From assembly GCF_001006305.1 (NCBI RefSeq), contig NZ_LBHJ01000001.1, forward strand, positions 248,001 through 312,000: a DNA stretch of 64,000 bases, read 5' to 3'. The DNA comes from Silvibacterium bohemicum (GTDB lineage Bacteria > Acidobacteriota > Terriglobia > Terriglobales > Acidobacteriaceae). The notes beneath the pieces were generated by a model. That model saw only the letters and a list, made by a program, of their open reading frames with translations, was not told the DNA's origin and made no database searches. Numbering within the stretch: the stretch's first letter is position 1; each line of letters begins with the position of its first letter. Shown here one piece after another: positions 1-64,000 of this stretch. The position numbers were made by a program, and so were the translations under genes.

Positions 1-1
1 T

Positions 2-1147
2 GCGATGACGACTCCGGTGATCGCGGTCGACCTGCCTTCGGGGTGGGACGCGGATTCGCGGGAGTTCAACGCTGAGGGCGCCTATCGCGCCGATGCCGTC
101 GTAACCTTTACCGCTCCCAAGCTGGCTCACGTCTGCGGCGATCTGACCGGCGGCGTCTATGGAGCGATTGTCGTCGCTCAGATCGGTTCGCCGGAAGGGG
201 CAATCCAGTCTGATTTGAATCTCAGCTGGGCGGGCGCATTTAAACAAATCACAGACGCGCCGCGCAAGGCCGACAGCAACAAGGGCATGTACGGCCACGT
301 TTTGCTGATCGGCGGCGCGAGGGGCAAATCGGGCGCGCCTTCCATGGCGTCGCTTGCCGCCCTGCGGACAGGCGCGGGACTGGTGACGGCTGCCGTCGCC
401 GAGTCCATTCTTCCCGAGGTTGCGGGTGTTACGCCTGAGCTGATGACCATCGCATTGAAGGAAGCGGCAGATGGTTCCATCGATTCCGATCACGTCGACT
501 TCGATGAGCTGCTCGATAGGATGACTGTACTGGCCATCGGGCCGGGATTGGGTCAGAGCCTGGCTGCCGAAGACTTGGTGCTGAAGCTGTTGGAGAAGGC
601 AAAGGTTCCACTGGTGCTCGACGCCGATGCGCTGAATATTCTGGCCAGGCATTCAGAGAAGATCGATGGCAGAGGCCGGGCGATGGTGCTGACGCCGCAT
701 CCCGGGGAGATGGCGCGCCTGGCTCGGATCAGCACCAGGGAAGTGCAGGCAAACCGCGAGCCGCTGGCGCGGGAATTTGCTATTCGTCATCAAGTAACAC
801 TGGTGTTAAAAGGCTGGCGTACACTCATAGCGCATCCGGACGGTTCGATGGCCATCAACACCACGGGCAATCCGGGAATGGCGAAGGGCGGCAGCGGCGA
901 CATCCTTACCGGAATCGTTGCGGCCATGGTGGCGCAGCATCCGGACCGGATTGCCGACGCAGTGAATGCGGCGGTCTATCTGCATGGCTTGGCTGCCGAT
1001 CTGGCAGTGCGCGAGCAGGATGAACACACGCTGCTGGCGACGGATACGGTAGCGCATCTGTGGCGCGCTTTCCGCTTTCGTCCACAGGATGCAGCGGGCT
1101 ATGTTTGGGTGCAGGGCTTACCTCGATCCACAGTGGAGAAGCGATGA
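2..1147 (+). CDS. nnr: Bifunctional NAD(P)HX epimerase/dehydratase (3' part)
   Basis: The gene is cut by the left edge, so its start lies outside the window. The first 65 or so residues after the in-frame ATG at 5 are the tail of a YjeF_N epimerase domain (motif AVDLPSGWDAD). The rest is the ADP-dependent NAD(P)HX dehydratase domain: GHVLLIGGARGKSGAP near residue 97, LAIGPGLGQ, LVLDADALN, LTPHPGEMARL, and the nucleotide-binding stretch GNPGMAKGGSGDILTG near residue 288. The family repairs hydrated NADH and NADPH in the cytoplasm. The stop codon overlaps the start of tsaE in an ATGA arrangement, a pairing often seen in bacteria. The dehydratase half appears intact; I cannot judge the epimerase active site. 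Confidence 0.95.
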   Translation, partial: AMTTPVIAVDLPSGWDADSREFNAEGAYRADAVVTFTAPKLAHVCGDLTGGVYGAIVVAQIGSPEGAIQSDLNLSWAGAFKQITDAPRKADSNKGMYGHVLLIGGARGKSGAPSMASLAALRTGAGLVTAAVAESILPEVAGVTPELMTIALKEAADGSIDSDHVDFDELLDRMTVLAIGPGLGQSLAAEDLVLKLLEKAKVPLVLDADALNILARHSEKIDGRGRAMVLTPHPGEMARLARISTREVQANREPLAREFAIRHQVTLVLKGWRTLIAHPDGSMAINTTGNPGMAKGGSGDILTGIVAAMVAQHPDRIADAVNAAVYLHGLAADLAVREQDEHTLLATDTVAHLWRAFRFRPQDAAGYVWVQGLPRSTVEKR

Positions 1148-1617
1148 CGACAGAGACGGCGAAGGTTCACGAATATCAAAGCTCGAGCGCTGCGGAGACC
1201 ATTCGCGTCGGTCATCAGATCGCCAAATTTTTGAATCCACCGAAGTTTTTGATCCTGCGCGGCGATCTGGGAGCAGGGAAGACCACGCTGGTGAAGGGCA
1301 TTGCCGAAGCGCTGGACGCGGCCGCTCCGGACGAGGTGACCAGCCCGACCTTCACGCTGATCCACGAATACGAAGGCACACAGGGTTCGGATGGCCACAA
1401 GATCCCGGTCAAGCTCTACCATCTCGATCTCTACAGGATCGAGGGCGAGCGCCAGCTCGATACGCTGGGCATCGATGAGCTGGCCGCTCCGGACAGCATC
1501 GTTCTGGTGGAGTGGGGAGAGAAATTTCCCAGTGTGGTCAAGCGCAGCCAGGGCGAGATCGTGATGCTCTCGGCGGGCGGAGACGCGCGCAAGATCACCC
1601 TTACGCTCAAAGATTAG
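1144..1617 (+). CDS. tsaE: tRNA threonylcarbamoyladenosine biosynthesis ATPase TsaE
   Basis: A 157-residue P-loop protein. The Walker A motif GDLGAGKTT is near residue 40, followed by SPTFTLIHEY and a conserved HLDLYRIE segment, all typical of TsaE. The family supplies the ATPase that cycles the TsaB-TsaD complex during t6A formation on ANN-decoding tRNAs. The frame is open upstream to 1060, but the ATG at 1144 is preferred because it overlaps the nnr stop (ATGA), has GGAG about 8 bases upstream and gives the usual family length. The stop codon lies inside the left arm of a 15-bp inverted repeat. Confidence 0.95.
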   Translation: MTTETAKVHEYQSSSAAETIRVGHQIAKFLNPPKFLILRGDLGAGKTTLVKGIAEALDAAAPDEVTSPTFTLIHEYEGTQGSDGHKIPVKLYHLDLYRIEGERQLDTLGIDELAAPDSIVLVEWGEKFPSVVKRSQGEIVMLSAGGDARKITLTLKD

Positions 1618-1758
1618 TCTCCTGAGTCATTGATTTCTTGCACAAATTTTGTCATCCCGACCGTAGCGAAGCGAAGTGGAGGGACCTGCAGTTTCCCTCA
1701 AGCTCTCTGCCATTACAGAGCTGGTAAATATACGGCGCACTTCTGACTCAGGAGACTA
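1615..1758. repeat. 15-bp perfect inverted repeat enclosing a 114-bp segment
   Basis: TAGTCTCCTGAGTCA at 1615-1629 is matched exactly by its reverse complement TGACTCAGGAGACTA at 1744-1758. The left arm begins with the tsaE stop codon. Between the arms is a stretch with the motif GTCATCCCGACCGTAGCG followed by GGAGGGACCTGCAG (to about 1692), which resembles a short interspersed repeat; a partial match (GGAGGGACCTGCAG) recurs near 21097-21110. No coding potential is visible inside. It could be a small non-autonomous element or an extended bidirectional terminator between the convergent tsaE and GH43 genes. Confidence 0.6.
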
Positions 1759-1786
1759 GAGTCAGCGCCGGGTCTTCGGAATAAAT

Positions 1787-1889
1787 CGTCATTCTGGCGA
1801 TCAGGGCGAGGAAGAATCTCAGCGATGCGGCAATGACCTGCTGAGATCCTTCACGTCTGCCCAACAAGCGAATGTTACGTGTGCTGGAA
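1787..1889. repeat. Degenerate copy of the GTCATTCTG compound repeat
   Basis: The order of landmarks matches the elements at 7123-7259 and 14804-14938: CGTCATTCTGGCGA, then GAGGAAGAATCTCAGCGA, then GCTGAGATCCTTC, then a diverged CCAACAAGCGAATGTTACG. The right terminal repeat is not recognisable. It sits just downstream of the GH43 gene, read on the minus strand. Confidence 0.5.
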
Positions 1890-1911
1890 GCCCGCAGCTG
1901 CGCACTTGCCG

Positions 1912-3075
1912 TCATGGCTGGGCGGCAAGCTTGACTAGATCGGGTGACGCCAGCCGCGTATCGTTCAGGTGCACGCGAAAGTGATGCGGCAGAAAGATCA
2001 CCTGCGGTGTCCAGGTCGCGGTCAGGTTGATTACCTCGTGATCGAAGGTCAGCGGCGTGATCACCAGATGCGGCTGCTGTCCTTTTCCCTTCAGGTAGCC
2101 GTGACAGCCGAACCATAGATTTCCATCGGGACCGATGAATGGCGTGCCGTGGCCGAGCTGCCCGTAGGGGACAGACGCGGCCTGCGTGTATTCGTGCTTG
2201 TAGATCCTGCTCCAATCCTCGTCCTGCGCACCGTAGACGGGATTGTTGTGGTACTTGAGCCAGGGGCCGGTGATCCTGGGTGCGGTGGCATAGCCTTCTT
2301 CGTAGCCGCGGCCCCACGAGGCGTAGAGCAGGTAGTAGTTGTGGTCGTGCTTGAACACCGAAGGACCTTCGACGCCAACTTGCGGACCGCCGGGGCCGGT
2401 GCCGTCCCACGCTGAGTCGGGGCCGCGTTCGATGACGTTGAAGGCCGAGCCGATCGTTGCCGCGTCTCCCAGATCTACCTGGATCGCTGAGATGCCGGCG
2501 CGAAAGAGATAAACCTTGCCGTCGTCATCCTGGAAGAGCGTCGCGTCATTGCCATCGGTCAGGGGAGCATCTTCGGTGAGCACGCGATAGGGGCCGGCGA
2601 TCTTGTCCGCTACTGCCAGTCCAACCGCTGCCGCGCTGTCGGGACTCTCTCCCGAGGAACAGCTGAAGGTCAGGTACCACTTGCCTTTGTATGGAAAGAG
2701 TTCGGGCGCATGAAAGCCGCGCTTGTACCAGTGATCTTTACTGGGCGTGATCAGCAGGGATACGAATTTCCATTCGGTGAGATTGGTCGACGACCACAGC
2801 TTGACCCCCGGAATCGGCCCCTGCGAAGTTCCTTCCACAAAGGGAGATGCGGTCCCGGTCATGTACCAGGTCTTGCCCACCTTGACGATCTGAGGATCGC
2901 GAATGGGCTCAGTCTGAATAGGGTTTTCGTAGTCGAAGTGGGGGTCTTTGCTGCTGGCCCATGCGCTGCCCACGGCGATTACAAAAAGCACGAAAGCCGG
3001 CAGGAGACTTCGAACCGGCGAACGAAATTTCCAAGACAATCTCAGATACCTCAAACCTGCAGATGCAGCAAGCAC
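1912..3075 (-). CDS. Secreted family 43 glycoside hydrolase (arabinanase/xylosidase-like)
   Basis: A 387-residue protein with an N-terminal hydrophobic segment (about residues 22-40, SLLPAFVLFVIAVG) ending in AWA, which reads as a Sec signal. The five-bladed beta-propeller family is shown by IRDPQIVKVGKTWYM, with the likely catalytic base Asp60; by NDATLFQDDDGKVYLF, with the likely pKa-tuning Asp177; and by VEGPSVFKHDHNYYLLY, with the likely acid Glu236. GH43 enzymes act on arabinan, arabinoxylan or xylo-oligosaccharides; the exact substrate cannot be read from sequence. It is transcribed divergently from the mannosidase operon, which suggests a shared carbohydrate-responsive control region at 3076-3307. 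Confidence 0.85.
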   Translation of the reverse strand: MLAASAGLRYLRLSWKFRSPVRSLLPAFVLFVIAVGSAWASSKDPHFDYENPIQTEPIRDPQIVKVGKTWYMTGTASPFVEGTSQGPIPGVKLWSSTNLTEWKFVSLLITPSKDHWYKRGFHAPELFPYKGKWYLTFSCSSGESPDSAAAVGLAVADKIAGPYRVLTEDAPLTDGNDATLFQDDDGKVYLFRAGISAIQVDLGDAATIGSAFNVIERGPDSAWDGTGPGGPQVGVEGPSVFKHDHNYYLLYASWGRGYEEGYATAPRITGPWLKYHNNPVYGAQDEDWSRIYKHEYTQAASVPYGQLGHGTPFIGPDGNLWFGCHGYLKGKGQQPHLVITPLTFDHEVINLTATWTPQVIFLPHHFRVHLNDTRLASPDLVKLAAQP

Positions 3076-3253
3076 AGATCGGAATCGAATTCAACGATCC
3101 GGATCGGCGCTGTTTCCAGATTAGATGAAATACTTCGGGGAGTGGACGCAGCTCGCTTTATCCTTTCTGCGCCTTCGCAGTCATACAATAAGGTCAGAAC
3201 GGTCTGATGGCTGGAAACTGTCGTCTGGTTGCGGAATTTTTAGCTTCCGTAAC

Positions 3254-3266
3254 CGTTATGATAACG
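3254..3266. promoter_or_regulatory. Perfect 13-bp dyad, candidate sugar-responsive operator
   Basis: CGTTAT-G-ATAACG is a perfect palindrome with an odd centre. It lies 42 bases before the preferred GH92 start and inside the 232-bp divergent region between the GH43 and GH92 genes. The TTAT/ATAA core with flanking C and G resembles operators of the LacI/GalR family. No LacI-family gene is in the window, so the regulator is unknown and the assignment is inference. Confidence 0.45.
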
Positions 3267-3307
3267 ATATCAGCCCCCTGTCCGCCACAGAAAGGATCTA
3301 CTGCTGC

Positions 3308-5617
3308 ATGGTTTCTCGACGCACCTTCCTCGAATTGATGTCTCTCACTGCCTGCAAGGATCTCATCGCTGCACCACTGCTCAAAGGCGCTCGCTCAGCA
3401 TCGGACGAGGATGTGACGCAGTACGTAAATATCGCGGTTGGAACCGGCGGTCACGGGCACACATATCCTGGCGCGACCGTTCCCTTCGGGGCGGTGCAAT
3501 TGAGTCCGGATACATTCAACTCCGGTTGGGACTGGTGCTCGGGCTATCATTTCTCCGATAGCTCGATCATGGGCTTCAGCCACACACATCTCAGCGGCAC
3601 CGGCTGCGGCGATCTGCTCGATGTGCTGTTGATGCCATGCGTGGGCGAGGTGAAGCTCGATCCAGGTACACGCGAAAATCCGGAGAGCGGATACCGCTCG
3701 CGCTTCTCGCACGCCGATGAGATCACGCGGCCCGGCTACTATTCCGTCCGCCTCAAGGACTACGACGTTCTCGCGGAACTGACGGCGACCGAACGCACCG
3801 GCCTTCACAAGTACACCTTCCCGGCCAGCGACAAGAGCCATTTCATCCTGGACTGGAGCCACTCATACGCCGATCCCAAGAACCCTGTTGTCGACGCGAA
3901 CCTCTCGGTAGTCGGTGAGGACACGATCGTCGGCGGAAGAACCGTCAACTCCTGGGCCAATGGACGGAAGATTTTCTTCGCCATGCAGTTCTCCAAGCCC
4001 TTCGAGAAGTTGCAGCTGGTTGCGGATGGTACGACGCAGCCGGAAACCGCGCGCGAGCTCAAAGGCGTAGCGCTCAAAGCTGTGTTGCACGTGACTACCG
4101 CCAGGAATGAAATCGTATATGTGAAGACCGGCATCTCCGCGGTGAGCGCCGAGAACGCGCTCAAGAATCTCCGCGCCGAGCAGCCGGGCTGGAACTTCGA
4201 TGCAACGCGCATGAGCGCGCACGACTCGTGGCAGACGGAGTTGAGCCGCATTCGCATCGAGGGTGGCGACAGCAAGCAGAAGGAAATCTTCTATTCGTCG
4301 CTGTATCACATGATGGTTGCGCCAACCCTGATGGATGACGTGGACGGCAGCTATCGCGGCATGGACGACCAGATCCATCAGCTCGATCCCGGGCAGCACA
4401 ACTACAGCAGCTACTCGCTGTGGGATACCTATCGCGCCCTGCATCCGGCCTTCACCTTGTTCCAGCCGCAGCGTGTGCCGTCGCTGGTCAACTGCCTGAT
4501 TACCATGGCCGAGCAGAGCCCCGCGGGCATGCCGGTATGGCCGCTGCAGGCGCGGGAGACGGGCACCATGACCGGCTATCATTCGGCGTCGGTGATGGCC
4601 GAAGCCTGCGTGAAGAAGTTCGAGGGCATCGATTACCAGCGCGCCTACAAGGCAATGCGCAAACGTGCGATGGACGATAACTATCGCGGCCTGGGCTACT
4701 ATCGCGAGTTTGGATACATCCCCGCCGATCTCGAAGAAGAATCGGTCAGCAAGACGCTCGAATATGACTACGGTGATTGGGCCTGCTCGCAGGTTGCACA
4801 ATCCATCGGACGGACTGACGATGTTGAGCTGCTCAAGAAGCGCTCGCGGAACTATCAGCATCTCTTCGATCCTCAGACCAAGTTCATCCGCGCCAAGCTG
4901 CGCGATGGGCAGTGGGCAACGCCGTACGACCCGAAGGAGATGGGCCACTCGAAGAAGTGGCGCGACTACACCGAGTCGAATTCCTGGGAGTCGACCTTCG
5001 GCGTGCAGCATGACGTGAAGTCGTACATCGAGCTCTTCGGCGGTCGCGAGGCCTTCGTCGCGAAGCTCGATAACCTCTTCAACCAGAGCTCGGAGTTGCC
5101 GGCAGATGCGCCGCCGGATATCGCCGGACTGATAGGCATGTACGCGCACGGCAACGAGCCCTGCCACCACATGGCATATCTCTACCTGTATGCGGGCCAG
5201 CCGCACAAGACGCAGGAGCGCATACGCATGCTGCTCGACACCATGTATCGCAACGAGCCCGATGGTCTTGCCGGCAATGAAGATTGCGGCCAGATGTCGG
5301 CATGGTATGTGATGAGTGCGATGGGGCTTTACGCTGTCGATCCGGTGAGCGGCAACTATGTCTTCGGCTCACCGCTCTTCGATCGCGCAACGGTCAATCT
5401 CGGCGGCGGCCACGAGCTGGTCATCGAGGCGAAGCGGAAATCGCCGGACGAGAAGTACATCAAGGCTGTGACCATTAATGGCGAGAAGCACGACCGGCTC
5501 TGGGTCTCGCATGCGGACATCGCCAAGGGCGCAAAGATCGTTTTCACCATGAGCAGCGAGCCGGATCTCAAGCTCGGAACGGCAGAGAGCGTTGCTCCGC
5601 CATCGCTCGAGGTCTAG
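3308..5617 (+). CDS. GH92 alpha-mannosidase, Tat-exported
   Basis: Start taken at the ATG at 3308, giving 769 residues that begin with a Tat-type signal (MVSRRTFLELMSL) and AAAGGA upstream. The frame continues upstream to 3125 but codes for non-family sequence there. GH92 hallmarks are present in order: GTGGHGHTYPGATVPFG, GFSHTHLSGTGCGD, GNEPCHHMAYLYLYAG (likely acid Glu) and LAGNEDCGQMSAWYVMSAMG near the C-terminus. The family contains calcium-dependent exo-alpha-mannosidases, often alpha-1,2, acting on mannans or N-glycans outside the cytoplasm. It is followed after 3 bases by a GH125 mannosidase, so the two form an operon. Confidence 0.93.
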   Translation: MVSRRTFLELMSLTACKDLIAAPLLKGARSASDEDVTQYVNIAVGTGGHGHTYPGATVPFGAVQLSPDTFNSGWDWCSGYHFSDSSIMGFSHTHLSGTGCGDLLDVLLMPCVGEVKLDPGTRENPESGYRSRFSHADEITRPGYYSVRLKDYDVLAELTATERTGLHKYTFPASDKSHFILDWSHSYADPKNPVVDANLSVVGEDTIVGGRTVNSWANGRKIFFAMQFSKPFEKLQLVADGTTQPETARELKGVALKAVLHVTTARNEIVYVKTGISAVSAENALKNLRAEQPGWNFDATRMSAHDSWQTELSRIRIEGGDSKQKEIFYSSLYHMMVAPTLMDDVDGSYRGMDDQIHQLDPGQHNYSSYSLWDTYRALHPAFTLFQPQRVPSLVNCLITMAEQSPAGMPVWPLQARETGTMTGYHSASVMAEACVKKFEGIDYQRAYKAMRKRAMDDNYRGLGYYREFGYIPADLEEESVSKTLEYDYGDWACSQVAQSIGRTDDVELLKKRSRNYQHLFDPQTKFIRAKLRDGQWATPYDPKEMGHSKKWRDYTESNSWESTFGVQHDVKSYIELFGGREAFVAKLDNLFNQSSELPADAPPDIAGLIGMYAHGNEPCHHMAYLYLYAGQPHKTQERIRMLLDTMYRNEPDGLAGNEDCGQMSAWYVMSAMGLYAVDPVSGNYVFGSPLFDRATVNLGGGHELVIEAKRKSPDEKYIKAVTINGEKHDRLWVSHADIAKGAKIVFTMSSEPDLKLGTAESVAPPSLEV

Positions 5618-5620
5618 ACG

Positions 5621-7099
5621 ATGGAGGAACGAAAGAACGCAGCAGCTTCCTCAGGCATCACCCGGCGCGACCTTCTTCGTGGAGGTCTCGCCGTAGGTGC
5701 GGCCAGCGTTACGAGCCACTCACTTTTTGCTGCGCAGGACAGCGCATCTCCCGTGTTGCACGAGCGTCCGGCCGTGGCCGACAGGCGTTTTCGCAGCACC
5801 GCCGTCGAAGAGACCATTGCTCAGGTGAAGGCACAGATCGCCGATCCGCAACTGGCGGTCATGTTCGAGAATTGCCTTCCCAACACGCTGGATACCACGG
5901 TGTCTCCCGATGTGTTTGGAGGCAAGCCCGACACCTTTGTCATCACCGGCGACATCGATGCGATGTGGATGCGCGACTCTTCCGCGCAGATGTGGCCCTA
6001 TCTGCAGTTCTGCAAGCAGGACCCTCATCTGGCCGATCTGATCGAAGGCATGATGCATCGGCACGCGCGCTGCATCGCTCTCGATCCCTATGCGAATGCG
6101 TTTCTGCGTTCGCCATCGGAGACTCCGCTCTCCTGGAGCGTTCACGACGATACCGAGATGAAGCCGGGTGTCGGCGAGCGCAAGTGGGAGGTCGACTCTC
6201 TGTGCTATCCCATCCGCCTTGCGCATGGATACTGGCAGGCCACAGGAAACGTTCGCCCCTTCGATGCCGAATGGAAGCAGGCCGCGCAGAGCATCGTGAA
6301 GACATTTCGTGAGCAGCAGCGCAAGGCCGATCACGGCCCCTATCACTTCCAGCGCGCTTCCCCGACTCCCACCGAGACGTTGGCGCTGGGCGGCTATGGC
6401 AATCCCGCGCTGCCGGTGGGCATGATCTTCTCCATGTTCCGCCCGTCCGACGATGCCTGCATCTATCCGCTCTTCGTGCCGGCGAATCTGTTCGCGGTGC
6501 AAAGCCTGCAGCAGCTTGCCTCGATTGCCGATCAGGTCTATCACGATCCGGCCTTCGCGCAGGAATGCCATCAGCTTGCATCGGAGGTCTCAGCTGCGTT
6601 GGAACGCTACGGGCGAGTGCGCCACGGCGATCACGGCACTATCTGGGCTTACGAGGTTGATGGCTACGGCGGCACGTCGCTGATGGACGACGCCAATGCT
6701 CCGGGAATCCTTTCGCTGGTCTATCTCGGATGCAGCGAGCGCAACGATCCGCTCTATCGCGCCTCGCGCAGCTTCGTGCTCAGCAAGGGCAACCCTTACT
6801 TCTTCGCGGGCACGGCTGCGGAGGGAATCGGCGGACCGCACCAGGGGCTGGATTACATCTGGCCGATGTCGATCGTCTTCCGCGCCTTTTCTTCAACCAG
6901 CGATGCGGAAACCCTGCAATGCCTGCGCTGGCTGCGCAACACGACCGCGGGAACAAACTTCATGCACGAGTCGTTTCACAAGGACGATCCGGCCAAATAC
7001 ACACGCCCCTGGTTCGCCTGGGCCAACGGGCTGTTTGGCGAACTGATTCTGCATCTGGCGAAGACCTCGCCAGCGCTTTTGCGGCAGAACCTGAGCTGA
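5621..7099 (+). CDS. GH125 exo-alpha-1,6-mannosidase, Tat-exported
   Basis: A 492-residue protein of the GH125 (former DUF1237) family. The diagnostic segment is VITGDIDAMWMRDSSAQMWP near residue 105, which holds the likely catalytic Asp, followed by DSLCYPIRLAHGYW and GTAAEGIGGPHQGLDYIWPM. The N-terminus has a twin-arginine motif (ITRRDLLRGG) and a hydrophobic stretch ending around Ala-Ala-Gln, so Tat export is likely. Characterised GH125 enzymes are metal-independent alpha-1,6-mannosidases. CGAGG lies 8 bases before the ATG, and the start is 3 bases after the GH92 stop, implying translational coupling and joint attack on branched alpha-mannan. Confidence 0.92.
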   Translation: MEERKNAAASSGITRRDLLRGGLAVGAASVTSHSLFAAQDSASPVLHERPAVADRRFRSTAVEETIAQVKAQIADPQLAVMFENCLPNTLDTTVSPDVFGGKPDTFVITGDIDAMWMRDSSAQMWPYLQFCKQDPHLADLIEGMMHRHARCIALDPYANAFLRSPSETPLSWSVHDDTEMKPGVGERKWEVDSLCYPIRLAHGYWQATGNVRPFDAEWKQAAQSIVKTFREQQRKADHGPYHFQRASPTPTETLALGGYGNPALPVGMIFSMFRPSDDACIYPLFVPANLFAVQSLQQLASIADQVYHDPAFAQECHQLASEVSAALERYGRVRHGDHGTIWAYEVDGYGGTSLMDDANAPGILSLVYLGCSERNDPLYRASRSFVLSKGNPYFFAGTAAEGIGGPHQGLDYIWPMSIVFRAFSSTSDAETLQCLRWLRNTTAGTNFMHESFHKDDPAKYTRPWFAWANGLFGELILHLAKTSPALLRQNLS

Positions 7100-7122
7100 C
7101 AGACGCGCAGAACTCAAGTCAA

Positions 7123-7259
7123 CACGTCATTCTGACAACCAACGGGAGGAAGAATCTCAGCTCTGTTTGCATACCAACGGAGCTGAGATTCTTCACTTCA
7201 CCACCCCAACACGCGAACATCGCGCGTGTCGGGGACCCCGGATCGTTCAGAATGACGTG
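7123..7259. repeat. 137-bp compound palindromic element with 13-bp terminal inverted repeats
   Basis: CACGTCATTCTGA at 7123-7135 is matched exactly by its complement at 7247-7259. Inside are a 14-bp perfect inverted repeat (GAAGAATCTCAGCT at 7149-7162 with its complement at 7181-7194) and ACACGCG/CGCGTGT at 7209-7215 and 7223-7229. A second full copy is at 14804-14938 and a degenerate one at 1787-1889. No open frame is convincing. It looks like a non-autonomous, MITE- or REP-like mobile repeat; here it lies between the convergent GH125 and tdh genes. Confidence 0.75.
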
Positions 7260-7297
7260 GCTATCAGTCAGAATGACAGCGGAGGTGAGGTGGGCGG

Positions 7298-8332
7298 CTA
7301 AACCGTCCAGTCCAGAATCACTTTGCCGGAGTTGCCGCTGCGCATGGCCTGGAATCCTTCATCGAAATCCTGCCATGCAAAGCGATGCGTGATGACCTTG
7401 CCGATATCGAGTCCGGACTGCAGCATCGCCGTCATCTTGTACCAGGTCTCGTACATCTCGCGGCCATAGATGCCGCGAATGGTGAGTTGATTGAAGATGA
7501 CTTTGTTCCAGTCGATCGACATCTCCGAAGGGGAAGGAATGCCGAGCATCGCGACCTTCGCGCCGTGGCTGAGGCTGGCCAGCATATCGGAAAACGCTCT
7601 TGAATTGCCGGACATCTCCAGGCCTACGTCGAAGCCCTCCTGCATGTCCAGATCGTCTTGCACCTGCTGCAGTGTGGTCTCGCGCGGATCGATGGCTCGC
7701 GTGACTTTCGCCGCCTTGATCGCGAGTTCGCGGCGATAGGGATTCAGGTCGGTGATGACCACGTTGCGTGCACCAGCATGGCGAGCGACGGCCGCGGCCA
7801 TGATGCCGATGGGACCGGCTCCGGTGACCAGCACATCTTCACCGAGGACAGGGAAGGCCAGCGCCGTGTGCACCGCGTTGCCGAAGGGATCGAAGATGGC
7901 GGCCACTTCGAGAGGAATTTCGGGAGCATGCCGCCAGATATTCGTCATGGGCAGCACGATGTATTCGGCGAATGCGCCGGCGCGATTCACCCCCACGCCC
8001 TGGGTATGCGCGCAAAGATGGCGACGTCCGGCGAGGCAGTTGCGGCAGCGTCCGCAGACTACATGGCCCTCACCGCTGACGCGATCGCCGGGGCGAAAGT
8101 CGGTGACGTTGAAGCCTACCTCGACGATCTCGCCGACGAATTCGTGCCCGATGACCAGAGGAACGGGGATGGTCTTCTGCGACCACTCGTCCCATAAATA
8201 GATGTGGAGATCGGTTCCGCAAATGCCGGCAGCCAGCACGCGAATTTTGACGTCGTTGATGCCGATTTCCGGCTCGGGCACGTCCTCGATCCACAGACCG
8301 GGCTTGGCGTAAGACTTTACAAGTGCCTTCAT
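7298..8332 (-). CDS. tdh: L-threonine 3-dehydrogenase
   Basis: A 344-residue zinc-dependent medium-chain dehydrogenase. The N-terminus has the Tdh signature [20 protein letters not shown] followed by [14 protein letters not shown], with the catalytic-zinc Cys and His-Glu. The structural-zinc loop is [15 protein letters not shown], and the Rossmann motif is [20 protein letters not shown]. The enzyme oxidises L-threonine to 2-amino-3-ketobutyrate with NAD+. The usual partner kbl (2-amino-3-ketobutyrate CoA ligase) is not adjacent; the gene appears monocistronic. Confidence 0.92.
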
Positions 8333-8471
8333 TCAGTCAGCCTTCAAAAGTTCGATCGGGCGCTGAAAGACTCAAGCAATCGAAACGCCACCAGATATCT
8401 TTACATATCCAGTCACGCTTCGCTCGCGATCCGGCTGCTGGGGAGAGCCGGCGCCGCGAGTGAAGCATTGC

Positions 8472-9107
8472 TCACTTCTGCTCGGCAGGAATGGCCGGAG
8501 GCATGGAGTTCATCTGGATGTCGGTGATCTTCTGCGCCGGCCCGGTAGCTGCGGAAGCGGGCGTCAGCGTGGCCGGATCGAGATCGAGCGGCTGCTTCAG
8601 GAGATCCAGCACGCCGGGCGGCAGCGGCTTGTCGGCATTGGCCAGCAGCAGGCTGACCTGCCACATCTGAGTTGGATTCAGGACCTTGTCGTAAGCCGGC
8701 ATGCCGGTCAGGCGGATGCCGTTCGACACCTTCCAGTAGGTTTCGCCCGGAGGGTCGTCGCTGACTCCTACAACGCCGTCCTCGTGCGGAGCCCACAGTT
8801 GCGGAGCATTCGGGTACATGTGCGAAGCAAAGCTGGAGGGGCGTCCATACAAGCCGTGGCAGGCCGCGCATTGCTGGCGATAAATGTGTGCGCCGGTCTC
8901 GAGGTTCGTCGCGTTGGCTTCGATGGGGGGCGACTTGGGCATCTCTTTGTCGATGCGGGCGTGCAGCGGCACACTGACCAGCTCTTTTTCCATCACAAAG
9001 GACTTGTCAGCGACGGCTACGGGCGGGTGTCCGGCGTGGAAATATGTGAAAACCGCAAGAGGAAGAATACAAAGTCCCAGGATGAGCCCCAGCAAAAATG
9101 CCTTCAT
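8472..9107 (-). CDS. Membrane-anchored monohaem cytochrome c
   Basis: A 211-residue protein with one N-terminal membrane segment or uncleaved signal (about residues 3-23). A single haem-binding CAACH motif is at residues 80-84 (QQCAACHGLYGRP), with a likely distal Met ligand at residue 136 (RLTGMPAYD). The fold matches cytochrome c class I / cytochrome_CBB3-type domains, so a periplasmic electron-transfer role is likely; donor and acceptor are unknown. The C-terminus is rich in Pro and Ala. It stands alone between tdh and a divergent beta-barrel gene. Confidence 0.85.
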   Translation of the reverse strand: MKAFLLGLILGLCILPLAVFTYFHAGHPPVAVADKSFVMEKELVSVPLHARIDKEMPKSPPIEANATNLETGAHIYRQQCAACHGLYGRPSSFASHMYPNAPQLWAPHEDGVVGVSDDPPGETYWKVSNGIRLTGMPAYDKVLNPTQMWQVSLLLANADKPLPPGVLDLLKQPLDLDPATLTPASAATGPAQKITDIQMNSMPPAIPAEQK

Positions 9108-9285
9108 GATCTGTTTTATGCCTCGTTTTCGGACTCGATCTCACCGGATTTGCCGATCCGAAGAGTCTAATCTTCAGGAGAGCAGGGCGCGAGGGGCGGC
9201 GCAAGTGCTTTAATACAGAAGTAAGGAATTTTTTGTCATCTTTCACCACCCCCAGAGTTAGCAGGCAGTGGAGGCTTCAAGATTC

Positions 9286-10032
9286 ATGCATTTCAGCAAG
9301 CGTAAGTTTTTGGCGCTCGTACTCTCTATCGCGCCAGCTCTAGCGTGTGCGCAGAGCACAACCGATCAGCAGCAGCAGCCGGACCAGAGCCAGACCCAGG
9401 CTCCGACGACTCAGCCCCCGCAACAGCGGGCGGAAGTGCTCCGCGCAGCCCAGGCCAGAGTGCGAGCGAGACGCAAGCTGCGCGTCCAGCAGATCATCCA
9501 GGACACCTACTCTCATAAGTACGAGACCTACTTCGGCGGTGGCTATCTGCGCTTTCGCCCCGGCTCGTCGCTGCAGAAGATCAACGAGTCGAACTGGAAT
9601 ATCGGCGTCACCGACTATGTGCGCGGCAAACTTGGTGTGACCGCCGATTTCCGCGGCTACTACGGCACCACATACACAAACGTCAATGAGTTTCAGGTCT
9701 TCGCGCCCAGCATCAGCCAGTACAGCTTCATGGCGGGCCCGCAGGCGCGGTTCTATGAGAGCCAGCACTGGGCCTGGAGCGGCAATGTCCTGGTCGGCGT
9801 CGGCCACGGCAATTTCGGCACTGGCACCGGCGGTCTGCCGCCGACGCTCATCGGCCTCTATCCGGACGGCAACTCGGTCAATCTGAGCGTTGGAGCCAGC
9901 CTGGACTACAACCTCGGACCCGGCCTCGCAATCCGCCTCACGCCGAATTACCTGATGACCGATTACGGCAGCGAACTGCAGCACAATCTGGGATTCAACG
10001 CCGGTATCGTCTATCGCTTTGGACGGCAGTAA
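9286..10032 (+). CDS. Predicted outer-membrane beta-barrel protein
   Basis: A 248-residue protein. The ATG at 9286 is preferred over the in-frame GTG at 9268 because it gives a clean Sec signal (MHFSKRKFLALVLSIAPALACA). A Gln/Pro/Thr-rich linker follows (about residues 20-50), then alternating aromatic/glycine strands of an OmpA/porin-like small barrel, such as YETYFGGGYLRFRPGSSL and the C-terminal GFNAGIVYRFGRQ. The penultimate strand pattern fits outer-membrane insertion. The gene family is common in acidobacteria but its function is not known. It ends just before a strong hairpin terminator shared with fumA. Confidence 0.7.
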   Translation: MHFSKRKFLALVLSIAPALACAQSTTDQQQQPDQSQTQAPTTQPPQQRAEVLRAAQARVRARRKLRVQQIIQDTYSHKYETYFGGGYLRFRPGSSLQKINESNWNIGVTDYVRGKLGVTADFRGYYGTTYTNVNEFQVFAPSISQYSFMAGPQARFYESQHWAWSGNVLVGVGHGNFGTGTGGLPPTLIGLYPDGNSVNLSVGASLDYNLGPGLAIRLTPNYLMTDYGSELQHNLGFNAGIVYRFGRQ

Positions 10033-10056
10033 AAACTCCGGTCGTATGCGTCATAG

Positions 10057-10084
10057 AAAAGGGGCTGCGTGAGCAGCCCCTTTT
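10057..10084. terminator. Bidirectional rho-independent terminator
   Basis: AAAAGGGGCTGC, loop GTGA, then GCAGCCCCTTTT form a perfect 12-bp stem. There is a T-run on the right for the plus strand and an A-run on the left for the minus strand. It lies between the convergent barrel protein and fumarase genes and can serve both. Confidence 0.9.
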
Positions 10085-10134
10085 CTATTTCACAGCGGAG
10101 GGCAGAAGATCGATCGGCCCCTAGTTGAGTCTTT

Positions 10135-11670
10135 TCAAGCCAGAATCGGAATCCCCGCCAGCCCCGACTGAATACGGCTCTGAATCTTGGCCTGCCATTC
10201 CTTCGGACCTGTCTGATGTACGGAAATGCCTTCGGAGTTCACGGCAACGGTCACCGGCATATCCACGACCTCGAACTCGTAGATCGCCTCCATGCCCAGG
10301 TCTTCGAAGGCCAGCACGCGCGAAGCTTTGATGGCCTTCGACACCAGGTACGCAGCTCCGCCGACGGCCATGAGATAAACGGCTTTGTTGTCGCGAATGG
10401 CTTCGATGGCCGCCGGCCCGCGCTCGGCCTTGCCCACCATGCCGAGAAGTCCGGTCTGCTCCAGCATCTGGCGTGTGAACTTGTCCATCCTGGTAGCTGT
10501 TGTGGGGCCGGCCGGGCCGACAACCTCATTGCCTACCGGATCGACCGGGCCCACGTAGTAGATGAAGCGATTGGTGAAGTCCACGGGCAGCTTTTCGCCG
10601 CGGTTGAGCATGTCGGTCATGCGCTTGTGCGCGGCGTCGCGGCCGGTGAGCAGCTTGCCATTGAGCAGCAGCACTTCGCCGGGCTTCCACGTTGCCACTT
10701 CCTCGCGCGTCACGGCGTCGAGGTTCACTCGACGAGCCGTCGAAACGTCGTAAGTGAGCTTTGGCCAGTCTTCGAGCGACGGCGGATCGAGCGCCACCGG
10801 CCCCGACCCATCGAGAACGAAGTGCGCATGGCGTGTGGCTGCGCAGTTGGGGATCATGGCCACCGGCAAATTCGCCGCGTGCGTGGGATAGTCGTAGATC
10901 TTGACGTCGAGAACGGTGGTCAATCCGCCCAGCCCCTGCGCACCGATGCCCAGCTCATTCACCTTGCGATAGAGCTCGATGCGCATGGCCTCAATGTTGT
11001 TTTGCGGGCCGCGCGCGATCACGTCCTGGATGTCGATGGGATCCATGAGCGATTCCTTGGCCATCAGCATGGCCTTCTCCGCGGTGCCCCCGATGCCGAT
11101 GCCCAGCATGCCCGGCGGGCACCATCCCGCGCCCATGGTCGGCACAGTTTTCAGCACCCAGTCGACAACCGAGTCGGAAGGATTGAGCATGGCGAACTTC
11201 GATTTTGCCTCCGAGCCTCCGCCCTTGGCAGCAACCGTGACCTCGACCTCGCCGCCGCGAACCAATTGCACATTGATGACCGCCGGCGTGTTGTCCAGCG
11301 TGTTGCGGCGCGCGCCTGCGGGGTCGGCGAGAATGGAGGCGCGCAGCTTGTTGTCGGGTTGCAGATAGGCGCGGCGAACGCCTTCATTCACCATCTCCTC
11401 GACGCTCATCTGCGCGTTCCAGCGGACATCCATGCCGACCTTGAGAAAGACGGTGACGATGCCCGTGTCCTGGCAGATCGGCCGATGGCCTTCGGCGCAC
11501 ATGCGCGAGTTGATCAGGATCTGCGCAATCGCATCCTTGGCCGCGGAAGACTCTTCCATCTCATACGCTTTGGCCAGGCTGGTGATGTAATCCACCGGAT
11601 GGTAGTAGCTGATGTACTGCAGCGCGTTTGCCACGCTCTCGATGAGGTCTTCCTGCTGAATCGTCGCCAT
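10135..11670 (-). CDS. fumA: Class I fumarate hydratase (4Fe-4S)
   Basis: A 511-residue single-chain class I fumarase with an N-terminal alpha domain (AKDAIAQILINSRMCAEGHRPICQDTGI, shown here only as a region near residues 45-70) and a C-terminal beta domain (YVGPVDPVGNEVVGPAGPTT). Cysteines at the RMCAEG, CQDTG and PNCAATRH regions are plausible; the family binds an oxygen-sensitive 4Fe-4S cluster through three Cys. It converts fumarate to malate in the TCA cycle. The ATG at 11670 diverges from the ypdA-like gene 116 bases away. Confidence 0.95.
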   Translation of the reverse strand: MATIQQEDLIESVANALQYISYYHPVDYITSLAKAYEMEESSAAKDAIAQILINSRMCAEGHRPICQDTGIVTVFLKVGMDVRWNAQMSVEEMVNEGVRRAYLQPDNKLRASILADPAGARRNTLDNTPAVINVQLVRGGEVEVTVAAKGGGSEAKSKFAMLNPSDSVVDWVLKTVPTMGAGWCPPGMLGIGIGGTAEKAMLMAKESLMDPIDIQDVIARGPQNNIEAMRIELYRKVNELGIGAQGLGGLTTVLDVKIYDYPTHAANLPVAMIPNCAATRHAHFVLDGSGPVALDPPSLEDWPKLTYDVSTARRVNLDAVTREEVATWKPGEVLLLNGKLLTGRDAAHKRMTDMLNRGEKLPVDFTNRFIYYVGPVDPVGNEVVGPAGPTTATRMDKFTRQMLEQTGLLGMVGKAERGPAAIEAIRDNKAVYLMAVGGAAYLVSKAIKASRVLAFEDLGMEAIYEFEVVDMPVTVAVNSEGISVHQTGPKEWQAKIQSRIQSGLAGIPILA

Positions 11671-11786
11671 TTTTCTGCGCCTTTTATTCCCTTTTCTTAG
11701 GTTAAATGAAATGCAAACGGGATGCAGGGCGTCGCTGCCCCCGGTGGTTCTTCTCGCAACCGAGACGCATTGTCTATAGTTAAGAG

Positions 11787-12824
11787 ATGAGCCATCGGAA
11801 CGGAATCGCCGCGGAGGAGAACTTCGACGTACTGGTGATTGGCGCAGGTCCTACCGGCCTGGCGTGCGCCATCGAGTCGCAGCGCGCGGGCTTTCGCACC
11901 GTTCTGTTGGATAAGGGCTGTCTCTGCAATTCTTTGTTCCATTATCCATCGCACATGACGTTCTTCACCACCTCCGAGCTGCTCGAGATCGGAGACATCC
12001 CGTTTCCAAGTCCCAACTCCAAGCCCACGCGCAACGAAGCGCTGGAGTATTACCGCAAGGTCGCGGATCACTATCACCTCGACACGCGGCAGTACCGTCT
12101 GGTTCTCTCTATCAGCGGAAGCGATGGAGATTTTCGCGTGCTTATCCGGGACAAGTTCGGCCGCGAGAGCGTCTATCGCACGCGCAAGCTGATCGTTGCC
12201 ACGGGCTATTACGATCTGCCGAACTACATGAATATCCCGGGCGAAGAGCTGCCCAAGGTACACCACTACTATGACGATCCGCACCCGTACTACAACCTCG
12301 ACATAGTCATCATCGGGGGAAAGAACTCCGCAGCGATCGCGGCTCTCGATCTGTGGAGGCACGGCGCTCGTGTAACTCTGATCCATCGCGGGCCCGAGAT
12401 TCACAAGAACGTGAAGTATTGGATCCTGCCCGACATCGAGAATCGCATCAAGAATGGTGAAATCACCGCCCACTTCAAGAGCCAGGTTCTCCGCATTGAA
12501 GCCGACAGTGTGACGCTCGACACGCGGCGCGGAGAGCTTACCATCCCCAACGATTATGTCTTCGCGCTCACCGGCTATCATCCCGATTTCGACTTTCTGA
12601 GAGAGATGGGCGTGCATCTCGAAGGCAAAGATCTTCTTCCGGATTGCAATCCCGAGACACTGGAGAGTAATGTGCCAGGAATCTACCTGGCCGGGGTCAT
12701 CGTTGCGGGATCGCGGACCAGCGAGATATTTATCGAGAACGGTCGCTTTCATGGCCGCCAGATTGCAGTCGATTTAAGCAGAAAGATGTCGCTGAGCGGC
12801 GCGCTTCCGGCAGCGGCTCGTTAA
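11787..12824 (+). CDS. ypdA: YpdA-family bacillithiol disulfide reductase
   Basis: A 345-residue flavoprotein. FAD-binding GxGxxG is at about residues 14-20 (VIGAGPTGLACAIES) and the second dinucleotide fold at VIIGGKNSAAIAALDLWR. The segment CLCNSLFHYPSHMTFFTTSE with following IPFPSPNSKPTRNEALEYYR is diagnostic of YpdA (Bdr), the NADPH-dependent bacillithiol disulfide reductase. The cysteine in the CLCNS region aligns with the conserved family position. Presence of this gene implies that the organism makes bacillithiol, but no bsh genes are in the window. It lies 39 bases before a sensor kinase gene on the same strand. Confidence 0.88.
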   Translation: MSHRNGIAAEENFDVLVIGAGPTGLACAIESQRAGFRTVLLDKGCLCNSLFHYPSHMTFFTTSELLEIGDIPFPSPNSKPTRNEALEYYRKVADHYHLDTRQYRLVLSISGSDGDFRVLIRDKFGRESVYRTRKLIVATGYYDLPNYMNIPGEELPKVHHYYDDPHPYYNLDIVIIGGKNSAAIAALDLWRHGARVTLIHRGPEIHKNVKYWILPDIENRIKNGEITAHFKSQVLRIEADSVTLDTRRGELTIPNDYVFALTGYHPDFDFLREMGVHLEGKDLLPDCNPETLESNVPGIYLAGVIVAGSRTSEIFIENGRFHGRQIAVDLSRKMSLSGALPAAAR

Positions 12825-12863
12825 GAAGAACCTGCTGCGTGCGCTGCGCAGGAAAGGTGGTAC

Positions 12864-14762
12864 ATGAGAATTTTGAGACCCCGCACAATTCGCGGTCAGT
12901 TGATGGGTGGGCTCATCCTCTTCGAAATTCTCGTGCTGGTGATTCTCTCGGTCCTGATCTTTCAAGAGCAGCGACAGGAGCTTCAGTCGCGCACCGACCA
13001 GCGCCTTGAATATCAGGCATCCACCATCGCGCTGCAGAGCGGCACCGCTCTCGAAGATAAGCAGCTCTCTTCGATCGAGCATATTGTCAATGCGATGCGG
13101 GCAGCCCCCGGCATCCGCTCTGTTCAAATCACAGACATGCGGGGACGGACCCTGGTCAGCAATGGGCCGGAAGCCAAGGGCGGCATGAGTCTGTCGCCCT
13201 ATGAGCGGACATTTTTACACGAGCTGAGTAAGCCTGCGATCTTCTGGTCTGCTCCGCACGCTCGCGAAGCCGTCGCGCCGATCCGCATCCATGGCGAATT
13301 GCAGGCGCTGGTTTGGATCTATCCGGATGACTCGCGCGACCGCAAGCAGTTGCAGAGCCTGATGCGCATCACTCTGTTTTCGGCGGTTCTGGCAATCGCC
13401 GCGTGTACCCTCTTCGCCAGCTTCATGGCCGGGGCAATTGCGCGTCCGCTCGGAGTGCTCATGCAGGCGACGCGAAAGCTGGTTCACGATCCGGAGGACA
13501 CCAGCTCTTTTCCCATTCCTGTTTCCTCCGCCAATGAAGCCGCCGATCTCACACTCGCCTTCAATCTCATGGTGGCCTCGATGGCCGAACAGCGCGCGGG
13601 GCTGAACGACACACTGGCTCTGCTCGATTCCATGCTGGCCAATGCTCCCATCGGCTTTGCCTTCTTCGATCATCGGCTGCGCATGGTGCGGGTCAATCAG
13701 TTCCTGGCTCGGATGAACGATCTTCCGGTCAGCAGGCATTTGGGAAAAGCGATCGAGGATGTGTTTGCGCCTGCCGCAGCCAGTAGGCTGAGCGCGGGCA
13801 TCAAGCAGGTCTTTCATGAAGGATACGCAGTACGCGATCTGGAGCTGCTCAACGAAGAGCCCGGACAGTTGCCGGCCGCGGGGGTATCGGACGCTCGCAG
13901 CTGGCTGGCGAATATCTATCCCGTACGCACCGACACGCAGACGGTGCGCTGGGTGGGCGTGATCCTTGTCGAGACCACGGAGCGCCGCCGCGCCGAAGAG
14001 GTGCTGCGCAAGTCGGAGAAGCTGGCCGCCACCGGACGTCTGGCTGCGTCCATCGCCCATGAGATCAACAATCCCCTGGAGGCAGTCACCAACCTGCTCT
14101 ATCTCATCCGGCATGGCGAGCTCGATCGGAATTCGATGCAGTATGTCGAGCTCGCACAGGACGAAATCGTCCGTATGTCGGAGATCACGCAGCAGATGCT
14201 TCGCTTCTACCGCCAGTCGACCAAGCCCGTGCTCTCGAATGTTTGCGCGCTGCTCGACTCGGTCATGGCGCTGCATCAGCGCCGCGCCGCTGCGCTGCAA
14301 ATAGAGATCGTGCGCAGTTACAAATCTGACGTCGAGCTGTTCTGCTTTTCCGGCGAGATGCGCCAGCTGCTTAACAACCTGATCGCCAATGCGATCGATG
14401 CGATGACGCCCGGAGGCGGCCGTCTGTCCATGCGCGTGCAGCAGGTTCGCCGTCATCCGCTCTCCGGCAGCGCCGGAGTGCGCGTTACCGTTGCGGATAC
14501 CGGCTCCGGCATGAGCCGCGAGGTGCGCCGCCATATCTTCGAGCCGTTCTTCACCACCAAAGAAGACACCGGCACCGGCCTCGGCTTATGGGTGAGCGCC
14601 GAAATCATTCAAAAGCACAAAGGCTCGGTGTCAATTCGCAGCCTCGCGCGCAATGAGAACGGCAGGGGCGGATGGACGGTTTTTTCGCTTTTCTTCCCGT
14701 CGGATCTGGAGCAGATGCTGCAGTCCGAAGCCGTGGAATTGCAGCCATCCGACGCGGTTTGA
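12864..14762 (+). CDS. Membrane sensor histidine kinase (HAMP-PAS-HisKA-HATPase)
   Basis: A 632-residue kinase. A membrane segment at about residues 13-33 is followed by a periplasmic sensor region, a second membrane segment at about 168-190 (ITLFSAVLAIAACTLFASFM), a HAMP domain, and a PAS-like domain starting near 245. The H-box is SIAHEINNPLEAVTNLL with the phospho-accepting His near 399. The ATPase domain has N-box NNLIANAIDA, G1 DTGSGMS and G2 GTGLGLWVS, all intact. The H-box with EINNP is typical of NtrB-like kinases. No response regulator is adjacent, so the partner is unknown. The ypdA gene is 39 bases upstream and may be co-transcribed. Confidence 0.9.
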   Translation: MRILRPRTIRGQLMGGLILFEILVLVILSVLIFQEQRQELQSRTDQRLEYQASTIALQSGTALEDKQLSSIEHIVNAMRAAPGIRSVQITDMRGRTLVSNGPEAKGGMSLSPYERTFLHELSKPAIFWSAPHAREAVAPIRIHGELQALVWIYPDDSRDRKQLQSLMRITLFSAVLAIAACTLFASFMAGAIARPLGVLMQATRKLVHDPEDTSSFPIPVSSANEAADLTLAFNLMVASMAEQRAGLNDTLALLDSMLANAPIGFAFFDHRLRMVRVNQFLARMNDLPVSRHLGKAIEDVFAPAAASRLSAGIKQVFHEGYAVRDLELLNEEPGQLPAAGVSDARSWLANIYPVRTDTQTVRWVGVILVETTERRRAEEVLRKSEKLAATGRLAASIAHEINNPLEAVTNLLYLIRHGELDRNSMQYVELAQDEIVRMSEITQQMLRFYRQSTKPVLSNVCALLDSVMALHQRRAAALQIEIVRSYKSDVELFCFSGEMRQLLNNLIANAIDAMTPGGGRLSMRVQQVRRHPLSGSAGVRVTVADTGSGMSREVRRHIFEPFFTTKEDTGTGLGLWVSAEIIQKHKGSVSIRSLARNENGRGGWTVFSLFFPSDLEQMLQSEAVELQPSDAV

Positions 14763-14803
14763 GCGTTGCTGTGAATAGTTATCCCGCGAGTATTGGCCTC
14801 ACA

Positions 14804-14938
14804 CCGTCATTCTGACGACCAACGGGAGGAAGAATCTCAGCGACGTGAATAATTTCACATCGCTGAGATTCCTCGCTTCACCGCCCCAACACGCGAACAT
14901 CGCGCGTGCCGGGGACCCCGGATCACTCAGGATGACGG
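14804..14938. repeat. 135-bp compound palindromic element, second full copy
   Basis: The ends CCGTCATTCTGA (14804-14815) and TCAGGATGACGG (14927-14938) are inverted repeats with one mismatch. Inside are GAAGAATCTCAGCGA with an imperfect complement, and the same ACACGCGAACATCGCGCGTG block as in the copy at 7123-7259. The two copies differ mainly in the loop between the inner arms. It lies between the convergent kinase and lipoprotein genes. Confidence 0.75.
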
Positions 14939-14966
14939 GCACTTTTTCCCATCTTCAAAGGTGGCG

Positions 14967-17213
14967 CTAGTTCAACGGGAATCCAGGTGAGCCGCTATCG
15001 ATCGCGGAGGCGTCTCTTCCCGTCCGGACCGCCTTCAGCCCGCGCAGCGCGCAGCTTGAGGCATGATTCGCGCTGGAGTATTTCGATTGGGTCACGTGGA
15101 ATGGATGCAGCTTGAGATAACGAACGCGCAGCCCTCCCAGGCTCTGCGGCATGGATGCCGGAGCGCGGTCCATATCTACGAGCACCAGCAGGGCTGGTTC
15201 GTTGGGGTTGTCCTGGCTCTCGGTAACTCCGGCGCCGAAGATCGCCGGGTCGCGAAGCATCTCCGGCGCGTATTGCTTCACGACGGCAGATGCTCCGGCA
15301 AGAACATTCGCGGAGAGATGAATGCCAGTCGTGGGCGCCGGATGATCGGGTGCCTGATCGCGAGCGATTGCAGCGGCGGTGGTTGGAACGATCTGCGTGC
15401 GCAATCCATCGAAGGACTGGGGCACGCTGACAAAGCTCTTGCTCTGATCGGTGTAGACGATGAGCGCCGCTTCGCCCGGGCTGTCGAGGCTCTTGCCGCT
15501 GGCGATGGCCAGCACGCCTGCCTCCCGCTGCAGCAGCGACTGGCCGCTGGTTTCGGCAATGAACTTCGCGTGTGCGGCCGCATCCGGCGGAACAACCAGC
15601 TTGGCAAAGGGATCGGATGGCTTGGTCTCGTACTGCACGCACGCCACCTTGTGCGGCTGATTGGTGCCGGCGATGGTGAGACGGCTTCCAGCCTGCGAGC
15701 TTAGTTCCTGCAGTACATCGGAGATGGGGTTGGCTACGCTCAGCCCGGCTCCGTTTCCATCCGTGCCTCCGGAGAAGAGCAGCGCAACCGGCTCGGCATT
15801 GCTGGCGTCCACAACCAGCGCTCCCGAGTCACCGCTATCGGAGAAGTGATCGCCGGCAATGCCAATCTGGCCGGTAAATGTTTTGGTGGAGTAGGGACGA
15901 GTCTCGGCGCAGTCCTGAAAGTAGTTGATACGGATGCTTAGATCCACACTCTCCACGCTGGAGCAGGTAAGGCCGGTGGTTCGTCCGCTCTTGACCAGCT
16001 CCAGGCTGCCCAGGTTGTCGGCGTCGAGCTTTTCGCCGGTCCCCGCTACCGGAGGAGCCGAGGCGAGCACGCCGCTGCCGGTTGATTCCCCAAGCTGCAG
16101 AATGCTGCCGGCGGGGTCGACTGCGCCTGAGGAGACAGCGGCGAGCGCCGCGTCAACATTGCTCTGATGGCTGGCCAGGGGAACGAAATACTTCAGCGTG
16201 CCCACCGGCCGCAGCGTAGACCCCGCCTGGCTCAACGGCACGCAGCCGTTGTCGATCAGGCCGGGCTCGTCGATGGTGTCGCCGGGCTTTCCCTGGTCGG
16301 ATTCCGCGAGCACATGGTTATTGCTCAGGATGTATTGGTTCTTCGCTGTGTCCTCGACCAGCGCGCCGAGGGTTCCACCGCAGCAGTTGGCGATATACGG
16401 CGTGCCGGCCCGGTCTTCGAAGGTGTCGTAGTCGTTGTCGTTGCCGCCTGACGAGCCGAGAGCGATGGCGCCGCTCTGTTCGGATTGATTGATCGCGGGA
16501 TTGCTGTTCCAGCCGTCCGCGTTGAGAAGAATTCTCAGCGGCGATGCCACGTTGGTTCCGTTCACTGATGCGGAAAGCGAGACGCTCTCCTTGCTGGATA
16601 TCACGCTGGGCGCGGTATAAGTGACCTTGCAGGTCGTGTATTGATCGAGACTATAGCTGCAGCTTGGGTTGGTGAGAACTCCCGCTGCTCCGGCGCCCGA
16701 ACCGCCATTTCCCGAACTGCCACTTAACGACCAGCTCACCTTCCCCGCGTTGACCTCCGCGACCTCCGCCGTTACTTCCACCGAATTCCCCGCGGTCAGA
16801 GCGGCATTTTGCGGCAGAAGCGACTGAACGAATCCCGGAGAGACAGTAATCAGCTGGCTGGCCTGCGAGGTCGGATCGCTCTTGAGTGTAGCCAGAACAC
16901 GAATATGCACGGTGTCGCGAGCCACGGCGCTGGGCGGCGTGTACAGGCCATTGGCGTCGACATGTCCCTCTCCAAGAGAAGAGGCATTCTCGCCTTCGGC
17001 AATCGACCAGCTCACCGCCGCGGGTTCGCCGCTGGGCAGCAAAGCCGTAAATTGCACCTGCCCGTTGGTTGCGATGGAATTCGAAGACGACGCGATGGAG
17101 AAAGAGCCGCCGTTTGCGCCCAGGCCGCTGTACTGGCCCACGCCGCATCCGGCAATGGCCAGGAGCAGAGACGGCAGTGCGGCTGCGAATTTTCGGCTTA
17201 AGCGCTTCGACAT
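14967..17213 (-). CDS. Lipoprotein with Ig-like domains and a trypsin-like peptidase domain
   Basis: A 748-residue surface protein. The signal ends in a lipobox (LAIAGC, Cys23). Two Ig-like regions follow (about residues 36-125 and 130-232, with patterns such as VDANGLYTPPSAV and VTYTAPSVIS), as found in acidobacterial adhesin-like proteins. Residues 270-480 carry a chymotrypsin-fold pattern: ILSNNHVLA (His300), QSNVDAALA (Asp354) and SGDSGALVV (Ser463) make a plausible catalytic triad. The His motif is NNH, as in Nal1-like proteins, not the classical AAH. The last 250 residues are unassigned. A secreted protease or scaffold role is inference. Confidence 0.7.
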   Translation of the reverse strand: MSKRLSRKFAAALPSLLLAIAGCGVGQYSGLGANGGSFSIASSSNSIATNGQVQFTALLPSGEPAAVSWSIAEGENASSLGEGHVDANGLYTPPSAVARDTVHIRVLATLKSDPTSQASQLITVSPGFVQSLLPQNAALTAGNSVEVTAEVAEVNAGKVSWSLSGSSGNGGSGAGAAGVLTNPSCSYSLDQYTTCKVTYTAPSVISSKESVSLSASVNGTNVASPLRILLNADGWNSNPAINQSEQSGAIALGSSGGNDNDYDTFEDRAGTPYIANCCGGTLGALVEDTAKNQYILSNNHVLAESDQGKPGDTIDEPGLIDNGCVPLSQAGSTLRPVGTLKYFVPLASHQSNVDAALAAVSSGAVDPAGSILQLGESTGSGVLASAPPVAGTGEKLDADNLGSLELVKSGRTTGLTCSSVESVDLSIRINYFQDCAETRPYSTKTFTGQIGIAGDHFSDSGDSGALVVDASNAEPVALLFSGGTDGNGAGLSVANPISDVLQELSSQAGSRLTIAGTNQPHKVACVQYETKPSDPFAKLVVPPDAAAHAKFIAETSGQSLLQREAGVLAIASGKSLDSPGEAALIVYTDQSKSFVSVPQSFDGLRTQIVPTTAAAIARDQAPDHPAPTTGIHLSANVLAGASAVVKQYAPEMLRDPAIFGAGVTESQDNPNEPALLVLVDMDRAPASMPQSLGGLRVRYLKLHPFHVTQSKYSSANHASSCALRGLKAVRTGRDASAIDSGSPGFPLN

Positions 17214-17344
17214 ACACGTCAGGAGGGGGTAATCCTGGTCCTGGAATTTTCCATCCTGGAAGCCTCCATCTTAGATGGGAAGCTTAACTCTGAGGTGAAC
17301 ACATTTGCACTTCCGTAACCAGCGCCGGAGCGAGAAGGTTAGTT

Positions 17345-18157
17345 TCAGGAAATAACCCGTCGCAGGAAACCTTTGATTCCAAAAGTCCCGAGCAGCCCCA
17401 GCGAGGCCAAAAGCGCGACCAGAATCAGCAGGGAAGGCATGTGCGGCACCCCGGGTGTAAGCGCCGCCCGCAACCCCTCGCTCATATAAACGATGGGATT
17501 GAGCAGCACCGCAATCTGCAGCCACCGGACATGGCTCAGCACCGCCCAGGGGTAGTACACGCAGCCCAGGAAGGTGATTGGCACCACGACAATGGAGAAG
17601 ACCAGGCCGATCTGCTGCGGCTTTACGTTGGAGCCGATGGTCAAGCCCAACGCACCGGAGACCAGGCTGGCCAGGATCAGGGTGGCCACCAGCATCGGCC
17701 AGCTGGCCACATGCGCGTGCACCGGCGTCGCCGGAATCAGATACGCGAGAGGAACGACCAGCAGAGCGGCAAGGATGCTTTGGACGGAGCTGAAACAGAT
17801 CTTCTCGATGGCCACTGCGGCCACCGGCAGCGGGCACATCACACGGTCGTCGATCTCGCGTGTTATGCCGAACTCCTGCGACAGCGGCAGGGCGACGGCG
17901 GCAATCCCGCTGAACATAATGGCGACAGCCATCAGTCCCGGCAGCAACACGGTGGCGAAGTTTGCGCCGCCTACAGCGTTGCCCTGTCCAATGCGCGGGA
18001 AAATATAAGTGAACACGAAGAGAAAAAGCAGCGGCTGCATGATGATGCGGAGCACGAAGGGACCGATCTCGCGCCTTAAAACGCGCAGGTCGCGCAGCAT
18101 CATCCCGGCGAATGCCGAAGCAAAAGAGTGATTTTTTGTTTCCATCGCGCTACTCAC
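17345..18157 (-). CDS. ABC-2 type transporter permease (NodJ/DrrB-like)
   Basis: A 270-residue membrane protein with about six hydrophobic segments, including FVLRIIMQPLLFLFVFTYIF, TVLLPGLMAVAIMFSGIAAV and a central LVATLILASLVSGALGLTI. The family signature GNAVGGANFATVLLPGLMAV and QEFGITREIDDRVMCPLP matches ABC-2 exporters of the NodJ/daunorubicin type. Its start overlaps the stop of the ATP-binding gene by 8 bases, so the two form one transporter operon. Substrates of such systems include oligosaccharides and drugs; none can be assigned here. Confidence 0.9.
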   Translation of the reverse strand: MSSAMETKNHSFASAFAGMMLRDLRVLRREIGPFVLRIIMQPLLFLFVFTYIFPRIGQGNAVGGANFATVLLPGLMAVAIMFSGIAAVALPLSQEFGITREIDDRVMCPLPVAAVAIEKICFSSVQSILAALLVVPLAYLIPATPVHAHVASWPMLVATLILASLVSGALGLTIGSNVKPQQIGLVFSIVVVPITFLGCVYYPWAVLSHVRWLQIAVLLNPIVYMSEGLRAALTPGVPHMPSLLILVALLASLGLLGTFGIKGFLRRVIS

Positions 18158-19094
18158 GAAGATCTCTCCCGGTCAGACGGATGAATACCGTTTCCAGATT
18201 GGGCTCGTTCATCCGGATATCGCGCACCCCGTAGTTGTTCGCTGCCTGCAGGATCTCGGGAAGCAGGCCGTCGACGCCTTGCGCGAAGAGCCGCAGCCCG
18301 GCGCTGGTCATCTCCAGGCCTCTGATCTGCGGCAACGCGTTCAGCCTGTCGATGAGCGGCTGCTTGCCGTCGTTCTGGCGCAGAGTCAACTCGATTACCG
18401 TGTCCGCGCCGAGAGTCGTCTTGAGATGAGCAGGCGCATCGAGCGCCAGCACCTTGCCGTGATCGATGATCGCCACGCGTTCGCAGAGCTCATCGGCTTC
18501 TTCCATGTAATGCGTGGTCAGAACCACGGTGATGCCTTCCTCGCGCAGCGAACGCACCGCGTCCCACATGGCGATGCGGCTTTGCGGATCGAGGCCGGCG
18601 CTGGGCTCATCGAGAAAGAGCACTGCCGGCCGATGTGCAATCGCGCGAGCGATCTGCACGCGCTGCTGCAGTCCGCCGGAGAGCTGATTAGGAAAGTTCG
18701 TGCCGCGCTCTTCGAGATGGAACTGGGCCAGCAAGTCTTTCGATCGCTGCTGCGCATCCGCACCGCTGTAGCCGAAATATTTGCAATGGAAGTAGAGGTT
18801 CTCGAAGATGGTGAGCGAACGATCGAGGGTGTTGTATTGCGGAACCACTCCGATATTGCGGCGCGCAGCCGCCGGATGCGCCACCACGTCGATACCGGCA
18901 ATCGTGACCTTGCCGCTGGTAGGAAGAACGCGCGTCGTGCAGATGCCGATGGTGGTGGTCTTGCCCGCGCCATTCGGGCCCAACAGCCCGAATAACTCGC
19001 CTTTTTCGACGGTGAGGTCGATGCCGTCGACCGCCGTCACGCGCTGCTGCTTGTCCTGATAGACCTTGCTGAGGCCGGAGATTTCGACGATCAC
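18150..19094 (-). CDS. ABC transporter ATP-binding protein (NodI/DrrA-like)
   Basis: A 314-residue ATPase. Walker A is GPNGAGKTTT, the Q-loop is VVPQYNTLD, the ABC signature is LSGGLQQRVQIARA, Walker B is VLFLDEPSAGLD, and the switch His lies in LTTHYMEEADE. The C-terminal extension of about 90 residues (TVIELTLRQNDGK onward) is typical of the drug-export (DrrA) and NodI subfamilies. It is the first gene of the two-gene exporter operon with the permease at 17345-18157. Confidence 0.93.
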   Translation of the reverse strand: MIVEISGLSKVYQDKQQRVTAVDGIDLTVEKGELFGLLGPNGAGKTTTIGICTTRVLPTSGKVTIAGIDVVAHPAAARRNIGVVPQYNTLDRSLTIFENLYFHCKYFGYSGADAQQRSKDLLAQFHLEERGTNFPNQLSGGLQQRVQIARAIAHRPAVLFLDEPSAGLDPQSRIAMWDAVRSLREEGITVVLTTHYMEEADELCERVAIIDHGKVLALDAPAHLKTTLGADTVIELTLRQNDGKQPLIDRLNALPQIRGLEMTSAGLRLFAQGVDGLLPEILQAANNYGVRDIRMNEPNLETVFIRLTGRDLRE

Positions 19095-19154
19095 CGGGGT
19101 GTTGTCCAGTCGGCGAAAGAGTAAGGAGACATTGACTCCAGTATACGAAAGCAG

Positions 19155-19370
19155 CTAGCTGGCGCGGCATTGTGCATGCCGATTGGCTTCGGTCACAATG
19201 AATATTCGAGAATCTTGCGGAGCATGTTCGCTCTTGGCTCGTTGTGTTGCATCGGGTATGGATACGAAAGCGTCGATAGATCGACCCCGGAAATAGTTCT
19301 GGCCTTCAGCTATTTCGAACCTGATCGCAGGATTGTCTCTTAAAACCGCCATGAGGCGATCTGTAATCAA
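19155..19370 (-). pseudogene. Possible gene remnant of unknown family
   Basis: A 71-residue frame beginning at a TTG with no ribosome binding site. The product has a balanced composition and a plausible folded look (NPAIRFEIAEGQNYFRG), which is unusual for a non-coding frame, yet it starts abruptly after a stop and matches nothing I recognise. Base composition here is lower in GC than in the flanking genes. It fills most of the 321-base space between the ABC operon and the acyltransferase; the rest of that space shows no feature. It may be a decayed gene fragment or chance. Confidence 0.25.
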
Positions 19371-19415
19371 GTCCCAGCTGATTCGGTTTTAGTGGCTGGA
19401 GAGAAGGAGCCTGGA

Positions 19416-20621
19416 TTGGCCCTGGCCAATGTGATCGAACAACCTGCCGCCACTGCGAGTTCACCCAGGCACTGGTATGCGGGTCTGGATGGCGTTCGTG
19501 CGATAGCCGTGACTTTGGTATTTACTCTCCACTACCTGGGCGCTCGAACGCTGGCGGTAGGATGGACCGGCGTCCCCATCTTCTTCGTCCTCTCCGGATT
19601 TCTAATCACCGGCATTCTTTATGACAATCGGAGCGAACTTCATCGCTTTCGTAATTTCTACGTCCGCCGGACTCTCAGAATATTCCCGCTGTACTATTTC
19701 GCCTGGATATTGATTCTGTTGGCGGCTTTGCTGCTAGCAGGGCAGTGGAGGCCGATTCACTTCCTCTGGTTGACCTATCTGGGCAACTACATCCGACTCA
19801 TCGCCGGTAATAAGCTTCCTGATCGGATCTACACCTTCAATGGTCCTCGGCTGCCTCTGGAAATCGGACATTTTTGGTCTCTTGCTGTCGAAGAGCAGTT
19901 CTATCTGATCTGGCCATTCATTGTGTTTCATCTCCGCGAACGTAAAAAGCTTATCCGAATTTGTATTTTGACCATCGTGTTTGTGCCGATCCTCCGTGCC
20001 GTTCTCTGGAAGCTTCTGCCGGAAAACACTTTATCGATGGACTTTCTGTACCGCATGACCTTTACTCAGTGCGACGCATTCCTTCTCGGCGGACTGTTGG
20101 CGCTCTGGCTGAGAGGTCCCGAAAAAGACCGCATGCTGCGTCATTCCAATAAGATTTTTGGGGTCTCGTTGGTTCTCTTCGTTGCAGCCTATCTGGCGAA
20201 TAACCATTGGCGGCTTGGCTATCTGTCCACTTCTTCCGGCTGGGTGTCTACGTATGGCTTCAGCCTTATCGACTTTGCGGCGGCCGGCCTTATTCTCTGC
20301 TCGTTGCGGCCATCGTCCGTGGTGAGTCGCGTGATGACGTTACCGCCCCTGCGTTTTCTCGGCAGATACAGCTATGGCTTTTACGTCTACCATGTGCCGT
20401 TGCAGCCTCTCCTCCGGCATTCTTTCCAGCCTGTTCTCAAACTCTTTCCAGCCCACGTCCGCTCCTTCGGTGAAGCGCTCGCCGTGGCGTTGTATTTCCT
20501 CATCGTCCTGTTCGTTTCGGTGTGTAGCTATCACCTCATTGAGCTTCCATTCCTGAGGATGAAAGATCGTTTCACTGTCCGAGATGCAAATCCTGGCGCG
20601 CAGGACCTTACCGTGGCGTAG
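19416..20621 (+). CDS. Acyltransferase 3 family membrane protein (OafA/YrhL-like)
   Basis: A roughly 401-residue integral membrane protein. The family start is WYAGLDGVRAIAVTLVFTLH, with the conserved His in the first membrane helix, followed by WTGVPIFFVLSGFLITGIL, FYVRRTLRIFPLYYFA and FWSLAVEEQFYLIWP. These enzymes O-acylate cell-surface polysaccharides or lipids. I prefer the TTG at 19416 because AAGGAG sits 6 bases upstream; an in-frame GTG at 19392 lacks such a site. The gene has lower GC than its neighbours, which is common for envelope-modifying genes and may reflect transfer. Confidence 0.9.
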   Translation: MALANVIEQPAATASSPRHWYAGLDGVRAIAVTLVFTLHYLGARTLAVGWTGVPIFFVLSGFLITGILYDNRSELHRFRNFYVRRTLRIFPLYYFAWILILLAALLLAGQWRPIHFLWLTYLGNYIRLIAGNKLPDRIYTFNGPRLPLEIGHFWSLAVEEQFYLIWPFIVFHLRERKKLIRICILTIVFVPILRAVLWKLLPENTLSMDFLYRMTFTQCDAFLLGGLLALWLRGPEKDRMLRHSNKIFGVSLVLFVAAYLANNHWRLGYLSTSSGWVSTYGFSLIDFAAAGLILCSLRPSSVVSRVMTLPPLRFLGRYSYGFYVYHVPLQPLLRHSFQPVLKLFPAHVRSFGEALAVALYFLIVLFVSVCSYHLIELPFLRMKDRFTVRDANPGAQDLTVA

Positions 20622-20709
20622 AGACGCGGCTTCTACTTTGGTATGGGAACGCGCTTGATCGAATCTTGAGTTATCTCTGCCGTAAGGAGCGGAAAACTGT
20701 TCCTGCAAT

Positions 20710-20733
20710 AAAAAAGGAGTGCGGATGCACTCC
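20710..20733 (-). terminator. Rho-independent terminator for the gene at 20772-21053
   Basis: Read on the minus strand, GGAGTGC, loop ATCC, GCACTCC is followed by a run of six T. The stem occupies 20716-20722 and 20727-20733. It lies about 40 bases past the stop of the small Cys/His protein gene. Confidence 0.85.
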
Positions 20734-20771
20734 CTTACACGGATCCCGCCCTCTCGAGAGAGCGGATGAAA

Positions 20772-21053
20772 TCAAGCAGCGTTCGACTTGCGCTCGTTCG
20801 GCTGAATCATCGAAGGCGTGCTTGAAACCGGCGCCATCACTCTCACTTCGCTGGCCTGCACAGCTTTCATGCGGCGAACTTCGCGCGCGCTGAGCGGGCG
20901 CATGGTGATGGGTGAGTAATAAACTTGGTTTCCGCAATCAAGGCAGACTTTGTAGGTCTGTTCCTGAAGCGTGAAGGGACGAGTCAGCCTTTCGTGGCTA
21001 CACCCGAAAAAAATCTCATAGAAGAAATTGAAAATCGTAAGGAAAATATTCAT
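20772..21053 (-). CDS. Small conserved protein with Cys/His metal-site pattern
   Basis: A 93-residue protein with a hydrophobic N-terminus (MNIFLTIFNFFYEIFFG) and then the segment CSHERLTRPFTLQEQTY followed by KVCLDCGNQVYYS. The C-x-H and C-x-x-C spacing suggests a single zinc site. I believe this is a lineage-specific family of acidobacteria, on the basis of the characteristic TRPFTLQ...YKVCLDCG pattern, but I cannot assign a function. Its own terminator follows and its upstream region is AT-rich, so it is likely an independent transcript. Confidence 0.75.
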   Translation of the reverse strand: MNIFLTIFNFFYEIFFGCSHERLTRPFTLQEQTYKVCLDCGNQVYYSPITMRPLSAREVRRMKAVQASEVRVMAPVSSTPSMIQPNERKSNAA

Positions 21054-21186
21054 TTTTCTGGCCTCCCCTTTTCGTCTCGTATCCGAGGTGCCACTCGGAG
21101 GGACCTGCAGTGCGCGGGCAGTGAGGGCTACTAAGCGCCTTTATTGGATGCGCGACCGGGAAAAATGTCGCTTGGGGAGGCAAAAA

Positions 21187-22200
21187 TTACGTTGTCAGGC
21201 GGATTACGATCTTGCCGAAGTGCGAAGCTTTCTCCATCAGGGCTAAGGCTTTAGGCGCATCGTCGAAGCTAAACCGCTGATCCACCTGGGGTTGAAGCTT
21301 GTTGAGAGCAATGGCCCGGTTCATCTCCTCGAAATCTGCCCGGGAGCCGACATAAATGCCGTGCAGGTGAGCCTGCTTGTGAAGGAGGGATCGGATTTCG
21401 ATTGGGTGAGGTGATTCCGCCAGGACCCCAATCTGTGCGATCCGGCCGCCCACGCGAATCGCTCTCACGGATTGCCCAAACGTGCCAGCGCCGCCCACTT
21501 CGATTACCAGGTCCGCTCCCCGGCCGCCGGTCTGTTCTACGACCCACTTCGCCCAATCCTCCTGGCGCTTGTAGTTGAGGCCGGCATCGAGCCCCAGTTT
21601 CCCGGCGCGAGCCAGTTTTTCGTCGCTGCTCGAAGTCCCTAACACTCGCGCTCCCAGCATCTTGGCGAATTGCAGGGCGAAGATGGAAACCCCGCCCGTC
21701 CCCTGAATCACGACGGTATCTCCCGCCTTGGTTTGTCCTGCGTGAACCACCGCATTCCATGCGGTAACGGCGGCGCAGGGTAGAGTCGCGGCCTCCTCCC
21801 AGCTGAGATGAGCAGGAATCTCAACCAGTCCGTTTTCGTCCACCAGCACGAATTCAGCCAGGGTCCCATCGATATCGCCGCCCAGTGCGCCGCGCTGCTT
21901 GGCCGCCTCGGGAGGTCCATCGATCCAGTTCTGCATGAAAATGCCGGCCACACGCTGCCTGATTTTTACGCGCGTCACCTTTTCGCCGATCGCAACAACC
22001 TCACCCGCGCCATCGGAGCAGGGAATCCGTGGCAACGCCATCTTCGGGTTGTAGCGGCCCGAGACCGTCAGCAGATCGCGATAATTGAGCGAAACAGCGT
22101 AGACCTTGACCACGACCTGGGTGCCCGAGGGTTGAGGCATAGGCCGTTCTGTAAGTGCAAGATGGTCGAGGCCGAAGGCAGATATTTCCCAAACTTTCAT
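21187..22200 (-). CDS. Zinc-independent medium-chain NAD(P)-dependent oxidoreductase
   Basis: A 337-residue MDR-superfamily enzyme. The GroES-like domain has SLNYRDLLTVSGRYNPK and the Rossmann domain VIQGTGGVSIFALQFAKMLG. The Cys/His ligands of the catalytic zinc and the structural-zinc loop are both missing, which points to the quinone-oxidoreductase-like branch (NADPH-dependent reductase of quinones or enones) and not to a classical alcohol dehydrogenase. The substrate is unknown. A partial interspersed repeat lies before its 3' end near 21097-21110. Confidence 0.85.
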   Translation of the reverse strand: MKVWEISAFGLDHLALTERPMPQPSGTQVVVKVYAVSLNYRDLLTVSGRYNPKMALPRIPCSDGAGEVVAIGEKVTRVKIRQRVAGIFMQNWIDGPPEAAKQRGALGGDIDGTLAEFVLVDENGLVEIPAHLSWEEAATLPCAAVTAWNAVVHAGQTKAGDTVVIQGTGGVSIFALQFAKMLGARVLGTSSSDEKLARAGKLGLDAGLNYKRQEDWAKWVVEQTGGRGADLVIEVGGAGTFGQSVRAIRVGGRIAQIGVLAESPHPIEIRSLLHKQAHLHGIYVGSRADFEEMNRAIALNKLQPQVDQRFSFDDAPKALALMEKASHFGKIVIRLTT

Positions 22201-22288
22201 CGTTTCTCCGTTACAAAAGACTGCCGCTTTTCTTCAGGGAAGCGCCATATCTGCGGCGGATAGGGCGCTTTGGGGTTAGCATAAAGGT

Positions 22289-22531
22289 ATGGCCAGAGGA
22301 TGGGAAAGCAAGTCAGTCGAAGATCAGGTCGCCGATCAGGAAGCCGCGTCTTCGAACGCAATCAACCACCGTGTGGCCAGTGCCGCGCACGCCGAACGAC
22401 AGCGTCAACGCCAAGCACTTGAGTTACAGCGTGAGCGCATTTTGGATGAACGTACCTCGAGTCCCCACCGGCGCGCTGCGCTGGAGGCCGCTTTGGCCGA
22501 CATCGAGGCGCGCCTGAATCAAATTCCGTAA
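22289..22531 (+). CDS. Small charged hypothetical protein
   Basis: An 80-residue hydrophilic protein, almost entirely predicted helix and rich in Arg, Glu, Ala and Gln (AERQRQRQALELQRERIL). The start motif MARGWESKSVEDQ looks like a family signature in acidobacteria. AAAGGT precedes the ATG. It has no membrane segment or metal site. It is convergent with the SDR gene, with 3 bases between the stops. Function unknown. Confidence 0.7.
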   Translation: MARGWESKSVEDQVADQEAASSNAINHRVASAAHAERQRQRQALELQRERILDERTSSPHRRAALEAALADIEARLNQIP

Positions 22532-22534
22532 CTG

Positions 22535-23329
22535 CTACCGTTGCTTTCTATTGAACATCATGGAATTCGCCTGATCGATGGATGTCATCGACACGCGGGC
22601 GATGTTGACGTGCGACGGCCGCGTTGCCGTCCATACAATCGCGTCTGCAACGTCCGCGGGTGAAAGCGGCGTGATGTTCTGATAGACCTTGGCGGCGCGC
22701 TCATCGTCGCCGCGAAAACGAACCAGGCTGAAGTCGGTTTCGACCATGCCTGGATCGATGCTGGTCACGCGCACCGGCGTTCCGAGCAGGTCCTGGCGCA
22801 ACCCATCGTTGATGGCTCTCTCGGCAGCCTTGGTGGCGCAGTAGACCGCGCCGCTGGGATACGTCATCTCTCCGGCGGTCGAGCCCATATTGATCACGTG
22901 CCCTGACCCGCGCTCCACCATGCCGGGCACCACGGCGCGCGTGACGTAGAGCAGTCCCTTCACGTTGGTGTCGATCATCTCGTCCCAGTCTTCGGTGTGA
23001 CCTGCATAGAGCTTGTCCAGGCCGCGGCTGAGGCCGGCATTGTTGACCAGCACATCGATCCGCTTCCATTCCTCGGGAAGATTCTCGACTGCACTCGTTA
23101 CTGCGGCGTTCTGCTGAACATCGAGCGCAAAGGCATGCACGTCCGCAGCACCTGCCTGCTTGAGTCCGGGCGTCATTTCATTCAAACGATCGATACGGCG
23201 CGCCGCCAGCAGCAAACGAGCGCCCTCCTGAGCAAAAGCCTGTGCGCAGGCTGCGCCGATGCCGGCGCTCGCTCCGGTAATGAAGACAGTCTTTCCTTGC
23301 AGCTTTCCCATAGAGGTATCGTAAGTCAC
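22535..23329 (-). CDS. Short-chain dehydrogenase/reductase (YdfG-like)
   Basis: A 264-residue classical SDR. The cofactor motif is VFITGASAGIGAACAQAF, with LLLAARRIDRL suggesting NADP(H) preference; NNAGLSRG follows, then the catalytic Ser in NMGSTAGEM and Tyr-Lys in VYCATKAAE. This resembles the YdfG/serine 3-dehydrogenase group acting on 3-hydroxy acids. The GTG start at 23329 overlaps the stop of the upstream gene (GTGA); an ATG six codons further in is an alternative. It forms an operon with the beta-hydroxyacid dehydrogenase, and both suggest hydroxy-acid metabolism. Confidence 0.9.
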   Translation of the reverse strand: MTYDTSMGKLQGKTVFITGASAGIGAACAQAFAQEGARLLLAARRIDRLNEMTPGLKQAGAADVHAFALDVQQNAAVTSAVENLPEEWKRIDVLVNNAGLSRGLDKLYAGHTEDWDEMIDTNVKGLLYVTRAVVPGMVERGSGHVINMGSTAGEMTYPSGAVYCATKAAERAINDGLRQDLLGTPVRVTSIDPGMVETDFSLVRFRGDDERAAKVYQNITPLSPADVADAIVWTATRPSHVNIARVSMTSIDQANSMMFNRKQR

Positions 23330-24207
23330 TGCTGCTCGAGCGTCTTGGCTTTGGCCAGCCGATAGTATCCGGCAGCCCAGTCTTCGTCCCGCATTCCGGC
23401 TTCGATGGCATTCTCCAGATGAGCGGCGAAGGCATCGCCCAGAGGAGTTTTGACTCCCGCGTTATGTGCCGCTTCGCGAAAAAGGCGCATATCCTTTTCG
23501 CCCAGGCCGATTGTTCCTCCCGGCGGTTGAGGCGGGTTGAGAATGATCTTGCTATAAGCCTGGTAGAACGGCGATTGGAAGAGCGCGCTGTTGATGGTCT
23601 CTAAAAAAAGCGCAGGCTCGATGCCGTTGGCCTCCGCATACACCAGCGTTTCGGAGAGCGAGGCGATCATTGCGGTGATGAGGAAATTTCCGCCGAGCTT
23701 GAGGGCATGTGCGCTTGAGGGTTTTTCCGAGACGACGGTCACGCCCCGGCTAAAGGATTGGAGCAGCGGCCGAACCGGCTGGATTGAAGCGTCGGCGCCT
23801 GCCGCCACCACCCAAAGCTTTCCATCTTCGGCGACATTCGGCCGTCCGAAGACCGGAGCAGCTACGAAGTCCTGGCCTCTCGCACGATGATCGGCGGTCA
23901 GCCGATCGGAAAGCGCAACGCTGATCGTGCTGAGAGAGACGTGAATGGCTCCCGGCGCAATTGCCGCGAGCAAGCCGCTCTCGTAGACAACGTGAACGAG
24001 AGATGTGTCGTCCATCAACATGGTGAAGACGATCTCAGCGCCGGCCACCGCTTCTGACGGCGTGCCGCCGACATTCGCTCCCGCGCTCTTGAGCGTCTGC
24101 GTCTTATCCAGGCTACGATTCCAGACTGTCAGTTCATGACCCGCCCCGATGAGATGACGCGCGATGGCGCTCCCCATCTTGCCCAGGCCCAAAAATGCGA
24201 TGCGCAT
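23326..24207 (-). CDS. NAD(P)-dependent beta-hydroxyacid dehydrogenase
   Basis: A 293-residue member of the 3-hydroxyisobutyrate dehydrogenase family. The Rossmann motif is IAFLGLGKMGSAIARHL, with Asn-Arg (TVWNRS) at the position that usually favours NADP(H). The catalytic Lys region reads HALKLGGNFLITAMIAS. Members reduce or oxidise 3-hydroxyisobutyrate, tartronate semialdehyde, succinic semialdehyde or glyoxylate; the exact substrate is uncertain. Coupled by overlap to the downstream SDR gene. Confidence 0.88.
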   Translation of the reverse strand: MRIAFLGLGKMGSAIARHLIGAGHELTVWNRSLDKTQTLKSAGANVGGTPSEAVAGAEIVFTMLMDDTSLVHVVYESGLLAAIAPGAIHVSLSTISVALSDRLTADHRARGQDFVAAPVFGRPNVAEDGKLWVVAAGADASIQPVRPLLQSFSRGVTVVSEKPSSAHALKLGGNFLITAMIASLSETLVYAEANGIEPALFLETINSALFQSPFYQAYSKIILNPPQPPGGTIGLGEKDMRLFREAAHNAGVKTPLGDAFAAHLENAIEAGMRDEDWAAGYYRLAKAKTLEQQ

Positions 24208-24283
24208 GCAATCTCCTGCGAAATGCCGTTTTCTTGATTGGATGACGCACAGAGAGAAATCGACCCAAAGGGAATCGAGGCAG

Positions 24284-24314
24284 AAAAAAATGGCCGCTCT
24301 GAACGAGCGGCCAT
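24284..24314 (-). terminator. Rho-independent terminator for the OmpA-family gene
   Basis: The stem is ATGGCCGCTC (24290-24299) with GAGCGGCCAT (24305-24314) and loop TGAAC. On the minus strand a T-run follows (24284-24290). It lies about 25 bases past the stop of the gene at 24337-25959. Confidence 0.9.
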
Positions 24315-24336
24315 AGGTTTGTTCACGAGAGAAGTC

Positions 24337-25959
24337 TTATTGCTGGGGCTCGCTTGAAACCCCGGTGGCATAGGGCTTGGCCGGTTGCTGTTGAGCAGGA
24401 GGTTGCGGCGAATTCATCGATGCCGCACCGCCCGAGGTGGGAGCCGACTCCTGCACGCCGATCGAGTTGCCGGAGACGACCAACTGCACGCGGCGATTCT
24501 CCGCACGGCCCGAGGCGCTGGAGTTATCCGCTACCGGATCGCTCTTGCCATAGCCCGCGGCGCTGATGTTGCTCTGGGATACGCCCTGGCTCTGCAGGTA
24601 GTCGCGAACCGCGTCGGCGCGCTCTTCGGAGAGCTTCTGGTTATATTCATCCGTGCCCACGTTGTCGGTATAGCCCTCCACCTGCAGATTCAATCCAGGA
24701 TAGGAGAGAAGAATGCCCGATACCTTGGCCAGCTTCTCGCGGGCGTCCGTCTTAAGCGTGTACTTATTGAAATCGAACAATACATCCGACATGTTCACGA
24801 TCAGTCCCCGCGCTGTTTCCCGAGTCTCGAGAACGGCGCTGAGCTGGGTCTTCAGCTTCTCGCGCATCTGTTCGGTCTGGTCGGTAGCCTGCTGCGCCTG
24901 GTGCTGGGCTGCGGCCTGTTCTGCCTTCGCTCGCTCTGCCGCCGCCTCCGCCTCCGCAGCGCGGGCTTCCGCTTGAGCCTTTTCGGCTGCCGCTTGCTGT
25001 GCCGCCAGCGCCGATTGCTGCGCGGACTGTTCGGCCTGCATGCGAGCCTGCTGCTGATGCAGGTCGTCTTCTGCCTTCATCTTGCGGATGGTCATGATGC
25101 GCGCATCTTCCGCGGTCTGCACCGCCTCGCGCGCGTAGGTGATCTCCTGCTTGCGGTCTTTCTTGTGCTCGTCGAAATCCTGAGCGTTCCCCAGATCCTG
25201 CTTGGCCGTCGCCAGGGTATCCGCCGCGTACTTATCGGCTCCCTCGGCTTCCGCGATCTGTATGGCGTTGATAGCCTCGTACAACTCGAGAGGAGAACGC
25301 TCATTCCGATTGATGGGATGAAGCACCGAATGCTCGCCCGCGGTCTGCACATAAGCTCCGCGCGGCAACAGAGAGAAGTGAGCATTCACCTGCTCAATGA
25401 TTCCCTGGGTCTTATCCGGCACGACAAAGTTTTGCAGAACGACGAGATCGCTGGGCATCGTCACTGCGTAATATGGCTCCGCGGTCACGATAAGTCCGTA
25501 GGCCTGCAGGTCGGTGGTCACCGTGATCGCGCTCTTCGATCCATCGGGAAGAACTTCACCTAAGTTGATGGGACGTCCTTCGGGAGTAATCGCCCAAAGA
25601 ACATAAGTGAGATATTCAACGCCGAAGCTGTTGGCCGGAACCAAACCTTCGAATTTAGCGTCGATGACCATGCGGCCGCGCCGGCTTTCGACCGATGCCG
25701 AACCCTTGCTTTGAGCCATCAAGCTCGTTCCCTGGAAGCCGATCTTGGTCGCTCCGCTGCGATGGAAGTAGTTGATCGCGGGAATATCCCGGCCGACCAC
25801 AGTTACCTTGTAAACAGGCACGCCGTCCCGCATTTCTGCCTGCGGCTGTTGCTGCTGCTGTTGAGGCCATTGGTGATTCGCTGTGGGATTCATTTCCTGC
25901 GCGCCGGCTACTCCGCACGCCGCACATGTTATCCAAGTCAAGAGTTGTTTCTTCTTCAT
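24337..25959 (-). CDS. OmpA-family peptidoglycan-binding protein with long coiled coil
   Basis: Start set at the ATG at 25959, which gives a Sec signal (MKKKQLLTWITCAACGVAGAQ) and 540 residues; upstream in-frame sequence is not signal-like. The order is: a beta-rich N-terminal domain (about residues 45-230), a helical region resembling DUF4398 (YAADTLATAKQDLGNAQDFD), an Ala/Gln/Glu-rich coiled coil of roughly 90 residues, and a C-terminal OmpA domain (VLFDFNKYTLKTDAREKL, VEGYTDNVGTDEYNQKLSEE, NRRVQLVVSG). The OmpA domain binds peptidoglycan, so the protein probably spans the periplasm. A single gene with its own terminator. Confidence 0.85.
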   Translation of the reverse strand: MKKKQLLTWITCAACGVAGAQEMNPTANHQWPQQQQQQPQAEMRDGVPVYKVTVVGRDIPAINYFHRSGATKIGFQGTSLMAQSKGSASVESRRGRMVIDAKFEGLVPANSFGVEYLTYVLWAITPEGRPINLGEVLPDGSKSAITVTTDLQAYGLIVTAEPYYAVTMPSDLVVLQNFVVPDKTQGIIEQVNAHFSLLPRGAYVQTAGEHSVLHPINRNERSPLELYEAINAIQIAEAEGADKYAADTLATAKQDLGNAQDFDEHKKDRKQEITYAREAVQTAEDARIMTIRKMKAEDDLHQQQARMQAEQSAQQSALAAQQAAAEKAQAEARAAEAEAAAERAKAEQAAAQHQAQQATDQTEQMREKLKTQLSAVLETRETARGLIVNMSDVLFDFNKYTLKTDAREKLAKVSGILLSYPGLNLQVEGYTDNVGTDEYNQKLSEERADAVRDYLQSQGVSQSNISAAGYGKSDPVADNSSASGRAENRRVQLVVSGNSIGVQESAPTSGGAASMNSPQPPAQQQPAKPYATGVSSEPQQ

Positions 25960-26133
25960 ATCTTCAATCCATCTTTCTCCGGCGCGCGAAGCGGCCCAGG
26001 GGTATCGCGCGCTTGAAGGGCTCTTATTGCGCGCGTCCGATAAGCATGGATGCGAAGAATGAAGATAGGGGTGGCTCAAGCGCCTTTCATAAGCGCTCGA
26101 AGCCGGAAGAAGTGTAACTATGGTAAGGAAAAA

Positions 26134-26853
26134 TTATGCTTGCGGGGCAACCAATCGGTGCGCAAGCGCAAACATCGCAAGTTCCAATCGCGTCGAAACG
26201 CCCGTCTTATCGAAGATATTCGATAAGTGCCGCTTGACGGTTTCTTCGCTCAGCGTGAATTGCTTGGCGATGTCGCGATTGCTGCAGCCTTCCACGATGC
26301 AGCCCACCACTTCCATCTCTCGAGGCGTGAGACCGAAGGTTTTACGCTCCGGAACGGCGGCTTGCTTCATCAGTTCGTGCAGTGCGCCCACCAGATTCAC
26401 GACGCGCCGTCCGCCGATCCAGTAATCGCCGGCGACTACGGTGCGAATCGCATTGCTCAGGTGATCGGCAAGGGCATCCTTGAGCACGATTCCCCGGGCG
26501 CCGATCTGCAGCGCCTCGATGATCTCCTGGGGCGTGACGGTGCTGGTGAGCAGGATGATCTTCACCGTGGGCGATCCGCTCATGATGGCGCGCATCGCTT
26601 CGAGACCAGGGAGTCGCGGCATGTTCAGGTCAAGCAGGAGAATGTCGGGGAGCAGGTCGAGCGTCTGGGTGATGGCCTCATCGCCGTCGCCAGCTTCGCC
26701 GACCACGCTGAATCCTTCATCGGATTGCAGCATGTTGCGTACGCCGATGCGTACCACGGGATGGTCATCCGCAAGCAGAATGCGAACATCGGGCAAGCCG
26801 GACGTTTTGCTACGGGCAGGGGGATTTTTCATTGGTTTGGTCCGCAGGGTCAT
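26134..26853 (-). CDS. NarL/FixJ-type response regulator
   Basis: A 239-residue regulator. The receiver domain has acidic pair ADDHP, phospho-acceptor Asp in ILLLDLNMP and conserved Lys in IVLKDAL. The C-terminal LuxR-type HTH reads LTPREMEVVGCIVEGCSNRD and ETVKRHLSNIFDKTGV. The start is uncertain: an ATG at 26853 is used, a TTG at 26859 is possible, and neither has a good ribosome binding site, so translation may be coupled to the REC-HPt gene that ends 14 bases upstream. Together they may form a phosphorelay. Confidence 0.9.
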   Translation of the reverse strand: MTLRTKPMKNPPARSKTSGLPDVRILLADDHPVVRIGVRNMLQSDEGFSVVGEAGDGDEAITQTLDLLPDILLLDLNMPRLPGLEAMRAIMSGSPTVKIILLTSTVTPQEIIEALQIGARGIVLKDALADHLSNAIRTVVAGDYWIGGRRVVNLVGALHELMKQAAVPERKTFGLTPREMEVVGCIVEGCSNRDIAKQFTLSEETVKRHLSNIFDKTGVSTRLELAMFALAHRLVAPQA

Positions 26854-26867
26854 GGTCAATTAATTGG

Positions 26868-27632
26868 TCAACCGGCTTTAACTTTCGACATCAGGATACG
26901 CTGGAGTTGGTCACAGCAGTCCAACAAATTATTTATCGAATCCGGAAGATCATCCTTTCGGTAACTGCCGAGTTCAATCTGGGCCGCGGTTTTGGCCAGC
27001 AGCCGCGCTCCCACCATGCCGGCTCCGCCCTTGATCGAATGGGCCAATCGCCGCAGCGTTTGCGCGTCCGCTTTATCTTTGGACACCAAGTCCCGCATCT
27101 CCAGCGCCCGGGTACGAGCGTCTCCGATGCAGACCCGATAAACCTCCGCCAATGACGCGGCCGGCATCATGCGCTGCAGCTTGCTGTAGATCTGCTCGTC
27201 GAGCACAGGCGCTTTAGGATCGTCGAGAGGAGCAGTCTTCCCTCGCGCGCGTTGACCGGCTCGCTGCCGCTGCAGAGTGAGCTTTTGCAGCGAGGCGGGA
27301 TGGAACGGCTTGCCGACAAATCCGTCATAGCCGTCCTCGTCTCCGGGTGTCGCGCTCATGGCCACGATCATCGCCTTCGGCAGCAAAGCCCGTATGGCCA
27401 AGGCCAACTCCCGGCCGCACAGCCCAGGCATCCGAAGATCGGCCAGAACGACAGATGGTCCGCTTCCCGCTGGAAGCCCGGCCAGCTGTTTCAACGCCTT
27501 GTCGCCTGCCGGAGCCTGCAGCACTCGATAGCCGGCCGAATCGAGCATCACGCTGATGACCTCAAGGCTCACCTCGTCATCGTCGATGACCAGAACCGTT
27601 GGCTGCTCCCGGCTGCGGACCTTGTCCGGCAT
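26868..27632 (-). CDS. Response regulator receiver fused to HPt domain
   Basis: A 254-residue protein with a receiver domain (acidic residues in IDDDE, phospho-acceptor Asp65 in VVLADLRMPG, Lys in FVGKPFHP) and a C-terminal histidine phosphotransfer domain (LAHSIKGGAGMVGARLL, His198). No kinase catalytic domain is present. Such REC-HPt proteins relay phosphate from a hybrid kinase to a second regulator, and the downstream NarL-type gene is the obvious candidate. No hybrid kinase is adjacent; the kinase at 12864-14762 is far away and not hybrid. Confidence 0.88.
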   Translation of the reverse strand: MPDKVRSREQPTVLVIDDDEVSLEVISVMLDSAGYRVLQAPAGDKALKQLAGLPAGSGPSVVLADLRMPGLCGRELALAIRALLPKAMIVAMSATPGDEDGYDGFVGKPFHPASLQKLTLQRQRAGQRARGKTAPLDDPKAPVLDEQIYSKLQRMMPAASLAEVYRVCIGDARTRALEMRDLVSKDKADAQTLRRLAHSIKGGAGMVGARLLAKTAAQIELGSYRKDDLPDSINNLLDCCDQLQRILMSKVKAG

Positions 27633-27944
27633 GAGGTGTACTCCCTGAAAACAGATTGAGGAAACGATGTAGATGTAATGGTGCTTCCGGGCATTAGTTC
27701 GTTTCCCGAGAAAACATCGCTAGGACGAGAGAATTGGCTCGCAGGCCTAAAAGCGATAAGGGCCGACAGCGTGATTCAAAATCAAAAACCGATGACGGTA
27801 ACAGAAAAAAGTAACAGAACCCAGTTACTGCTTCGATGCGCGTTGCCCTAAATGCGATGTTTTTCGGCCGGGAAGCGGGCCGATTTACCGTGCGTTCGCA
27901 ACAAGTTCACCGGGTCTTTGCAATGAATTTTTATCCTATGAACT
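27633..27944. promoter_or_regulatory. 312-bp divergent intergenic region before the TonB-dependent receptor
   Basis: No gene is visible. The half nearest the receptor is AT-rich. AGTAAC (27810-27815) and GTTACT (27824-27829) form a 6-bp inverted repeat with 8-base spacer, and a further GGTAACAG occurs just upstream, so this may be an operator. The promoters of the REC-HPt operon and of the receptor must lie here, but I cannot place -35 and -10 boxes reliably. Confidence 0.35.
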
Positions 27945-30900
27945 ATGTACAAAAAACAGAATGTAGCACTTAAATTTTGGGTTGGCCTTATTATATCGTT
28001 TATATTCTGTGGCTTAGCTCACGCTCAATTCGAAAACGGAAGCCTCGTCGGCTCCATCACCGACTCCAGCGGAGCCGCGGTTTCCGGCGCAGCGATCGAA
28101 GTCTTAAATACCGCAACGGGAATTAAAAACACCGCCACCACCAATGGCAACGGCGAATACGAAGTTCCCTCCCTGCGCGGAGGCACCTATCGCATCACCG
28201 CGACGGCAACCGGATTTGCACCCGCGGCAGCCGACAACATCACCATTTCGGTAGGCGAGCGGCAGCGTATCGACCTGAAGGTGCAGCCCGGGCAGACCCA
28301 GACTACCGTCGAAGTGAACGGTGTAGCGCTCCAGCTCGAGACCGATTCCAGTCAGCGCGGCCAGAACATTACGAACTACCAGACCGAGGCTCTGCCCCTG
28401 GTCACCCGCAACTATTCCGACCTGCTGGGCCTGGTGACCGGCTCCCGCCAGGCTCCGACCGCAGCAACCACCAGCTCGATCAACAGCCTGGTGCGCCAGG
28501 GCGCGTACAACATCAACGGCCAGCGCAGCATGTTCAACAACTTCCTGCTCGACGGCATGGACAACAACGCCTACGGCGAGAGCAACCAGGGTTTCGACAA
28601 CCAGATCATCGCCGTTCCGCCGGATTCGGTGGCGCAGTTCAGCGTGGTGACCAACAACGAGAGCGCGGAATACGGCCGCTCTTCGGGCGCCACCGTCAAC
28701 GTGGCCTCCGCCAACGGCACGAATCAATACCACGCCACGCTGTATGAGTTCCTCCGCAATACCGATCTGAACGCGGACGGCTTTTTCAAGCCCAACGTAG
28801 TCAGCAACACGGGCGCCGTGGTTCCTTTCAAGAAGCCTGCCTTCAACCGCAACCAGTTCGGCATGGACTTCGGCGGTCCCATTATGAAGGACAAGCTGTT
28901 CTTCTTCGTCGACTACGAAGGCTTCCGGCAGACCCTTACCCCGCTCAACGTGTTCACGCTTCCGACCCAGAACGAGCTCAATGGAATTCTGGTGGTCCCA
29001 GTGAAGGATGCAGCGACGGGCGCGGTCTATCAGGCAGGCCAGCCGATTCCGGCCGCAGCCATCGATCCTTTGTCCCGCGCCATCGTCGGTTCCTTCAAGA
29101 CCTTCGAGAACCAGCTGCCGGCTTCGGGGCTTGCCAGCACCGGTCTGAACACCAACGACTACTCCGCGCAGATTCCCTTCACCGACAACTCCGACAAGGG
29201 CGATCTTCGCCTCGATTATCAGCAGAACCCCAGCAGCTCGTGGTTCCTGCGCATCAGCGACCGTAAAGAGACCGGCGTCAACTTCCCTGCTATTCCCCTG
29301 CCGCTGGATGGGCAGACCAACGGCACCATCCGCATCCTGGACCAGCAGGTGGCGCTGGGCTACACGCATCTCTTCGGCGCCAACAAGATCCTGGACGCGC
29401 GTGTGGGACTCTCGCGCACCAAGGCCGGCAAGTTCAGCCTGTCGATTGGCGACAACGCCTTTTCGATTCCAGGACTGCCCCAGAACTCTGTAGTCTCCGG
29501 CGGCCTGCCATCGATCGGCATCTCCGGCTTTACCGGCTTCGGACGGCAGAGCACCAATCCGCAGTGGCAGAACCCGGCGCTGCTCGATCCCAAGGCGAAC
29601 TTCACCTGGGTGAAGGGCAATCATTCGCTGAAGTTCGGCTATGAATACGAACACGTATGGATGGCGGTGAACGACAACAATCCGCTGTACGGGTCATGGA
29701 CCTACGGCAGCGGCTACAGCTTGTGCGACCCGGCGATCAACGCAGCGTGCGCCAAGACTTCGTCGGGCACCGCAGCGCCGACCTCACCCGTATCCGATAC
29801 CTACTGGGCGGACTTCCTCTTCGGCACCACCACCAGCTATCAGCTCGCGAACTACTTCGTCGCCCACCTGCGCCAGACGCTGGACAGCGCCTACGCGCAG
29901 GACGACTGGAAGGTCCTTCCCAACCTGACCCTGAACCTGGGATTGCGCTGGGAGTACGGCTCGCCCTATTCGGAGCAGAATCACTTCATCTCGAACTTCG
30001 ACCCCGCCTCGCAGACCGTGTTCACCACCACTCCGGGCGCATCGGGAACGGGCATTACGCCGGTCAGCAAAGGCGGCGTTTATGGCAGCACCCTGGTCAA
30101 TCCCGACCTGAACGACTTCGCGCCGCGCGTCGGCTTCGCTTATGCCGCGACGTCGAAAACTGCAGTCCGCGGAGGCTTCGGTACCTCGTACGTCCACTAC
30201 ACTCGCGCCGGCTCGGGCGACATCCTGGGCATTAACGCGCCGCAGGCGCAGTTCGCGGCCGTCACTCAGATCGCTCCGTCGACGACCAACCAGTGCACCA
30301 CGCCACTGCCCGCACAGATCATTGCGGTCGGTAAGGCAACTCCAAGCTGCTATGCCACGGCCAGCCAGGGCTTTCCTACCGGCCTGGTCACCACCTTCAA
30401 TCCCGCCACCGACAACATCACCTGGGTTCCGAAGAATACGCGCGACAGCTATGTCGAGAGCTACTTCCTGAGCGTTCAGCAGCAGTTGGCCAAAAACACC
30501 GTTCTCGACATCGCGTATGTCGGCAACCACGGCCTGAAGCTGCAGGGCTTCCTCAACGGAAACCAGAAGAATCCGGCGAACGGCTTCGCGCGTCCCTTCG
30601 GCAACTGGCCGAGCGACATCACCGAAGCGCTGAACCAATTCTGGTCGAACTACAACGCGCTGCAGGTGCGGTATGAGCAGCGCTTCGTCTCCGGTCTTAC
30701 GCTGCTGAACTCCTTCACCTGGTCGCACTCGCTGGATAACGCCAGTGCGTCGCTCGAAGGCAATACGCCCTCGCCCCAGAATGCCTACAACATCGCGGCC
30801 GATTATTCGCAATCGGACTACAACCTGCCCATCTCCAACGTGACCAGCCTGGTCTACGAGCTGCCCTTCGGCCGCAACCGGCAATACTTCTCCGGTATCA

Positions 30901-31511
30901 ACGCGCCGACGGATGCGATCTTGGGCGGATGGCAGGTGAGCGTGATCAACACGGCCGATGCCGGAACGCCCTTCAACATCACCTACACTCCCAACTCCGC
31001 CCAGCAGGTCTCGCAGCAGATTTCGGCTACCTATCGCGGAGCCAACGAATACCGTCCCAACCGGGTCGCGGGACAGAGGGTCACGCAGGGGACGTCGCAT
31101 CGCGCGGCCAACTCCGGCTACGTGAACTACATCAACTACAACGCCTTCGTGCTGCCCGCGATCAAGGATGCGGCGGGTAACGCCCTGAGCCCCTTCGGCA
31201 ATGCCTCGCGCAATCCCGGACGCACGCCGCCCTTCAACGAAACCGATCTTGCTCTGAACAAGAGATTCAGCACACCGATCGAGAGCCTGAAGGTCGAGTT
31301 CCGTACCGAGTTCTACAACCTCTTCAACCACACCAACCTGTACCTGCCCAGCACCATCAGCGGCACGCAGGGAACGACGACCTCAGTTCTGGGAACGGGC
31401 GCAACCACGCCCATCTCGGCCATCACTGGCGGTATCCCGACCAGCGGCGGACAGATCTCCAGCACCTACGAGCCCCGCATCATCCAGTTCGGCCTGAAGA
31501 TCATCTACTGA
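27945..31511 (+). CDS. Oar-like TonB-dependent outer-membrane receptor
   Basis: A 1188-residue protein. A signal peptide (about residues 1-27) is followed by a carboxypeptidase-regulatory-like beta-sandwich (about 33-115, GSLVGSITDSSGAAVSGAAI), a plug region with FLLDGMDNNAYG and EYGRSSGATVNV, and a large beta barrel ending in an aromatic residue (RIIQFGLKIIY). This architecture (CarboxypepD_reg plus Oar-type barrel) is expanded in acidobacteria and is thought to import large substrates or glycans. The first 20 codons are AT-rich (ATG TAC AAA AAA CAG) in contrast to the GC-rich remainder, and no clear ribosome binding site precedes the ATG. No TonB or ExbB genes are nearby. Confidence 0.92.
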   Translation: MYKKQNVALKFWVGLIISFIFCGLAHAQFENGSLVGSITDSSGAAVSGAAIEVLNTATGIKNTATTNGNGEYEVPSLRGGTYRITATATGFAPAAADNITISVGERQRIDLKVQPGQTQTTVEVNGVALQLETDSSQRGQNITNYQTEALPLVTRNYSDLLGLVTGSRQAPTAATTSSINSLVRQGAYNINGQRSMFNNFLLDGMDNNAYGESNQGFDNQIIAVPPDSVAQFSVVTNNESAEYGRSSGATVNVASANGTNQYHATLYEFLRNTDLNADGFFKPNVVSNTGAVVPFKKPAFNRNQFGMDFGGPIMKDKLFFFVDYEGFRQTLTPLNVFTLPTQNELNGILVVPVKDAATGAVYQAGQPIPAAAIDPLSRAIVGSFKTFENQLPASGLASTGLNTNDYSAQIPFTDNSDKGDLRLDYQQNPSSSWFLRISDRKETGVNFPAIPLPLDGQTNGTIRILDQQVALGYTHLFGANKILDARVGLSRTKAGKFSLSIGDNAFSIPGLPQNSVVSGGLPSIGISGFTGFGRQSTNPQWQNPALLDPKANFTWVKGNHSLKFGYEYEHVWMAVNDNNPLYGSWTYGSGYSLCDPAINAACAKTSSGTAAPTSPVSDTYWADFLFGTTTSYQLANYFVAHLRQTLDSAYAQDDWKVLPNLTLNLGLRWEYGSPYSEQNHFISNFDPASQTVFTTTPGASGTGITPVSKGGVYGSTLVNPDLNDFAPRVGFAYAATSKTAVRGGFGTSYVHYTRAGSGDILGINAPQAQFAAVTQIAPSTTNQCTTPLPAQIIAVGKATPSCYATASQGFPTGLVTTFNPATDNITWVPKNTRDSYVESYFLSVQQQLAKNTVLDIAYVGNHGLKLQGFLNGNQKNPANGFARPFGNWPSDITEALNQFWSNYNALQVRYEQRFVSGLTLLNSFTWSHSLDNASASLEGNTPSPQNAYNIAADYSQSDYNLPISNVTSLVYELPFGRNRQYFSGINAPTDAILGGWQVSVINTADAGTPFNITYTPNSAQQVSQQISATYRGANEYRPNRVAGQRVTQGTSHRAANSGYVNYINYNAFVLPAIKDAAGNALSPFGNASRNPGRTPPFNETDLALNKRFSTPIESLKVEFRTEFYNLFNHTNLYLPSTISGTQGTTTSVLGTGATTPISAITGGIPTSGGQISSTYEPRIIQFGLKIIY

Positions 31512-31536
31512 GCCGCAAACGAGATTTAACTGCATC

Positions 31537-31568
31537 AAATTTGGGAGCCCCATCGGGCTCCCAAATTT
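31537..31568. terminator. Perfect 14-bp hairpin downstream of the receptor
   Basis: AAATTTGGGAGCCC, loop CATC, GGGCTCCCAAATTT is a perfect palindrome. It lies 25 bases after the receptor stop and acts plausibly as its terminator, with A/T-rich ends on both sides. Its GC core GGGAGCCC-CATC-GGGCTCCC recurs at 31708-31728. Confidence 0.8.
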
Positions 31569-31707
31569 GTTGCCAAAGTCTTGGTCGTTGCCAAAGTCTT
31601 GGTCTTGGAAGGGTACGGCCTTCAGGCCATACTCAATCAAGCAAAATGAGTGCGGCTTCAGCCGCTGAGGGGAACGCCCGCTCGCACCAAAGATTCGTCC
31701 TCCATCC
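31569..31707. repeat. Interspersed repeat related to the 47-bp tandem array at 54978
   Basis: CCAAAGTCTTGGTCGTTG and CCAAAGTCTTGGTCTTGG form a short tandem pair, then AGGGTACGGCCTTCAGGCC, ATCAAGCAA and GTGCGGCTTCAGCCGCTGAG follow, ending in GAACGCCCG. The same series of motifs occurs at 54978-55195. The segment is enclosed by two hairpins with the same core. No coding potential seen. Confidence 0.6.
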
Positions 31708-31740
31708 GGGAGCCCCCATCGGGCTCCCTTTTTTCTTTTT
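31708..31740 (+). terminator. Rho-independent terminator with long T-run
   Basis: GGGAGCCC (31708-31715), loop CCATC, GGGCTCCC (31721-31728), then TTTTTTCTTTTT. The stem core duplicates that of the hairpin at 31537-31568. It lies 35 bases upstream of the DUF2339 gene, insulating it from the receptor. Confidence 0.85.
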
Positions 31741-31775
31741 CGCCGCAACCTGTACATTGAACTAGAGTCGCCGGG

Positions 31776-33611
31776 ATGAGCAGCGAAAACGAAGAGCTCC
31801 GTCAGCAAATCGCCGATCTTAAAGAGCGCGTCGCCCGGCTGGAGGCACGATTCGTTGAATCGCCGGTTTCTGCAACTTCAGCGCCGATGCCGGCCGCACC
31901 GATGCCGGCCGCACTATGGCCCAGCCCGGCCAGCCCGGCCGCAAATCCTCCGAAAGCTCCGCGTGCTGTCCCTTCGCAGGCCGACAACTCGGGCAGGTCG
32001 CTCGAGTCGCGCATCGGCTCGCAGCTCTTCAACCGCATCGGCATCGTCGCGGTGCTCATCGGCGCGGCCTGGTTCCTCAAGCTGGCCATCGATAATCGAT
32101 GGATCGGGCCGCCTGGCCGGGTGATCGTCGGTCTCGTCGCTGGCGCTTGTCTCATCGCCTTTTCCGAGCGCTTCCGCATCACCGGATATCGCGCCTTCTC
32201 CTACTCGCTCAAAGCCATCGCCACCGGAGTGCTCTATCTCTCCATGTGGGCGGCCTATGCGCTCTTTCATCTGGTCCCCGGCAGCGCGGCGTTTGTCGCG
32301 ATGATTCTCATCACCGCCATGAATGCCTTGATGTGCTGGATGCAGAATTCGGAGGTGCTCGCCTTCTATGCGGCCATCGGCGGATTCATCACCCCCATGC
32401 TGCTCTCCGTGCATGTAGGCAACGAGCTGACCCTCTTCAGCTATCTCCTGGTGCTGGATATTGCGGTGGTGGCATTGATCACGCTCCGGCCATGGTCGCG
32501 GCTGCTGATCGCCGCATTCGCGGGAACCACCTTTTACGCCGTCGGATGGTATGCGAGCGACTACGCCGACGAGAGATTCGGGCTCACGCTGTTCTTCATC
32601 CTGGCCTTCTTTCTGATCTTCGCCATCTCGCCGCAGCTGCTGCGCAGTCTCAGGTTTTCCACCGGCTCCGGCGGCTATCTCATCGAAGATAGCCTGACGC
32701 TTCGCATCCTGCCCGCACTCAATGCGACGATTGCTTTCCTCGAAGTCTTCATTCTGTTGAGCAACCCGCAGCATCTGGAATTGCGGCATTGGATCGCCCT
32801 GCCCTTCGCGGCCTTCTACCTGGGGATGCTGCGCCTCGGCCGCCAGGGAGCGTCGTCCGGTGCACCGGTCGTGCTGCCCTCGATCTATCTCATCCTCAGC
32901 GTCTTCTTCATCACCCTCGCGATTCCCATGGAAGCGCACGGGCGCTGGATCGCCATCGGCTGGTTTCTCGAATTCGCGATTCTGTTGTGGTTCGCGGCAA
33001 AGCGGAATGTCCGCGTCTTTCGGCCGCTCGCAATCTGCTTGCTGGCGCTGGGAGTGGTTGCACTCGTCATGCCTACGGCTTTCTTCAACCCTCCTGCTGC
33101 AAACACCATTCTGCTGAATACCCGCTTCGCGACATACGCATGGGCCATCGCGGCCTGCCTCTTCGCGGCGCGACTGGCCATGAGCAAGAGCGCAGAGGAG
33201 ACGCCGATTCAAGATGCGCTCCTGTCATGGCGTTCCCTCGCCGGGGCTTCCGGCTTGACCGCAACGCTGCTGCTGATGATCGCCGTCTGCATCGAGATTC
33301 ACGCTTACTGGGCGTCTGGATTGACTTCAGGAGGGAACTCCATTGACGAGCAATTCAGCTATTCCGCCTGGTTCATGTTGTCGGGAGCGGCGCTGCTCGC
33401 TGCGGGCTTCTGGAAGAAGTCAGCATTTCTTCGCTGGCAGGGGCTGGTGCTGCTTGCGCTCAGCATCGCCAAGGTCTTCCTCTTCGATACACGCCAGCTT
33501 AGCCAGGGCTATCGCATCTTCAGCTTTCTCGGGCTTGGCGCACTCCTGCTCACCGTGAGCTTCGCCTATCAGAAAGACTGGCTCAGCCTGCGCAGCCCAA
33601 ACGCAAAATAG
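31776..33611 (+). CDS. DUF2339 polytopic membrane protein
   Basis: A 611-residue protein. The N-terminus is a short coiled coil (NEELRQQIADLKERVARLEA), then a Pro/Ala-rich linker, then the DUF2339 entry motif FNRIGIVAVLIGAAWFLKLA and IGPPGRVIVGLVAGACLIAF, followed by roughly 14 or more hydrophobic segments to the C-terminus. The biochemical role of the family is unknown; the coiled coil suggests self-association or a cytoplasmic partner. Its stop is 9 bases from the stop of the convergent tetR-type gene. Confidence 0.9.
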   Translation: MSSENEELRQQIADLKERVARLEARFVESPVSATSAPMPAAPMPAALWPSPASPAANPPKAPRAVPSQADNSGRSLESRIGSQLFNRIGIVAVLIGAAWFLKLAIDNRWIGPPGRVIVGLVAGACLIAFSERFRITGYRAFSYSLKAIATGVLYLSMWAAYALFHLVPGSAAFVAMILITAMNALMCWMQNSEVLAFYAAIGGFITPMLLSVHVGNELTLFSYLLVLDIAVVALITLRPWSRLLIAAFAGTTFYAVGWYASDYADERFGLTLFFILAFFLIFAISPQLLRSLRFSTGSGGYLIEDSLTLRILPALNATIAFLEVFILLSNPQHLELRHWIALPFAAFYLGMLRLGRQGASSGAPVVLPSIYLILSVFFITLAIPMEAHGRWIAIGWFLEFAILLWFAAKRNVRVFRPLAICLLALGVVALVMPTAFFNPPAANTILLNTRFATYAWAIAACLFAARLAMSKSAEETPIQDALLSWRSLAGASGLTATLLLMIAVCIEIHAYWASGLTSGGNSIDEQFSYSAWFMLSGAALLAAGFWKKSAFLRWQGLVLLALSIAKVFLFDTRQLSQGYRIFSFLGLGALLLTVSFAYQKDWLSLRSPNAK

Positions 33612-33620
33612 GCGGAACGA

Positions 33621-34253
33621 CTATTTTGTGCCATGGAGCAGCCCTTTCATGGCATGCTCAAAGACCTCATCCACATAGGCGTCAGAGAGTGCGCCGACAC
33701 CCATCTGCAAGCGGTAGTAAAGCGGAGCATAGAGGATATCGATCATGGCTTCGGGGTCGATATCGGCGCGTAGAATCCCGTCGCGTATGCCGCTGCGGAA
33801 GTATTCGGCCGCCATCTTTCGCCGTGGCAGGGTCCATTGCTCGCGAAGAGCCTTGGCCAGTTCCGGATCGAATTGCGCCTCGGCCAGAAGAACACGGATG
33901 AGTGCTCCGTCCCTTCCGCGAAAGGCCTTGGCCATGGTCCGCATCTGCAGGCGAATGCTCTCGATAAAGTTATCGGCGGGCTTGAAGAGCGTGCCCGGGT
34001 CGACGCGCATGACGAACGCGGCCATGATGATGGCTGCTTTGTTGGGCCAGCGCCGATAGATGGTCATGCGGCCGACACCAGCCTCGGCGGCGATCGCATC
34101 CATGCTCAACGAGCGAAAGCCGGAGGTCAAAACCAGATGCACGGCAGCCTGGAGAATCGCCTGATGGAGCTGTTCGCTTCTCGGGCGTCCGCCCTTGGCT
34201 GCCGTTCTCTCGCTCTCTTCACGCCGGCGGCTTACGTTTGTGGATGTCTTCAA
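33621..34253 (-). CDS. TetR/AcrR family transcriptional regulator
   Basis: A 210-residue repressor-type protein. The N-terminal HTH is MDAIAAEAGVGRMTIYRRWP with preceding helix AILQAAVHLVLTSGFRSLS. The C-terminal ligand domain resembles TetR_C group proteins with PDPEAMIDILYAPLYYRLQM-like sequence near the end. The start is TTG at 34253 with GAGG about 10 bases upstream; no in-frame ATG occurs before the HTH. A palindrome about 50 bases upstream is a likely self-operator. No divergent or adjacent target gene such as an efflux pump is obvious. Confidence 0.88.
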   Translation of the reverse strand: MKTSTNVSRRREESERTAAKGGRPRSEQLHQAILQAAVHLVLTSGFRSLSMDAIAAEAGVGRMTIYRRWPNKAAIIMAAFVMRVDPGTLFKPADNFIESIRLQMRTMAKAFRGRDGALIRVLLAEAQFDPELAKALREQWTLPRRKMAAEYFRSGIRDGILRADIDPEAMIDILYAPLYYRLQMGVGALSDAYVDEVFEHAMKGLLHGTK

Positions 34254-34302
34254 GACTCCAATTCCTCAACCGTCGAGTATAAATCGGATACGCTGCCGGA
34301 TA

Positions 34303-34319
34303 CGATACACGACGTATCG
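34303..34319. promoter_or_regulatory. Candidate TetR operator
   Basis: CGATAC-ACGAC-GTATCG is a 17-bp dyad with perfect 6-bp arms. It lies 50 bases upstream of the tetR-type start, and the half-site GGATACG recurs just to its left (near 34287 and 34298). Position and symmetry fit autoregulation; the assignment is inference. Confidence 0.5.
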
Positions 34320-34377
34320 CTCTGCTCACCCGCTGAAATCTGAAGAGACATCGATCTGCATGCGAATTTGTTGCAGC

Positions 34378-34407
34378 AAAAAAGCGTGACCCAGGGGTCA
34401 CGCTTTT
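34378..34407 (-). terminator. Rho-independent terminator for ftsK
   Basis: The arms AAAAGCGTGACCC (34380-34392) and GGGTCACGCTTTT (34395-34407) are fully complementary. Read on the minus strand, the stem is followed by a T-run (34378-34383). It begins 4 bases after the ftsK stop. Confidence 0.9.
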
Positions 34408-34410
34408 CTG

Positions 34411-36957
34411 TTATCGCAACGATGTCTCCATCTCGTTCAGCCAGTCCGGCGGTTTGAGAATCTCGCGCGGCTTCGATCCCTCGGCCGGACCGACGATGCC
34501 GTCGCGCTCCATCATGTCGATCAGGTGCGCGGCGCGTCCATAGCCGATGCGCAGCCGCCGCTGCAGCAGGGAAGTGGATGCCTTGCCGAACTCCAGCACC
34601 AAGCGCACCGCATCCTGGAAGAGCTCGTCGTCGTTGTCGTCACCATCTCCGCCAGCATCAAGGTCGCGACCCTGCGCATCCTTGGGCGGTTCGAGGAAGC
34701 CTTGCACGTACTCGGCCTGTCCCTGCTTCTTCCAGAAATCTGTAACTGCAGCGATTTCTTTTTCCGTCACGAACGGAGCATGCACGCGCTGCAGGCGCGA
34801 AGTGCCCGGCGGCAGGAAGAGCATGTCGCCTCGTCCCAGCAGCGATTCGGCGCCGTTCGAGTCCAGAATGGTGCGCGAGTCGACTTTAGTTGCCAACCGG
34901 AAGGACATGCGCGTCGGCACGTTCGCCTTGATCAATCCGGTAATCACGTCGACAGAAGGCCGTTGCGTAGCGAGAACGAGGTGAATGCCGACCGCGCGCG
35001 CCATCTGCGCGAGGCGCGTGATGGCCTCTTCGACATTGGCCTTGTCCAGCATCATCAGGTCGGCCAGCTCGTCGATGATGATCATGATGTAAGGCAGCGG
35101 CTCTTCGTCCGGAGCGTCGTCGAAGAGGCTGGGCAATCCAGTCTCAAAGAGCTTGTTGTACTGGTCGATATTGCGCACGCTGCGCGAAGCCAGCAGCTTC
35201 AGCCGGCGCTCCATCTCGCGGACAGCATTTCTTAACGCATTCGCCGCCAGCTTGGGCTCGGTGATGATCGGCGTAAAGAGGTGCGGAATGCCTTCGTACA
35301 TGCCCAGTTCCACGCGTTTGGGATCGACCAGGATCAGCCGCACCTGCGCCGGCGTGGCCTTGAACAGCACCGACATGATCATGGCGTTGATGGCGACGGA
35401 TTTGCCGCTGCCCGTCGATCCGGCGATCAGCACGTGCGGCATCGTGGCCAGGTCGGCCACGACGATGCGTCCGTTGATGTCCTTGCCCATGGCCAGCGTT
35501 AGCTTGCTCTTGCCGGTGCGGAAGCTTTCCGCTTCGATCACATCGCGCAGCCAGATGGTCTCGCGGTCAAGGTTCGGCACCTGGATGCCGACCGTGCTCT
35601 TGCCCGCCATGCGCTCGATCAGGATGCTCTCCGCGCGCATGGCGAGGCAGAGGTCTTCCGCAAGCCCCGTCACGCGGCTGTACTTCACGCCCGCATCGGG
35701 GCGGAATTCGAATGTCGTCACCACTGGTCCGGGATTGATCCGCTCCACCTGGCCGGTCACATCGAACTCGGCGCATTTCTCCACCAGGATTTGCGCTTCC
35801 ACGCGCAGCTCGTCTTCGCGAACGGTCTGCGTATCTTCGCTGCGGTGTAGCAGCGTGCTGGGCGGCAGCTTGAAGCCGCTCACCGATTTGGGCGCGACGG
35901 TCACCGGCCGCGCATCGGCGTCGGCGCGGCCGGCCACGGCAATATTCGGGTCGGATGTCGGATCGGGCCTGGGTTCACGCTTGGTTACGAGCAGCGGCTT
36001 CATTACCGGCTGAGGCGCCTGCTCGGCTACCAGCTCCGGAATTGGCTCAGGATCGGGAATCCGGGCCTGAGGAATCTGCTCCCAGATGCTGGGCGCGGCC
36101 GGCTCCTCGGCGAACATCTCGGCGAAGCCTTGCTGCCGGGGTCTGCTTTCCCGGGGTCTGCTTTCGTTGCTTGGCGCGTCGCTTTCGCTGGCATCTGCAA
36201 ACGGTTCGGCAATCGGCTCGACGATCTTACCGCGTTGGAAATCCTGTTTCTCCAGCTTGGCCGCCGCCTTGCGGGCCTTGGCCAGCTCTTTTTCTCGGAT
36301 CTTGTCCTGTCGCGCTTCGGCCTTTAACTCTTTGGCCCGGGCGCCTGCGGTGCGCCAGTTGCGCCAGCGATCGCGCCAGGCCATCAGGAAGGCGAAGCGG
36401 ATGGCCAGCCACTCGCGCGCCGTGTTGAAGCTGAAGGTGGTCGAAAGGTAGATGGCGATGGCCACCATGCTGGCCGAAATCACGCAGGCGCCGGGATAGT
36501 TCAGCCACGCGACCAGCGCGTCGGAAGTGAGGCGTCCCACCAATCCGGCGATGGGCAGGCCGTAGAGAAAGCGCAGGTGGCCCGGCAGTAGTCCCAGCAA
36601 CGCCGGTCCGAAGATGGTGCACAGAAGAATGCCGAAGAGCTTCGCGCCCGGAGATCCTGCGGGACGCGAACGCAGCCAGGTCCATCCCAGCGCGCCGGCC
36701 AGCAGAGGCACACAGAATGCCGTGAGCCCTTCAACTTGTAGTAGAAGGTCGGCAATCCACGCGCCGATGAGGCCCGTCCAGTTATGCGCGGGGCGTCCGT
36801 TGCCGAGGCCGCCAACCGTATCGAAGGACGGGTCGGTAGGTCGATAGGAGACGAGGGCGAGGAAAAGGAGGATCGCGGAGACCAGCACCAGCAGGCCGAT
36901 CAGTTCATTCAGGCGGCGATTGCGGGTGGGCGTAGTAACGAGTTTCAGGGGTTTCAT
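34411..36957 (-). CDS. ftsK: DNA translocase FtsK
   Basis: An 848-residue protein with four membrane segments in the first 190 residues, a charged linker, then the motor: beta-domain motif STLLHRSEDTQTVREDE, Walker A GSTGSGKSVAIN, Walker B-like IMIIIDELADLMM, and ATQRPSVDVITGLIKANVPT. The C-terminal gamma winged helix is STSLLQRRLRIGYGRAAHLI followed by MMERDGIVGPAEGSKPREIL. It couples chromosome dimer resolution and terminus segregation to division. The linker is shorter than in Escherichia coli and comparable to SpoIIIE-type proteins. It has its own terminator. Confidence 0.96.
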   Translation of the reverse strand: MKPLKLVTTPTRNRRLNELIGLLVLVSAILLFLALVSYRPTDPSFDTVGGLGNGRPAHNWTGLIGAWIADLLLQVEGLTAFCVPLLAGALGWTWLRSRPAGSPGAKLFGILLCTIFGPALLGLLPGHLRFLYGLPIAGLVGRLTSDALVAWLNYPGACVISASMVAIAIYLSTTFSFNTAREWLAIRFAFLMAWRDRWRNWRTAGARAKELKAEARQDKIREKELAKARKAAAKLEKQDFQRGKIVEPIAEPFADASESDAPSNESRPRESRPRQQGFAEMFAEEPAAPSIWEQIPQARIPDPEPIPELVAEQAPQPVMKPLLVTKREPRPDPTSDPNIAVAGRADADARPVTVAPKSVSGFKLPPSTLLHRSEDTQTVREDELRVEAQILVEKCAEFDVTGQVERINPGPVVTTFEFRPDAGVKYSRVTGLAEDLCLAMRAESILIERMAGKSTVGIQVPNLDRETIWLRDVIEAESFRTGKSKLTLAMGKDINGRIVVADLATMPHVLIAGSTGSGKSVAINAMIMSVLFKATPAQVRLILVDPKRVELGMYEGIPHLFTPIITEPKLAANALRNAVREMERRLKLLASRSVRNIDQYNKLFETGLPSLFDDAPDEEPLPYIMIIIDELADLMMLDKANVEEAITRLAQMARAVGIHLVLATQRPSVDVITGLIKANVPTRMSFRLATKVDSRTILDSNGAESLLGRGDMLFLPPGTSRLQRVHAPFVTEKEIAAVTDFWKKQGQAEYVQGFLEPPKDAQGRDLDAGGDGDDNDDELFQDAVRLVLEFGKASTSLLQRRLRIGYGRAAHLIDMMERDGIVGPAEGSKPREILKPPDWLNEMETSLR

Positions 36958-37107
36958 TCAGGCACAACGCAGTGTTCGCCGCCGAAAGACGGCCAAACAG
37001 TCCGAACCCCCAGAGCATTCTCATTATTTCAGAGCAGAGCGAACGGTTGGAGAAAAAGCCGGGGAGGAATCGACCTCGCTAAGGGACTTGCCGTCCGGGT
37101 AATCCTT

Positions 37108-37698
37108 CTAAGGCCAAGGCACTCCTCGCTTAAAATCGCAATGAGCTAGAAGCTCGGGCGCAAGGCGCACTCCCGGCAGTTCAATCATTACTGTTTGGAG
37201 TCCAGCCTTCCTGGCGTATTTCAGTGCTGGAACGCAATCCGTATCGTTGGAAATCAAGACAATCCGATCTACCGAATGATTGCCGGCGTACGCAGCTATA
37301 TCGAGGCCGATTCGCATGTCAACGCCCTTTTGCTCGAAGAGTGGTTCGAAATCGGCATCGGAGAGCTGTGCCGGAGAGGAGACTGGAGTCTTCTTCGGTT
37401 TGAATCCCCGAAACTTCAAGACGCCTTTTCTCACGGCGAAAAGATCTTTGTGCGAAAGCTCGTGTAGCCACTTATCTGAACCTTGAAATTGAAAGTCCAT
37501 TCCTGAAACCGGAAGCTTCTGAACGCCAACATAGGGAGCGCAGTCGTAATAGAGAATCCGAAAAAGATCCTCGTCGGCAGATTTGCAGGAGTGTGCAAAC
37601 TTCTCGATGAAATCGGGTACGTAAGTCTTCTTGGCCTTGTTTGCTAGAGCGCGGAGGTGTCCGCCGTCAATCAGCACAACAATCTTAGAACTGTTCAT
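37108..37698 (-). CDS. NYN-domain (LabA/DUF88-like) putative ribonuclease
   Basis: The ATG at 37698 gives 196 residues beginning MNSSKIVVLIDGGHLRALA; an upstream in-frame ATG at 37722 lies inside a hairpin loop and is less likely. The PIN-like NYN fold is shown by acidic residues in VLIDGGH, VDMRIGLDIAAYAG and LISNDTDCVPALKYARKAG, which would bind the metal. The family degrades RNA or acts in defence-like settings; the exact target is unknown. GC is clearly lower than in adjacent ftsK, and the upstream region is AT-rich, which suggests horizontal acquisition. Confidence 0.8.
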   Translation of the reverse strand: MNSSKIVVLIDGGHLRALANKAKKTYVPDFIEKFAHSCKSADEDLFRILYYDCAPYVGVQKLPVSGMDFQFQGSDKWLHELSHKDLFAVRKGVLKFRGFKPKKTPVSSPAQLSDADFEPLFEQKGVDMRIGLDIAAYAGNHSVDRIVLISNDTDCVPALKYARKAGLQTVMIELPGVRLAPELLAHCDFKRGVPWP

Positions 37699-37713
37699 AG
37701 TTAGAAAATATAA

Positions 37714-37733
37714 AGCCCCCATTTCTGGGGGCT
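37714..37733 (-). terminator. Hairpin just upstream of the NYN gene
   Basis: AGCCCCC (37714-37720) and GGGGGCT (37727-37733) pair around a 6-base loop. On the minus strand it is followed by TTTATATTTT and then the NYN start at 37698. It could terminate transcripts from the SH3-like gene upstream or act as an attenuator in the NYN leader. Confidence 0.65.
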
Positions 37734-37775
37734 GGATACATGCTCGCCTACGAGCGTAACGGATATAGCGTCATT

Positions 37776-37813
37776 GTATTACAAACGCCATCAATCGTCA
37801 TCGTTTGTTATAC
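37776..37813. promoter_or_regulatory. Imperfect dyad upstream of the NYN gene
   Basis: GTATTACAAACG (37776-37787) and CGTTTGTTATAC (37802-37813) are inverted with one mismatch in 12, separated by 14 bases. The surrounding 175 bases between the NYN gene and the SH3-like gene are AT-rich and hold no gene. An operator or promoter-associated site is possible. Confidence 0.35.
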
Positions 37814-37897
37814 AGTGATCGTTTCCCGCTTTAGAGTTTCAACAGTTAATCTGACCCTCTGCCAAAAGAGCTGTTAGAACACATTCCGCCGATCTAG

Positions 37898-38962
37898 TCA
37901 CTCTCTGTCGCTGCCGTAAATCGCGATCCCCTGCTGCACCTTGAATGCCAAGTCCGCTGCCCGCGACGCCGACACCGACTGTGGGTATTTCGACTGCAGA
38001 CGCCCGGCGATGTCCTGGGAATGCGCGCGATCCTCTTTGGCGCGGCCCTCGTTGCCGTCGGCAGTCCACATATCGCCGGCTGCGGCCATGCGCCATGCGG
38101 CGTTGTAGAGCGCTTCAGGCGCGCGCGGCGAGTCGGGATGCTCGTCTACGTATTTGAGGTAGATATCCGTCTCTTTTTCGGGACACTTCTCCGCTCCCTG
38201 CCAGTCGCCGCACAGCTTGTTGTCGATCAGGTCGTAAGCAGCGAGGTCGGCCCACTTAGTATGCGGAAAATACTTCTCGATCTTCCGCATCTCGTCTTCG
38301 TCCATCTGCTCGCGGAGATAGTTCTCTTTCTCGTGCGCCGAGGGCAGGGTCGCGGCATCGGCTCGCTGCAGCTGCCAGCGAACATCCGCAGCGCGCCACA
38401 TAGCCTCCGGCGTCAACGGCGATTGCGGATACATCTCGACCACGCGACGGTAGAGTAGTCGCGCATCCAGCGCGGCGCGCGGCGGAGGGTGCGGCTCGGT
38501 CGCGGCGTTCTCCGCTGCTACTCCTTCGCCAAAGAGAATCTGATCCCCGTGCGGCGTATTCGTATCGACGACGCCCTTGTCGATCATCCAGCCGGAGACG
38601 GGCGTTACCTGCTGGTTCTCCTCCATCACTGGTTGGTCGGCCTTGCGCGATTCCGGCGCATCCACGTTGGCAAAGACTCGTAGCCACTTCCCGCTGCGTT
38701 CGACGATGATCAGCTCGCGTCCCGGAGTGATCTGGCCTCCGCGATCTGCAGATTCATCCGCCTGCACATACAGGTTGGCGACGCGGATGACGGTCGCCTG
38801 CGTACCGTTTTTCGGCATCTGCAGCTGAGGCATGCGTTTCTGCGCGAAAGCGCAGGCCGCACCGAGCATCAGCAGAAGAGTGGGGAGGAGTCGCAGGTGT
38901 CGCATGACGATGGTGAGACGTCGATTGGTCAGCATTGGTTTCGACTTCAATATACGCCCCAT
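37898..38962 (-). CDS. Secreted SH3-like domain protein with TPR-like helices
   Basis: About 354 residues. The ATG at 38962 has AGGCGG 6 bases upstream; an ATG at 38905 would give a cleaner Sec signal (MRHLRLLPTLLLMLGAACAFAQ). A bacterial SH3-like domain follows (TVIRVANLYVQADESAD, GRELIIVERSGKWLRVF), then helical repeats with TPR/outer-membrane-assembly-like spacing (YRRVVEMYPQSPLTPEAMWR, YLKYVDEHPDSPRAPEALYN). The combination suggests a periplasmic scaffold that binds cell wall or protein partners. Function unknown. No operon partner. Confidence 0.75.
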   Translation of the reverse strand: MGRILKSKPMLTNRRLTIVMRHLRLLPTLLLMLGAACAFAQKRMPQLQMPKNGTQATVIRVANLYVQADESADRGGQITPGRELIIVERSGKWLRVFANVDAPESRKADQPVMEENQQVTPVSGWMIDKGVVDTNTPHGDQILFGEGVAAENAATEPHPPPRAALDARLLYRRVVEMYPQSPLTPEAMWRAADVRWQLQRADAATLPSAHEKENYLREQMDEDEMRKIEKYFPHTKWADLAAYDLIDNKLCGDWQGAEKCPEKETDIYLKYVDEHPDSPRAPEALYNAAWRMAAAGDMWTADGNEGRAKEDRAHSQDIAGRLQSKYPQSVSASRAADLAFKVQQGIAIYGSDRE

Positions 38963-39007
38963 CAAATGCCGCCTCGTCGCCGGTTCTCACGTTTCCGCAT
39001 CACGCCA

Positions 39008-39025
39008 GGTGCGGTCTTCCGCACC
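39008..39025. repeat. Small perfect hairpin
   Basis: GGTGCGG, loop TCTT, CCGCACC. It directly precedes the longer hairpin at 39027-39070 and may be part of the same repeat cluster. Confidence 0.5.
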
Positions 39026-39026
39026 A

Positions 39027-39070
39027 CGCTGGGTGTCCACATCTCGCAACTGAGATGTGGACACCCAGCG
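39027..39070. repeat. Perfect 19-bp hairpin abutting the threonine dehydratase stop codon
   Basis: CGCTGGGTGTCCACATCTC (39027-39045), loop GCAACT, then its exact complement (39052-39070). It ends on the base next to the stop codon of the minus-strand dehydratase gene and has no T-run. The core GGGTG(T/C)CC with ACATCTC or ACGTCTC is shared with the element at 47283-47314, so it is a mobile or recurrent palindrome. It may act as a terminator or an mRNA 3'-end stabiliser. Confidence 0.75.
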
Positions 39071-40060
39071 TCAGCGATCAGCCAGAATCGCCCGCAGTAC
39101 CTCAGGCTCGACGTTGCCGCCGCTCAGGATGGCAACCACTTTGCGGTAGGGAAGCAGCTCGGTCTGATGAAACAGAACCGCTGCCGTTGTCACCGCGCCG
39201 CTCGGCTCCGGTGTCAGCCCGCCAGCGTACAGCGTTCGCATGGCCTGGCGTATCTGGTCCTCGGTTACGGTCAGGATGTCGTCGACGAAGGCCCGCACAT
39301 GCAGAAAATTCAGCTCGCCCAGGCTCTGCGTGCGCAGCCCGTCGCAGAGGGTGCGCGTGGTCATCTCCGCGGGCCAGCTCACCAGCTTGCCTCCGCGAAA
39401 GCTCTCCTGCGCGTCGGCGGCGAGCTCGGGTTCGATGCCCAACACCCGTACCTCCGGCTTCAGATGCTTAATGGCTGCGGCAACGCCGCTCAACAATCCG
39501 CCGCCGCTTACCGGAGACAGGACCAGGTCAACGTCGGGAAGGTCTTCGAGAATTTCCAGGCCGCACGTGCCCTGTCCGGCGATGATCTGCGGATCGTCAT
39601 AGGGTGGAATCATCACGTAGCCGAACTTCGCTTCGAGTTCCTCGGCTTTAAGTTTGCGATCGGAGCTCGCCGGCCCTACTTCAATGATCTCCGCGCCCAG
39701 CGCGGCCGTGGCCTGCTTTTTGACTTCAGGAGCATTTGACGGCATCACGATCACCGCCTTCGCGCCTACCGCCCGCGCCGCATACGCCACCCCCTGCGCA
39801 TGGTTGCCGCTGGAATAGGTGATCACGCCGCGCCGCCGCTGGTCATCGCTGAGTTGAGCAATCTTGTTGTAAGCGCCGCGTAGTTTGAAGCTGCCAATCG
39901 GCTGCTTCGATTCGTCCTTGATCCAAGCCTCGCCGGCAATGCCGGAGAAAGAGAGAGAGACCAGAGGAGTGTGCGCGGCTACCCCGCGTATGCGGGCCTG
40001 AGCGGCTTGAAACTGATCGAGAGTGAGCAAGGCTTCGTCGGTCATGTCTCTTTTCATCAT
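39071..40060 (-). CDS. PLP-dependent threonine/serine dehydratase
   Basis: A fold-type II PLP enzyme of about 329 residues. The PLP-Lys motif is GSFKLRGAYNKI, the phosphate loop SGGGLLSGVAAAIKH, and a conserved SSGNHAQGVAYAARAVGA follows the Lys. No C-terminal ACT regulatory domain is present, so this is the short, catabolic (TdcB or serine racemase-like) type and not full-length IlvA. It deaminates threonine to 2-oxobutyrate or serine to pyruvate. The start is uncertain: ATG codons at 40060, 40057 and 40045 and a TTG at 40096 are in frame and none has a good ribosome binding site. Confidence 0.88.
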   Translation of the reverse strand: MMKRDMTDEALLTLDQFQAAQARIRGVAAHTPLVSLSFSGIAGEAWIKDESKQPIGSFKLRGAYNKIAQLSDDQRRRGVITYSSGNHAQGVAYAARAVGAKAVIVMPSNAPEVKKQATAALGAEIIEVGPASSDRKLKAEELEAKFGYVMIPPYDDPQIIAGQGTCGLEILEDLPDVDLVLSPVSGGGLLSGVAAAIKHLKPEVRVLGIEPELAADAQESFRGGKLVSWPAEMTTRTLCDGLRTQSLGELNFLHVRAFVDDILTVTEDQIRQAMRTLYAGGLTPEPSGAVTTAAVLFHQTELLPYRKVVAILSGGNVEPEVLRAILADR

Positions 40061-40129
40061 AGGCGAGGAGGCAACGAGTATTTCTGGTTTGGTCAAGTGA
40101 TGTAGCTACAAATGTAGCAACATAATTCC

Positions 40130-40380
40130 GTGGGGTTCCAGTGGGACACACGCAAGGCTGCACGGGGTGAGCTTTTCTTTCGCGACGAAAGTCTTTAAGG
40201 ACTCCAATCGTCTAGAGCGTCTGGAAGACAGCGAGGATTATGGCGAGACCCGCTGGATCGCATCGGCCTCGCTGGGCAAATTCTCGTCACAGCGATCTAT
40301 GTGTGCGTGGCGACGATATCCGATTTATTTCTGTAAGAAAGGCCGACCGCGATGAAATCGAAGCCTACTGGAACGGTTAA
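40130..40380 (+). pseudogene. Decayed BrnT-type toxin gene
   Basis: Pieces of a BrnT protein lie in three reading frames. Frame with GTG at 40130: FQWDTRK. Then, in another frame from about 40158: LHGVSFSFATKVFKDSNRLE to near 40259. Then IGLAGQILVTAIYVCV from 40262, and GDDIRFISVRKADRDEIEAY from 40309 to the stop at 40378-40380. Their order matches the BrnT family pattern (WD...K, HGVSF, the IGL...LLV strand, RIISARKA). This implies a small deletion of roughly six codons and at least two frameshifts, so no functional toxin is expected. The intact antitoxin start lies within its 3' end, the usual BrnT-BrnA overlap. Confidence 0.7.
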
Positions 40381-40666
40381 ATACACTCTCGACCCGGCCA
40401 ATCCACCCCGGATGACGCCAAAGCAGGAAGCCAGGCTGCTCAACATGACCGATGCTGAGATCGACTACAGCGACATCCCGCCCCAGCACAATAAAAAGGA
40501 CTGGACGCGGCCCGGTGCTCTGATCCCCGCCGAGAACAAGCAGCAGATCACACTCCGCCTCGATGCGGATGTAGTGTCATTTTTCAGGAAGATCGGCAGG
40601 CGCTACCAGAGCCGCATCAATGCTGCTCTGCGCGAGTACGTGGAAGCGCAAAAGAAGGCAGTTTAG
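40352..40666 (+). CDS. brnA: BrnA-family antitoxin
   Basis: A 104-residue protein with an acidic middle (LNMTDAEIDYSDIPPQ) and a C-terminal ribbon-helix-helix DNA-binding segment (QQITLRLDADVVSFFRKI followed by YQSRINAALREYVEA), which is the BrnA signature. BrnA normally binds the BrnT ribonuclease toxin and represses the brnTA promoter. It is preceded by AAAGG about 12 bases upstream and overlaps the 3' end of the decayed brnT at 40130-40380. The frame is intact, so an antitoxin without its own toxin remains. Its stop overlaps the stop of the convergent gene by 4 bases. Confidence 0.88.
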   Translation: MKSKPTGTVKYTLDPANPPRMTPKQEARLLNMTDAEIDYSDIPPQHNKKDWTRPGALIPAENKQQITLRLDADVVSFFRKIGRRYQSRINAALREYVEAQKKAV

Positions 40667-41178
40667 GGCAGATCTTTTGCACGCACGGGATCGCCGGGCG
40701 ATTCATCTTTCCAGATGATCTGCGTGACCTTCCAGCCCGAGCCGTCCCCTGGCCCCTCCCGGATGGCTTGAATCGCATTGATGCCGCGCGCCATCGCTTT
40801 GCCATCGGGAGTGGGGCGAATTTCGAAGGTGCTCCAGATCTGAGCGATCTGGCCGAAGGTCTGCGAAGAGTACTTCACCTGGCGCTCGTAAAACTCTTTG
40901 TCACCACGCTTCGCCACGCGTGTGACCCAATCCTCGACGGTCAGAGGCTGCGACTCCCACTTGCCTTCCGGAGACTTCGAGACCGGAATCAACTTCGCGT
41001 CGGGCGCCATCAATCCGCGGAGACAGGTGCGATCCTTGTTTCCCGGCCCGCTCACCGCGTCATCCAAAGCTTTGATCAGTTCGGGAAGAGTATTCGTCGA
41101 AGGGCAAGCCTGCGCATGGCACGCAGGAATGCCCAGAACCGAGATACAACCAATCAGCAGAAAGCCGCGAAAGGTCAT
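40663..41178 (-). CDS. Secreted NTF2-like (SnoaL/DUF4440-type) hypothetical protein
   Basis: About 171 residues from the ATG at 41178, which has GAGG 9 bases upstream; a GTG at 41187 is also in frame. The N-terminus is a Sec signal (MTFRGFLLIGCISVLGIPACHAQ). The body has ALDDAVSGPGNKDRTCLRGL, LTVEDWVTRVAKRG and IWSTFEIRPTPDGKAMARGI, which fit a cone-shaped NTF2-like fold with a hydrophobic pocket. Similar proteins are annotated as nuclear transport factor 2 family proteins in soil bacteria. No catalytic role is proven. It lies 18 bases past rnj and may be read from the same transcript. Confidence 0.7.
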   Translation of the reverse strand: MTFRGFLLIGCISVLGIPACHAQACPSTNTLPELIKALDDAVSGPGNKDRTCLRGLMAPDAKLIPVSKSPEGKWESQPLTVEDWVTRVAKRGDKEFYERQVKYSSQTFGQIAQIWSTFEIRPTPDGKAMARGINAIQAIREGPGDGSGWKVTQIIWKDESPGDPVRAKDLP

Positions 41179-41196
41179 CGTTCTCACCCTCGTGAA

Positions 41197-42855
41197 TCAG
41201 ATCTCCAGAATGACCGGCATAATCAGCGGCCGCCGGCTGGTGTTCTTCTGGATATACCGCTTGAGGTCGACGCGGATCTTTTCCTTGATCACGCCGTAGT
41301 CCGCCTTTTCTTCGGCGCTCGAATTCTCCAGCGTCGAAGCCACTACCTGCCGCGCCGACTCCAGAAGCCCGGATTCGGCTACGAAGCCGCGCGTGACCAG
41401 CTCCGGCTGGCGTTCGACCTTGCCGCTCAGCTTGTTGATGGTCAGGATGGGCAGCACGAAGCCGTCTTCGGACAGATGGCGCCGGTCGCGGATGACGATA
41501 TCTTCGACGACATCGGCGGTCGAGCCCGAGTCGATGCAGATCCGTCCTGCCGTGACCTTGCCCTTCTTCTGCGCGCTCTCGCGATCGAGCTCCAGAACGT
41601 CGCCATCCTCGATCACCAGTGCCTGATCGACGACGCCGATGCTCTGCGCCAGCTCCGCATGCTTCTTCAGGTGACGATAATCGCCGTGCACCGGGATGAA
41701 GAACTTCGGCTTGAGTAGGTTGATCATCAGCCGCTGCTCTTCCTGGCTCGCGTGTCCGCTCACGTGGATCAGCCCCGACGCGCCGTCGTCGTAGATTACA
41801 TGCGCATCGCGACGATAGAGGTGATCGATGACGCGATAGATGCTCTTCTCGTTGCCGGGAATCACCCGCGAGCTCAGCACCACGGTATCCCCGGGCAGAA
41901 TGTGCGCGTGCTTGTGATTGTCCACGGCGGCGCGGCTCAGCGCGGACATCGGCTCGCCCTGCGTGCCGCTGATGAGGATCATCATGTTTTCCGGCGCGAA
42001 GTCGTTGATCTGGCCGGGATGAATCAGCAGACCCGGCGGCAGATCGAGATAACCCAGGTCCTGCGCGATCTCCGAGGATTCCACCATCGATCGCCCCACC
42101 ACGGCTACTTTGCGGCCATGGAAGTGAGCCAGATCGAGGGCGATCCGAATGCGATAGATCGAGGACGAGAAGCAGCTGAAGAACAGCTTCTTCTTGGTGC
42201 GCGAAAAGACCTCGTCCAGGCGCGGCTTGACCGACCATTCGCTCGGCGTATAGCCGGGGCGGTCGACGTTGGTCGAGTCCTGCAGCAGCGCCAGTACACC
42301 GCGCTTGCCGTATTCGGCAAATTTGTGAAGGTCGAAGGCCTTGCCATCCGGCGGTGAGAGGTCGATCTTGAAGTCGCCGGTGTGTACGATCACACCGACT
42401 GGGGTTTCAATGGCCAGGGCCACGCAATCCACCAGGCTATGCGTCACGCGGATGGGCTCAACCGTGAACGGCCCGAGCGAGAACTTCGCTCCGGGAGCGA
42501 TCTCGATCAGCTCGGTGTCGTCGAGCATCTTGTGTTCGTCGAGTTTGCCCTCCACGTAGGCCAATGTGAACTCCGTGCCGTATACCGGGACGTTGAGCTC
42601 GGAGAGGATCCACGGCAGGCCGCCGATATGATCCTCGTGGCCGTGCGTGAGAATGATCCCTCGAACATGCTCTTTGTTTTCAACGAGGTAAGTGATGTCG
42701 GGAACGACAATATCGACGCCGAGCAACTCGGACTCCGGAAACATGAGTCCCGCATCGATAACGAGAATGTCGTTCTGCCAGCGAACGGCGAGGCAATTCA
42801 TGCCAAACTCGCCCAATCCGCCCAGGGGTATGATCTGTAACTTTGTGTCTGCCAT
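41197..42855 (-). CDS. rnj: Ribonuclease J
   Basis: A 552-residue metallo-beta-lactamase/beta-CASP nuclease. The zinc motif is ILTHGHEDHIGGLPW, further ligands are in HTGDFKIDL and SGHASQEEQ, and the beta-CASP region has NIMILISGTQGEPMSAL-like sequence (MILISGTQGEPMSALSRA) and VHGDYRHLKKHAELA. RNase J combines endo- and 5'-3' exonuclease activity in mRNA turnover and rRNA maturation, in the cytoplasm. The start is ATG at 42855. It lies upstream of the NTF2-like gene. Confidence 0.95.
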   Translation of the reverse strand: MADTKLQIIPLGGLGEFGMNCLAVRWQNDILVIDAGLMFPESELLGVDIVVPDITYLVENKEHVRGIILTHGHEDHIGGLPWILSELNVPVYGTEFTLAYVEGKLDEHKMLDDTELIEIAPGAKFSLGPFTVEPIRVTHSLVDCVALAIETPVGVIVHTGDFKIDLSPPDGKAFDLHKFAEYGKRGVLALLQDSTNVDRPGYTPSEWSVKPRLDEVFSRTKKKLFFSCFSSSIYRIRIALDLAHFHGRKVAVVGRSMVESSEIAQDLGYLDLPPGLLIHPGQINDFAPENMMILISGTQGEPMSALSRAAVDNHKHAHILPGDTVVLSSRVIPGNEKSIYRVIDHLYRRDAHVIYDDGASGLIHVSGHASQEEQRLMINLLKPKFFIPVHGDYRHLKKHAELAQSIGVVDQALVIEDGDVLELDRESAQKKGKVTAGRICIDSGSTADVVEDIVIRDRRHLSEDGFVLPILTINKLSGKVERQPELVTRGFVAESGLLESARQVVASTLENSSAEEKADYGVIKEKIRVDLKRYIQKNTSRRPLIMPVILEI

Positions 42856-43093
42856 CGGAAACTACGATGCTAGCAGGTGTGGTGCTCCCTACAAAGCATT
42901 GCAGCTGCAATCGGACGCCTATCCGCTGAAATAGTCATCGCGGATGGGAATGAAAGCCAGGCCGTTGTGTATGTGTTGTAGAACGGCCGGTCATGATCCA
43001 CTGGAACGCAAAATCGCCGCGCAACTCTCTCACGGGGAACGAGAAGCCGCGCAGCGATTGGGAATTAGTTAGGTCACGGTTGTCCGGCCTGGT

Positions 43094-43444
43094 TTAGCGA
43101 GGTCCCATCATGTGGTGCATGGCCGTCTCATAGCCGCGGCGGAATCCGTCGCGATAGTCACGGCGCGCATCGCGGGGAACAGGAGGATGGCGAAACTCAT
43201 CCCGGTTTTCAACGCTGGGCGGGCGGTGGTTGTCGAAGTCTTTCCGGGCTCCCTCGATACCGTCATGAAAACCGCGGCGTTGAATATCCTGGAACTCCGC
43301 CGGAGGCGCATCCCAACCACCCTGCTCTTGTCCGTATCCCGGCGGCGGCGGCCCCTGCGGGGCGCTGTATCCAAAAGCGAGAACCGATCCAGATGTGCCC
43401 AGAATCAGGGCAAGTGCGGGTATGGACAGTCGATTGATTTTCAT
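43094..43444 (-). CDS. Small secreted protein of acidobacterial type
   Basis: The ATG at 43444 gives 116 residues with GGAGG 11 bases upstream and a Sec signal (MKINRLSIPALALILGTSGS). The mature part is rich in Pro, Gly, Arg, Asp and His with a repeated helical pattern RRGFHDGIEGARKDFDNHR and YRDGFRRGYETAMHHM. Such RxGFxDGxxGxxxD segments are seen in small uncharacterised proteins of this group. Function unknown; a metal- or polymer-binding surface role is only a guess. Confidence 0.65.
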   Translation of the reverse strand: MKINRLSIPALALILGTSGSVLAFGYSAPQGPPPPGYGQEQGGWDAPPAEFQDIQRRGFHDGIEGARKDFDNHRPPSVENRDEFRHPPVPRDARRDYRDGFRRGYETAMHHMMGPR

Positions 43445-43545
43445 TGCGTGGGTCCCTCCGTGCAGGTTATGCACACGGAAATTTCGATGAGGTAATCCCC
43501 GGCGATGTTGTCTGGACAACGCTTTCTTCCCCTAAACCGCAGATT

Positions 43546-44607
43546 TCACGAGAACGACAATTCTCGCCGTGGAGAGATCCCGGCCAATTCCGCCACAATC
43601 TCGTAGGAGCGCAGTCGTGCTGAATGCTCGTACGGATTGGACGCGATCATGACCTCGTCAACCTGGGTCTCGTCCAAAAACAGCTCCAGCTTCTGCCGCA
43701 CCGTCTCCGGACCTCCGACAATCGCGGCGCGGAACTTGGCTTCGACCGCGCTCTGCTCGAAGGCGTCCCACTCCATCCGCCTGACCGGCGGCATCAGCGG
43801 GACAGGACGATTACGGATCAGGTTCAGGAACATCTGCTGCGGCGTCGTGGCGAGAAACTCCGCTTCTTCGTCGGTTTCCGCAGCGAGTACCGGAATGCCG
43901 GCCATGGCGTACGGCCGGTCGAGAATCTTCGAAGGCTTGAAGCTGCGCCGGTAGAGGTCGAGCGCGGGCAAGAGATTATCCGGCTGAAAATGCGCCGCAA
44001 AGGCGAAAGGAAGTCCCAGCTCCGCCGCCAGCGCCGCGCTGAATCCACTCGATCCCAGCAGCCAGATGGGAACATGGATGCCCGCGCCGGGAATCGCGGT
44101 CACCGTCTGTCCCGGCTGAACCGGAGCGAAATAATGCTGCAGCTCTTCAAGCAAGGCGGGGAAGTCGTCGCCATTCGCCCGCAGGTCTTTGCGGAGCGCC
44201 CGCGTGACGGCGAAATCGCCGCCCGGTGCGCGTCCCAGGCCCAGGTCGATGCGGCCTGGATACAGCGTTTCCAGCGTCCCGAACTGCTCGGCGATCACCA
44301 GCGGAGCATGGTTGGGCAGCATGATTCCGCCCGATCCTACGCGAATGGTGCTGGTGCCTCCGGCAATATGCCCGATCAGCACCGACGTCGCAGCCGAAGC
44401 GACGCCGGCAATGTTGTGGTGCTCGGCCAGCCAGAAGCGCTTGTATCCCCACCGCTCCGCGTGCTGCGCCATGTCCAGCGTGTTGCGGAAGGCATCAGCG
44501 ATGGTGCCGCCCTGCCGGACGTGAGCCAGGTCCAATACCGAAAGGGGAGTGCGAGCGAGCCGGGAGTTCTGTGTCCGGGAGTCCTGTGTACGGGAGTTCT
44601 GGGTCAT
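43546..44607 (-). CDS. Luciferase-like (LLM) flavin-dependent oxidoreductase
   Basis: A 353-residue TIM-barrel enzyme of the bacterial luciferase family: [20 protein letters not shown] at the start, [20 protein letters not shown], and [20 protein letters not shown]-like sequence ([16 protein letters not shown]), typical of the YhbW subgroup using reduced FMN. The ATG at 44607 is preferred over a TTG at 44619. Codons 2-16 are three tandem 15-bp units giving [15 protein letters not shown], which is outside the conserved fold. Divergent from phhA. Confidence 0.88.
44561..44605. repeat. Three 15-bp tandem repeats at the start of the LLM oxidoreductase gene
   Basis: CGGGAGTTCTGTGTC, CGGGAGTCCTGTGTA and CGGGAGTTCTGGGTC are adjacent copies at 44561-44575, 44576-44590 and 44591-44605. 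They end right at the start codon and code for pentapeptides TQ(N/D)SR. Length is a multiple of three, so copy-number change would keep the frame. Confidence 0.85.
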
Positions 44608-44755
44608 AGACCGTTCCAAAGCGGCCTCTTCGCGAAGCCTGCTGAAAATACAGATGTGTCAGGACGAAAATCGGTGCAGCCGCTCGCGCCGGTTCCGGTT
44701 GACACCCGAAGCTGCAGGATGCAATCCTCATTTGTTTTGCCGGAGCCTAAAACCC

Positions 44756-45541
44756 ATGAATCCTCAAGCCGCCGCTCTTACCGTTGCCGAGCAGTACCTG
44801 ATCCAGCAGGATTGGGCGGCTTATACGCCGGAGCAGCATGCGGTGTGGGCGGAGTTGGTGCGCCGCCGCATGCCCCAGCTCAACGAGCATGCCTGCGCCG
44901 AATATCTCGACGGTTTCCACCAGATTGGCCTGCGCGAAGACAGCATCCCCAATCTAGCCGAGGTGAACAAGCGCCTCGGTCCGCGCACCGGCTGGAATGC
45001 CACGCCGGTCAGTGGTTTTCTGCCGCCCGACGCCTTCTTTGAGATGCTGGCCACGCGGCAGTTTCCGACCACCACCTGGCTGCGCAGCCGCGATTCGCTC
45101 GAATATACGCCCGAGCCGGACATCTTTCATGACGTTTTCGGCCACGTTCCCATGCACGCCCATCCCGTCTTCGCCGATTTTCTGCAGGAGTACGGCCGCG
45201 TCTGCGCTGGGCTGAAAGACAGCGCCGGCGGCACGGCTAGCGCCCGCGGCACATATAAAGACAAGCTGGAGCAGATGGGCCGCCTCTTCTGGTTCACCGT
45301 CGAGTTCGGGGTCATCCGCCAGAATGGCAGGATCAAGCTCTACGGCAGCGGGCTGATCTCCTCGCACGGCGAATCGGAATACGTCATCAGCGGCCACGGT
45401 CCTGAGATTCGCGACTTCAATCTCGACCAGGTGCTCGATCAGCAGTTCCTGGTTTCGGAGATGCAGAAGGTGCTCTACGCCGTAGAATCCTTCGACCAGA
45501 TCTTTGAAGCGGCGAAGCAGGCGGAAGAACGCCTGGCTTGA
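44756..45541 (+). CDS. phhA: Phenylalanine 4-monooxygenase
   Basis: The ATG at 44756, with GGAG 10 bases upstream, gives 261 residues. The iron ligands are His125 and His130 in FHDVFGHVPMH and Glu183 in WFTVEFGVI; the pterin-loop and substrate segment include TPEPDIFHD. This is the compact bacterial form without a regulatory ACT domain. It converts phenylalanine to tyrosine using tetrahydrobiopterin or a related pterin. No pterin-recycling phhB is adjacent. Confidence 0.95.
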   Translation: MNPQAAALTVAEQYLIQQDWAAYTPEQHAVWAELVRRRMPQLNEHACAEYLDGFHQIGLREDSIPNLAEVNKRLGPRTGWNATPVSGFLPPDAFFEMLATRQFPTTTWLRSRDSLEYTPEPDIFHDVFGHVPMHAHPVFADFLQEYGRVCAGLKDSAGGTASARGTYKDKLEQMGRLFWFTVEFGVIRQNGRIKLYGSGLISSHGESEYVISGHGPEIRDFNLDQVLDQQFLVSEMQKVLYAVESFDQIFEAAKQAEERLA

Positions 45542-45721
45542 GTGGACAAGTTCTTAGTTGTCAGTGCCCAATTCTCAGGTGATTGTGGATAGTTCGAAAA
45601 GACAAACTACCCTGAGAACTGGTGACTGGCCGCTGGAAACTGGTAACTGAAGGGTGGCAGCTGCGAATATTTGCGCCTCTTTTACACGCATTGGTGCACA
45701 ATGCATGTTGGGGAGAAAATC

Positions 45722-46393
45722 TTGCCGCGCATTCATTTCCATCAGCAGCTGGCCGAACTGAAGGACAAGCTCCTGGCCATGGCTGCGCTCTCCCAGCAGG
45801 CTCTGGAATCCGCGGTCGAGGCTTATATCCGGCGCGACGCCGGAATCTGCCAGTACGTGCGCGAAAACGAAACCGCCATCAACGCCGCGCAGCGTGAGGT
45901 GGACGAGATGGCCTATGAGCTCCTGGCCAAGGAGCAGCCGATGGCCATCGATCTGCGCTTCATCCTGGCGGTGATCAAGATCAATGGCGACCTCGAGCGC
46001 ATTGGCGACCAGGCCATGAGCATCGCTATTCGCACCCGCGAGCTGATCGATGAGCAGCCGTTCGACCTGCCCGTCGACATCGCCGGTATGGGCGACTACG
46101 CCGCCCGCATGATCCGCTCCTCGATTCAGGCTCTCCTCGAAGGCGATTGCCACGTAGCGGAATCGGTTCGGGACATGGATGACGAGATCGATCGCATGAA
46201 TCGCGTCGCCCATATCGATCTCATTCACGTGATCCAGCAGCGACCCGAGGTTGCCCACCTCGCGCTCCACGCGATCCTGGTCTCCCGCAACCTCGAGCGC
46301 ATTGCCGACCACGCGACTAACATCGCGACCGACGTGATCTTCTGGATTCGCGGCGCCGATGTGCGCCATCAGCTCAGCGCTGTTGTCGATTAA
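45722..46393 (+). CDS. phoU: PhoU-family phosphate signalling protein
   Basis: The TTG at 45722 is preferred because GGGGAG lies 6 bases upstream and the product begins MPRIHFHQQLAELKDKLLAM as PhoU proteins of this group do; an upstream in-frame ATG at 45701 has no such site. The 223-residue protein has two repeats of a three-helix unit with the metal-binding motif ExxxD in ERIGDQAMSIAIR and ERIADHATNIATD. PhoU damps PhoR-PhoB signalling and Pst transport. No pst or pho genes are adjacent, which is unusual. It precedes folD by 26 bases. Confidence 0.9.
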   Translation: MPRIHFHQQLAELKDKLLAMAALSQQALESAVEAYIRRDAGICQYVRENETAINAAQREVDEMAYELLAKEQPMAIDLRFILAVIKINGDLERIGDQAMSIAIRTRELIDEQPFDLPVDIAGMGDYAARMIRSSIQALLEGDCHVAESVRDMDDEIDRMNRVAHIDLIHVIQQRPEVAHLALHAILVSRNLERIADHATNIATDVIFWIRGADVRHQLSAVVD

Positions 46394-46419
46394 CCCGCCG
46401 CAAGCCTTAAACTAATCCC

Positions 46420-47265
46420 ATGTCAGGATTGGTATTGGACGGCAAGGCGTATGCGAAGGAGCTTGAAGTCGAGCTCGCATCCAGGGTGACGAATCTCCTC
46501 GAAAAGACCGGCGGCGAACCGCCTATCCTCGCTACCATTCTGGTCGGCGCGGATCCCGCGTCCGCTACCTACGTGCGCATGAAGGGCAACGCCTGCCGCC
46601 GCGTGGGCATGGAGTCGCTCTCCATCTCGCTGCCCGAAGAGACGACTACGCACCAGCTGCTCACCGCCATCGACGACCTGAACGCCAACCCGCGCGTTCG
46701 GGGCATCCTCCTGCAGCATCCCGTGCCCAAACAGATCGAGGAGCGCGAGTGCTTCGACCGCATTGCGATTGAAAAAGATGTGGATGGCGTCACCAGCCAG
46801 GGTTTCGGCCGCATGGCCATGGACGAGCCCGCATACGGTTCGGCCACGCCGGCCGGCATCATGCGCCTGCTCAAGCGGTATGGCATTGAGATCGCAGGCA
46901 AAGAGGCCGTCGTGGTCGGTCGCAGCCCCATACTCGGCAAACCCATGGCGATGATGCTGCTGGGAGCCAACGCCACGGTCACCATCTGCCACTCCCGGAC
47001 AAAAAATCTCGCGGATGTGGTCAGCCGCGCCGAGATTCTCGTGGGAGCCGTCGGCAAGCCGGAGTTCCTCAAGGCCGGCTGGATTCGCGACGGAGCGGTG
47101 GTTGTCGACGCCGGCTATCATCCCGGCGGAGTAGGAGACATCGAACTGGCCCCGGTCATTGACCGCTGCGCCGCCTATACCCCCGTACCCGGCGGAGTCG
47201 GCCCCATGACCATCGCCACACTCATCGCTCAAACGGTAGAGGCAGCAGAGAAGGCAGCGCTTTAA
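46420..47265 (+). CDS. folD: Bifunctional methylenetetrahydrofolate dehydrogenase/cyclohydrolase
   Basis: A 281-residue FolD. The active-site Lys is in [17 protein letters not shown], the cyclohydrolase segment is GILLQHPVP, and the nucleotide-binding part is [19 protein letters not shown]. The C-terminal signature [15 protein letters not shown] is complete. It interconverts 5,10-methylene-, methenyl- and 10-formyl-tetrahydrofolate. Probably co-transcribed with phoU. Confidence 0.96.
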
Positions 47266-47282
47266 TTCCGGAATCAACGGCC

Positions 47283-47375
47283 GGGTGCCCCACGTCTCGC
47301 TTCTGAGACGTGGGATGGAATCAAACTGTGCCGGGTGCCCCATTCTTCACAGTTTCACCGTGAAGGGTGGGAGAC
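47283..47375. repeat. Two adjacent GGGTGCCCCA palindromic repeats
   Basis: The first unit has CCCACGTCTC (47289-47298), loop GCTTCT, and its complement at 47305-47314. The second starts with GGGTGCCCCATTCTTCAC near 47334 and pairs CTTCAC with GTGAAG before GGGTGGGAGACC. Related single units lie at 39027-39070, 61344-61390 and 62699-62742. They occupy the space between folD and the convergent fluoride channel gene. Confidence 0.7.
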
Positions 47376-47410
47376 CAAGAAAGCAGTTCCCCAAGGCTCT
47401 TTCCAGGTGC

Positions 47411-47785
47411 TTAAGCGAATACCCGACCCGCAGCCATACCCATCCAGACCGCCCCATATCCCAGCAACACACTGAGCAGGACATAGAGCAGCCCCGTCGC
47501 CGCCTGGCCATGCTGGGCCAGGCGCAGGGTCTCGTATTCGAAGGTGGAGAAGGTGGTATACGCCCCAACGAATCCGATTGGAATGGCCAGACGCCAGGCC
47601 GGAGGTAGGCCGATGCGTTCATCCAGCACCGTCAGCGCGAAGCCGATGATGAAGCAGCCGCTGATATTGATGACGAAGGTTCCGTAGGGGAAGCGCGTGC
47701 CCATGCGCTCATAGATCCACAGTCCTACCGCATAACGCGCCATCGAACCCAGCGCGCCTCCCAAAGCGACCCATAGATATTTCAT
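47411..47785 (-). CDS. crcB: Fluoride ion channel CrcB/Fluc
   Basis: A 124-residue protein with four membrane helices. Family motifs are GGALGSMARYAVG, PYGTFVINISGCFIIGF (with the conserved Asn) and GFVGAYTTFSTFEYET (with the Phe box and Thr/Ser sodium site). Dimers export fluoride. AGGAGGAG lies about 13 bases before the ATG. I looked for the fluoride riboswitch in the leader (47786-47850) and did not see its conserved pattern. Confidence 0.93.
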   Translation of the reverse strand: MKYLWVALGGALGSMARYAVGLWIYERMGTRFPYGTFVINISGCFIIGFALTVLDERIGLPPAWRLAIPIGFVGAYTTFSTFEYETLRLAQHGQAATGLLYVLLSVLLGYGAVWMGMAAGRVFA

Positions 47786-48126
47786 CGTCTCCCGGCTCCT
47801 CCTGCCTTGATCGATCCAGACGCCTCGATCTAGCCCGATTCGTCAACCGGGTGCGTCGATTCGATCAGGCGCATGCAAGTCAGGAGTCATTGGCTGCCGG
47901 CGAGGCAGCGGTTGGGATAGGCGAACCCCTCCGCCTTGCTTTCAGCTTCGCGGCAGAGGGGGTGCTGCGTCAAGCTGTTGCTCCCATGGACAAATCGCGC
48001 CCGTCCAGTTGCGACGTGGTGAAATCGGTAATCGAATTGATGGCGGATGACGGATTTGTCATCCTTTTGCAAGGCGGGGGGAAGGTTAGGGTAAGAGAGT
48101 GTGCTCAAGGCCGTACACTCATCGAA
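47786..48126. other. Intergenic region without a supported gene
   Basis: This space between crcB and the response regulator promoter has overlapping open frames on both strands (for example 47851-48231 on the plus strand), but their products are of low complexity and lack a ribosome binding site or family motif. A CTTTTGCAAGGCGGGGGGAAGG stretch is the only compositional oddity (described as a region near 48063-48085). I see no RNA gene here. Confidence 0.4.
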
Positions 48127-48146
48127 ACGCCTCCGGCAGGAGGCGT
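48127..48146. promoter_or_regulatory. Perfect 8-bp hairpin with GGCA loop
   Basis: ACGCCTCC (48127-48134), loop GGCA, GGAGGCGT (48139-48146). It ends one base before the first of three spaced direct repeats and 66 bases before the response regulator start. It has no T-run. It may be an attenuator or part of the regulator binding region. Confidence 0.55.
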
Positions 48147-48147
48147 T

Positions 48148-48197
48148 GGATCTGGCCGAAGCGATCAGGATCTGACCGGAACTATCAGGATCTGGCC
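48148..48197. promoter_or_regulatory. Three 10-bp direct repeats at an exact 20-bp period
   Basis: GGATCTGGCC (48148-48157), GGATCTGACC (48168-48177) and GGATCTGGCC (48188-48197). ATCA also precedes the second and third units at the same offset. The last unit ends 15 bases before the GTG of an OmpR-type regulator and abuts its ribosome binding site. Two-turn spacing on one DNA face is what a cooperatively binding regulator would need; autoregulation is inferred. Confidence 0.6.
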
Positions 48198-48212
48198 AGG
48201 GGAGGCAATGCT

Positions 48213-48887
48213 GTGCGGCTGCTCGTCGTAGAGGACGACAACACAATTCGCGATTTTCTCACCCGGGCTCTCACCGAAGGCGGTTTTCGCGTGGATGCCT
48301 GCGCCGAGGGCAAGGGCGCCGAGCGTCTGGCGGTCGAAGGAGTGCATGACGCACTGATCATCGACCTGACGCTGCCGGATATGGACGGCTTGGATCTCAT
48401 CGGCCGCCTGCGCGCCCAGGGAGTCAATGCCCCGGTGCTGATCCTCTCCGCGCGCCGCTCGGTGGATGAGCGGATCCTCGGCCTGGAACGCGGCGGGGAC
48501 GATTACCTGACCAAGCCGTTCGCTGTGGCTGAGGTCCTGGCGCGCCTGCGTGCCCTGTTGCGCCGCAGCACGCCGGGCCAGCAGGAAGCCACCCGGCTGC
48601 GCGTCGCCGACCTCGAACTCGACCTCATCCGCCGCGAGGCGCACCGCGACGGCATTGAGCTTCAGCTCACCCAGCAGGAGTTCGCTCTGCTGGAATATTT
48701 ATGCCGCAACGCCGGCCGCGTGGTGACCCGCGCCATGGTCCTCGACCACGTCTGGAAGATGCGCATCGATACCTCGACCAACATTGTTGACGTGCACATT
48801 CACCGCCTCAGGAATAAAGTGGACAGGGAAGCAGCACGACCGCTCATACGAACCATGCGGGGGGTTGGGTACGTTCTCACGGATTAG
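48213..48887 (+). CDS. OmpR/PhoB-type response regulator
   Basis: The GTG at 48213 has AGGGGAGG 7 bases upstream and gives 224 residues starting VRLLVVEDDNTIRDF. The receiver has the acidic pair EDD, phospho-acceptor Asp51 (ALIIDLTLPDMDG) and Lys in DYLTKPF. The C-terminal winged helix reads LQLTQQEFALLEYLCRNAGR and TNIVDVHIHRLRNKVD. It overlaps the next kinase gene by about 20 bases, so the pair is one operon. The promoter holds spaced repeats at 48148-48197. Confidence 0.95.
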   Translation: MRLLVVEDDNTIRDFLTRALTEGGFRVDACAEGKGAERLAVEGVHDALIIDLTLPDMDGLDLIGRLRAQGVNAPVLILSARRSVDERILGLERGGDDYLTKPFAVAEVLARLRALLRRSTPGQQEATRLRVADLELDLIRREAHRDGIELQLTQQEFALLEYLCRNAGRVVTRAMVLDHVWKMRIDTSTNIVDVHIHRLRNKVDREAARPLIRTMRGVGYVLTD

Positions 48888-50361
48888 CGGGTCTTTTTAT
48901 CACACCGCGGCCTGGCGGCTGGCCTTGCGCAGCACCTTGGCCTTCGCAGTGGGCAGCGCGGCCGTATTCGTGCTCATGTATGGCCTGGTAGCCAGCGCAG
49001 TACGCGAGCGCGGCGACTCCTGGCTCATCGGCGAGAGCGAGACCCTGAAGCAGGTGGCGTCGACCACGCAGCGCGACGCCCTCTACGGCCGTATCGTGGA
49101 AGAGGTTGCCGAACTGGCCACCCAGGAGCTGGCATACGACGGAAAGGGAAATCATCTCCCCGAAAACACCGTTTTTTTTCTGCAGACAGACAACTCCGGC
49201 CGGCCCCCACTCTGGGTCGGTCCCACGAATAATCAGCCCTTTATCGATGCCATCGGCAGGCTGAATGTCCGCGAGCATACGGCCATTTCGATCCGAATGG
49301 CCGGTTGGCGCTCGCCGTTTCGTGTTGTGGCTGCGGATTTAGGAACGGACGGGGGAAGAATCTACCTCGGCCTTCTCGACTCCAGCGCCAGCGAGCTGCT
49401 CTTCCATCTCCTGCTGTGGTTCGTCTTCGGCTGGATATGCATGGTGGGCTTCGGTTTCCTCAGCGCCGTCCTCGGTCTGCGGCGGACTCTGAAGCGCGTC
49501 GACGCCATCACCACCGCTGCTTCGAGCATTGATACCTCCGATCTGGGCAGCCGGGTGTTTTCGGCCAGCCAGCCGAATGACGAAATCGCTCGCCTCGCAC
49601 GTGCTTTCAACACCATGCTGGATCGCATCTCCGCGTCTGTGAATCAGCTTCGCACCCTTACCGACGCGGTTGCTCACGACATGAAGAGCCCCATCACCTC
49701 GGTGCGCGGTGGCCTGGAAGCGGCTCTCTCCACCGATGACGCCGAGACCTCGCGCGAATACGTGGCCAAAGCGCTGGAGCATCTCGACCGGCTGGCCGAA
49801 ATTGTCACCACTTCCCTCGACGTCGCGGAGGCCGAAGCCGGTGCGCTGCGCCTGCGCCGCGAGACGACGGACCTGGGTGAGCTGGTTCGCCGCGTGGCCG
49901 ATCTTTATACCCCGGCCTTCCACGACCATCGCCAAAGCCTGACGGTCGTCGCACCGAATCCGGTCACGGCCAATGTGGATCATCGTTTTTTTCTGCGTCT
50001 GATCTCTAACCTGCTGGAGAACGAGCTGCGTTATGCTGGGGACGGCGCCCGTATCGAGCTAAGGCTTGCGGCGGGAGAAGGCACAGCTGTCATTACAATT
50101 GAGGACGATGGGCCGGGATTTCCCCCCGAAATGGTCGGCCATCTGTTTCAGCGTTTCGTGAAGGGGAATGCGTCGGAGGGTCACGGGCTCGGCCTTGCTT
50201 TTGTCAAAGCCGTAGCGTGTGCTCACGGCGGCTCGGCGCGGGCGACGAATCAATCAGCAGCAACCGGAGTGGAAATCGTCGTAGAGATTCCGATTGGGAC
50301 GTTCGGGAATAGTCAGCCAGAAACCCAGCCTGCGGATGAACTACAGGAGGCGAGATCCTGA
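48865..50361 (+). CDS. Membrane sensor histidine kinase, partner of the upstream regulator
   Basis: The frame is open into the regulator gene; a TTG at 48865 giving 498 residues is the most plausible start, overlapping the regulator by 23 bases. Two membrane segments (LALRSTLAFAVGSAAVFVLM and LLFHLLLWFVFGWICMVGFG) flank a periplasmic sensor domain of about 130 residues. HAMP follows, then the H-box AVAHDMKSPITSVRGGLEA (His near 271) and the ATPase boxes NLLENELRYAG, EDDGPGFPPEM and GHGLGLAFVKAVA. The His-Asp-Met-Lys H-box differs slightly from the usual HExRxP. The signal is unknown. It lies 171 bases upstream of the polyketide synthase gene. Confidence 0.92.
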   Translation: MGTFSRISGSFYHTAAWRLALRSTLAFAVGSAAVFVLMYGLVASAVRERGDSWLIGESETLKQVASTTQRDALYGRIVEEVAELATQELAYDGKGNHLPENTVFFLQTDNSGRPPLWVGPTNNQPFIDAIGRLNVREHTAISIRMAGWRSPFRVVAADLGTDGGRIYLGLLDSSASELLFHLLLWFVFGWICMVGFGFLSAVLGLRRTLKRVDAITTAASSIDTSDLGSRVFSASQPNDEIARLARAFNTMLDRISASVNQLRTLTDAVAHDMKSPITSVRGGLEAALSTDDAETSREYVAKALEHLDRLAEIVTTSLDVAEAEAGALRLRRETTDLGELVRRVADLYTPAFHDHRQSLTVVAPNPVTANVDHRFFLRLISNLLENELRYAGDGARIELRLAAGEGTAVITIEDDGPGFPPEMVGHLFQRFVKGNASEGHGLGLAFVKAVACAHGGSARATNQSAATGVEIVVEIPIGTFGNSQPETQPADELQEARS

Positions 50362-50532
50362 ATTTCCTTGTCGAAATGAGTAAGGGAAGCGATACCCCGT
50401 CATCTTCTTCAATGAAAGAAACATCTCGGCATAGTATTTTTAACCTCAACACACGCAGTAACATATTTCTGACTTTTGACTGACATTTCAGCGTACCGAT
50501 TCCAATATTCTCCGACTTGAGCTCACATAAAT

Positions 50533-51582
50533 ATGCGCATTGCTGCAACGGCTACTGCCTTTCCTGAACATTACTTCACTCAACAAGCGGTAGTCGACGA
50601 ACTAAAGACCTACTGGGGACGAGACGAAGCAACCGCGGCCGTGTTGGAACGGCTGCACTCACGCACCGGCGTTGCGGGCCGTCATTTTTCCCGCCCGCTG
50701 GGTGAATATGCGGCCCTCGATACCTTCGGGAAAACCAACAACGTATGGATTGAAGTTGCCGAGCAGCTGGGGGAACAGGCAATCGACTGTCTCCTCAAGC
50801 AGACCCATCTGACCGTCGATCAGATTTCCGCAATCTTCTTCGTCTCCGTCACCGGAGTCGTCAGCCCTTCCATCGACGCACGGCTGGTCAATCGCATGAA
50901 GCTCTCGCCGCACATCAAGCGCAACCCGATCTTCGGACTGGGCTGTGTTGCCGGCGCTGCCGGCCTCGCGCGGGCTGCCGATTACGTGCGGGCCTACCCC
51001 GATCAGGTCGCGGTGCTGCTCTCCGTCGAGCTCTGCTCGCTTACCTGGCAGCGCGACGACATCTCTGCGGCCAATCTCATCTCGGCGGGTCTCTTTGGCG
51101 ACGGCGCAGCTGCCGCTCTTGTCGTCGGCGATCGCGTTCCGCTGCCCGGCCCGCGCATCCTGGCCAATCATCAGGTGTTCTATCCCGACACTGGCTACGT
51201 CATGGGCTGGGATATCTCGGAGAAGGGATTCAACATCATTCTCTCTCCCGATGTTCCCAAGGTGGTTCGCGAGAATCTAGGCCACGATGTCGACCAGTTT
51301 CTGGCCGCCCACAATATGACCCGGAATGACGTAGGCACATGGATCATGCATAACGGTGGTCCCAAAGTTTTAGAGGCCAGCGCGGAGGCTCTGGGTATCG
51401 ACAACTCCGAGCTGCAGGTCTCCTGGGATGCGCTGCGCCGTGTAGGTAACCTGTCTTCGGCCTCCGTGCTCGTGGTTCTCGACGAGATCATGAAGCACCA
51501 GCGGCCCAAGCCAGGAACGCGGAGCGTGCTGGCTGCTATGGGCCCGGGCTTCTGCGCCGAGATGCTGTTACTTGAGTGGTAG
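50533..51582 (+). CDS. Type III polyketide synthase (chalcone/alkylresorcylic synthase family)
   Basis: A 349-residue thiolase-fold enzyme. The catalytic triad can be placed: Cys138 in PIFGLGCVAGAAGLARA, His273 in TWIMHNGGPKVLEA and Asn306 in LRRVGNLSSASVL. The GLGCVAGAAG and HNGGPKVLEA patterns fit bacterial type III PKSs that extend acyl-CoA starters with malonyl-CoA to alkylresorcinols or alkylpyrones. It is not a KAS III, whose triad motifs differ. It is followed 6 bases later by a flavin monooxygenase, as in the alkylresorcinol/quinone operons of Streptomyces (srs-type). The product is not predictable from sequence alone. Confidence 0.9.
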   Translation: MRIAATATAFPEHYFTQQAVVDELKTYWGRDEATAAVLERLHSRTGVAGRHFSRPLGEYAALDTFGKTNNVWIEVAEQLGEQAIDCLLKQTHLTVDQISAIFFVSVTGVVSPSIDARLVNRMKLSPHIKRNPIFGLGCVAGAAGLARAADYVRAYPDQVAVLLSVELCSLTWQRDDISAANLISAGLFGDGAAAALVVGDRVPLPGPRILANHQVFYPDTGYVMGWDISEKGFNIILSPDVPKVVRENLGHDVDQFLAAHNMTRNDVGTWIMHNGGPKVLEASAEALGIDNSELQVSWDALRRVGNLSSASVLVVLDEIMKHQRPKPGTRSVLAAMGPGFCAEMLLLEW

Positions 51583-51588
51583 TGATCG

Positions 51589-52710
51589 ATGCCGGGCCTG
51601 AGTTGCGATGTACTGGTAGTGGGAGGAGGTCCGGCAGGACTGACGACGGCAATTGCTTTACGCAGTCGCGGCGCCAATGTACTGCTGGCCGACTCCCAAA
51701 CGCCGCCCATCGATAAGGCCTGCGGCGAAGGCATCATGCCCGATGCGCGCCGCGATCTGGCGCACTTGGGCGTGGAACTCCCGAGTTTTCACGGCTCAGA
51801 ATTTCGCGGCATACGCTTTTGCGATCGCCGCTCCTCTGCTTCCGCTGACTTCCCCTCCGGCAACGGCCTGGGCGTGAGGCGAACCGTGCTTCATCGCGTG
51901 CTGGTGGATTGTGCGGCCGCCGCCGGGGTGCGCCTCGCCTGGAAGACCAACGTCTCCGTCAAGCCGGGGCAGCCGCTGCGCATCAATGGCGAAGAGGTGA
52001 AGTACAAATACCTCGTCGGAGCGGATGGCCAATCCTCACGCGTGCGCTCCTGGGCCGGACTCGACGACGCCACCCTCTTCACCCGGCGTTTTGGTTTTCG
52101 CATTCACTACCGCGTCGCCCCCTGGAGCCCGTACGTCGAGGTTCACTGGGCTGCGGCCGGGCAGGCGTATGTAACTCCGGTTGCCGACGACGAGATCAGC
52201 ATCTCGGTGATGACGCGTAACACCGACGCACGCAGCCAAGAGTTGATAGAGAGCATCCCAGAGCTGAGACATCGTTTGGGGGGAGCCAAAGTTATCACTC
52301 GCGAAAGAGGCGCCATTCTCACCACACGCCGTCTGAAATCGGTAGCTCGCGGCAATGTAGCGCTGGTAGGCGATGCCTCCGGTTCCTCCGATGCCATCAC
52401 CGGCGAAGGGCTGGCGGTGAGCTTTCGCCAGGCACAACTTCTGGGCGATGCACTGGCTGCGGAAAATCTCTCCCTCTATCGGAAGAAGCATTCTTCCATC
52501 ATGCAGCTGCCTCAAGCCATGGCGCGGACCATGCTGCTGATGGATCGCTGGCCGCTCCTGCGTGAGCGTGCATTGCATGTCCTGGCCTGCGATCCGGGGC
52601 TCTTTCAATCCATGCTGTCCATTCACATCGGAGAGAGGCCGCTGCGGCCGTTCATCCTTCGCGAAGCTCCCGGCCTCGGCCTGCGCCTGCTGCGGCCGTC
52701 GCTGCCCTGA
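51589..52710 (+). CDS. FAD-dependent monooxygenase / geranylgeranyl reductase-like flavoprotein
   Basis: A 373-residue flavoprotein. The FAD motif is VLVVGGGPAGLTTAIALRSRG, the second motif is KYLVGADGQSSRVRSW, and the third is VALVGDASGSSDAITGEGLA. CGEGIMPDARRDLA after the first fold is typical of the polyketide hydroxylase and geranylgeranyl-reductase-like group. Placed 6 bases after the type III PKS, it most likely hydroxylates the polyketide product. No methyltransferase gene is present, unlike the Streptomyces srsABC operon. Confidence 0.88.
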   Translation: MPGLSCDVLVVGGGPAGLTTAIALRSRGANVLLADSQTPPIDKACGEGIMPDARRDLAHLGVELPSFHGSEFRGIRFCDRRSSASADFPSGNGLGVRRTVLHRVLVDCAAAAGVRLAWKTNVSVKPGQPLRINGEEVKYKYLVGADGQSSRVRSWAGLDDATLFTRRFGFRIHYRVAPWSPYVEVHWAAAGQAYVTPVADDEISISVMTRNTDARSQELIESIPELRHRLGGAKVITRERGAILTTRRLKSVARGNVALVGDASGSSDAITGEGLAVSFRQAQLLGDALAAENLSLYRKKHSSIMQLPQAMARTMLLMDRWPLLRERALHVLACDPGLFQSMLSIHIGERPLRPFILREAPGLGLRLLRPSLP

Positions 52711-52738
52711 ATTTTCGGCCCAATTCTATGGAGAAAGC

Positions 52739-53371
52739 ATGAAAGCTCGTCGCACGATCCTCAAATCCCCTCGTCGCACGATCCTCAGATCAATAGGCGG
52801 CCTTCTTTCGCTCGCGCTCTGTATCGGAGCCTCGGCTCAGACCGCCCCACAGGACGGCCAGAAAGTCACCGTTCATCTGGACCCCGCTACGACGCAGATT
52901 CACTGGACGCTCTCCGATCCGCTGCATACCGTGCATGGCGCCTTCGCGTTGAAGGGAGGCCTGGTCACCTTCGATCCTCAGACCGGCATGGCGCAAGGGG
53001 AGATCCTCGTCGACGTAATCAGCGGCCAGAGCGGCAGCCACGCGCGCGATTCGCGCATGCAAAAAGATGTTCTCGAGAGCGAAAAATTTCCGCAGGCCAT
53101 CTTTCATCCCGAGAAAGTGACGGGAAGCATTCATTCCGGCTCGAAACAAAGTGTCACTGTCAGCGGCACATTTACCATCCATGGAAGCGACCATCCCCTG
53201 GCGCTGGCCATGCAGGTCGAGATTGCGGGCAAAAACGCCACGGCCACCACGCACTTCGTCATTCCCTACGTAGCCTGGGGCATGAAAGATCCCAGCAGCT
53301 TTGTGCTACACGTAGGCAAGCAGGTCGACGTGGATGTCGCGGCAAAAGGCACGGTGGAAGGCTTGCAGTAA
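52739..53371 (+). CDS. YceI-family periplasmic lipid-binding protein
   Basis: The ATG at 52739 with GGAG 5 bases upstream gives 210 residues. The N-terminus has a Sec-type signal (LRSIGGLLSLALCIGASA) preceded by duplicated basic segments RRTILKS and RRTILRS, encoded by a 24-bp tandem duplication at 52746-52793. The mature domain has TTQIHWTLSDPLHTVHGAFA, MQKDVLESEKFPQAIFHPE and a C-terminal VDVDVAAKGTV, the YceI lipocalin-like barrel that binds long polyisoprenoid or quinone-like lipids. It lies 28 bases after the monooxygenase and may carry its lipid product. Confidence 0.9.
   Translation: MKARRTILKSPRRTILRSIGGLLSLALCIGASAQTAPQDGQKVTVHLDPATTQIHWTLSDPLHTVHGAFALKGGLVTFDPQTGMAQGEILVDVISGQSGSHARDSRMQKDVLESEKFPQAIFHPEKVTGSIHSGSKQSVTVSGTFTIHGSDHPLALAMQVEIAGKNATATTHFVIPYVAWGMKDPSSFVLHVGKQVDVDVAAKGTVEGLQ
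52746..52793 (+). repeat. 24-bp in-frame tandem duplication in the yceI signal region
   Basis: The unit begins CTCGTCGCACGATCCTCA at 52746-52763 and again at 52770-52787. The remaining bases differ slightly (AATCCC versus GATCAA). The translated units are RRTILKSP and RRTILRSI. Confidence 0.85.
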
Positions 53372-53390
53372 GCTGCCGTGGCCAGACAGC

Positions 53391-53422
53391 TACGCCGGAA
53401 TGCGGTGTGGCATTCCGGCGTA
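53391..53422. terminator. Perfect 13-bp hairpin between convergent genes
   Basis: TACGCCGGAATGC (53391-53403), loop GGTGTG, and GCATTCCGGCGTA (53410-53422). It lies 19 bases after the yceI stop and 32 bases from the stop of the gene at 53455. There is no T-run on either side, so it may be an intrinsic terminator of unusual type or an RNA-end protector. Confidence 0.65.
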
Positions 53423-53454
53423 ATCGGGCAGACGGGTAAGTATCGATGGCGAAT

Positions 53455-53727
53455 CTACATTAAATGCTTCACTGCATCCCAGACATACATCCCCAGAATG
53501 CAAGCCGATAGGAGGCAAGTCGCCCCCGTGGCGTAGTTCACGTAAGGGTTGATCTTGCCGACCTTGGCCAGGATCTCGGTTTGTTCTCTCTGCTGGTGAT
53601 CGGACGCGGAATCCAGAAATATCTGGTCTTCCTCGTGCCGGGTAATCGTTCCTCTATATGCCAGAAGCACAAGCAGGATCGCTGTAACTCCGGCCCATAC
53701 GATCCATAGAACAGGCATGATGCTCAT
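53455..53727 (-). CDS. Small two-helix membrane protein
   Basis: The ATG at 53727 with GAGG 8 bases upstream gives 90 residues. Hydrophobic helices lie at about residues 4-24 (MPVLWIVWAGVTAILLVLLA) and 63-85 (VNYATGATCLLSACILGMYV), joined by a charged loop (RHEEDQIFLDSASDHQQREQ). The pattern is like small conserved proteins of acidobacteria. It shares a hairpin terminator region with yceI. Function unknown. Confidence 0.65.
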   Translation of the reverse strand: MSIMPVLWIVWAGVTAILLVLLAYRGTITRHEEDQIFLDSASDHQQREQTEILAKVGKINPYVNYATGATCLLSACILGMYVWDAVKHLM

Positions 53728-53962
53728 GGAGCACCTCAGGATTCGGATTTGAGCCGGCTCCGGATACCGAGCGGGTCCCATTTTGCGGGCTCGGGGGGTA
53801 AGAGGGGCCGTTCGCGAAGCATATTAGTCCCGCGCCCCGAGAGTTGTGTAGGCCATTTTCAGTATTACGAAACCAGATTGGCAACCCTTGGAGATTGAAG
53901 CGATTCCATAGGTGTGACACGTCGCGCCGCCCGAATCCACGGCAGGCGCACAGGAGAGCTGA

Positions 53963-54421
53963 ATGGTTCGTTGCTTAGCAAAGATGTCACGTTCCCTCGG
54001 GTTGGTGGTTTTTGCCGGATCCGCTGCTATGTTTTGCCTTTCTGCCTGCAACAATCCGCCCAAAACCGATCAGGAATTGAAAGATCAGGCGGCCCAGACC
54101 ACCCAGCAGGTGAAGCAGGATGCCCAGGAGGCAGCGGCCAACGCCAGGGTGGCGGCGGCCAGCGCCGAGCGCAAGGTCGACGACGTGGCGGCGGGCGTAA
54201 AACAGGGCATACAAAGCAATTCGACGCCAGGAACTTCCGGCACGCTGGACATCAATTCGGCAAGCGCCGCCCAGCTCTCCGGGCTGCCCGGCATCTCGTC
54301 GGCTCGGGCGCAGCGCATCGTGGACGGCAGGCCCTATTCGGCTCCGCATGACCTGGTTACCAAGGGGCTGATGTCCGAGGCCGAGTACCAGCGGATCTCG
54401 AATAAAATCGTGGCGGACTGA
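53963..54421 (+). CDS. Lipoprotein with helix-hairpin-helix DNA-binding motif (ComEA-like)
   Basis: A 152-residue protein. The signal ends in lipobox LSAC with Cys29. Residues 35-90 are an Ala/Gln/Lys/Asp-rich helix (QAAQTTQQVKQDAQEAAANA), followed by the helix-hairpin-helix region LDINSASAAQLSGLPGISSA and RAQRIVDGRPYSAPHDLVTK. This motif occurs in ComEA and binds double-stranded DNA without sequence preference. A lipid-anchored, envelope-exposed DNA-binding protein is therefore suggested; a DNA-uptake role is a hypothesis. No com genes are adjacent. Confidence 0.8.
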   Translation: MVRCLAKMSRSLGLVVFAGSAAMFCLSACNNPPKTDQELKDQAAQTTQQVKQDAQEAAANARVAAASAERKVDDVAAGVKQGIQSNSTPGTSGTLDINSASAAQLSGLPGISSARAQRIVDGRPYSAPHDLVTKGLMSEAEYQRISNKIVAD

Positions 54422-54528
54422 GTCGAACGACGGAGAATCTCATCCAATACTGGTGATGTGCCTTGTGTGCCGCTTTAATCGGGCGATACACTGAAAGCAC
54501 CAGTACCCGTAGATTCAGGAGATATTCC

Positions 54529-54897
54529 ATGGCCACAGCAACCGCCGTTCCCGAAGCAACAGCGATTAAGACACCTCTCACGCTTACCGACAGCGCCGCA
54601 GTCAAGGTGCGTGAAATCATGGCGACCCAGGATCCGCTTCCTGCCGGTCTGCGCATCGGTGTGGTCGGGGGAGGCTGTTCCGGCTTCCAGTACTCCATGT
54701 CCTTCGAAAACCAGGCTGGCATGATGGACAAGGTTCTGAACTTCGACGGCCTCAAGGTCTTCGTCGATGCCACCTCGCTGGTCTATCTGAACGGCTGCGT
54801 GGTCGATTACGTCGAGACCCTGGAAGCTGCCGGCTTCAAGTTCGAAAACCCCAGCGTCAAGAGCACCTGCGGCTGCGGCTCATCCTTCAGCGTTTAA
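54529..54897 (+). CDS. A-type iron-sulfur cluster carrier (IscA/ErpA family)
   Basis: The ATG at 54529 with AGGAG 8 bases upstream gives 122 residues. The three conserved cysteines are in GVVGGGCSGFQYSM and STCGCGSSFSV. The body has LTLTDSAAVKVREIM and VYLNGCVVDYVETLEAAGF, fitting the ErpA/IscA group. Such carriers deliver Fe-S clusters to apoproteins, perhaps here to the class I fumarase and radical-type enzymes of the cell. It is a stand-alone gene, with a terminator 35 bases downstream. Confidence 0.9.
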   Translation: MATATAVPEATAIKTPLTLTDSAAVKVREIMATQDPLPAGLRIGVVGGGCSGFQYSMSFENQAGMMDKVLNFDGLKVFVDATSLVYLNGCVVDYVETLEAAGFKFENPSVKSTCGCGSSFSV

Positions 54898-54931
54898 TCG
54901 CGGCAGCAACGCCCGCCGTTTGAGGTCGGAA

Positions 54932-54958
54932 AAAGCCCTGCTCCCCGAGCAGGGCTTT
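54932..54958 (+). terminator. Hairpin terminator after the A-type carrier gene
   Basis: AAAGCCCTGCTC, loop CCC, GAGCAGGGCTTT form a perfect 12-bp stem (54932-54943 and 54947-54958). The trailing T-run is short (TTT then CCTGTTG). Confidence 0.8.
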
Positions 54959-54977
54959 CCTGTTGCGGACAAAGTCT

Positions 54978-55165
54978 AGCTCTTGGAAGGTACGGCTTTC
55001 AGCCCAGCCTCAATCAAGCAACTTGGTCTCGGTAGGTACGGCCTACAGGCCTTACCTAAATCAGGCAACTTGCTCTTAGAAGGGTACGGCTTTCAGCCCT
55101 GCCTAAATTAAGTAGCTTGGTCTTGGTAGGTACGGCCTTCAGGACGTACAAATCGAGCAAAGGAA
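54978..55165. repeat. Four tandem 47-bp repeats
   Basis: Units start at 54978, 55025, 55072 and 55119, each 47 bp long. The common pattern is CTTGG(T/A)AGGTACGGC followed by TTCAGGCC or TTCAGCCC, then CTAAATCAAGCAACTT. Each unit carries an imperfect dyad around GGC-TTCA-GCC. The region to 55309 ends with GCGGCTTCAGCGGCTGAG and GAACGCCCG, shared with 31640-31685. No frame in it looks coding. It lies between the Fe-S carrier gene and the pseudopilin gene (minus strand). Confidence 0.85.
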
Positions 55166-55309
55166 GCGCGGCTTCAGCGGCTGAGAGAACGCCCGATCGC
55201 ACGACAAAGGCTCATCACCGATCTCGCTTTCGTGTATCCAGAAGATGTTCTCGGAGAGCGAAGCGGATCGAAAGACTGCACGCGTAGCGAAAAGCAATTC
55301 AGGAATCGC

Positions 55310-56677
55310 CTATTGAGGAGGCGGTGTAGAACTCCCCGAACCAGACCCGGAGTTGCCGAAACCGCTAGATCCAGAGTTGCCAAAACCGCTAGATCCAGAG
55401 TTGCCAAAGCTTCCACTACCGGAATTGCCGAAACCGCTAGATCCAGAGTTGCCAAAACTCCCACTACCGGAATTGCCAAAGCTGCCAGACCCGCTTGACG
55501 AACTCCCAAAGCCGCCGCTCGAACTCCCATAGCCACCGCTCGACTGCCCGCCACCGAATGACGAACCGCCTCCGATACCACTGGAGAAGCCTGAACCGGT
55601 GCTGGTTCCGTTCGTCCCGTTCGCTCCAGTGGCGCCATTCAGGTTCGTCTGGCCGCCGATGCCTGAGGCCTGCAGCTGATCTTCGAGCGGATCGTAAACG
55701 AACTCCCACTGGTTGTAGTGCTTCTGCTTCTTGTATTCCTTGATCGAAGCGCGCGTGTCGGGAATCACCACGCCAACGATCGGTCCCGTACTGCCCAGAG
55801 TCGAACTGCTGCTGCCGGTGGTGCCAAAGGCTCCGCCCGTCCCTGTGCCAGCCGACGTCCCAGTGCCCGCGCCAGTTGTGCTTCCTGTCGTCGATCCGGA
55901 GCCTGTACCGCCGGTGCCCGAGCTGCCGGGATCGGTGCTGCTGCCCGTGGTCCCCGAGTTGCTCCCGAAGCTGCTGCCGGAAGAATATCCGGAGGACGAA
56001 CCCGACCCGAAGCTGCTCCCCGACGAACTCGATCCGAACGACGATCCTCCGCCAAAACTGGATCCGCCGCCGAAACTGGATCCCCCGCTTGAGCTCCCAA
56101 AGGAAGAGCCCGACGAGCCGTAGCCACCCGAACTGCTGCCAAAGCTGCTACTCGAGCTGCTTCCGAATGCGCTCCCGGAACTGCTGCCAAAGGCGCTGCC
56201 GGAGCTACTGCCTGAGGACGAACCCGCGACCGGCTGTCCCACCCCGCCCGCGCCTGTTCCGCCCAGCGCGTTCGCCCCGGCGGCTCCGGCGTTAGCCAGA
56301 GGCTGTCCGAAGAGGCCCATGGCCGGTACGTGAGCCTGGCCGAAGTAGACCATCTTCCAATCGTCCTTGTTGGTCATGGGGTCGACATAACGCTTGCGCA
56401 GGAAGCGGATCTGGTTGGTGTTGATCAGCTGATCCATGTTCGACGGGTAGGCGCCGTACTTTCTGTAGTAGAGCTTGATAGCCCTTTGGTACTGCTGGCC
56501 GCGATGGAGTAACTCCAGCTCTTTGTCCCGCTGGATGGATTGGGCGACCTTCGGCGCAGCCACGGCCAGCGCGATGAGGATCAGCGCCACCAGAAACAGC
56601 ACCGCGATGAGCACGAATCCGCTCTCGGAGCCGCTTGCAGCCTTGGCGTGCTGTCCGGATTGGGAGCGAAGATTCAT
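55310..56677 (-). CDS. Pseudopilin-like type II secretion protein with long Gly/Ser region
   Basis: A 455-residue protein. The N-terminus has a prepilin-type cleavage site (SGSESG-FVLIAVLFLVALIL) without the usual Glu at position +5. The next part resembles GspG (GQQYQRAIKLYYRKYGAYPS and MDQLINTNQIRFLRKRYVDP). From about residue 150 the chain is mostly Gly, Ser and Phe, broken once by VGVVIPDTRASIKEYKKQKH and QWEFVYDPLEDQL, and it ends in FGNSG repeats encoded by 24-bp DNA repeats. It is the last gene of the gspF-gspE-pilMNO operon. The long low-complexity tail is unusual for a pseudopilin. Confidence 0.8.
   Translation of the reverse strand: MNLRSQSGQHAKAASGSESGFVLIAVLFLVALILIALAVAAPKVAQSIQRDKELELLHRGQQYQRAIKLYYRKYGAYPSNMDQLINTNQIRFLRKRYVDPMTNKDDWKMVYFGQAHVPAMGLFGQPLANAGAAGANALGGTGAGGVGQPVAGSSSGSSSGSAFGSSSGSAFGSSSSSSFGSSSGGYGSSGSSFGSSSGGSSFGGGSSFGGGSSFGSSSSGSSFGSGSSSGYSSGSSFGSNSGTTGSSTDPGSSGTGGTGSGSTTGSTTGAGTGTSAGTGTGGAFGTTGSSSSTLGSTGPIVGVVIPDTRASIKEYKKQKHYNQWEFVYDPLEDQLQASGIGGQTNLNGATGANGTNGTSTGSGFSSGIGGGSSFGGGQSSGGYGSSSGGFGSSSSGSGSFGNSGSGSFGNSGSSGFGNSGSGSFGNSGSSGFGNSGSSGFGNSGSGSGSSTPPPQ
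55361..55500 (-). repeat. 24-bp DNA repeats coding the FGNSGSSG tail
   Basis: CCGCTAGATCCAGAGTTGCC and ACTACCGGAATTGCC units alternate along the 3' end of the pseudopilin gene. The DNA identity of the copies exceeds what the peptide requires, which suggests recent expansion by slippage. Confidence 0.7.
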
Positions 56678-56720
56678 GCTTCTGCTTCAGTTCGATGCCG
56701 CAGCCGCTGAAAAACCGGTG

Positions 56721-57359
56721 CTAATTCTGGACCAGCGGTAACGTCTGCGTGTTGTTGTACGGAATGTCCTCGACCTGCAGGGAGAACGGCGCGATCTTCA
56801 CCACCTTGTAGCGATGATCGACCACGTCGCCTTCTGCCGCGATGAAAACGTCGTCGCCATGCAGGAGAAAGGCCTTACGCGTCCCGCTCTTGACAGCCTC
56901 GAAGCCGAAAAACTTCAGATCGATAGGCGGAGGCGGCGGCGGCCCGGCAGGAACCACCGGCGCGTTTTGCGCCGTGCGGAACGGTCCCTTCACGGGCTCA
57001 ATCGCCATCGCAACCGACGACATCGAGAAGATATTCCGTCCCTTGCCGGTGTACTCCAGGGATTCCGCCGCCGCCATCAGCTCCGGGTGCAGCGTGGGGT
57101 CGAGCCGGGCCATGGAGTTTCCGATCTTCGCGGCTTCGTGCCCCTGGCCGACAGTCATCCGATGCTGGACCGGACCCGGGCCTGGGCTTGAAACCGGAGT
57201 TGGAGCAGCAGTGGACACGCTCACCGGGGCCGCAGGTGGTGGCGTGCTGCCGCCGAACATGTTGAAGATCTGATATCCCGCCAGGCCCAGGACAACCACA
57301 CCGAGCGTAGCGGCGATGATGACTTTCTTTTTGTCTTCCGAACCTGTCTTGAGCGCCAT
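56721..57359 (-). CDS. PilP/GspC-like inner-membrane secretion component
   Basis: A 212-residue protein with one membrane helix (about residues 11-33, KVIIAATLGVVVLGLAGYQI), a Pro/Ala-rich periplasmic linker, and a C-terminal beta domain (IDLKFFGFEAVKSGTRKAFL, GDVVDHRYKVVKIAPFSLQV) of the PilP/GspC homology type. Such proteins link the inner-membrane platform to the secretin. Its start and the pilO stop overlap by one base. The assignment is from position and fold, so the name is not certain. Confidence 0.7.
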   Translation of the reverse strand: MALKTGSEDKKKVIIAATLGVVVLGLAGYQIFNMFGGSTPPPAAPVSVSTAAPTPVSSPGPGPVQHRMTVGQGHEAAKIGNSMARLDPTLHPELMAAAESLEYTGKGRNIFSMSSVAMAIEPVKGPFRTAQNAPVVPAGPPPPPPIDLKFFGFEAVKSGTRKAFLLHGDDVFIAAEGDVVDHRYKVVKIAPFSLQVEDIPYNNTQTLPLVQN

Positions 57360-57973
57360 TACTGCACCTCCCCGCTGGATGCGGACTCTGCGCCCGCATC
57401 CCCGACATTCGAAGGCAGGTCGTTGGCGCCGGCCTGCAGGTAGGTGGTCATGCGCAAGCGAAGATTCACCAGCCCGCCCTGCTGTCCGGTGAGAGTGATT
57501 CCGTTGATGATGAAGAAGACGTGGTTCTTATCCCGCTCCAGATCGTTGATGAAGTGCATCAGGGGCGCGTAATCGCCGCTGAGGTTGGCATCGATGCGAA
57601 CCTCGTGCAGGCCGTCGATGGCCGGTCCGGCGGTATATTGCGCACGCGTCAGCCGCACCTGATTCTTTACCTCGATATCGCCCAGTTCCGCGGCGACGGT
57701 CGAGTAGTTCGGCGCCAGGCGCTTCTCGTAGAAATGATTCGCATCCTCGCGTGACTGGTTCACCTTATCCGGAAGCCCCTGCAGATGCGCCAATTGCGCC
57801 TGCAGCTGCGCATAGAGAGCCTGCTGCTGCTCGAAGCTCGCCGATTGCGCCGCGCCCGCCTGGTGGAAAGCGACCAACACCTCGATGCCCAGAAAGAGCA
57901 CCACTCCCAGCAGGACGACGACTGCGGCAATGTGCAGATTCAACGCGGTAAAGAACCGCCGGAGAGCGCTCAT
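57359..57973 (-). CDS. pilO: PilO-like (GspM-like) inner-membrane assembly protein
   Basis: A 204-residue protein with one N-terminal membrane helix (IAAVVVLLGVVLFLGIEVLV), a coiled coil (FEQQQALYAQLQAQLAHLQG), and a ferredoxin-like periplasmic domain (EVRIDANLSGDYAPLMHFIN, DKNHVFFIINGITLTGQQGG). Order after pilN and before the PilP-like gene fits PilO. It overlaps pilN by 4 bases. It helps to form the ring that couples the motor to the secretin. Confidence 0.82.
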   Translation of the reverse strand: MSALRRFFTALNLHIAAVVVLLGVVLFLGIEVLVAFHQAGAAQSASFEQQQALYAQLQAQLAHLQGLPDKVNQSREDANHFYEKRLAPNYSTVAAELGDIEVKNQVRLTRAQYTAGPAIDGLHEVRIDANLSGDYAPLMHFINDLERDKNHVFFIINGITLTGQQGGLVNLRLRMTTYLQAGANDLPSNVGDAGAESASSGEVQ

Positions 57974-58743
57974 TGCACACCCCGCTTCTTTGCCGGCATC
58001 GGGCCTGCGCCGCCGGGCTGTGTCATCGCTGAACCGCGCCTGGTACGCGGAGCCGACGATCGCTTTTCGCTTGCCGGCGATTCGTCATCTTTATGGGACT
58101 TCTTTGCCGCTTCATCCTCTGACTTTTCCTCGTCCGGACTGAGCGGACGATAGCCCGACACGATCTCGAAATTAACCGCGATTGAAGTGGTCACCGGCTG
58201 CAGGGCGGCATTGGGGTTGTTGCTCTGGCCGCCGACTTGCGCCAGCGCTTCGCCGGTCAGGCGAGGCGAGGCGAAGTGCCGCGATTTTTCCAGGTTGCGC
58301 ACCAGCTCGACCGCGCGGTCGCGTCCGCCGCTCACGCGCAGATGGATGCTCACCGCTCCGTCCTTGGCCACCTCGGGATCGAGGCTCAACACCTGCACTC
58401 CGTTCGGAAGAACTGTTTCCAGATCGGTCATGGTCGCGGTCCAGGAGAAGGCTTTGCGCCGGAAGAGCCCGTTCAGGAAATCCGCCTGGGTCAGCACCGC
58501 AGCATTTTGCGGTTGCTGCATCAGCGCCTGATAGCTCTGCTGCTGCTGTTGTAGCCGGCGGACATTGTTTTGCATGGCCTCGACGCGTGCTGTTGCTGCT
58601 GCGGCTTTGCCGCGCTCCGAACGCAGTGCGTACCAGAGCGGCACGGCCAGGACCGCGAGAATCAACATGAGAATGCGCAGCCGCTTCAGGATCGATCGCA
58701 GATCGACATACGGCTTGCTGGCGAGATTGAGGGTGATGCGCAT
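57970..58743 (-). CDS. pilN: PilN-like (GspL-like) inner-membrane assembly protein
   Basis: A 257-residue protein. The start MRITLNLASKPYVDLRSIL matches PilN, followed by a membrane helix (LRILMLILAVLAVPLWYALR), a coiled coil and a periplasmic ferredoxin-like domain with LPNGVQVLSLDPEVAKDGAV. The C-terminal 40 residues are charged and disordered (DEEKSEDEAAKKSHKDDES), an extension not seen in most PilN proteins. Overlaps pilM by one base and pilO by 4 bases. Confidence 0.82.
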   Translation of the reverse strand: MRITLNLASKPYVDLRSILKRLRILMLILAVLAVPLWYALRSERGKAAAATARVEAMQNNVRRLQQQQQSYQALMQQPQNAAVLTQADFLNGLFRRKAFSWTATMTDLETVLPNGVQVLSLDPEVAKDGAVSIHLRVSGGRDRAVELVRNLEKSRHFASPRLTGEALAQVGGQSNNPNAALQPVTTSIAVNFEIVSGYRPLSPDEEKSEDEAAKKSHKDDESPASEKRSSAPRTRRGSAMTQPGGAGPMPAKKRGVQ

Positions 58744-59668
58744 CAGCTTGCCAGCGCCCCCACCACGCCTGCCACTAATCCCTTGGGTAATCCTGTTGAA
58801 CCGCCGGCAGCCAGAGCGGGGACCAGATCGCGGACGCGCAGGCCGTACTCTTCCAACATCTGTCCCGGCGCCTCGCCCATCACCCGTGTAAACTCCTGCG
58901 CCCCGCCCGGTCCGACATAATTCAGCACATTGGGCCGCGTCTGCAGGGTGTCTTCGAAATAGGCCATGGCCACAGATACGGTCCTGGCCAGCTCCTCATG
59001 ATGCCACTCGTCGCTCGCTGGCAGCTCCAGGGTGCGGTGCAGCAGAAGCTCGTTGCCCTGGGTGATGGCGGTGGTGAGGGAGTGTCCGTTGTGGTTGATC
59101 ACGAGCGACGCTCCGTCAGCTGCCAATGCCGCCAGAGCCGCTAGCGTCGAGGGCAGAATCACGCCCGGCTCGTAACCGGCTGCAATCACCGCGCTCTCAT
59201 ACTCGGCGCGGATGGCCGCCGGCATCACCGTAGCCAGCACTCGCGTCTGTTCCGAGGTCTGGCGCATCACCTGGTAGCTTACCGCGGCGTCCTCCACTTC
59301 GAAGGGCGCAAGCTTTTTGAGGCGAAAGCGCACGATGGGCAGCGCCTCCTGCACCTTGGCGGGAAGCGTATCGAAATCCATCACCAGCACCCGCACGGCT
59401 GCATCGGGAATCACCAGCGTGAGCTGCTTTTCGCGACCCGCAACCTCGTCCAGTGCCTTGCGGAGCGCCGCAACCACCAGCGGCTGATCGGCGAAGTTGG
59501 CCTCCGCAAGCCCCGGCCGCACGATGCCCGCGGCAATCGGGGTGAAGGCCATCGTTGCCTCCTGGCCGTCGACCTGGTGCGCGGCGATCACGCCTTCCGA
59601 GGTGATCTCGCAGGCCAGCCCGGGGCGGAGATTTGTCTTGGGAGCGAGAAATTGGAAGGGAATCTGCA

Positions 59669-59669
<1 letters not shown>
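58743..59669 (-). CDS. pilM: PilM-like actin-fold assembly protein
   Basis: A 308-residue cytoplasmic protein of the actin-like ATPase fold. It begins FQFLAPKTNLRPGLACEITS and has VLVMDFDTLPAKVQEALPIV and ASLVINHNGHSLTTAITQGN. PilM binds the N-terminus of PilN and links the platform to the pilus or secretion motor. Stop and start overlap the neighbouring genes by one base on each side, so the operon is tightly coupled. Confidence 0.85.
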
Positions 59670-61297
<1,628 letters not shown>

Positions 61298-61343
61298 AAG
61301 CGTTTTCCTCGGTGAACCTTACTTCAGAGAACTCTGTTCTTGC

Positions 61344-61390
61344 GGGTGCCCCATCCTTTGCGAGCGTCTTTGTCGCGAAGGGTGGGATGG
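61344..61390. repeat. GGGTGCCCCA palindromic repeat inside the secretion operon
   Basis: GGGTGCCCCATCCTTTGCGA and TCGCGAAGGGTGGGATGG are imperfect inverted arms around GCGTCTTTG. It is in the 101-base space between gspF and gspE. Similar to units at 47283-47375 and 62699-62742. Confidence 0.7.
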
Positions 61391-61398
61391 CCGGTCTC

Positions 61399-62595
61399 TC
61401 AGTGCGAGAAGTTGTTAGCGTTCCCCAGGGAGAATATCGGCAGGTAGAGCGCGATAAGAATAACCACCACAACAATACCCATCACGATCAGGATGGCCGG
61501 TTCGATCAGCGCCATGGCCGCGGTCAAAGCCGTCTGCACATCTTCCTCGAAAAACTCGGCGACGGAGTTCAACATCTGCGGCAGCGCGCCCGTCGATTCT
61601 CCCACCTCGATCATCTCCACCGAAAGATCCGGAAAGACCCGCGTCGCCTCCAGGCTGACGGAGAGTCCCTTGCCTTCGCGTACGTGGGTCACCGAGGAAA
61701 AGACGGCCTTGGCAATGCGTTTGCTCGCGATCGAGCGGGCCGCGGTTTCGAGCGACGGCACCAGCGGCAAACCGCCGGAGAGCAGCGTCGAAAGGGTGCG
61801 GGAAAAGAGAGCCACTTGATACTTGATCCAGATATTGCCGAAGACCGGCAGGCTGATGCGCAGGCCGTCGATGCGGTCGGCGCCGGCCTCGGTCTTGCTC
61901 CAGCGAAAGAGCAGGTAGCCGATCAGCGCCAGCATCGGAAGCACGTAAACGATATATTTCTGCGCATCCTGCCCGACCTTCAACAGCAGCAGCGTCAGCC
62001 CGGGCAGGTTGGTGCCCAGCTGGTCATAGAGGGTGGCGAAGCGCGGCACGACAAACGTGATCAGGAAGACGAACAGGCCGAAGACCAGGGTAATCAGCAG
62101 CGCGGGATAGATCAGCGATGCGGTCAGCTTCTTGCGAAAGGTCAGCGAAATCCGCTGAAAGGAGAGAAAACGGCCGAGAACCTCTTCCAGGTTGCCGCTT
62201 CGCTCGCCGGCCAGCAGCGTGGTGGTGTAGATGATCGGAAATCCACCTTGCGCCTCGAAGGCCGCCGAGATCGATTCACCGGTTCTCACGCGGGCTGCGA
62301 CGTTCTGCAGCTGGCCCGCAAAGGCGGGGTTTTTCTGGCTCTTGGCCAGCATCTCGAGCGATCCGAGAATGGGCAGGCCGGCCTTCACCAGGGTCAGGAA
62401 CTGCTGGTTGAAGATGATGAAGGTCTCCAGCTTGGCTTTGCGCCTGCTGCCGGTAAGTCCTTTGGGCTTAATCGAATAGACATAATAGCCGGCATGGGAG
62501 AAGCGTTGGCGCAGCTCCTCGGCGGTGGCCGCCGACTGCACCTGTTCCTGGACGCGGCCGCGCTCGTCGGCCAGCTTGATTACAAATTCCGCCAT
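61399..62595 (-). CDS. gspF: Inner-membrane platform protein GspF/PilC
   Basis: A 398-residue protein with the duplicated GspF domain: FIIFNQQFLTLVKAGLPILG in the first half and VALFSRTLSTLLSGGLPLVP in the second. Three membrane segments are visible, the last near residues 370-392 (PAILIVMGIVVVVILIALYL). It forms the platform for the GspE motor and pseudopilus. It is the first visible gene of this operon on the minus strand. No secretin (GspD/PilQ) is encoded in the window. Confidence 0.93.
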   Translation of the reverse strand: MAEFVIKLADERGRVQEQVQSAATAEELRQRFSHAGYYVYSIKPKGLTGSRRKAKLETFIIFNQQFLTLVKAGLPILGSLEMLAKSQKNPAFAGQLQNVAARVRTGESISAAFEAQGGFPIIYTTTLLAGERSGNLEEVLGRFLSFQRISLTFRKKLTASLIYPALLITLVFGLFVFLITFVVPRFATLYDQLGTNLPGLTLLLLKVGQDAQKYIVYVLPMLALIGYLLFRWSKTEAGADRIDGLRISLPVFGNIWIKYQVALFSRTLSTLLSGGLPLVPSLETAARSIASKRIAKAVFSSVTHVREGKGLSVSLEATRVFPDLSVEMIEVGESTGALPQMLNSVAEFFEEDVQTALTAAMALIEPAILIVMGIVVVVILIALYLPIFSLGNANNFSH

Positions 62596-62698
62596 GTGTG
62601 GATGCTACTTCAGGGTACCAGTTCCCGCAGACGATAGACGCAAAGGATCGGCGAAGCGTTCAAGAAGACATCGACCTGCCCGCTACTTGAGTTCACGC

Positions 62699-62742
62699 CG
62701 GTGCCCCATCCTTCACGGTTTCATCGTGAAGGGTGGGAGACC
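62699..62742. repeat. GGTGCCCCA palindromic repeat
   Basis: CCCATCCTTCACG (62705-62717) pairs with CGTGAAGGGTGGG (62725-62737), with one G-T wobble, around loop GTTTCAT. It lies just past the stop of the gene at 62744-63922 on the minus strand, between it and gspF. Confidence 0.75.
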
Positions 62743-62743
62743 A

Positions 62744-63922
62744 CTAAGGCCGTTTCAGCCGCCCCTCATCCAGCTTGGCGATCCGTCCCTTGGGGCCCAC
62801 GATCCAGGGCAGGCTGAGGGCGTTCCAGTTGCCATTGTCCAGCGGAGACCAGGTTTTGCCGCCGTCGTAGCTGATATCGGAGCCGTTGGGCCCGGCGCTG
62901 ATCCAGACCAGATGGGAGTAATCTTCTACAGTCCCGGAATTGGGCAGTATCTGCACTGCCGAGCGATAGCCTCCAGGTGGGGTTGTCGCCGCTATCCATC
63001 GCCGGCCAGCCTCGTCCCAATAAGCCGCGGTACCTGACCGCTCAGTCGGATCGTTGTAATCGCCGCCTACCACGACCGCGTGATGAATCGTCTCATCTCC
63101 ATCAAGAACGGCGATAGAAAACGCTCCTGAAGAGCTTTTTCCGGAGGATAGAGGAACGCGATCGGGGGTTACCTTCCAACGAACCGAACAATGCTCCGGA
63201 TCTTTGTGATAGGTCTGCGGATCGCACTCACTCTGCCCACGAAAAATGAAAGCTCCTGTCGTTCCGCCAGCCGCAAACCAGTAAATGAAGTTCTCATTAT
63301 CGACGGAATTGAGGACCTGGGCGGCGAAAACCAGCGCCGAATTGCTGGCGGCGAAAGCCCCAATTTTCGACGCGTCCGCAGCCAAGCCGGGCGAGGAAGT
63401 GGATTTAACCCTTGTCCAGTGACTCCCGCCGTCGGTGGTGCGAAGCACGGTAAATGCTCCCCCGACCGGATCCCCTAGCATCGTTCCATACTGGCCGTCA
63501 GACTCTTCGAAACTGATGGAATCCCAAAAACCATCCTTATCGGGATTGGTATAGAGCAGCGTCCAGTGCGAGCAACCGTCCGTGGTCTTATACAACCGCG
63601 ACAGATCCCCCGGCCCGGACGACATCACAATCGCCGTGTCCGCGTCCCACGCCCAGATACCCCGAAAATCCAGCTTCTCCGCTCCGGGAGGCATGGCGCA
63701 GCTCTGCCACACGAAGCCGCTGTCCTCGGTGCGCAACACCGTGCCATCGCTTCCGCTGGCCCAGGCTACGCCGCCGCCCACGGCATGAATGCCGCGCAGG
63801 CCTGCAGAACTCCCGCTCGACTGCATCACCCAAGGCCCGGAGGTTACATCCTGCCCTTCGGCGTTGCCAGCGACGAGCGCCGCTAAGAGCGCCACCACGG
63901 CCATTCCCAGACGGCGTTTCAT
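62744..63922 (-). CDS. Secreted YCF48/BNR-repeat beta-propeller protein
   Basis: A 392-residue protein with a Sec signal (MKRRLGMAVVALLAALVAGNA). Repeats of the BNR/YCF48 type follow: GSDGTVLRTEDSGFVWQSCA, LYKTTDGCSHWTLLYTNPDK, VLRTTDGGSHWTRVKSTSSP and SDISYDGGKTWSPLDNGNWN, each with the Asp-box pattern S-x-D-x-G-x-x-W. Such propellers bind or process glycans or act as assembly factors; YCF48 assists photosystem II assembly in phototrophs, which does not apply here. Its ATG overlaps the stop of an upstream gene (ATGA). Confidence 0.8.
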   Translation of the reverse strand: MKRRLGMAVVALLAALVAGNAEGQDVTSGPWVMQSSGSSAGLRGIHAVGGGVAWASGSDGTVLRTEDSGFVWQSCAMPPGAEKLDFRGIWAWDADTAIVMSSGPGDLSRLYKTTDGCSHWTLLYTNPDKDGFWDSISFEESDGQYGTMLGDPVGGAFTVLRTTDGGSHWTRVKSTSSPGLAADASKIGAFAASNSALVFAAQVLNSVDNENFIYWFAAGGTTGAFIFRGQSECDPQTYHKDPEHCSVRWKVTPDRVPLSSGKSSSGAFSIAVLDGDETIHHAVVVGGDYNDPTERSGTAAYWDEAGRRWIAATTPPGGYRSAVQILPNSGTVEDYSHLVWISAGPNGSDISYDGGKTWSPLDNGNWNALSLPWIVGPKGRIAKLDEGRLKRP

Positions 63923-64000
63923 TTCGCTGCCACCCGATGGCAGGCCGACTGCATCTTGCCCGCGAGCGAATCGGAGGAGAATGTGGTGCCGCGTCCGGCC
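63919..64000 (-). CDS. C-terminal end of an upstream gene (partial)
   Basis: Read on the minus strand, the last 26 codons before a TGA at 63919-63921 give a compositionally normal tail (TFSSDSLAGKMQSACHRVAA). The stop overlaps the start of the BNR-repeat gene as ATGA, a common coupling. The rest of the gene lies beyond the right edge, so no family can be named. Confidence 0.45.
   Translation of the reverse strand, partial: AGRGTTFSSDSLAGKMQSACHRVAAK

Follow-up and report, generated by a model that had tools for sequence, protein, structure and literature searches.

The closest described counterparts of the locus considered here are small operons built around a type III polyketide synthase (PKS). 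The srs operon is composed of srsA, srsB, which encodes a methyltransferase of the ICMT type, and srsC, as stated in the part of the source at hand (PMC6669644). According to the accessible portion of another report, the hidABC genes for the hierridins and a planctomycetal operon combine a PKS with an FAD oxidoreductase, the planctomycetal PKSs that were tested yielded alkylresorcinols, and an operon of 'S. ferox' includes, as mentioned in one sentence, a gene for a 'lipid/isoprenoid-binding protein' (PMC10896814). With respect to lipid carriers, the BcnA-LcoA system of Burkholderia cenocepacia contains a secreted lipocalin of the YceI family and protects the envelope against peroxyl radicals of lipids, for which a quinone bound by the lipocalin has been proposed as the agent, and crystals of YceI-fold relatives mostly contained isoprenoid or ubiquinone-8, as far as the available text of this work tells (PMC9113575). 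The terms 'type III polyketide synthase' and 'YceI' appeared together in no paper of the open literature searched.

A PKS-flavoprotein-YceI cassette in Silvibacterium bohemicum

The window, that is the whole 64-kb stretch of DNA that was analysed (NZ_LBHJ01000001.1), encodes on its plus strand a type III PKS, a flavoprotein (FMO) and a YceI-family lipocalin. The genes are separated by gaps of 6 and 28 nt, so that the coordinates agree with the three same-strand genes claimed by a first-pass annotation of this DNA. Genes for a response regulator and a sensor kinase are located upstream on the same strand, with 171 nt between the kinase and the PKS. Together with this kinase pair, the cassette constitutes a real module which has apparently not been described so far. 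The features are, in window coordinates:

48047 to 48062, no strand assigned: CusR-box-like palindrome ATGACGGATTTGTCAT, an exact match to ATGACN6GTCAT in front of the genes for regulator and kinase, where it is a candidate binding site of the regulator
48213 to 48887, plus strand: OmpR/PhoB-family response regulator with Response_reg and Trans_reg_C domains (start picked by eye, Pfam scan on 48243-48887)
48880 to 50361, plus strand: sensor histidine kinase with HAMP, HisKA and HATPase_c domains (start approximate; subfamily profile A3)
50533 to 51582, plus strand: type III polyketide synthase (lineage A), 349 aa, Chal_sti_synt_N/C, best solved relative 4jao (Pks11, 313.9 bits), triad conserved
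51589 to 52710, plus strand: flavoprotein (FMO) of PHBH/geranylgeranyl-reductase fold, probable hydroxylase, 373 aa, FAD_binding_3, model pLDDT 95 with VIA fold matches
52739 to 53371, plus strand: YceI-family lipocalin of the cassette subfamily with a signal-peptide-like N terminus, 210 aa, PF04264 at 73.3 bits, model pLDDT 89 with VIA fold matches
53391 to 53422, plus strand: 13-bp hairpin directly 3' of the YceI gene, likely operon end, without a T run

The hairpin stretch, which upon computed folding reaches -36 kcal/mol over 69 nt (z -4.2), is consistent with an end of the operon after YceI. Scans for promoter and terminator consensus sequences gave similar numbers in the DNA and in shuffles (2 versus a shuffle mean of 1.9; 6 versus 4.6).

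The identities initially given to the three proteins hold, as the Pfam domains score above the curated cut-offs and the fold tests agree. The PKS matches PF00195 with 59 bits and PF02797 with 71.8 bits (cut-off 27 for both), and the Cys138-His273-Asn306 triad, which had been read as intact, is indeed present with all three residues; in an alignment of 154 related PKSs the cysteine and the histidine are found in 154/154 and the asparagine in 153, with one gap. The closest solved relative by sequence is Pks11 of Mycobacterium tuberculosis, labelled as an alpha-pyrone synthesis PKS; CylI matches with 222 bits. Because the nearest solved enzyme is of the pyrone class, a resorcinol product is not assured, and the window PKS is, as judged from these sequence relationships, probably an alkylresorcinol or alkylpyrone synthase. 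The product of a pyrone-class PKS would not obviously turn into a quinone.

Relatives of the PKS in a plasmid collection have diverse company. Among five fetched records, two of which are without annotation in the relevant stretch, 37%-identity relatives adjoin an ICMT gene in two, a Streptomyces record with a 50% PKS displays an FMO homologue after the PKS and a divergent UbiA gene, and a 32% Streptomyces PKS is accompanied by cupin and P450 genes.

The FMO possesses an FAD_binding_3 domain (PF01494, 66.5 bits versus a cut-off of 22). Residues G12, G14 and G17 as well as D146 and G147, which we take to be the GxGxxG and DG motifs, are invariant in 48 aligned rows; of the GD pair, G261 is present in 48/48, with D262 in 40 rows and E in 8. 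The YceI domain exceeds its cut-off of 23.7, the predicted model finds 1wub in Foldseek (1.8e-12), and superimposition by VIA gives a Z of 19.4 at 2.8 A over 163 residues for 1wub and of 19.9 at 2.4 A over 156 residues for BcnA (5ixh). An N-terminal hydrophobic stretch is shared by 50 of the 52 aligned YceI rows.

Conservation of the gene order

The adjacency of PKS, monooxygenase and YceI genes, which the annotation had proposed to look for in acidobacterial genomes, recurs: the order PKS-FMO-YceI is displayed by 33/80 named loci (the best 80 of 87) and by 26 of the 68 lineage A (PKS-A) loci of 150 family genomes, a recurrence which rules out that the trio is adjacent by chance. All locus counts are based on simple ORF calls, and the two sets overlap, with L043 and G035, for example, taken as the same contig. 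Loci with short downstream DNA were kept, namely 11 of the best 80 of 87 named loci with less than 2.6 kb and 5/68 family loci with less than 2.7 kb; L119 was scored as FMO-less though an FMO match follows (long ORF start), and in L100 the FMO score is just 55. A downstream FMO was not called in 29 of the 68 family PKS-A loci, including three incomplete stretches and two with an FMO immediately upstream.

A strong FMO profile match is present in 53/150 family genomes, 51 of which also possess a PKS-A (Fisher p 1.6e-24), whereby p-values in this analysis overstate independence as the genomes share ancestry. A YceI gene follows within 700 bp in 34 of the 54 FMO copies of these genomes. Eight FMO-YceI pairs do not adjoin an intact PKS-A; five of them (in G062, G078, G113, G114 and G130) are truly separate from PKS-A, and the others have a distant PKS match only (G076), stand beside a PKS fragment (G013) or are located at a contig end (G088). 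A gene for a TPR-like secreted protein (C5), which adjoins PKS or YceI in many relatives, was considered as a further member and not counted as part of the cassette, since the window genome holds only a remote match (4.2e-33).

A second PKS lineage (B) forms a separate branch in the PKS tree (length 2.1, support 1.0) and is accompanied by FMO and a complete YceI in 7/10 fetched loci (L193-L199), five of which also encode the same kinase type divergently. Some lineage B clusters are composed of PKS, SAM methyltransferase and FMO. The tree label 'B:FY' was assigned by locus number, with a partial YceI in L200 and none within the fetched stretch of L202, and L201, which is not included in the PKS tree, lacks a called PKS and contains a methyltransferase gene that is damaged.

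The kinase-regulator pair and a candidate operator

Of the 37 copies of kinase A3 in the 150 genomes, 28 have a type III PKS or a YceI of the cassette type at most 10 kb away, as do 14 of the 23 copies outside profile building. The best NCBIfam match of the regulator is cztR_silR_copR, and the cut-offs of the heavy-metal two-component families (TIGR01386/TIGR01387) are missed by the regulator (219.6 versus 279.2 bits) and the kinase (187 versus 292.55 bits). In kinase residues 36-180, a segment taken as periplasmic by eye, no column is His, Met or Cys in at least half of the 16 rows, which makes a conserved metal site doubtful. On these two grounds, a copper sensor in the narrow sense is not supported.

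A palindrome discovered in 20 upstream stretches (8/20, whereas none of 8 shuffles exceeded 5) has the consensus ATGAMN6KTCAT, with M and K from the top discovery pairs; the window matches were known before the upstream counts given below, which are thus not blind. The exact ATGACN6GTCAT occurs once in the 64-kb window, upstream of the regulator (48047), and the window PKS is preceded by a degenerate palindrome with two mismatches instead. As the clean copy is present only before the regulator, control of the cassette in the window may proceed by read-through over the 171-nt gap or via the weaker site. Among PKS-A loci, 6/8 kinase-linked ones versus 1/60 others have an exact copy of the palindrome in the 250 bp before the PKS (p 1.7e-6) which, together with the recurrent linkage, supports the suggested tie of the cassette to the upstream regulator-kinase operon. 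Leaving aside the window and G035, the presumed contig of which (L043) belonged to the discovery set, the exact site remains in 5/6 kinase-linked loci and the sixth has one mismatch. In lineage B, a palindrome with at most one mismatch is present in 9/9 DUF2306-FMO loci, six of which were in the discovery set, and in 0/5 loci of the YceI-less architecture.

Upstream of the regulator, 4/21 exact copies (control mean 0.4, maximum 3) are weak alone. Upstream of all PKS-A, exact copies amount to 8/140 (control mean 0.4, maximum 2), and the palindrome thus belongs to a minority of PKS-A loci. As a YceI-wide site it was rejected (1/84 exact versus a control mean of 0.55). The window genome contains eight exact copies, with a calculated chance expectation of approximately six and two in a reversed-pattern control, so that a regulon cannot be delimited by the palindrome without further criteria. 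From its sequence context, it is a candidate binding site of the neighbouring regulator.

Proposed function and alternative explanations

The explanation that we favour, at about an even chance, is a regulated lipid module in which the PKS makes a lipid, the FMO oxidizes it, YceI carries it and the kinase-regulator pair exerts control. Judged from its family, the PKS would use a long-chain acyl starter and malonyl units to build a fatty phenol or pyrone. The fold of the flavoprotein and its near-exclusive co-occurrence with the PKS suggest that it would hydroxylate the ring, in the case of a resorcinol towards a quinol or quinone. As the least certain step, YceI might hold the lipid on the periplasmic side and move it between the membranes, with the lipid itself being redox-active or protective for the envelope. 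The conserved linkage and the shared motif, finally, support a kinase-regulator pair that would sense an envelope condition and turn the genes on through the CusR-like palindrome.

The carrier step is where the distribution of YceI has to be considered. Cassette-type YceI occurs without a detected type III PKS in 17/78 of the YceI-containing genomes among the 150 family genomes, which weakens a role as product carrier; the best PKS match in each of the 17 is no better than 3.8e-7, a call by best E-value per genome that could miss a very distant PKS, and four of the 17 are less than 90% complete (G024, G036, G057, G081). YceI presence was defined by complete matches of at least 180 bits, to which the fragmentary matches of G107 and G063 were added, the genomes G087, G079 and G013, in which the PKS is fragmentary, were excluded from the PKS-less count, and the YceI fragments of G133 and of the second copy of G072 were left out of the presence count and included in the kinase-distance count. 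In L229 and L231 YceI directly adjoins the kinase pair with PKS and FMO absent, whereby L229 retains the entire outer neighbourhood of the window, and in six copies (G131, which is L231, G133, G104, G122, G044 and G081) YceI is 0.68-0.75 kb from the kinase. In the tree, YceI rows of PKS-less loci are scattered among the PKS-A rows. The PKS-less genomes and the kinase-linked YceI standing alone indicate that YceI has or had another ligand. All these observations favour co-regulation without hand-over, whereby the kinase pair and YceI would be an older envelope-stress unit, YceI would bind a general lipid such as menaquinone, polyprenyl phosphate or damaged lipids, and the PKS-FMO lipid, made under the same stress, would act in the membrane alone. 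On the other hand, the closest coupling is that between FMO and YceI (34/54 adjacent), with at least five pairs away from the PKS, which exceeds what co-regulation needs, and both PKS lineages end in FMO-YceI. We regard co-regulation alone as a plausible account that falls below an even chance.

Another question is the chemistry of the flavoprotein. The PHBH fold was confirmed by structure comparison of the predicted model, and the VIA matches among named families range from a Z of 37.6 for the halogenase PltA (5dbj; 3.1 A, 363 residues) via squalene epoxidase (Z 35.0, 3.0 A, 365 residues), PHBH (Z 34.5, 2.9 A, 346 residues) and a geranylgeranyl reductase (GGR)-like protein (Z 34.5, 2.8 A, 348 residues) down to 33.1 for GGR 3atq. 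The protein is taken as a probable hydroxylase, although the fold by itself cannot separate a hydroxylase from a halogenase, epoxidase or reductase. The flavoprotein might instead act as one of the latter three on the ring or the alkyl chain, and the product would then not be a quinone-type lipid. Halogenases coming first in the comparison and a geranylgeranyl reductase superfamily (TIGR02032) as best NCBIfam match, which at 106 bits is below the cut-off of 158.8 and thus short of family membership, speak for this possibility. Against it, the related clusters of L112 and L113 contain a flavoprotein homologue (40% identical in L112; 46% in L113, tblastn) in the company of a PKS, a methyltransferase of the ICMT type and a ligase of the AMP-binding family, similar to the setting of the hydroxylase in srsABC as far as its description is available, and we consider a non-hydroxylase unlikely. 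An ACP suspected by eye beside the ICMT of L112 was an ORF without Pfam match and was dropped.

That the trio merely reflects inherited synteny among related host genomes is hardly credible, as 28 of the 33 trio loci (best 80 of 87; PKS identity 56-62%) have none of the six outer window neighbours detected in the DNA examined and the second PKS lineage shares the same end genes.

The regulated lipid module can be extended, tentatively and with considerable doubt, to a self-contained periplasmic redox-lipid system, in which an envelope signal would lead to the cell's own polyketide quinol, apart from the respiratory quinones, and a dedicated lipocalin, loaded with this quinol, would quench radicals or shuttle electrons across the periplasm. 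If true, this would be an analogue of BcnA plus ubiquinone with ligand synthesis, carrier and sensor co-encoded. The occurrence of two PKS lineages beside FMO-YceI, in many copies together with one kinase type, narrows the candidate ligands to a few and points to a circuit by which the genes may be induced, both open to testing; YceI, a widespread and poorly understood lipid-binding family, is thereby given a testable job. There is, in addition, a hint that soil bacteria, whose envelope biology is little known, possess a pathway to phenolic lipids that is under regulation.

Comparison with known systems

The srsABC operon of Streptomyces griseus, as described in the accessible parts of two reports (PMC6669644, PMC8086630), likewise encodes a type III PKS and a hydroxylase in one operon. 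Compared by gene content, and with Pks11 as the closest solved PKS, the window cassette differs by the lack of a methyltransferase and the presence of YceI and the kinase pair. No methyltransferase gene is located between the cassette genes, Pfam finds none among the scanned neighbours, and the two ICMT matches of the window genome are located on contigs C24 and C4, not on C1. The earlier label 'Srs-type' thus stands for the adjacency of PKS and flavin enzyme and fails for the methyltransferase.

The hidABC and planctomycetal operons, in the portion of the source available, are nearer to the lineage B clusters with a SAM methyltransferase than to the window, from which they differ by a methyltransferase, by gene order and by a description that does not name YceI (PMC10896814). 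The regulator is nearest to CusRS/CopRS/CzcRS by its NCBIfam match, outside the family cut-offs, and the palindrome consensus has the same outer bases and the same spacing as the E. coli CusR palindrome given in the accessible text (PMC11195947). In BcnA-LcoA, as far as the excerpt describes it, the partner of the lipocalin is a cytochrome b561 and the proposed ligand ubiquinone-8, whereas in the window the partners of the lipocalin are biosynthetic genes.

The cassette and its predicted proteins

In the window, three genes on one strand encode a type III polyketide synthase (PKS, of the lineage here called PKS-A), a flavoprotein (FMO) and a lipocalin of the YceI family, separated by gaps of 6 and 28 nt:

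50533-51582, + strand: type III PKS, triad C138-H273-N306 intact
51589-52710, + strand: FMO, Pfam family above cut-off
52739-53371, + strand: YceI, Pfam family above cut-off

The first-pass annotation had described this cassette, and its coordinates, gaps, triad and Pfam families are confirmed, with all three proteins exceeding the Pfam cut-offs. The observation is stronger than a reader of the sequence alone could know.

Among solved proteins, Pks11 of Mycobacterium tuberculosis is nearest to the window PKS (313.9 bits), followed by CylI (222 bits). The predicted model of the FMO (pLDDT 95) adopts the PHBH/geranylgeranyl-reductase (GGR) fold. In the structure comparison by VIA the halogenases rank first (PltA, Z 37.6, 3.1 A over 363 residues), followed by squalene epoxidase (Z 35.0, 3.0 A, 365 residues), PHBH (Z 34.5, 2.9 A, 346 residues) and GGR-like proteins (Z 34.5 and 33.1); with several enzyme families among the matches, and halogenases at the top, the chemistry of the FMO can therefore only be inferred. 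The YceI model (pLDDT 89) resembles BcnA (Z 19.9, 2.4 A, 156 residues) and the polyisoprenoid-binding protein 1wub (Z 19.4, 2.8 A, 163 residues). Its N terminus is signal-peptide-like by eye, a hydrophobic N-terminal stretch being found in 50 of 52 aligned rows, and a strong hairpin follows the gene on its 3' side.

Downstream of the cassette, an open reading frame on the - strand (55310-56677) has a long Gly/Ser-rich repetitive region and an N terminus that is pseudopilin-like by eye. The 6.46 Mb genome carries further YceI genes (8 match rows in all); two adjoining YceI matches with internal stops (G000:C12:714614-715118) are probably one broken gene.

Conservation of the gene order

Of 87 loci in named genome records, the best 80 were compared: the PKS is followed by FMO and YceI in 33, by FMO alone in 18 and by neither as called in 29. 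An even draw of 150 genomes from the same family gave 68 PKS-A loci, for which the respective numbers are 26, 13 and 29; in two of the last 29 the FMO is located just upstream of PKS-A. Any of six outer neighbours in the window (PhoU, FolD, CrcB, hyp108, HHH and IscA) is kept in only 5 of the 33 named trio loci, while none was detected within the stretches covered in the other 28, where the PKS is 56-62% identical to that of the window; the trio has therefore outlived its genomic surroundings. The record labels of trio loci include Silvibacterium, Paracidobacterium, Acidobacteriaceae, Acidobacteriales, Bryobacterales and Acidiferrales; L087 is labelled Gammaproteobacteria, a label taken as it stands.

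FMO and YceI profiles were searched over the same 150 genomes. Strong FMO matches occur in 53, of which 51 also possess PKS-A; the remaining two are G076 and G013, and in G013 there is a PKS fragment. A YceI gene follows within 700 bp in 34 of the 54 FMO copies. Eight FMO-YceI pairs do not adjoin an intact PKS-A: five are located apart from it (G062, G078, G113, G114 and G130), the pair of G076 has only a distant PKS match elsewhere in the genome, that of G013 adjoins the PKS fragment and the FMO of G088 runs into a contig end. The cassette-type YceI is a sharply separated subfamily, in which complete matches score 180 bits or more, as against 80-131 for a few fragments and 72 or less for the other listed matches; in the tree, five other copies of the window's genome and one of G102 sit on a branch of length 4.3 (support 100/100), a sixth 'paralog' row (L002_5_472) being a spurious open reading frame to be disregarded. 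This YceI is more loosely distributed, as 78 genomes carry it, 50 of them together with PKS-A.

In many relatives, PKS or YceI has as its neighbour a conserved protein of about 280 aa that looks secreted and matches TPR weakly (L083:7152-7988, aligned with 26 relatives); in L219, L223 and L224 it is found beside YceI without PKS.

The kinase pair

Upstream of the cassette, on the same strand, lies an OmpR/PhoB-family regulator with a sensor histidine kinase. A profile from 16 such kinases retrieved 37 copies in 36 of the 150 genomes. Up to a distance of 10 kb, 26 of them have a cassette-type YceI as neighbour, and the number rises to 28 when a type III PKS is accepted as well. Because linked loci had supplied the kinases for the profile, the 23 copies outside this set were also counted separately by hand (14 linked, 9 unlinked). 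At L229 (L229:4150-11561), from the window's genus, the neighbourhood is kept gene by gene, with PhoU, FolD, CrcB, regulator (93%), kinase (64%), YceI (64%), hyp108, HHH and IscA, and PKS and FMO missing; here the locus exists naturally in a PKS-less form. Such bare kinase-YceI loci, together with the 17 of 78 genomes in which a cassette-type YceI is present and a type III PKS was not detected, favour the main rival explanation, according to which YceI is primarily the partner of the kinase pair and its ligand a general lipid; the tight FMO-YceI pairing argues against it.

A second PKS lineage

Lineage B comprises a different PKS, 30-34% identical, which a branch of length 2.1 (support 1.0) sets apart from lineage A. 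Its clusters begin with the PKS and contain a SAM methyltransferase, a DUF2306 membrane protein, FMO and YceI. FMO and YceI are complete in 7 of 10 fetched loci (L193-L199); in L200 the FMO is accompanied by a partial YceI, in L201 both genes are present but the methyltransferase is damaged and no PKS was called, and in L202 there is an FMO with YceI absent from the fetched stretch. The YceI copies form one clade within the cassette subfamily (100/99, 8 rows). The window-type kinase-regulator pair is divergent in L193, L195, L196, L198 and L199. L200 has it too, and so does L201, where it points away from FMO and YceI; the sequence fetched for L194, L197 and L202 does not contain it.

Five further, related loci (L203-L206 and L232) show PKS, methyltransferase and FMO, with neither YceI nor DUF2306 in the stretch. 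ACP and ketoacyl synthase genes occur in addition in L203 and L204, as they do inside the type III PKS cluster of L063, which suggests a dedicated acyl-starter supply. A divergent 260-aa protein of lineage B (L193:6000-6779), without Pfam match at E 0.01, accompanies the DUF2306 membrane protein (L193:5315-5950).

A candidate operator

A spaced 4-mer count recovered the palindrome ATGAMN6KTCAT in 8 of 20 upstream stretches, compared with at most 5 in shuffles. Its outer bases and spacing are those of the Escherichia coli CusR palindrome AAAATGACAAnnTTGTCATTTT, as given in excerpts of PMC11195947. Exact copies are restricted to 8 of 140 PKS-A stretches (control mean 0.4, maximum 2). Among the family loci, an exact copy precedes the PKS by no more than 250 bp in 6 of 8 with a kinase within 10 kb, versus 1 of 60 without (p 1.7e-6); in G096, the single exception, the kinase is at a contig end. 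The exact copies in these loci end 58-92 bp ahead of the projected PKS start. With up to one mismatch, 9 of 14 PKS-B loci have the palindrome (L193-L200 and L202, all DUF2306-bearing) and the remaining five do not; six of the nine stretches had belonged to the discovery set. The palindrome counts in both lineages were not blind. In the window, the regulator is preceded by the exact copy (48047-48062) and the PKS by a two-mismatch copy only, which counts against direct PKS control in this genome.

Proposed function and known systems

Most likely, the PKS would produce a long-chain phenol or pyrone, which the FMO would oxidize, the lipocalin would hold a lipid in the periplasm, and the kinase pair would switch the unit on. 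The first interpretation, of a lipid product carried or stored by YceI and a possibly envelope-sensing regulator-kinase operon, is supported only in part: conserved linkage, family and fold and a common palindrome are observed, and the acyl substrate, hydroxylation, a quinone, carriage by YceI and the signal are inferred.

The cassette had also been likened to Srs-type operons. The pairing of a PKS with a flavoenzyme agrees with this; however, in srsABC, according to excerpts of PMC6669644 and PMC8086630, PKS and hydroxylase are accompanied by an ICMT methyltransferase, whereas the window cassette has none and both ICMT matches of the genome lie elsewhere, and therefore it is not classed as an srs operon. 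The acidobacterial loci L112 and L113 are srs-like, each combining a PKS with an ICMT methyltransferase, an AMP-binding ligase and a flavoprotein that is a homologue of the window's; no YceI was called in L112:7929-12772 or L113:4236-12221. On a plasmid of Streptomyces sp. NBC_01237 (L120:5007-8200), in a stretch for which the record gives no annotation, an FMO homologue comes after a PKS 50% identical to that of the window, and a UbiA prenyltransferase gene divergent from the PKS hints at a product that may be prenylated.

According to excerpts of PMC10896814, planctomycetal and cyanobacterial operons combine a PKS with oxidoreductase and methyltransferase, and the tested planctomycetal PKSs make alkylresorcinols. 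One sentence therein assigns to the 'S. ferox' operon a gene for a 'lipid/isoprenoid-binding protein', a hint that the PKS-lipocalin link may extend further. For YceI proteins, excerpts of PMC9113575 report isoprenoid or ubiquinone-8 in most listed crystal structures and enhanced lipid peroxidation in BcnA mutants. No paper joining a type III polyketide synthase and YceI was found in the open-access literature searched. Compared with these systems, the cassette is a probable phenolic-lipid operon to which a dedicated lipocalin gene and a sensor pair are joined, and as such worth biochemical testing.
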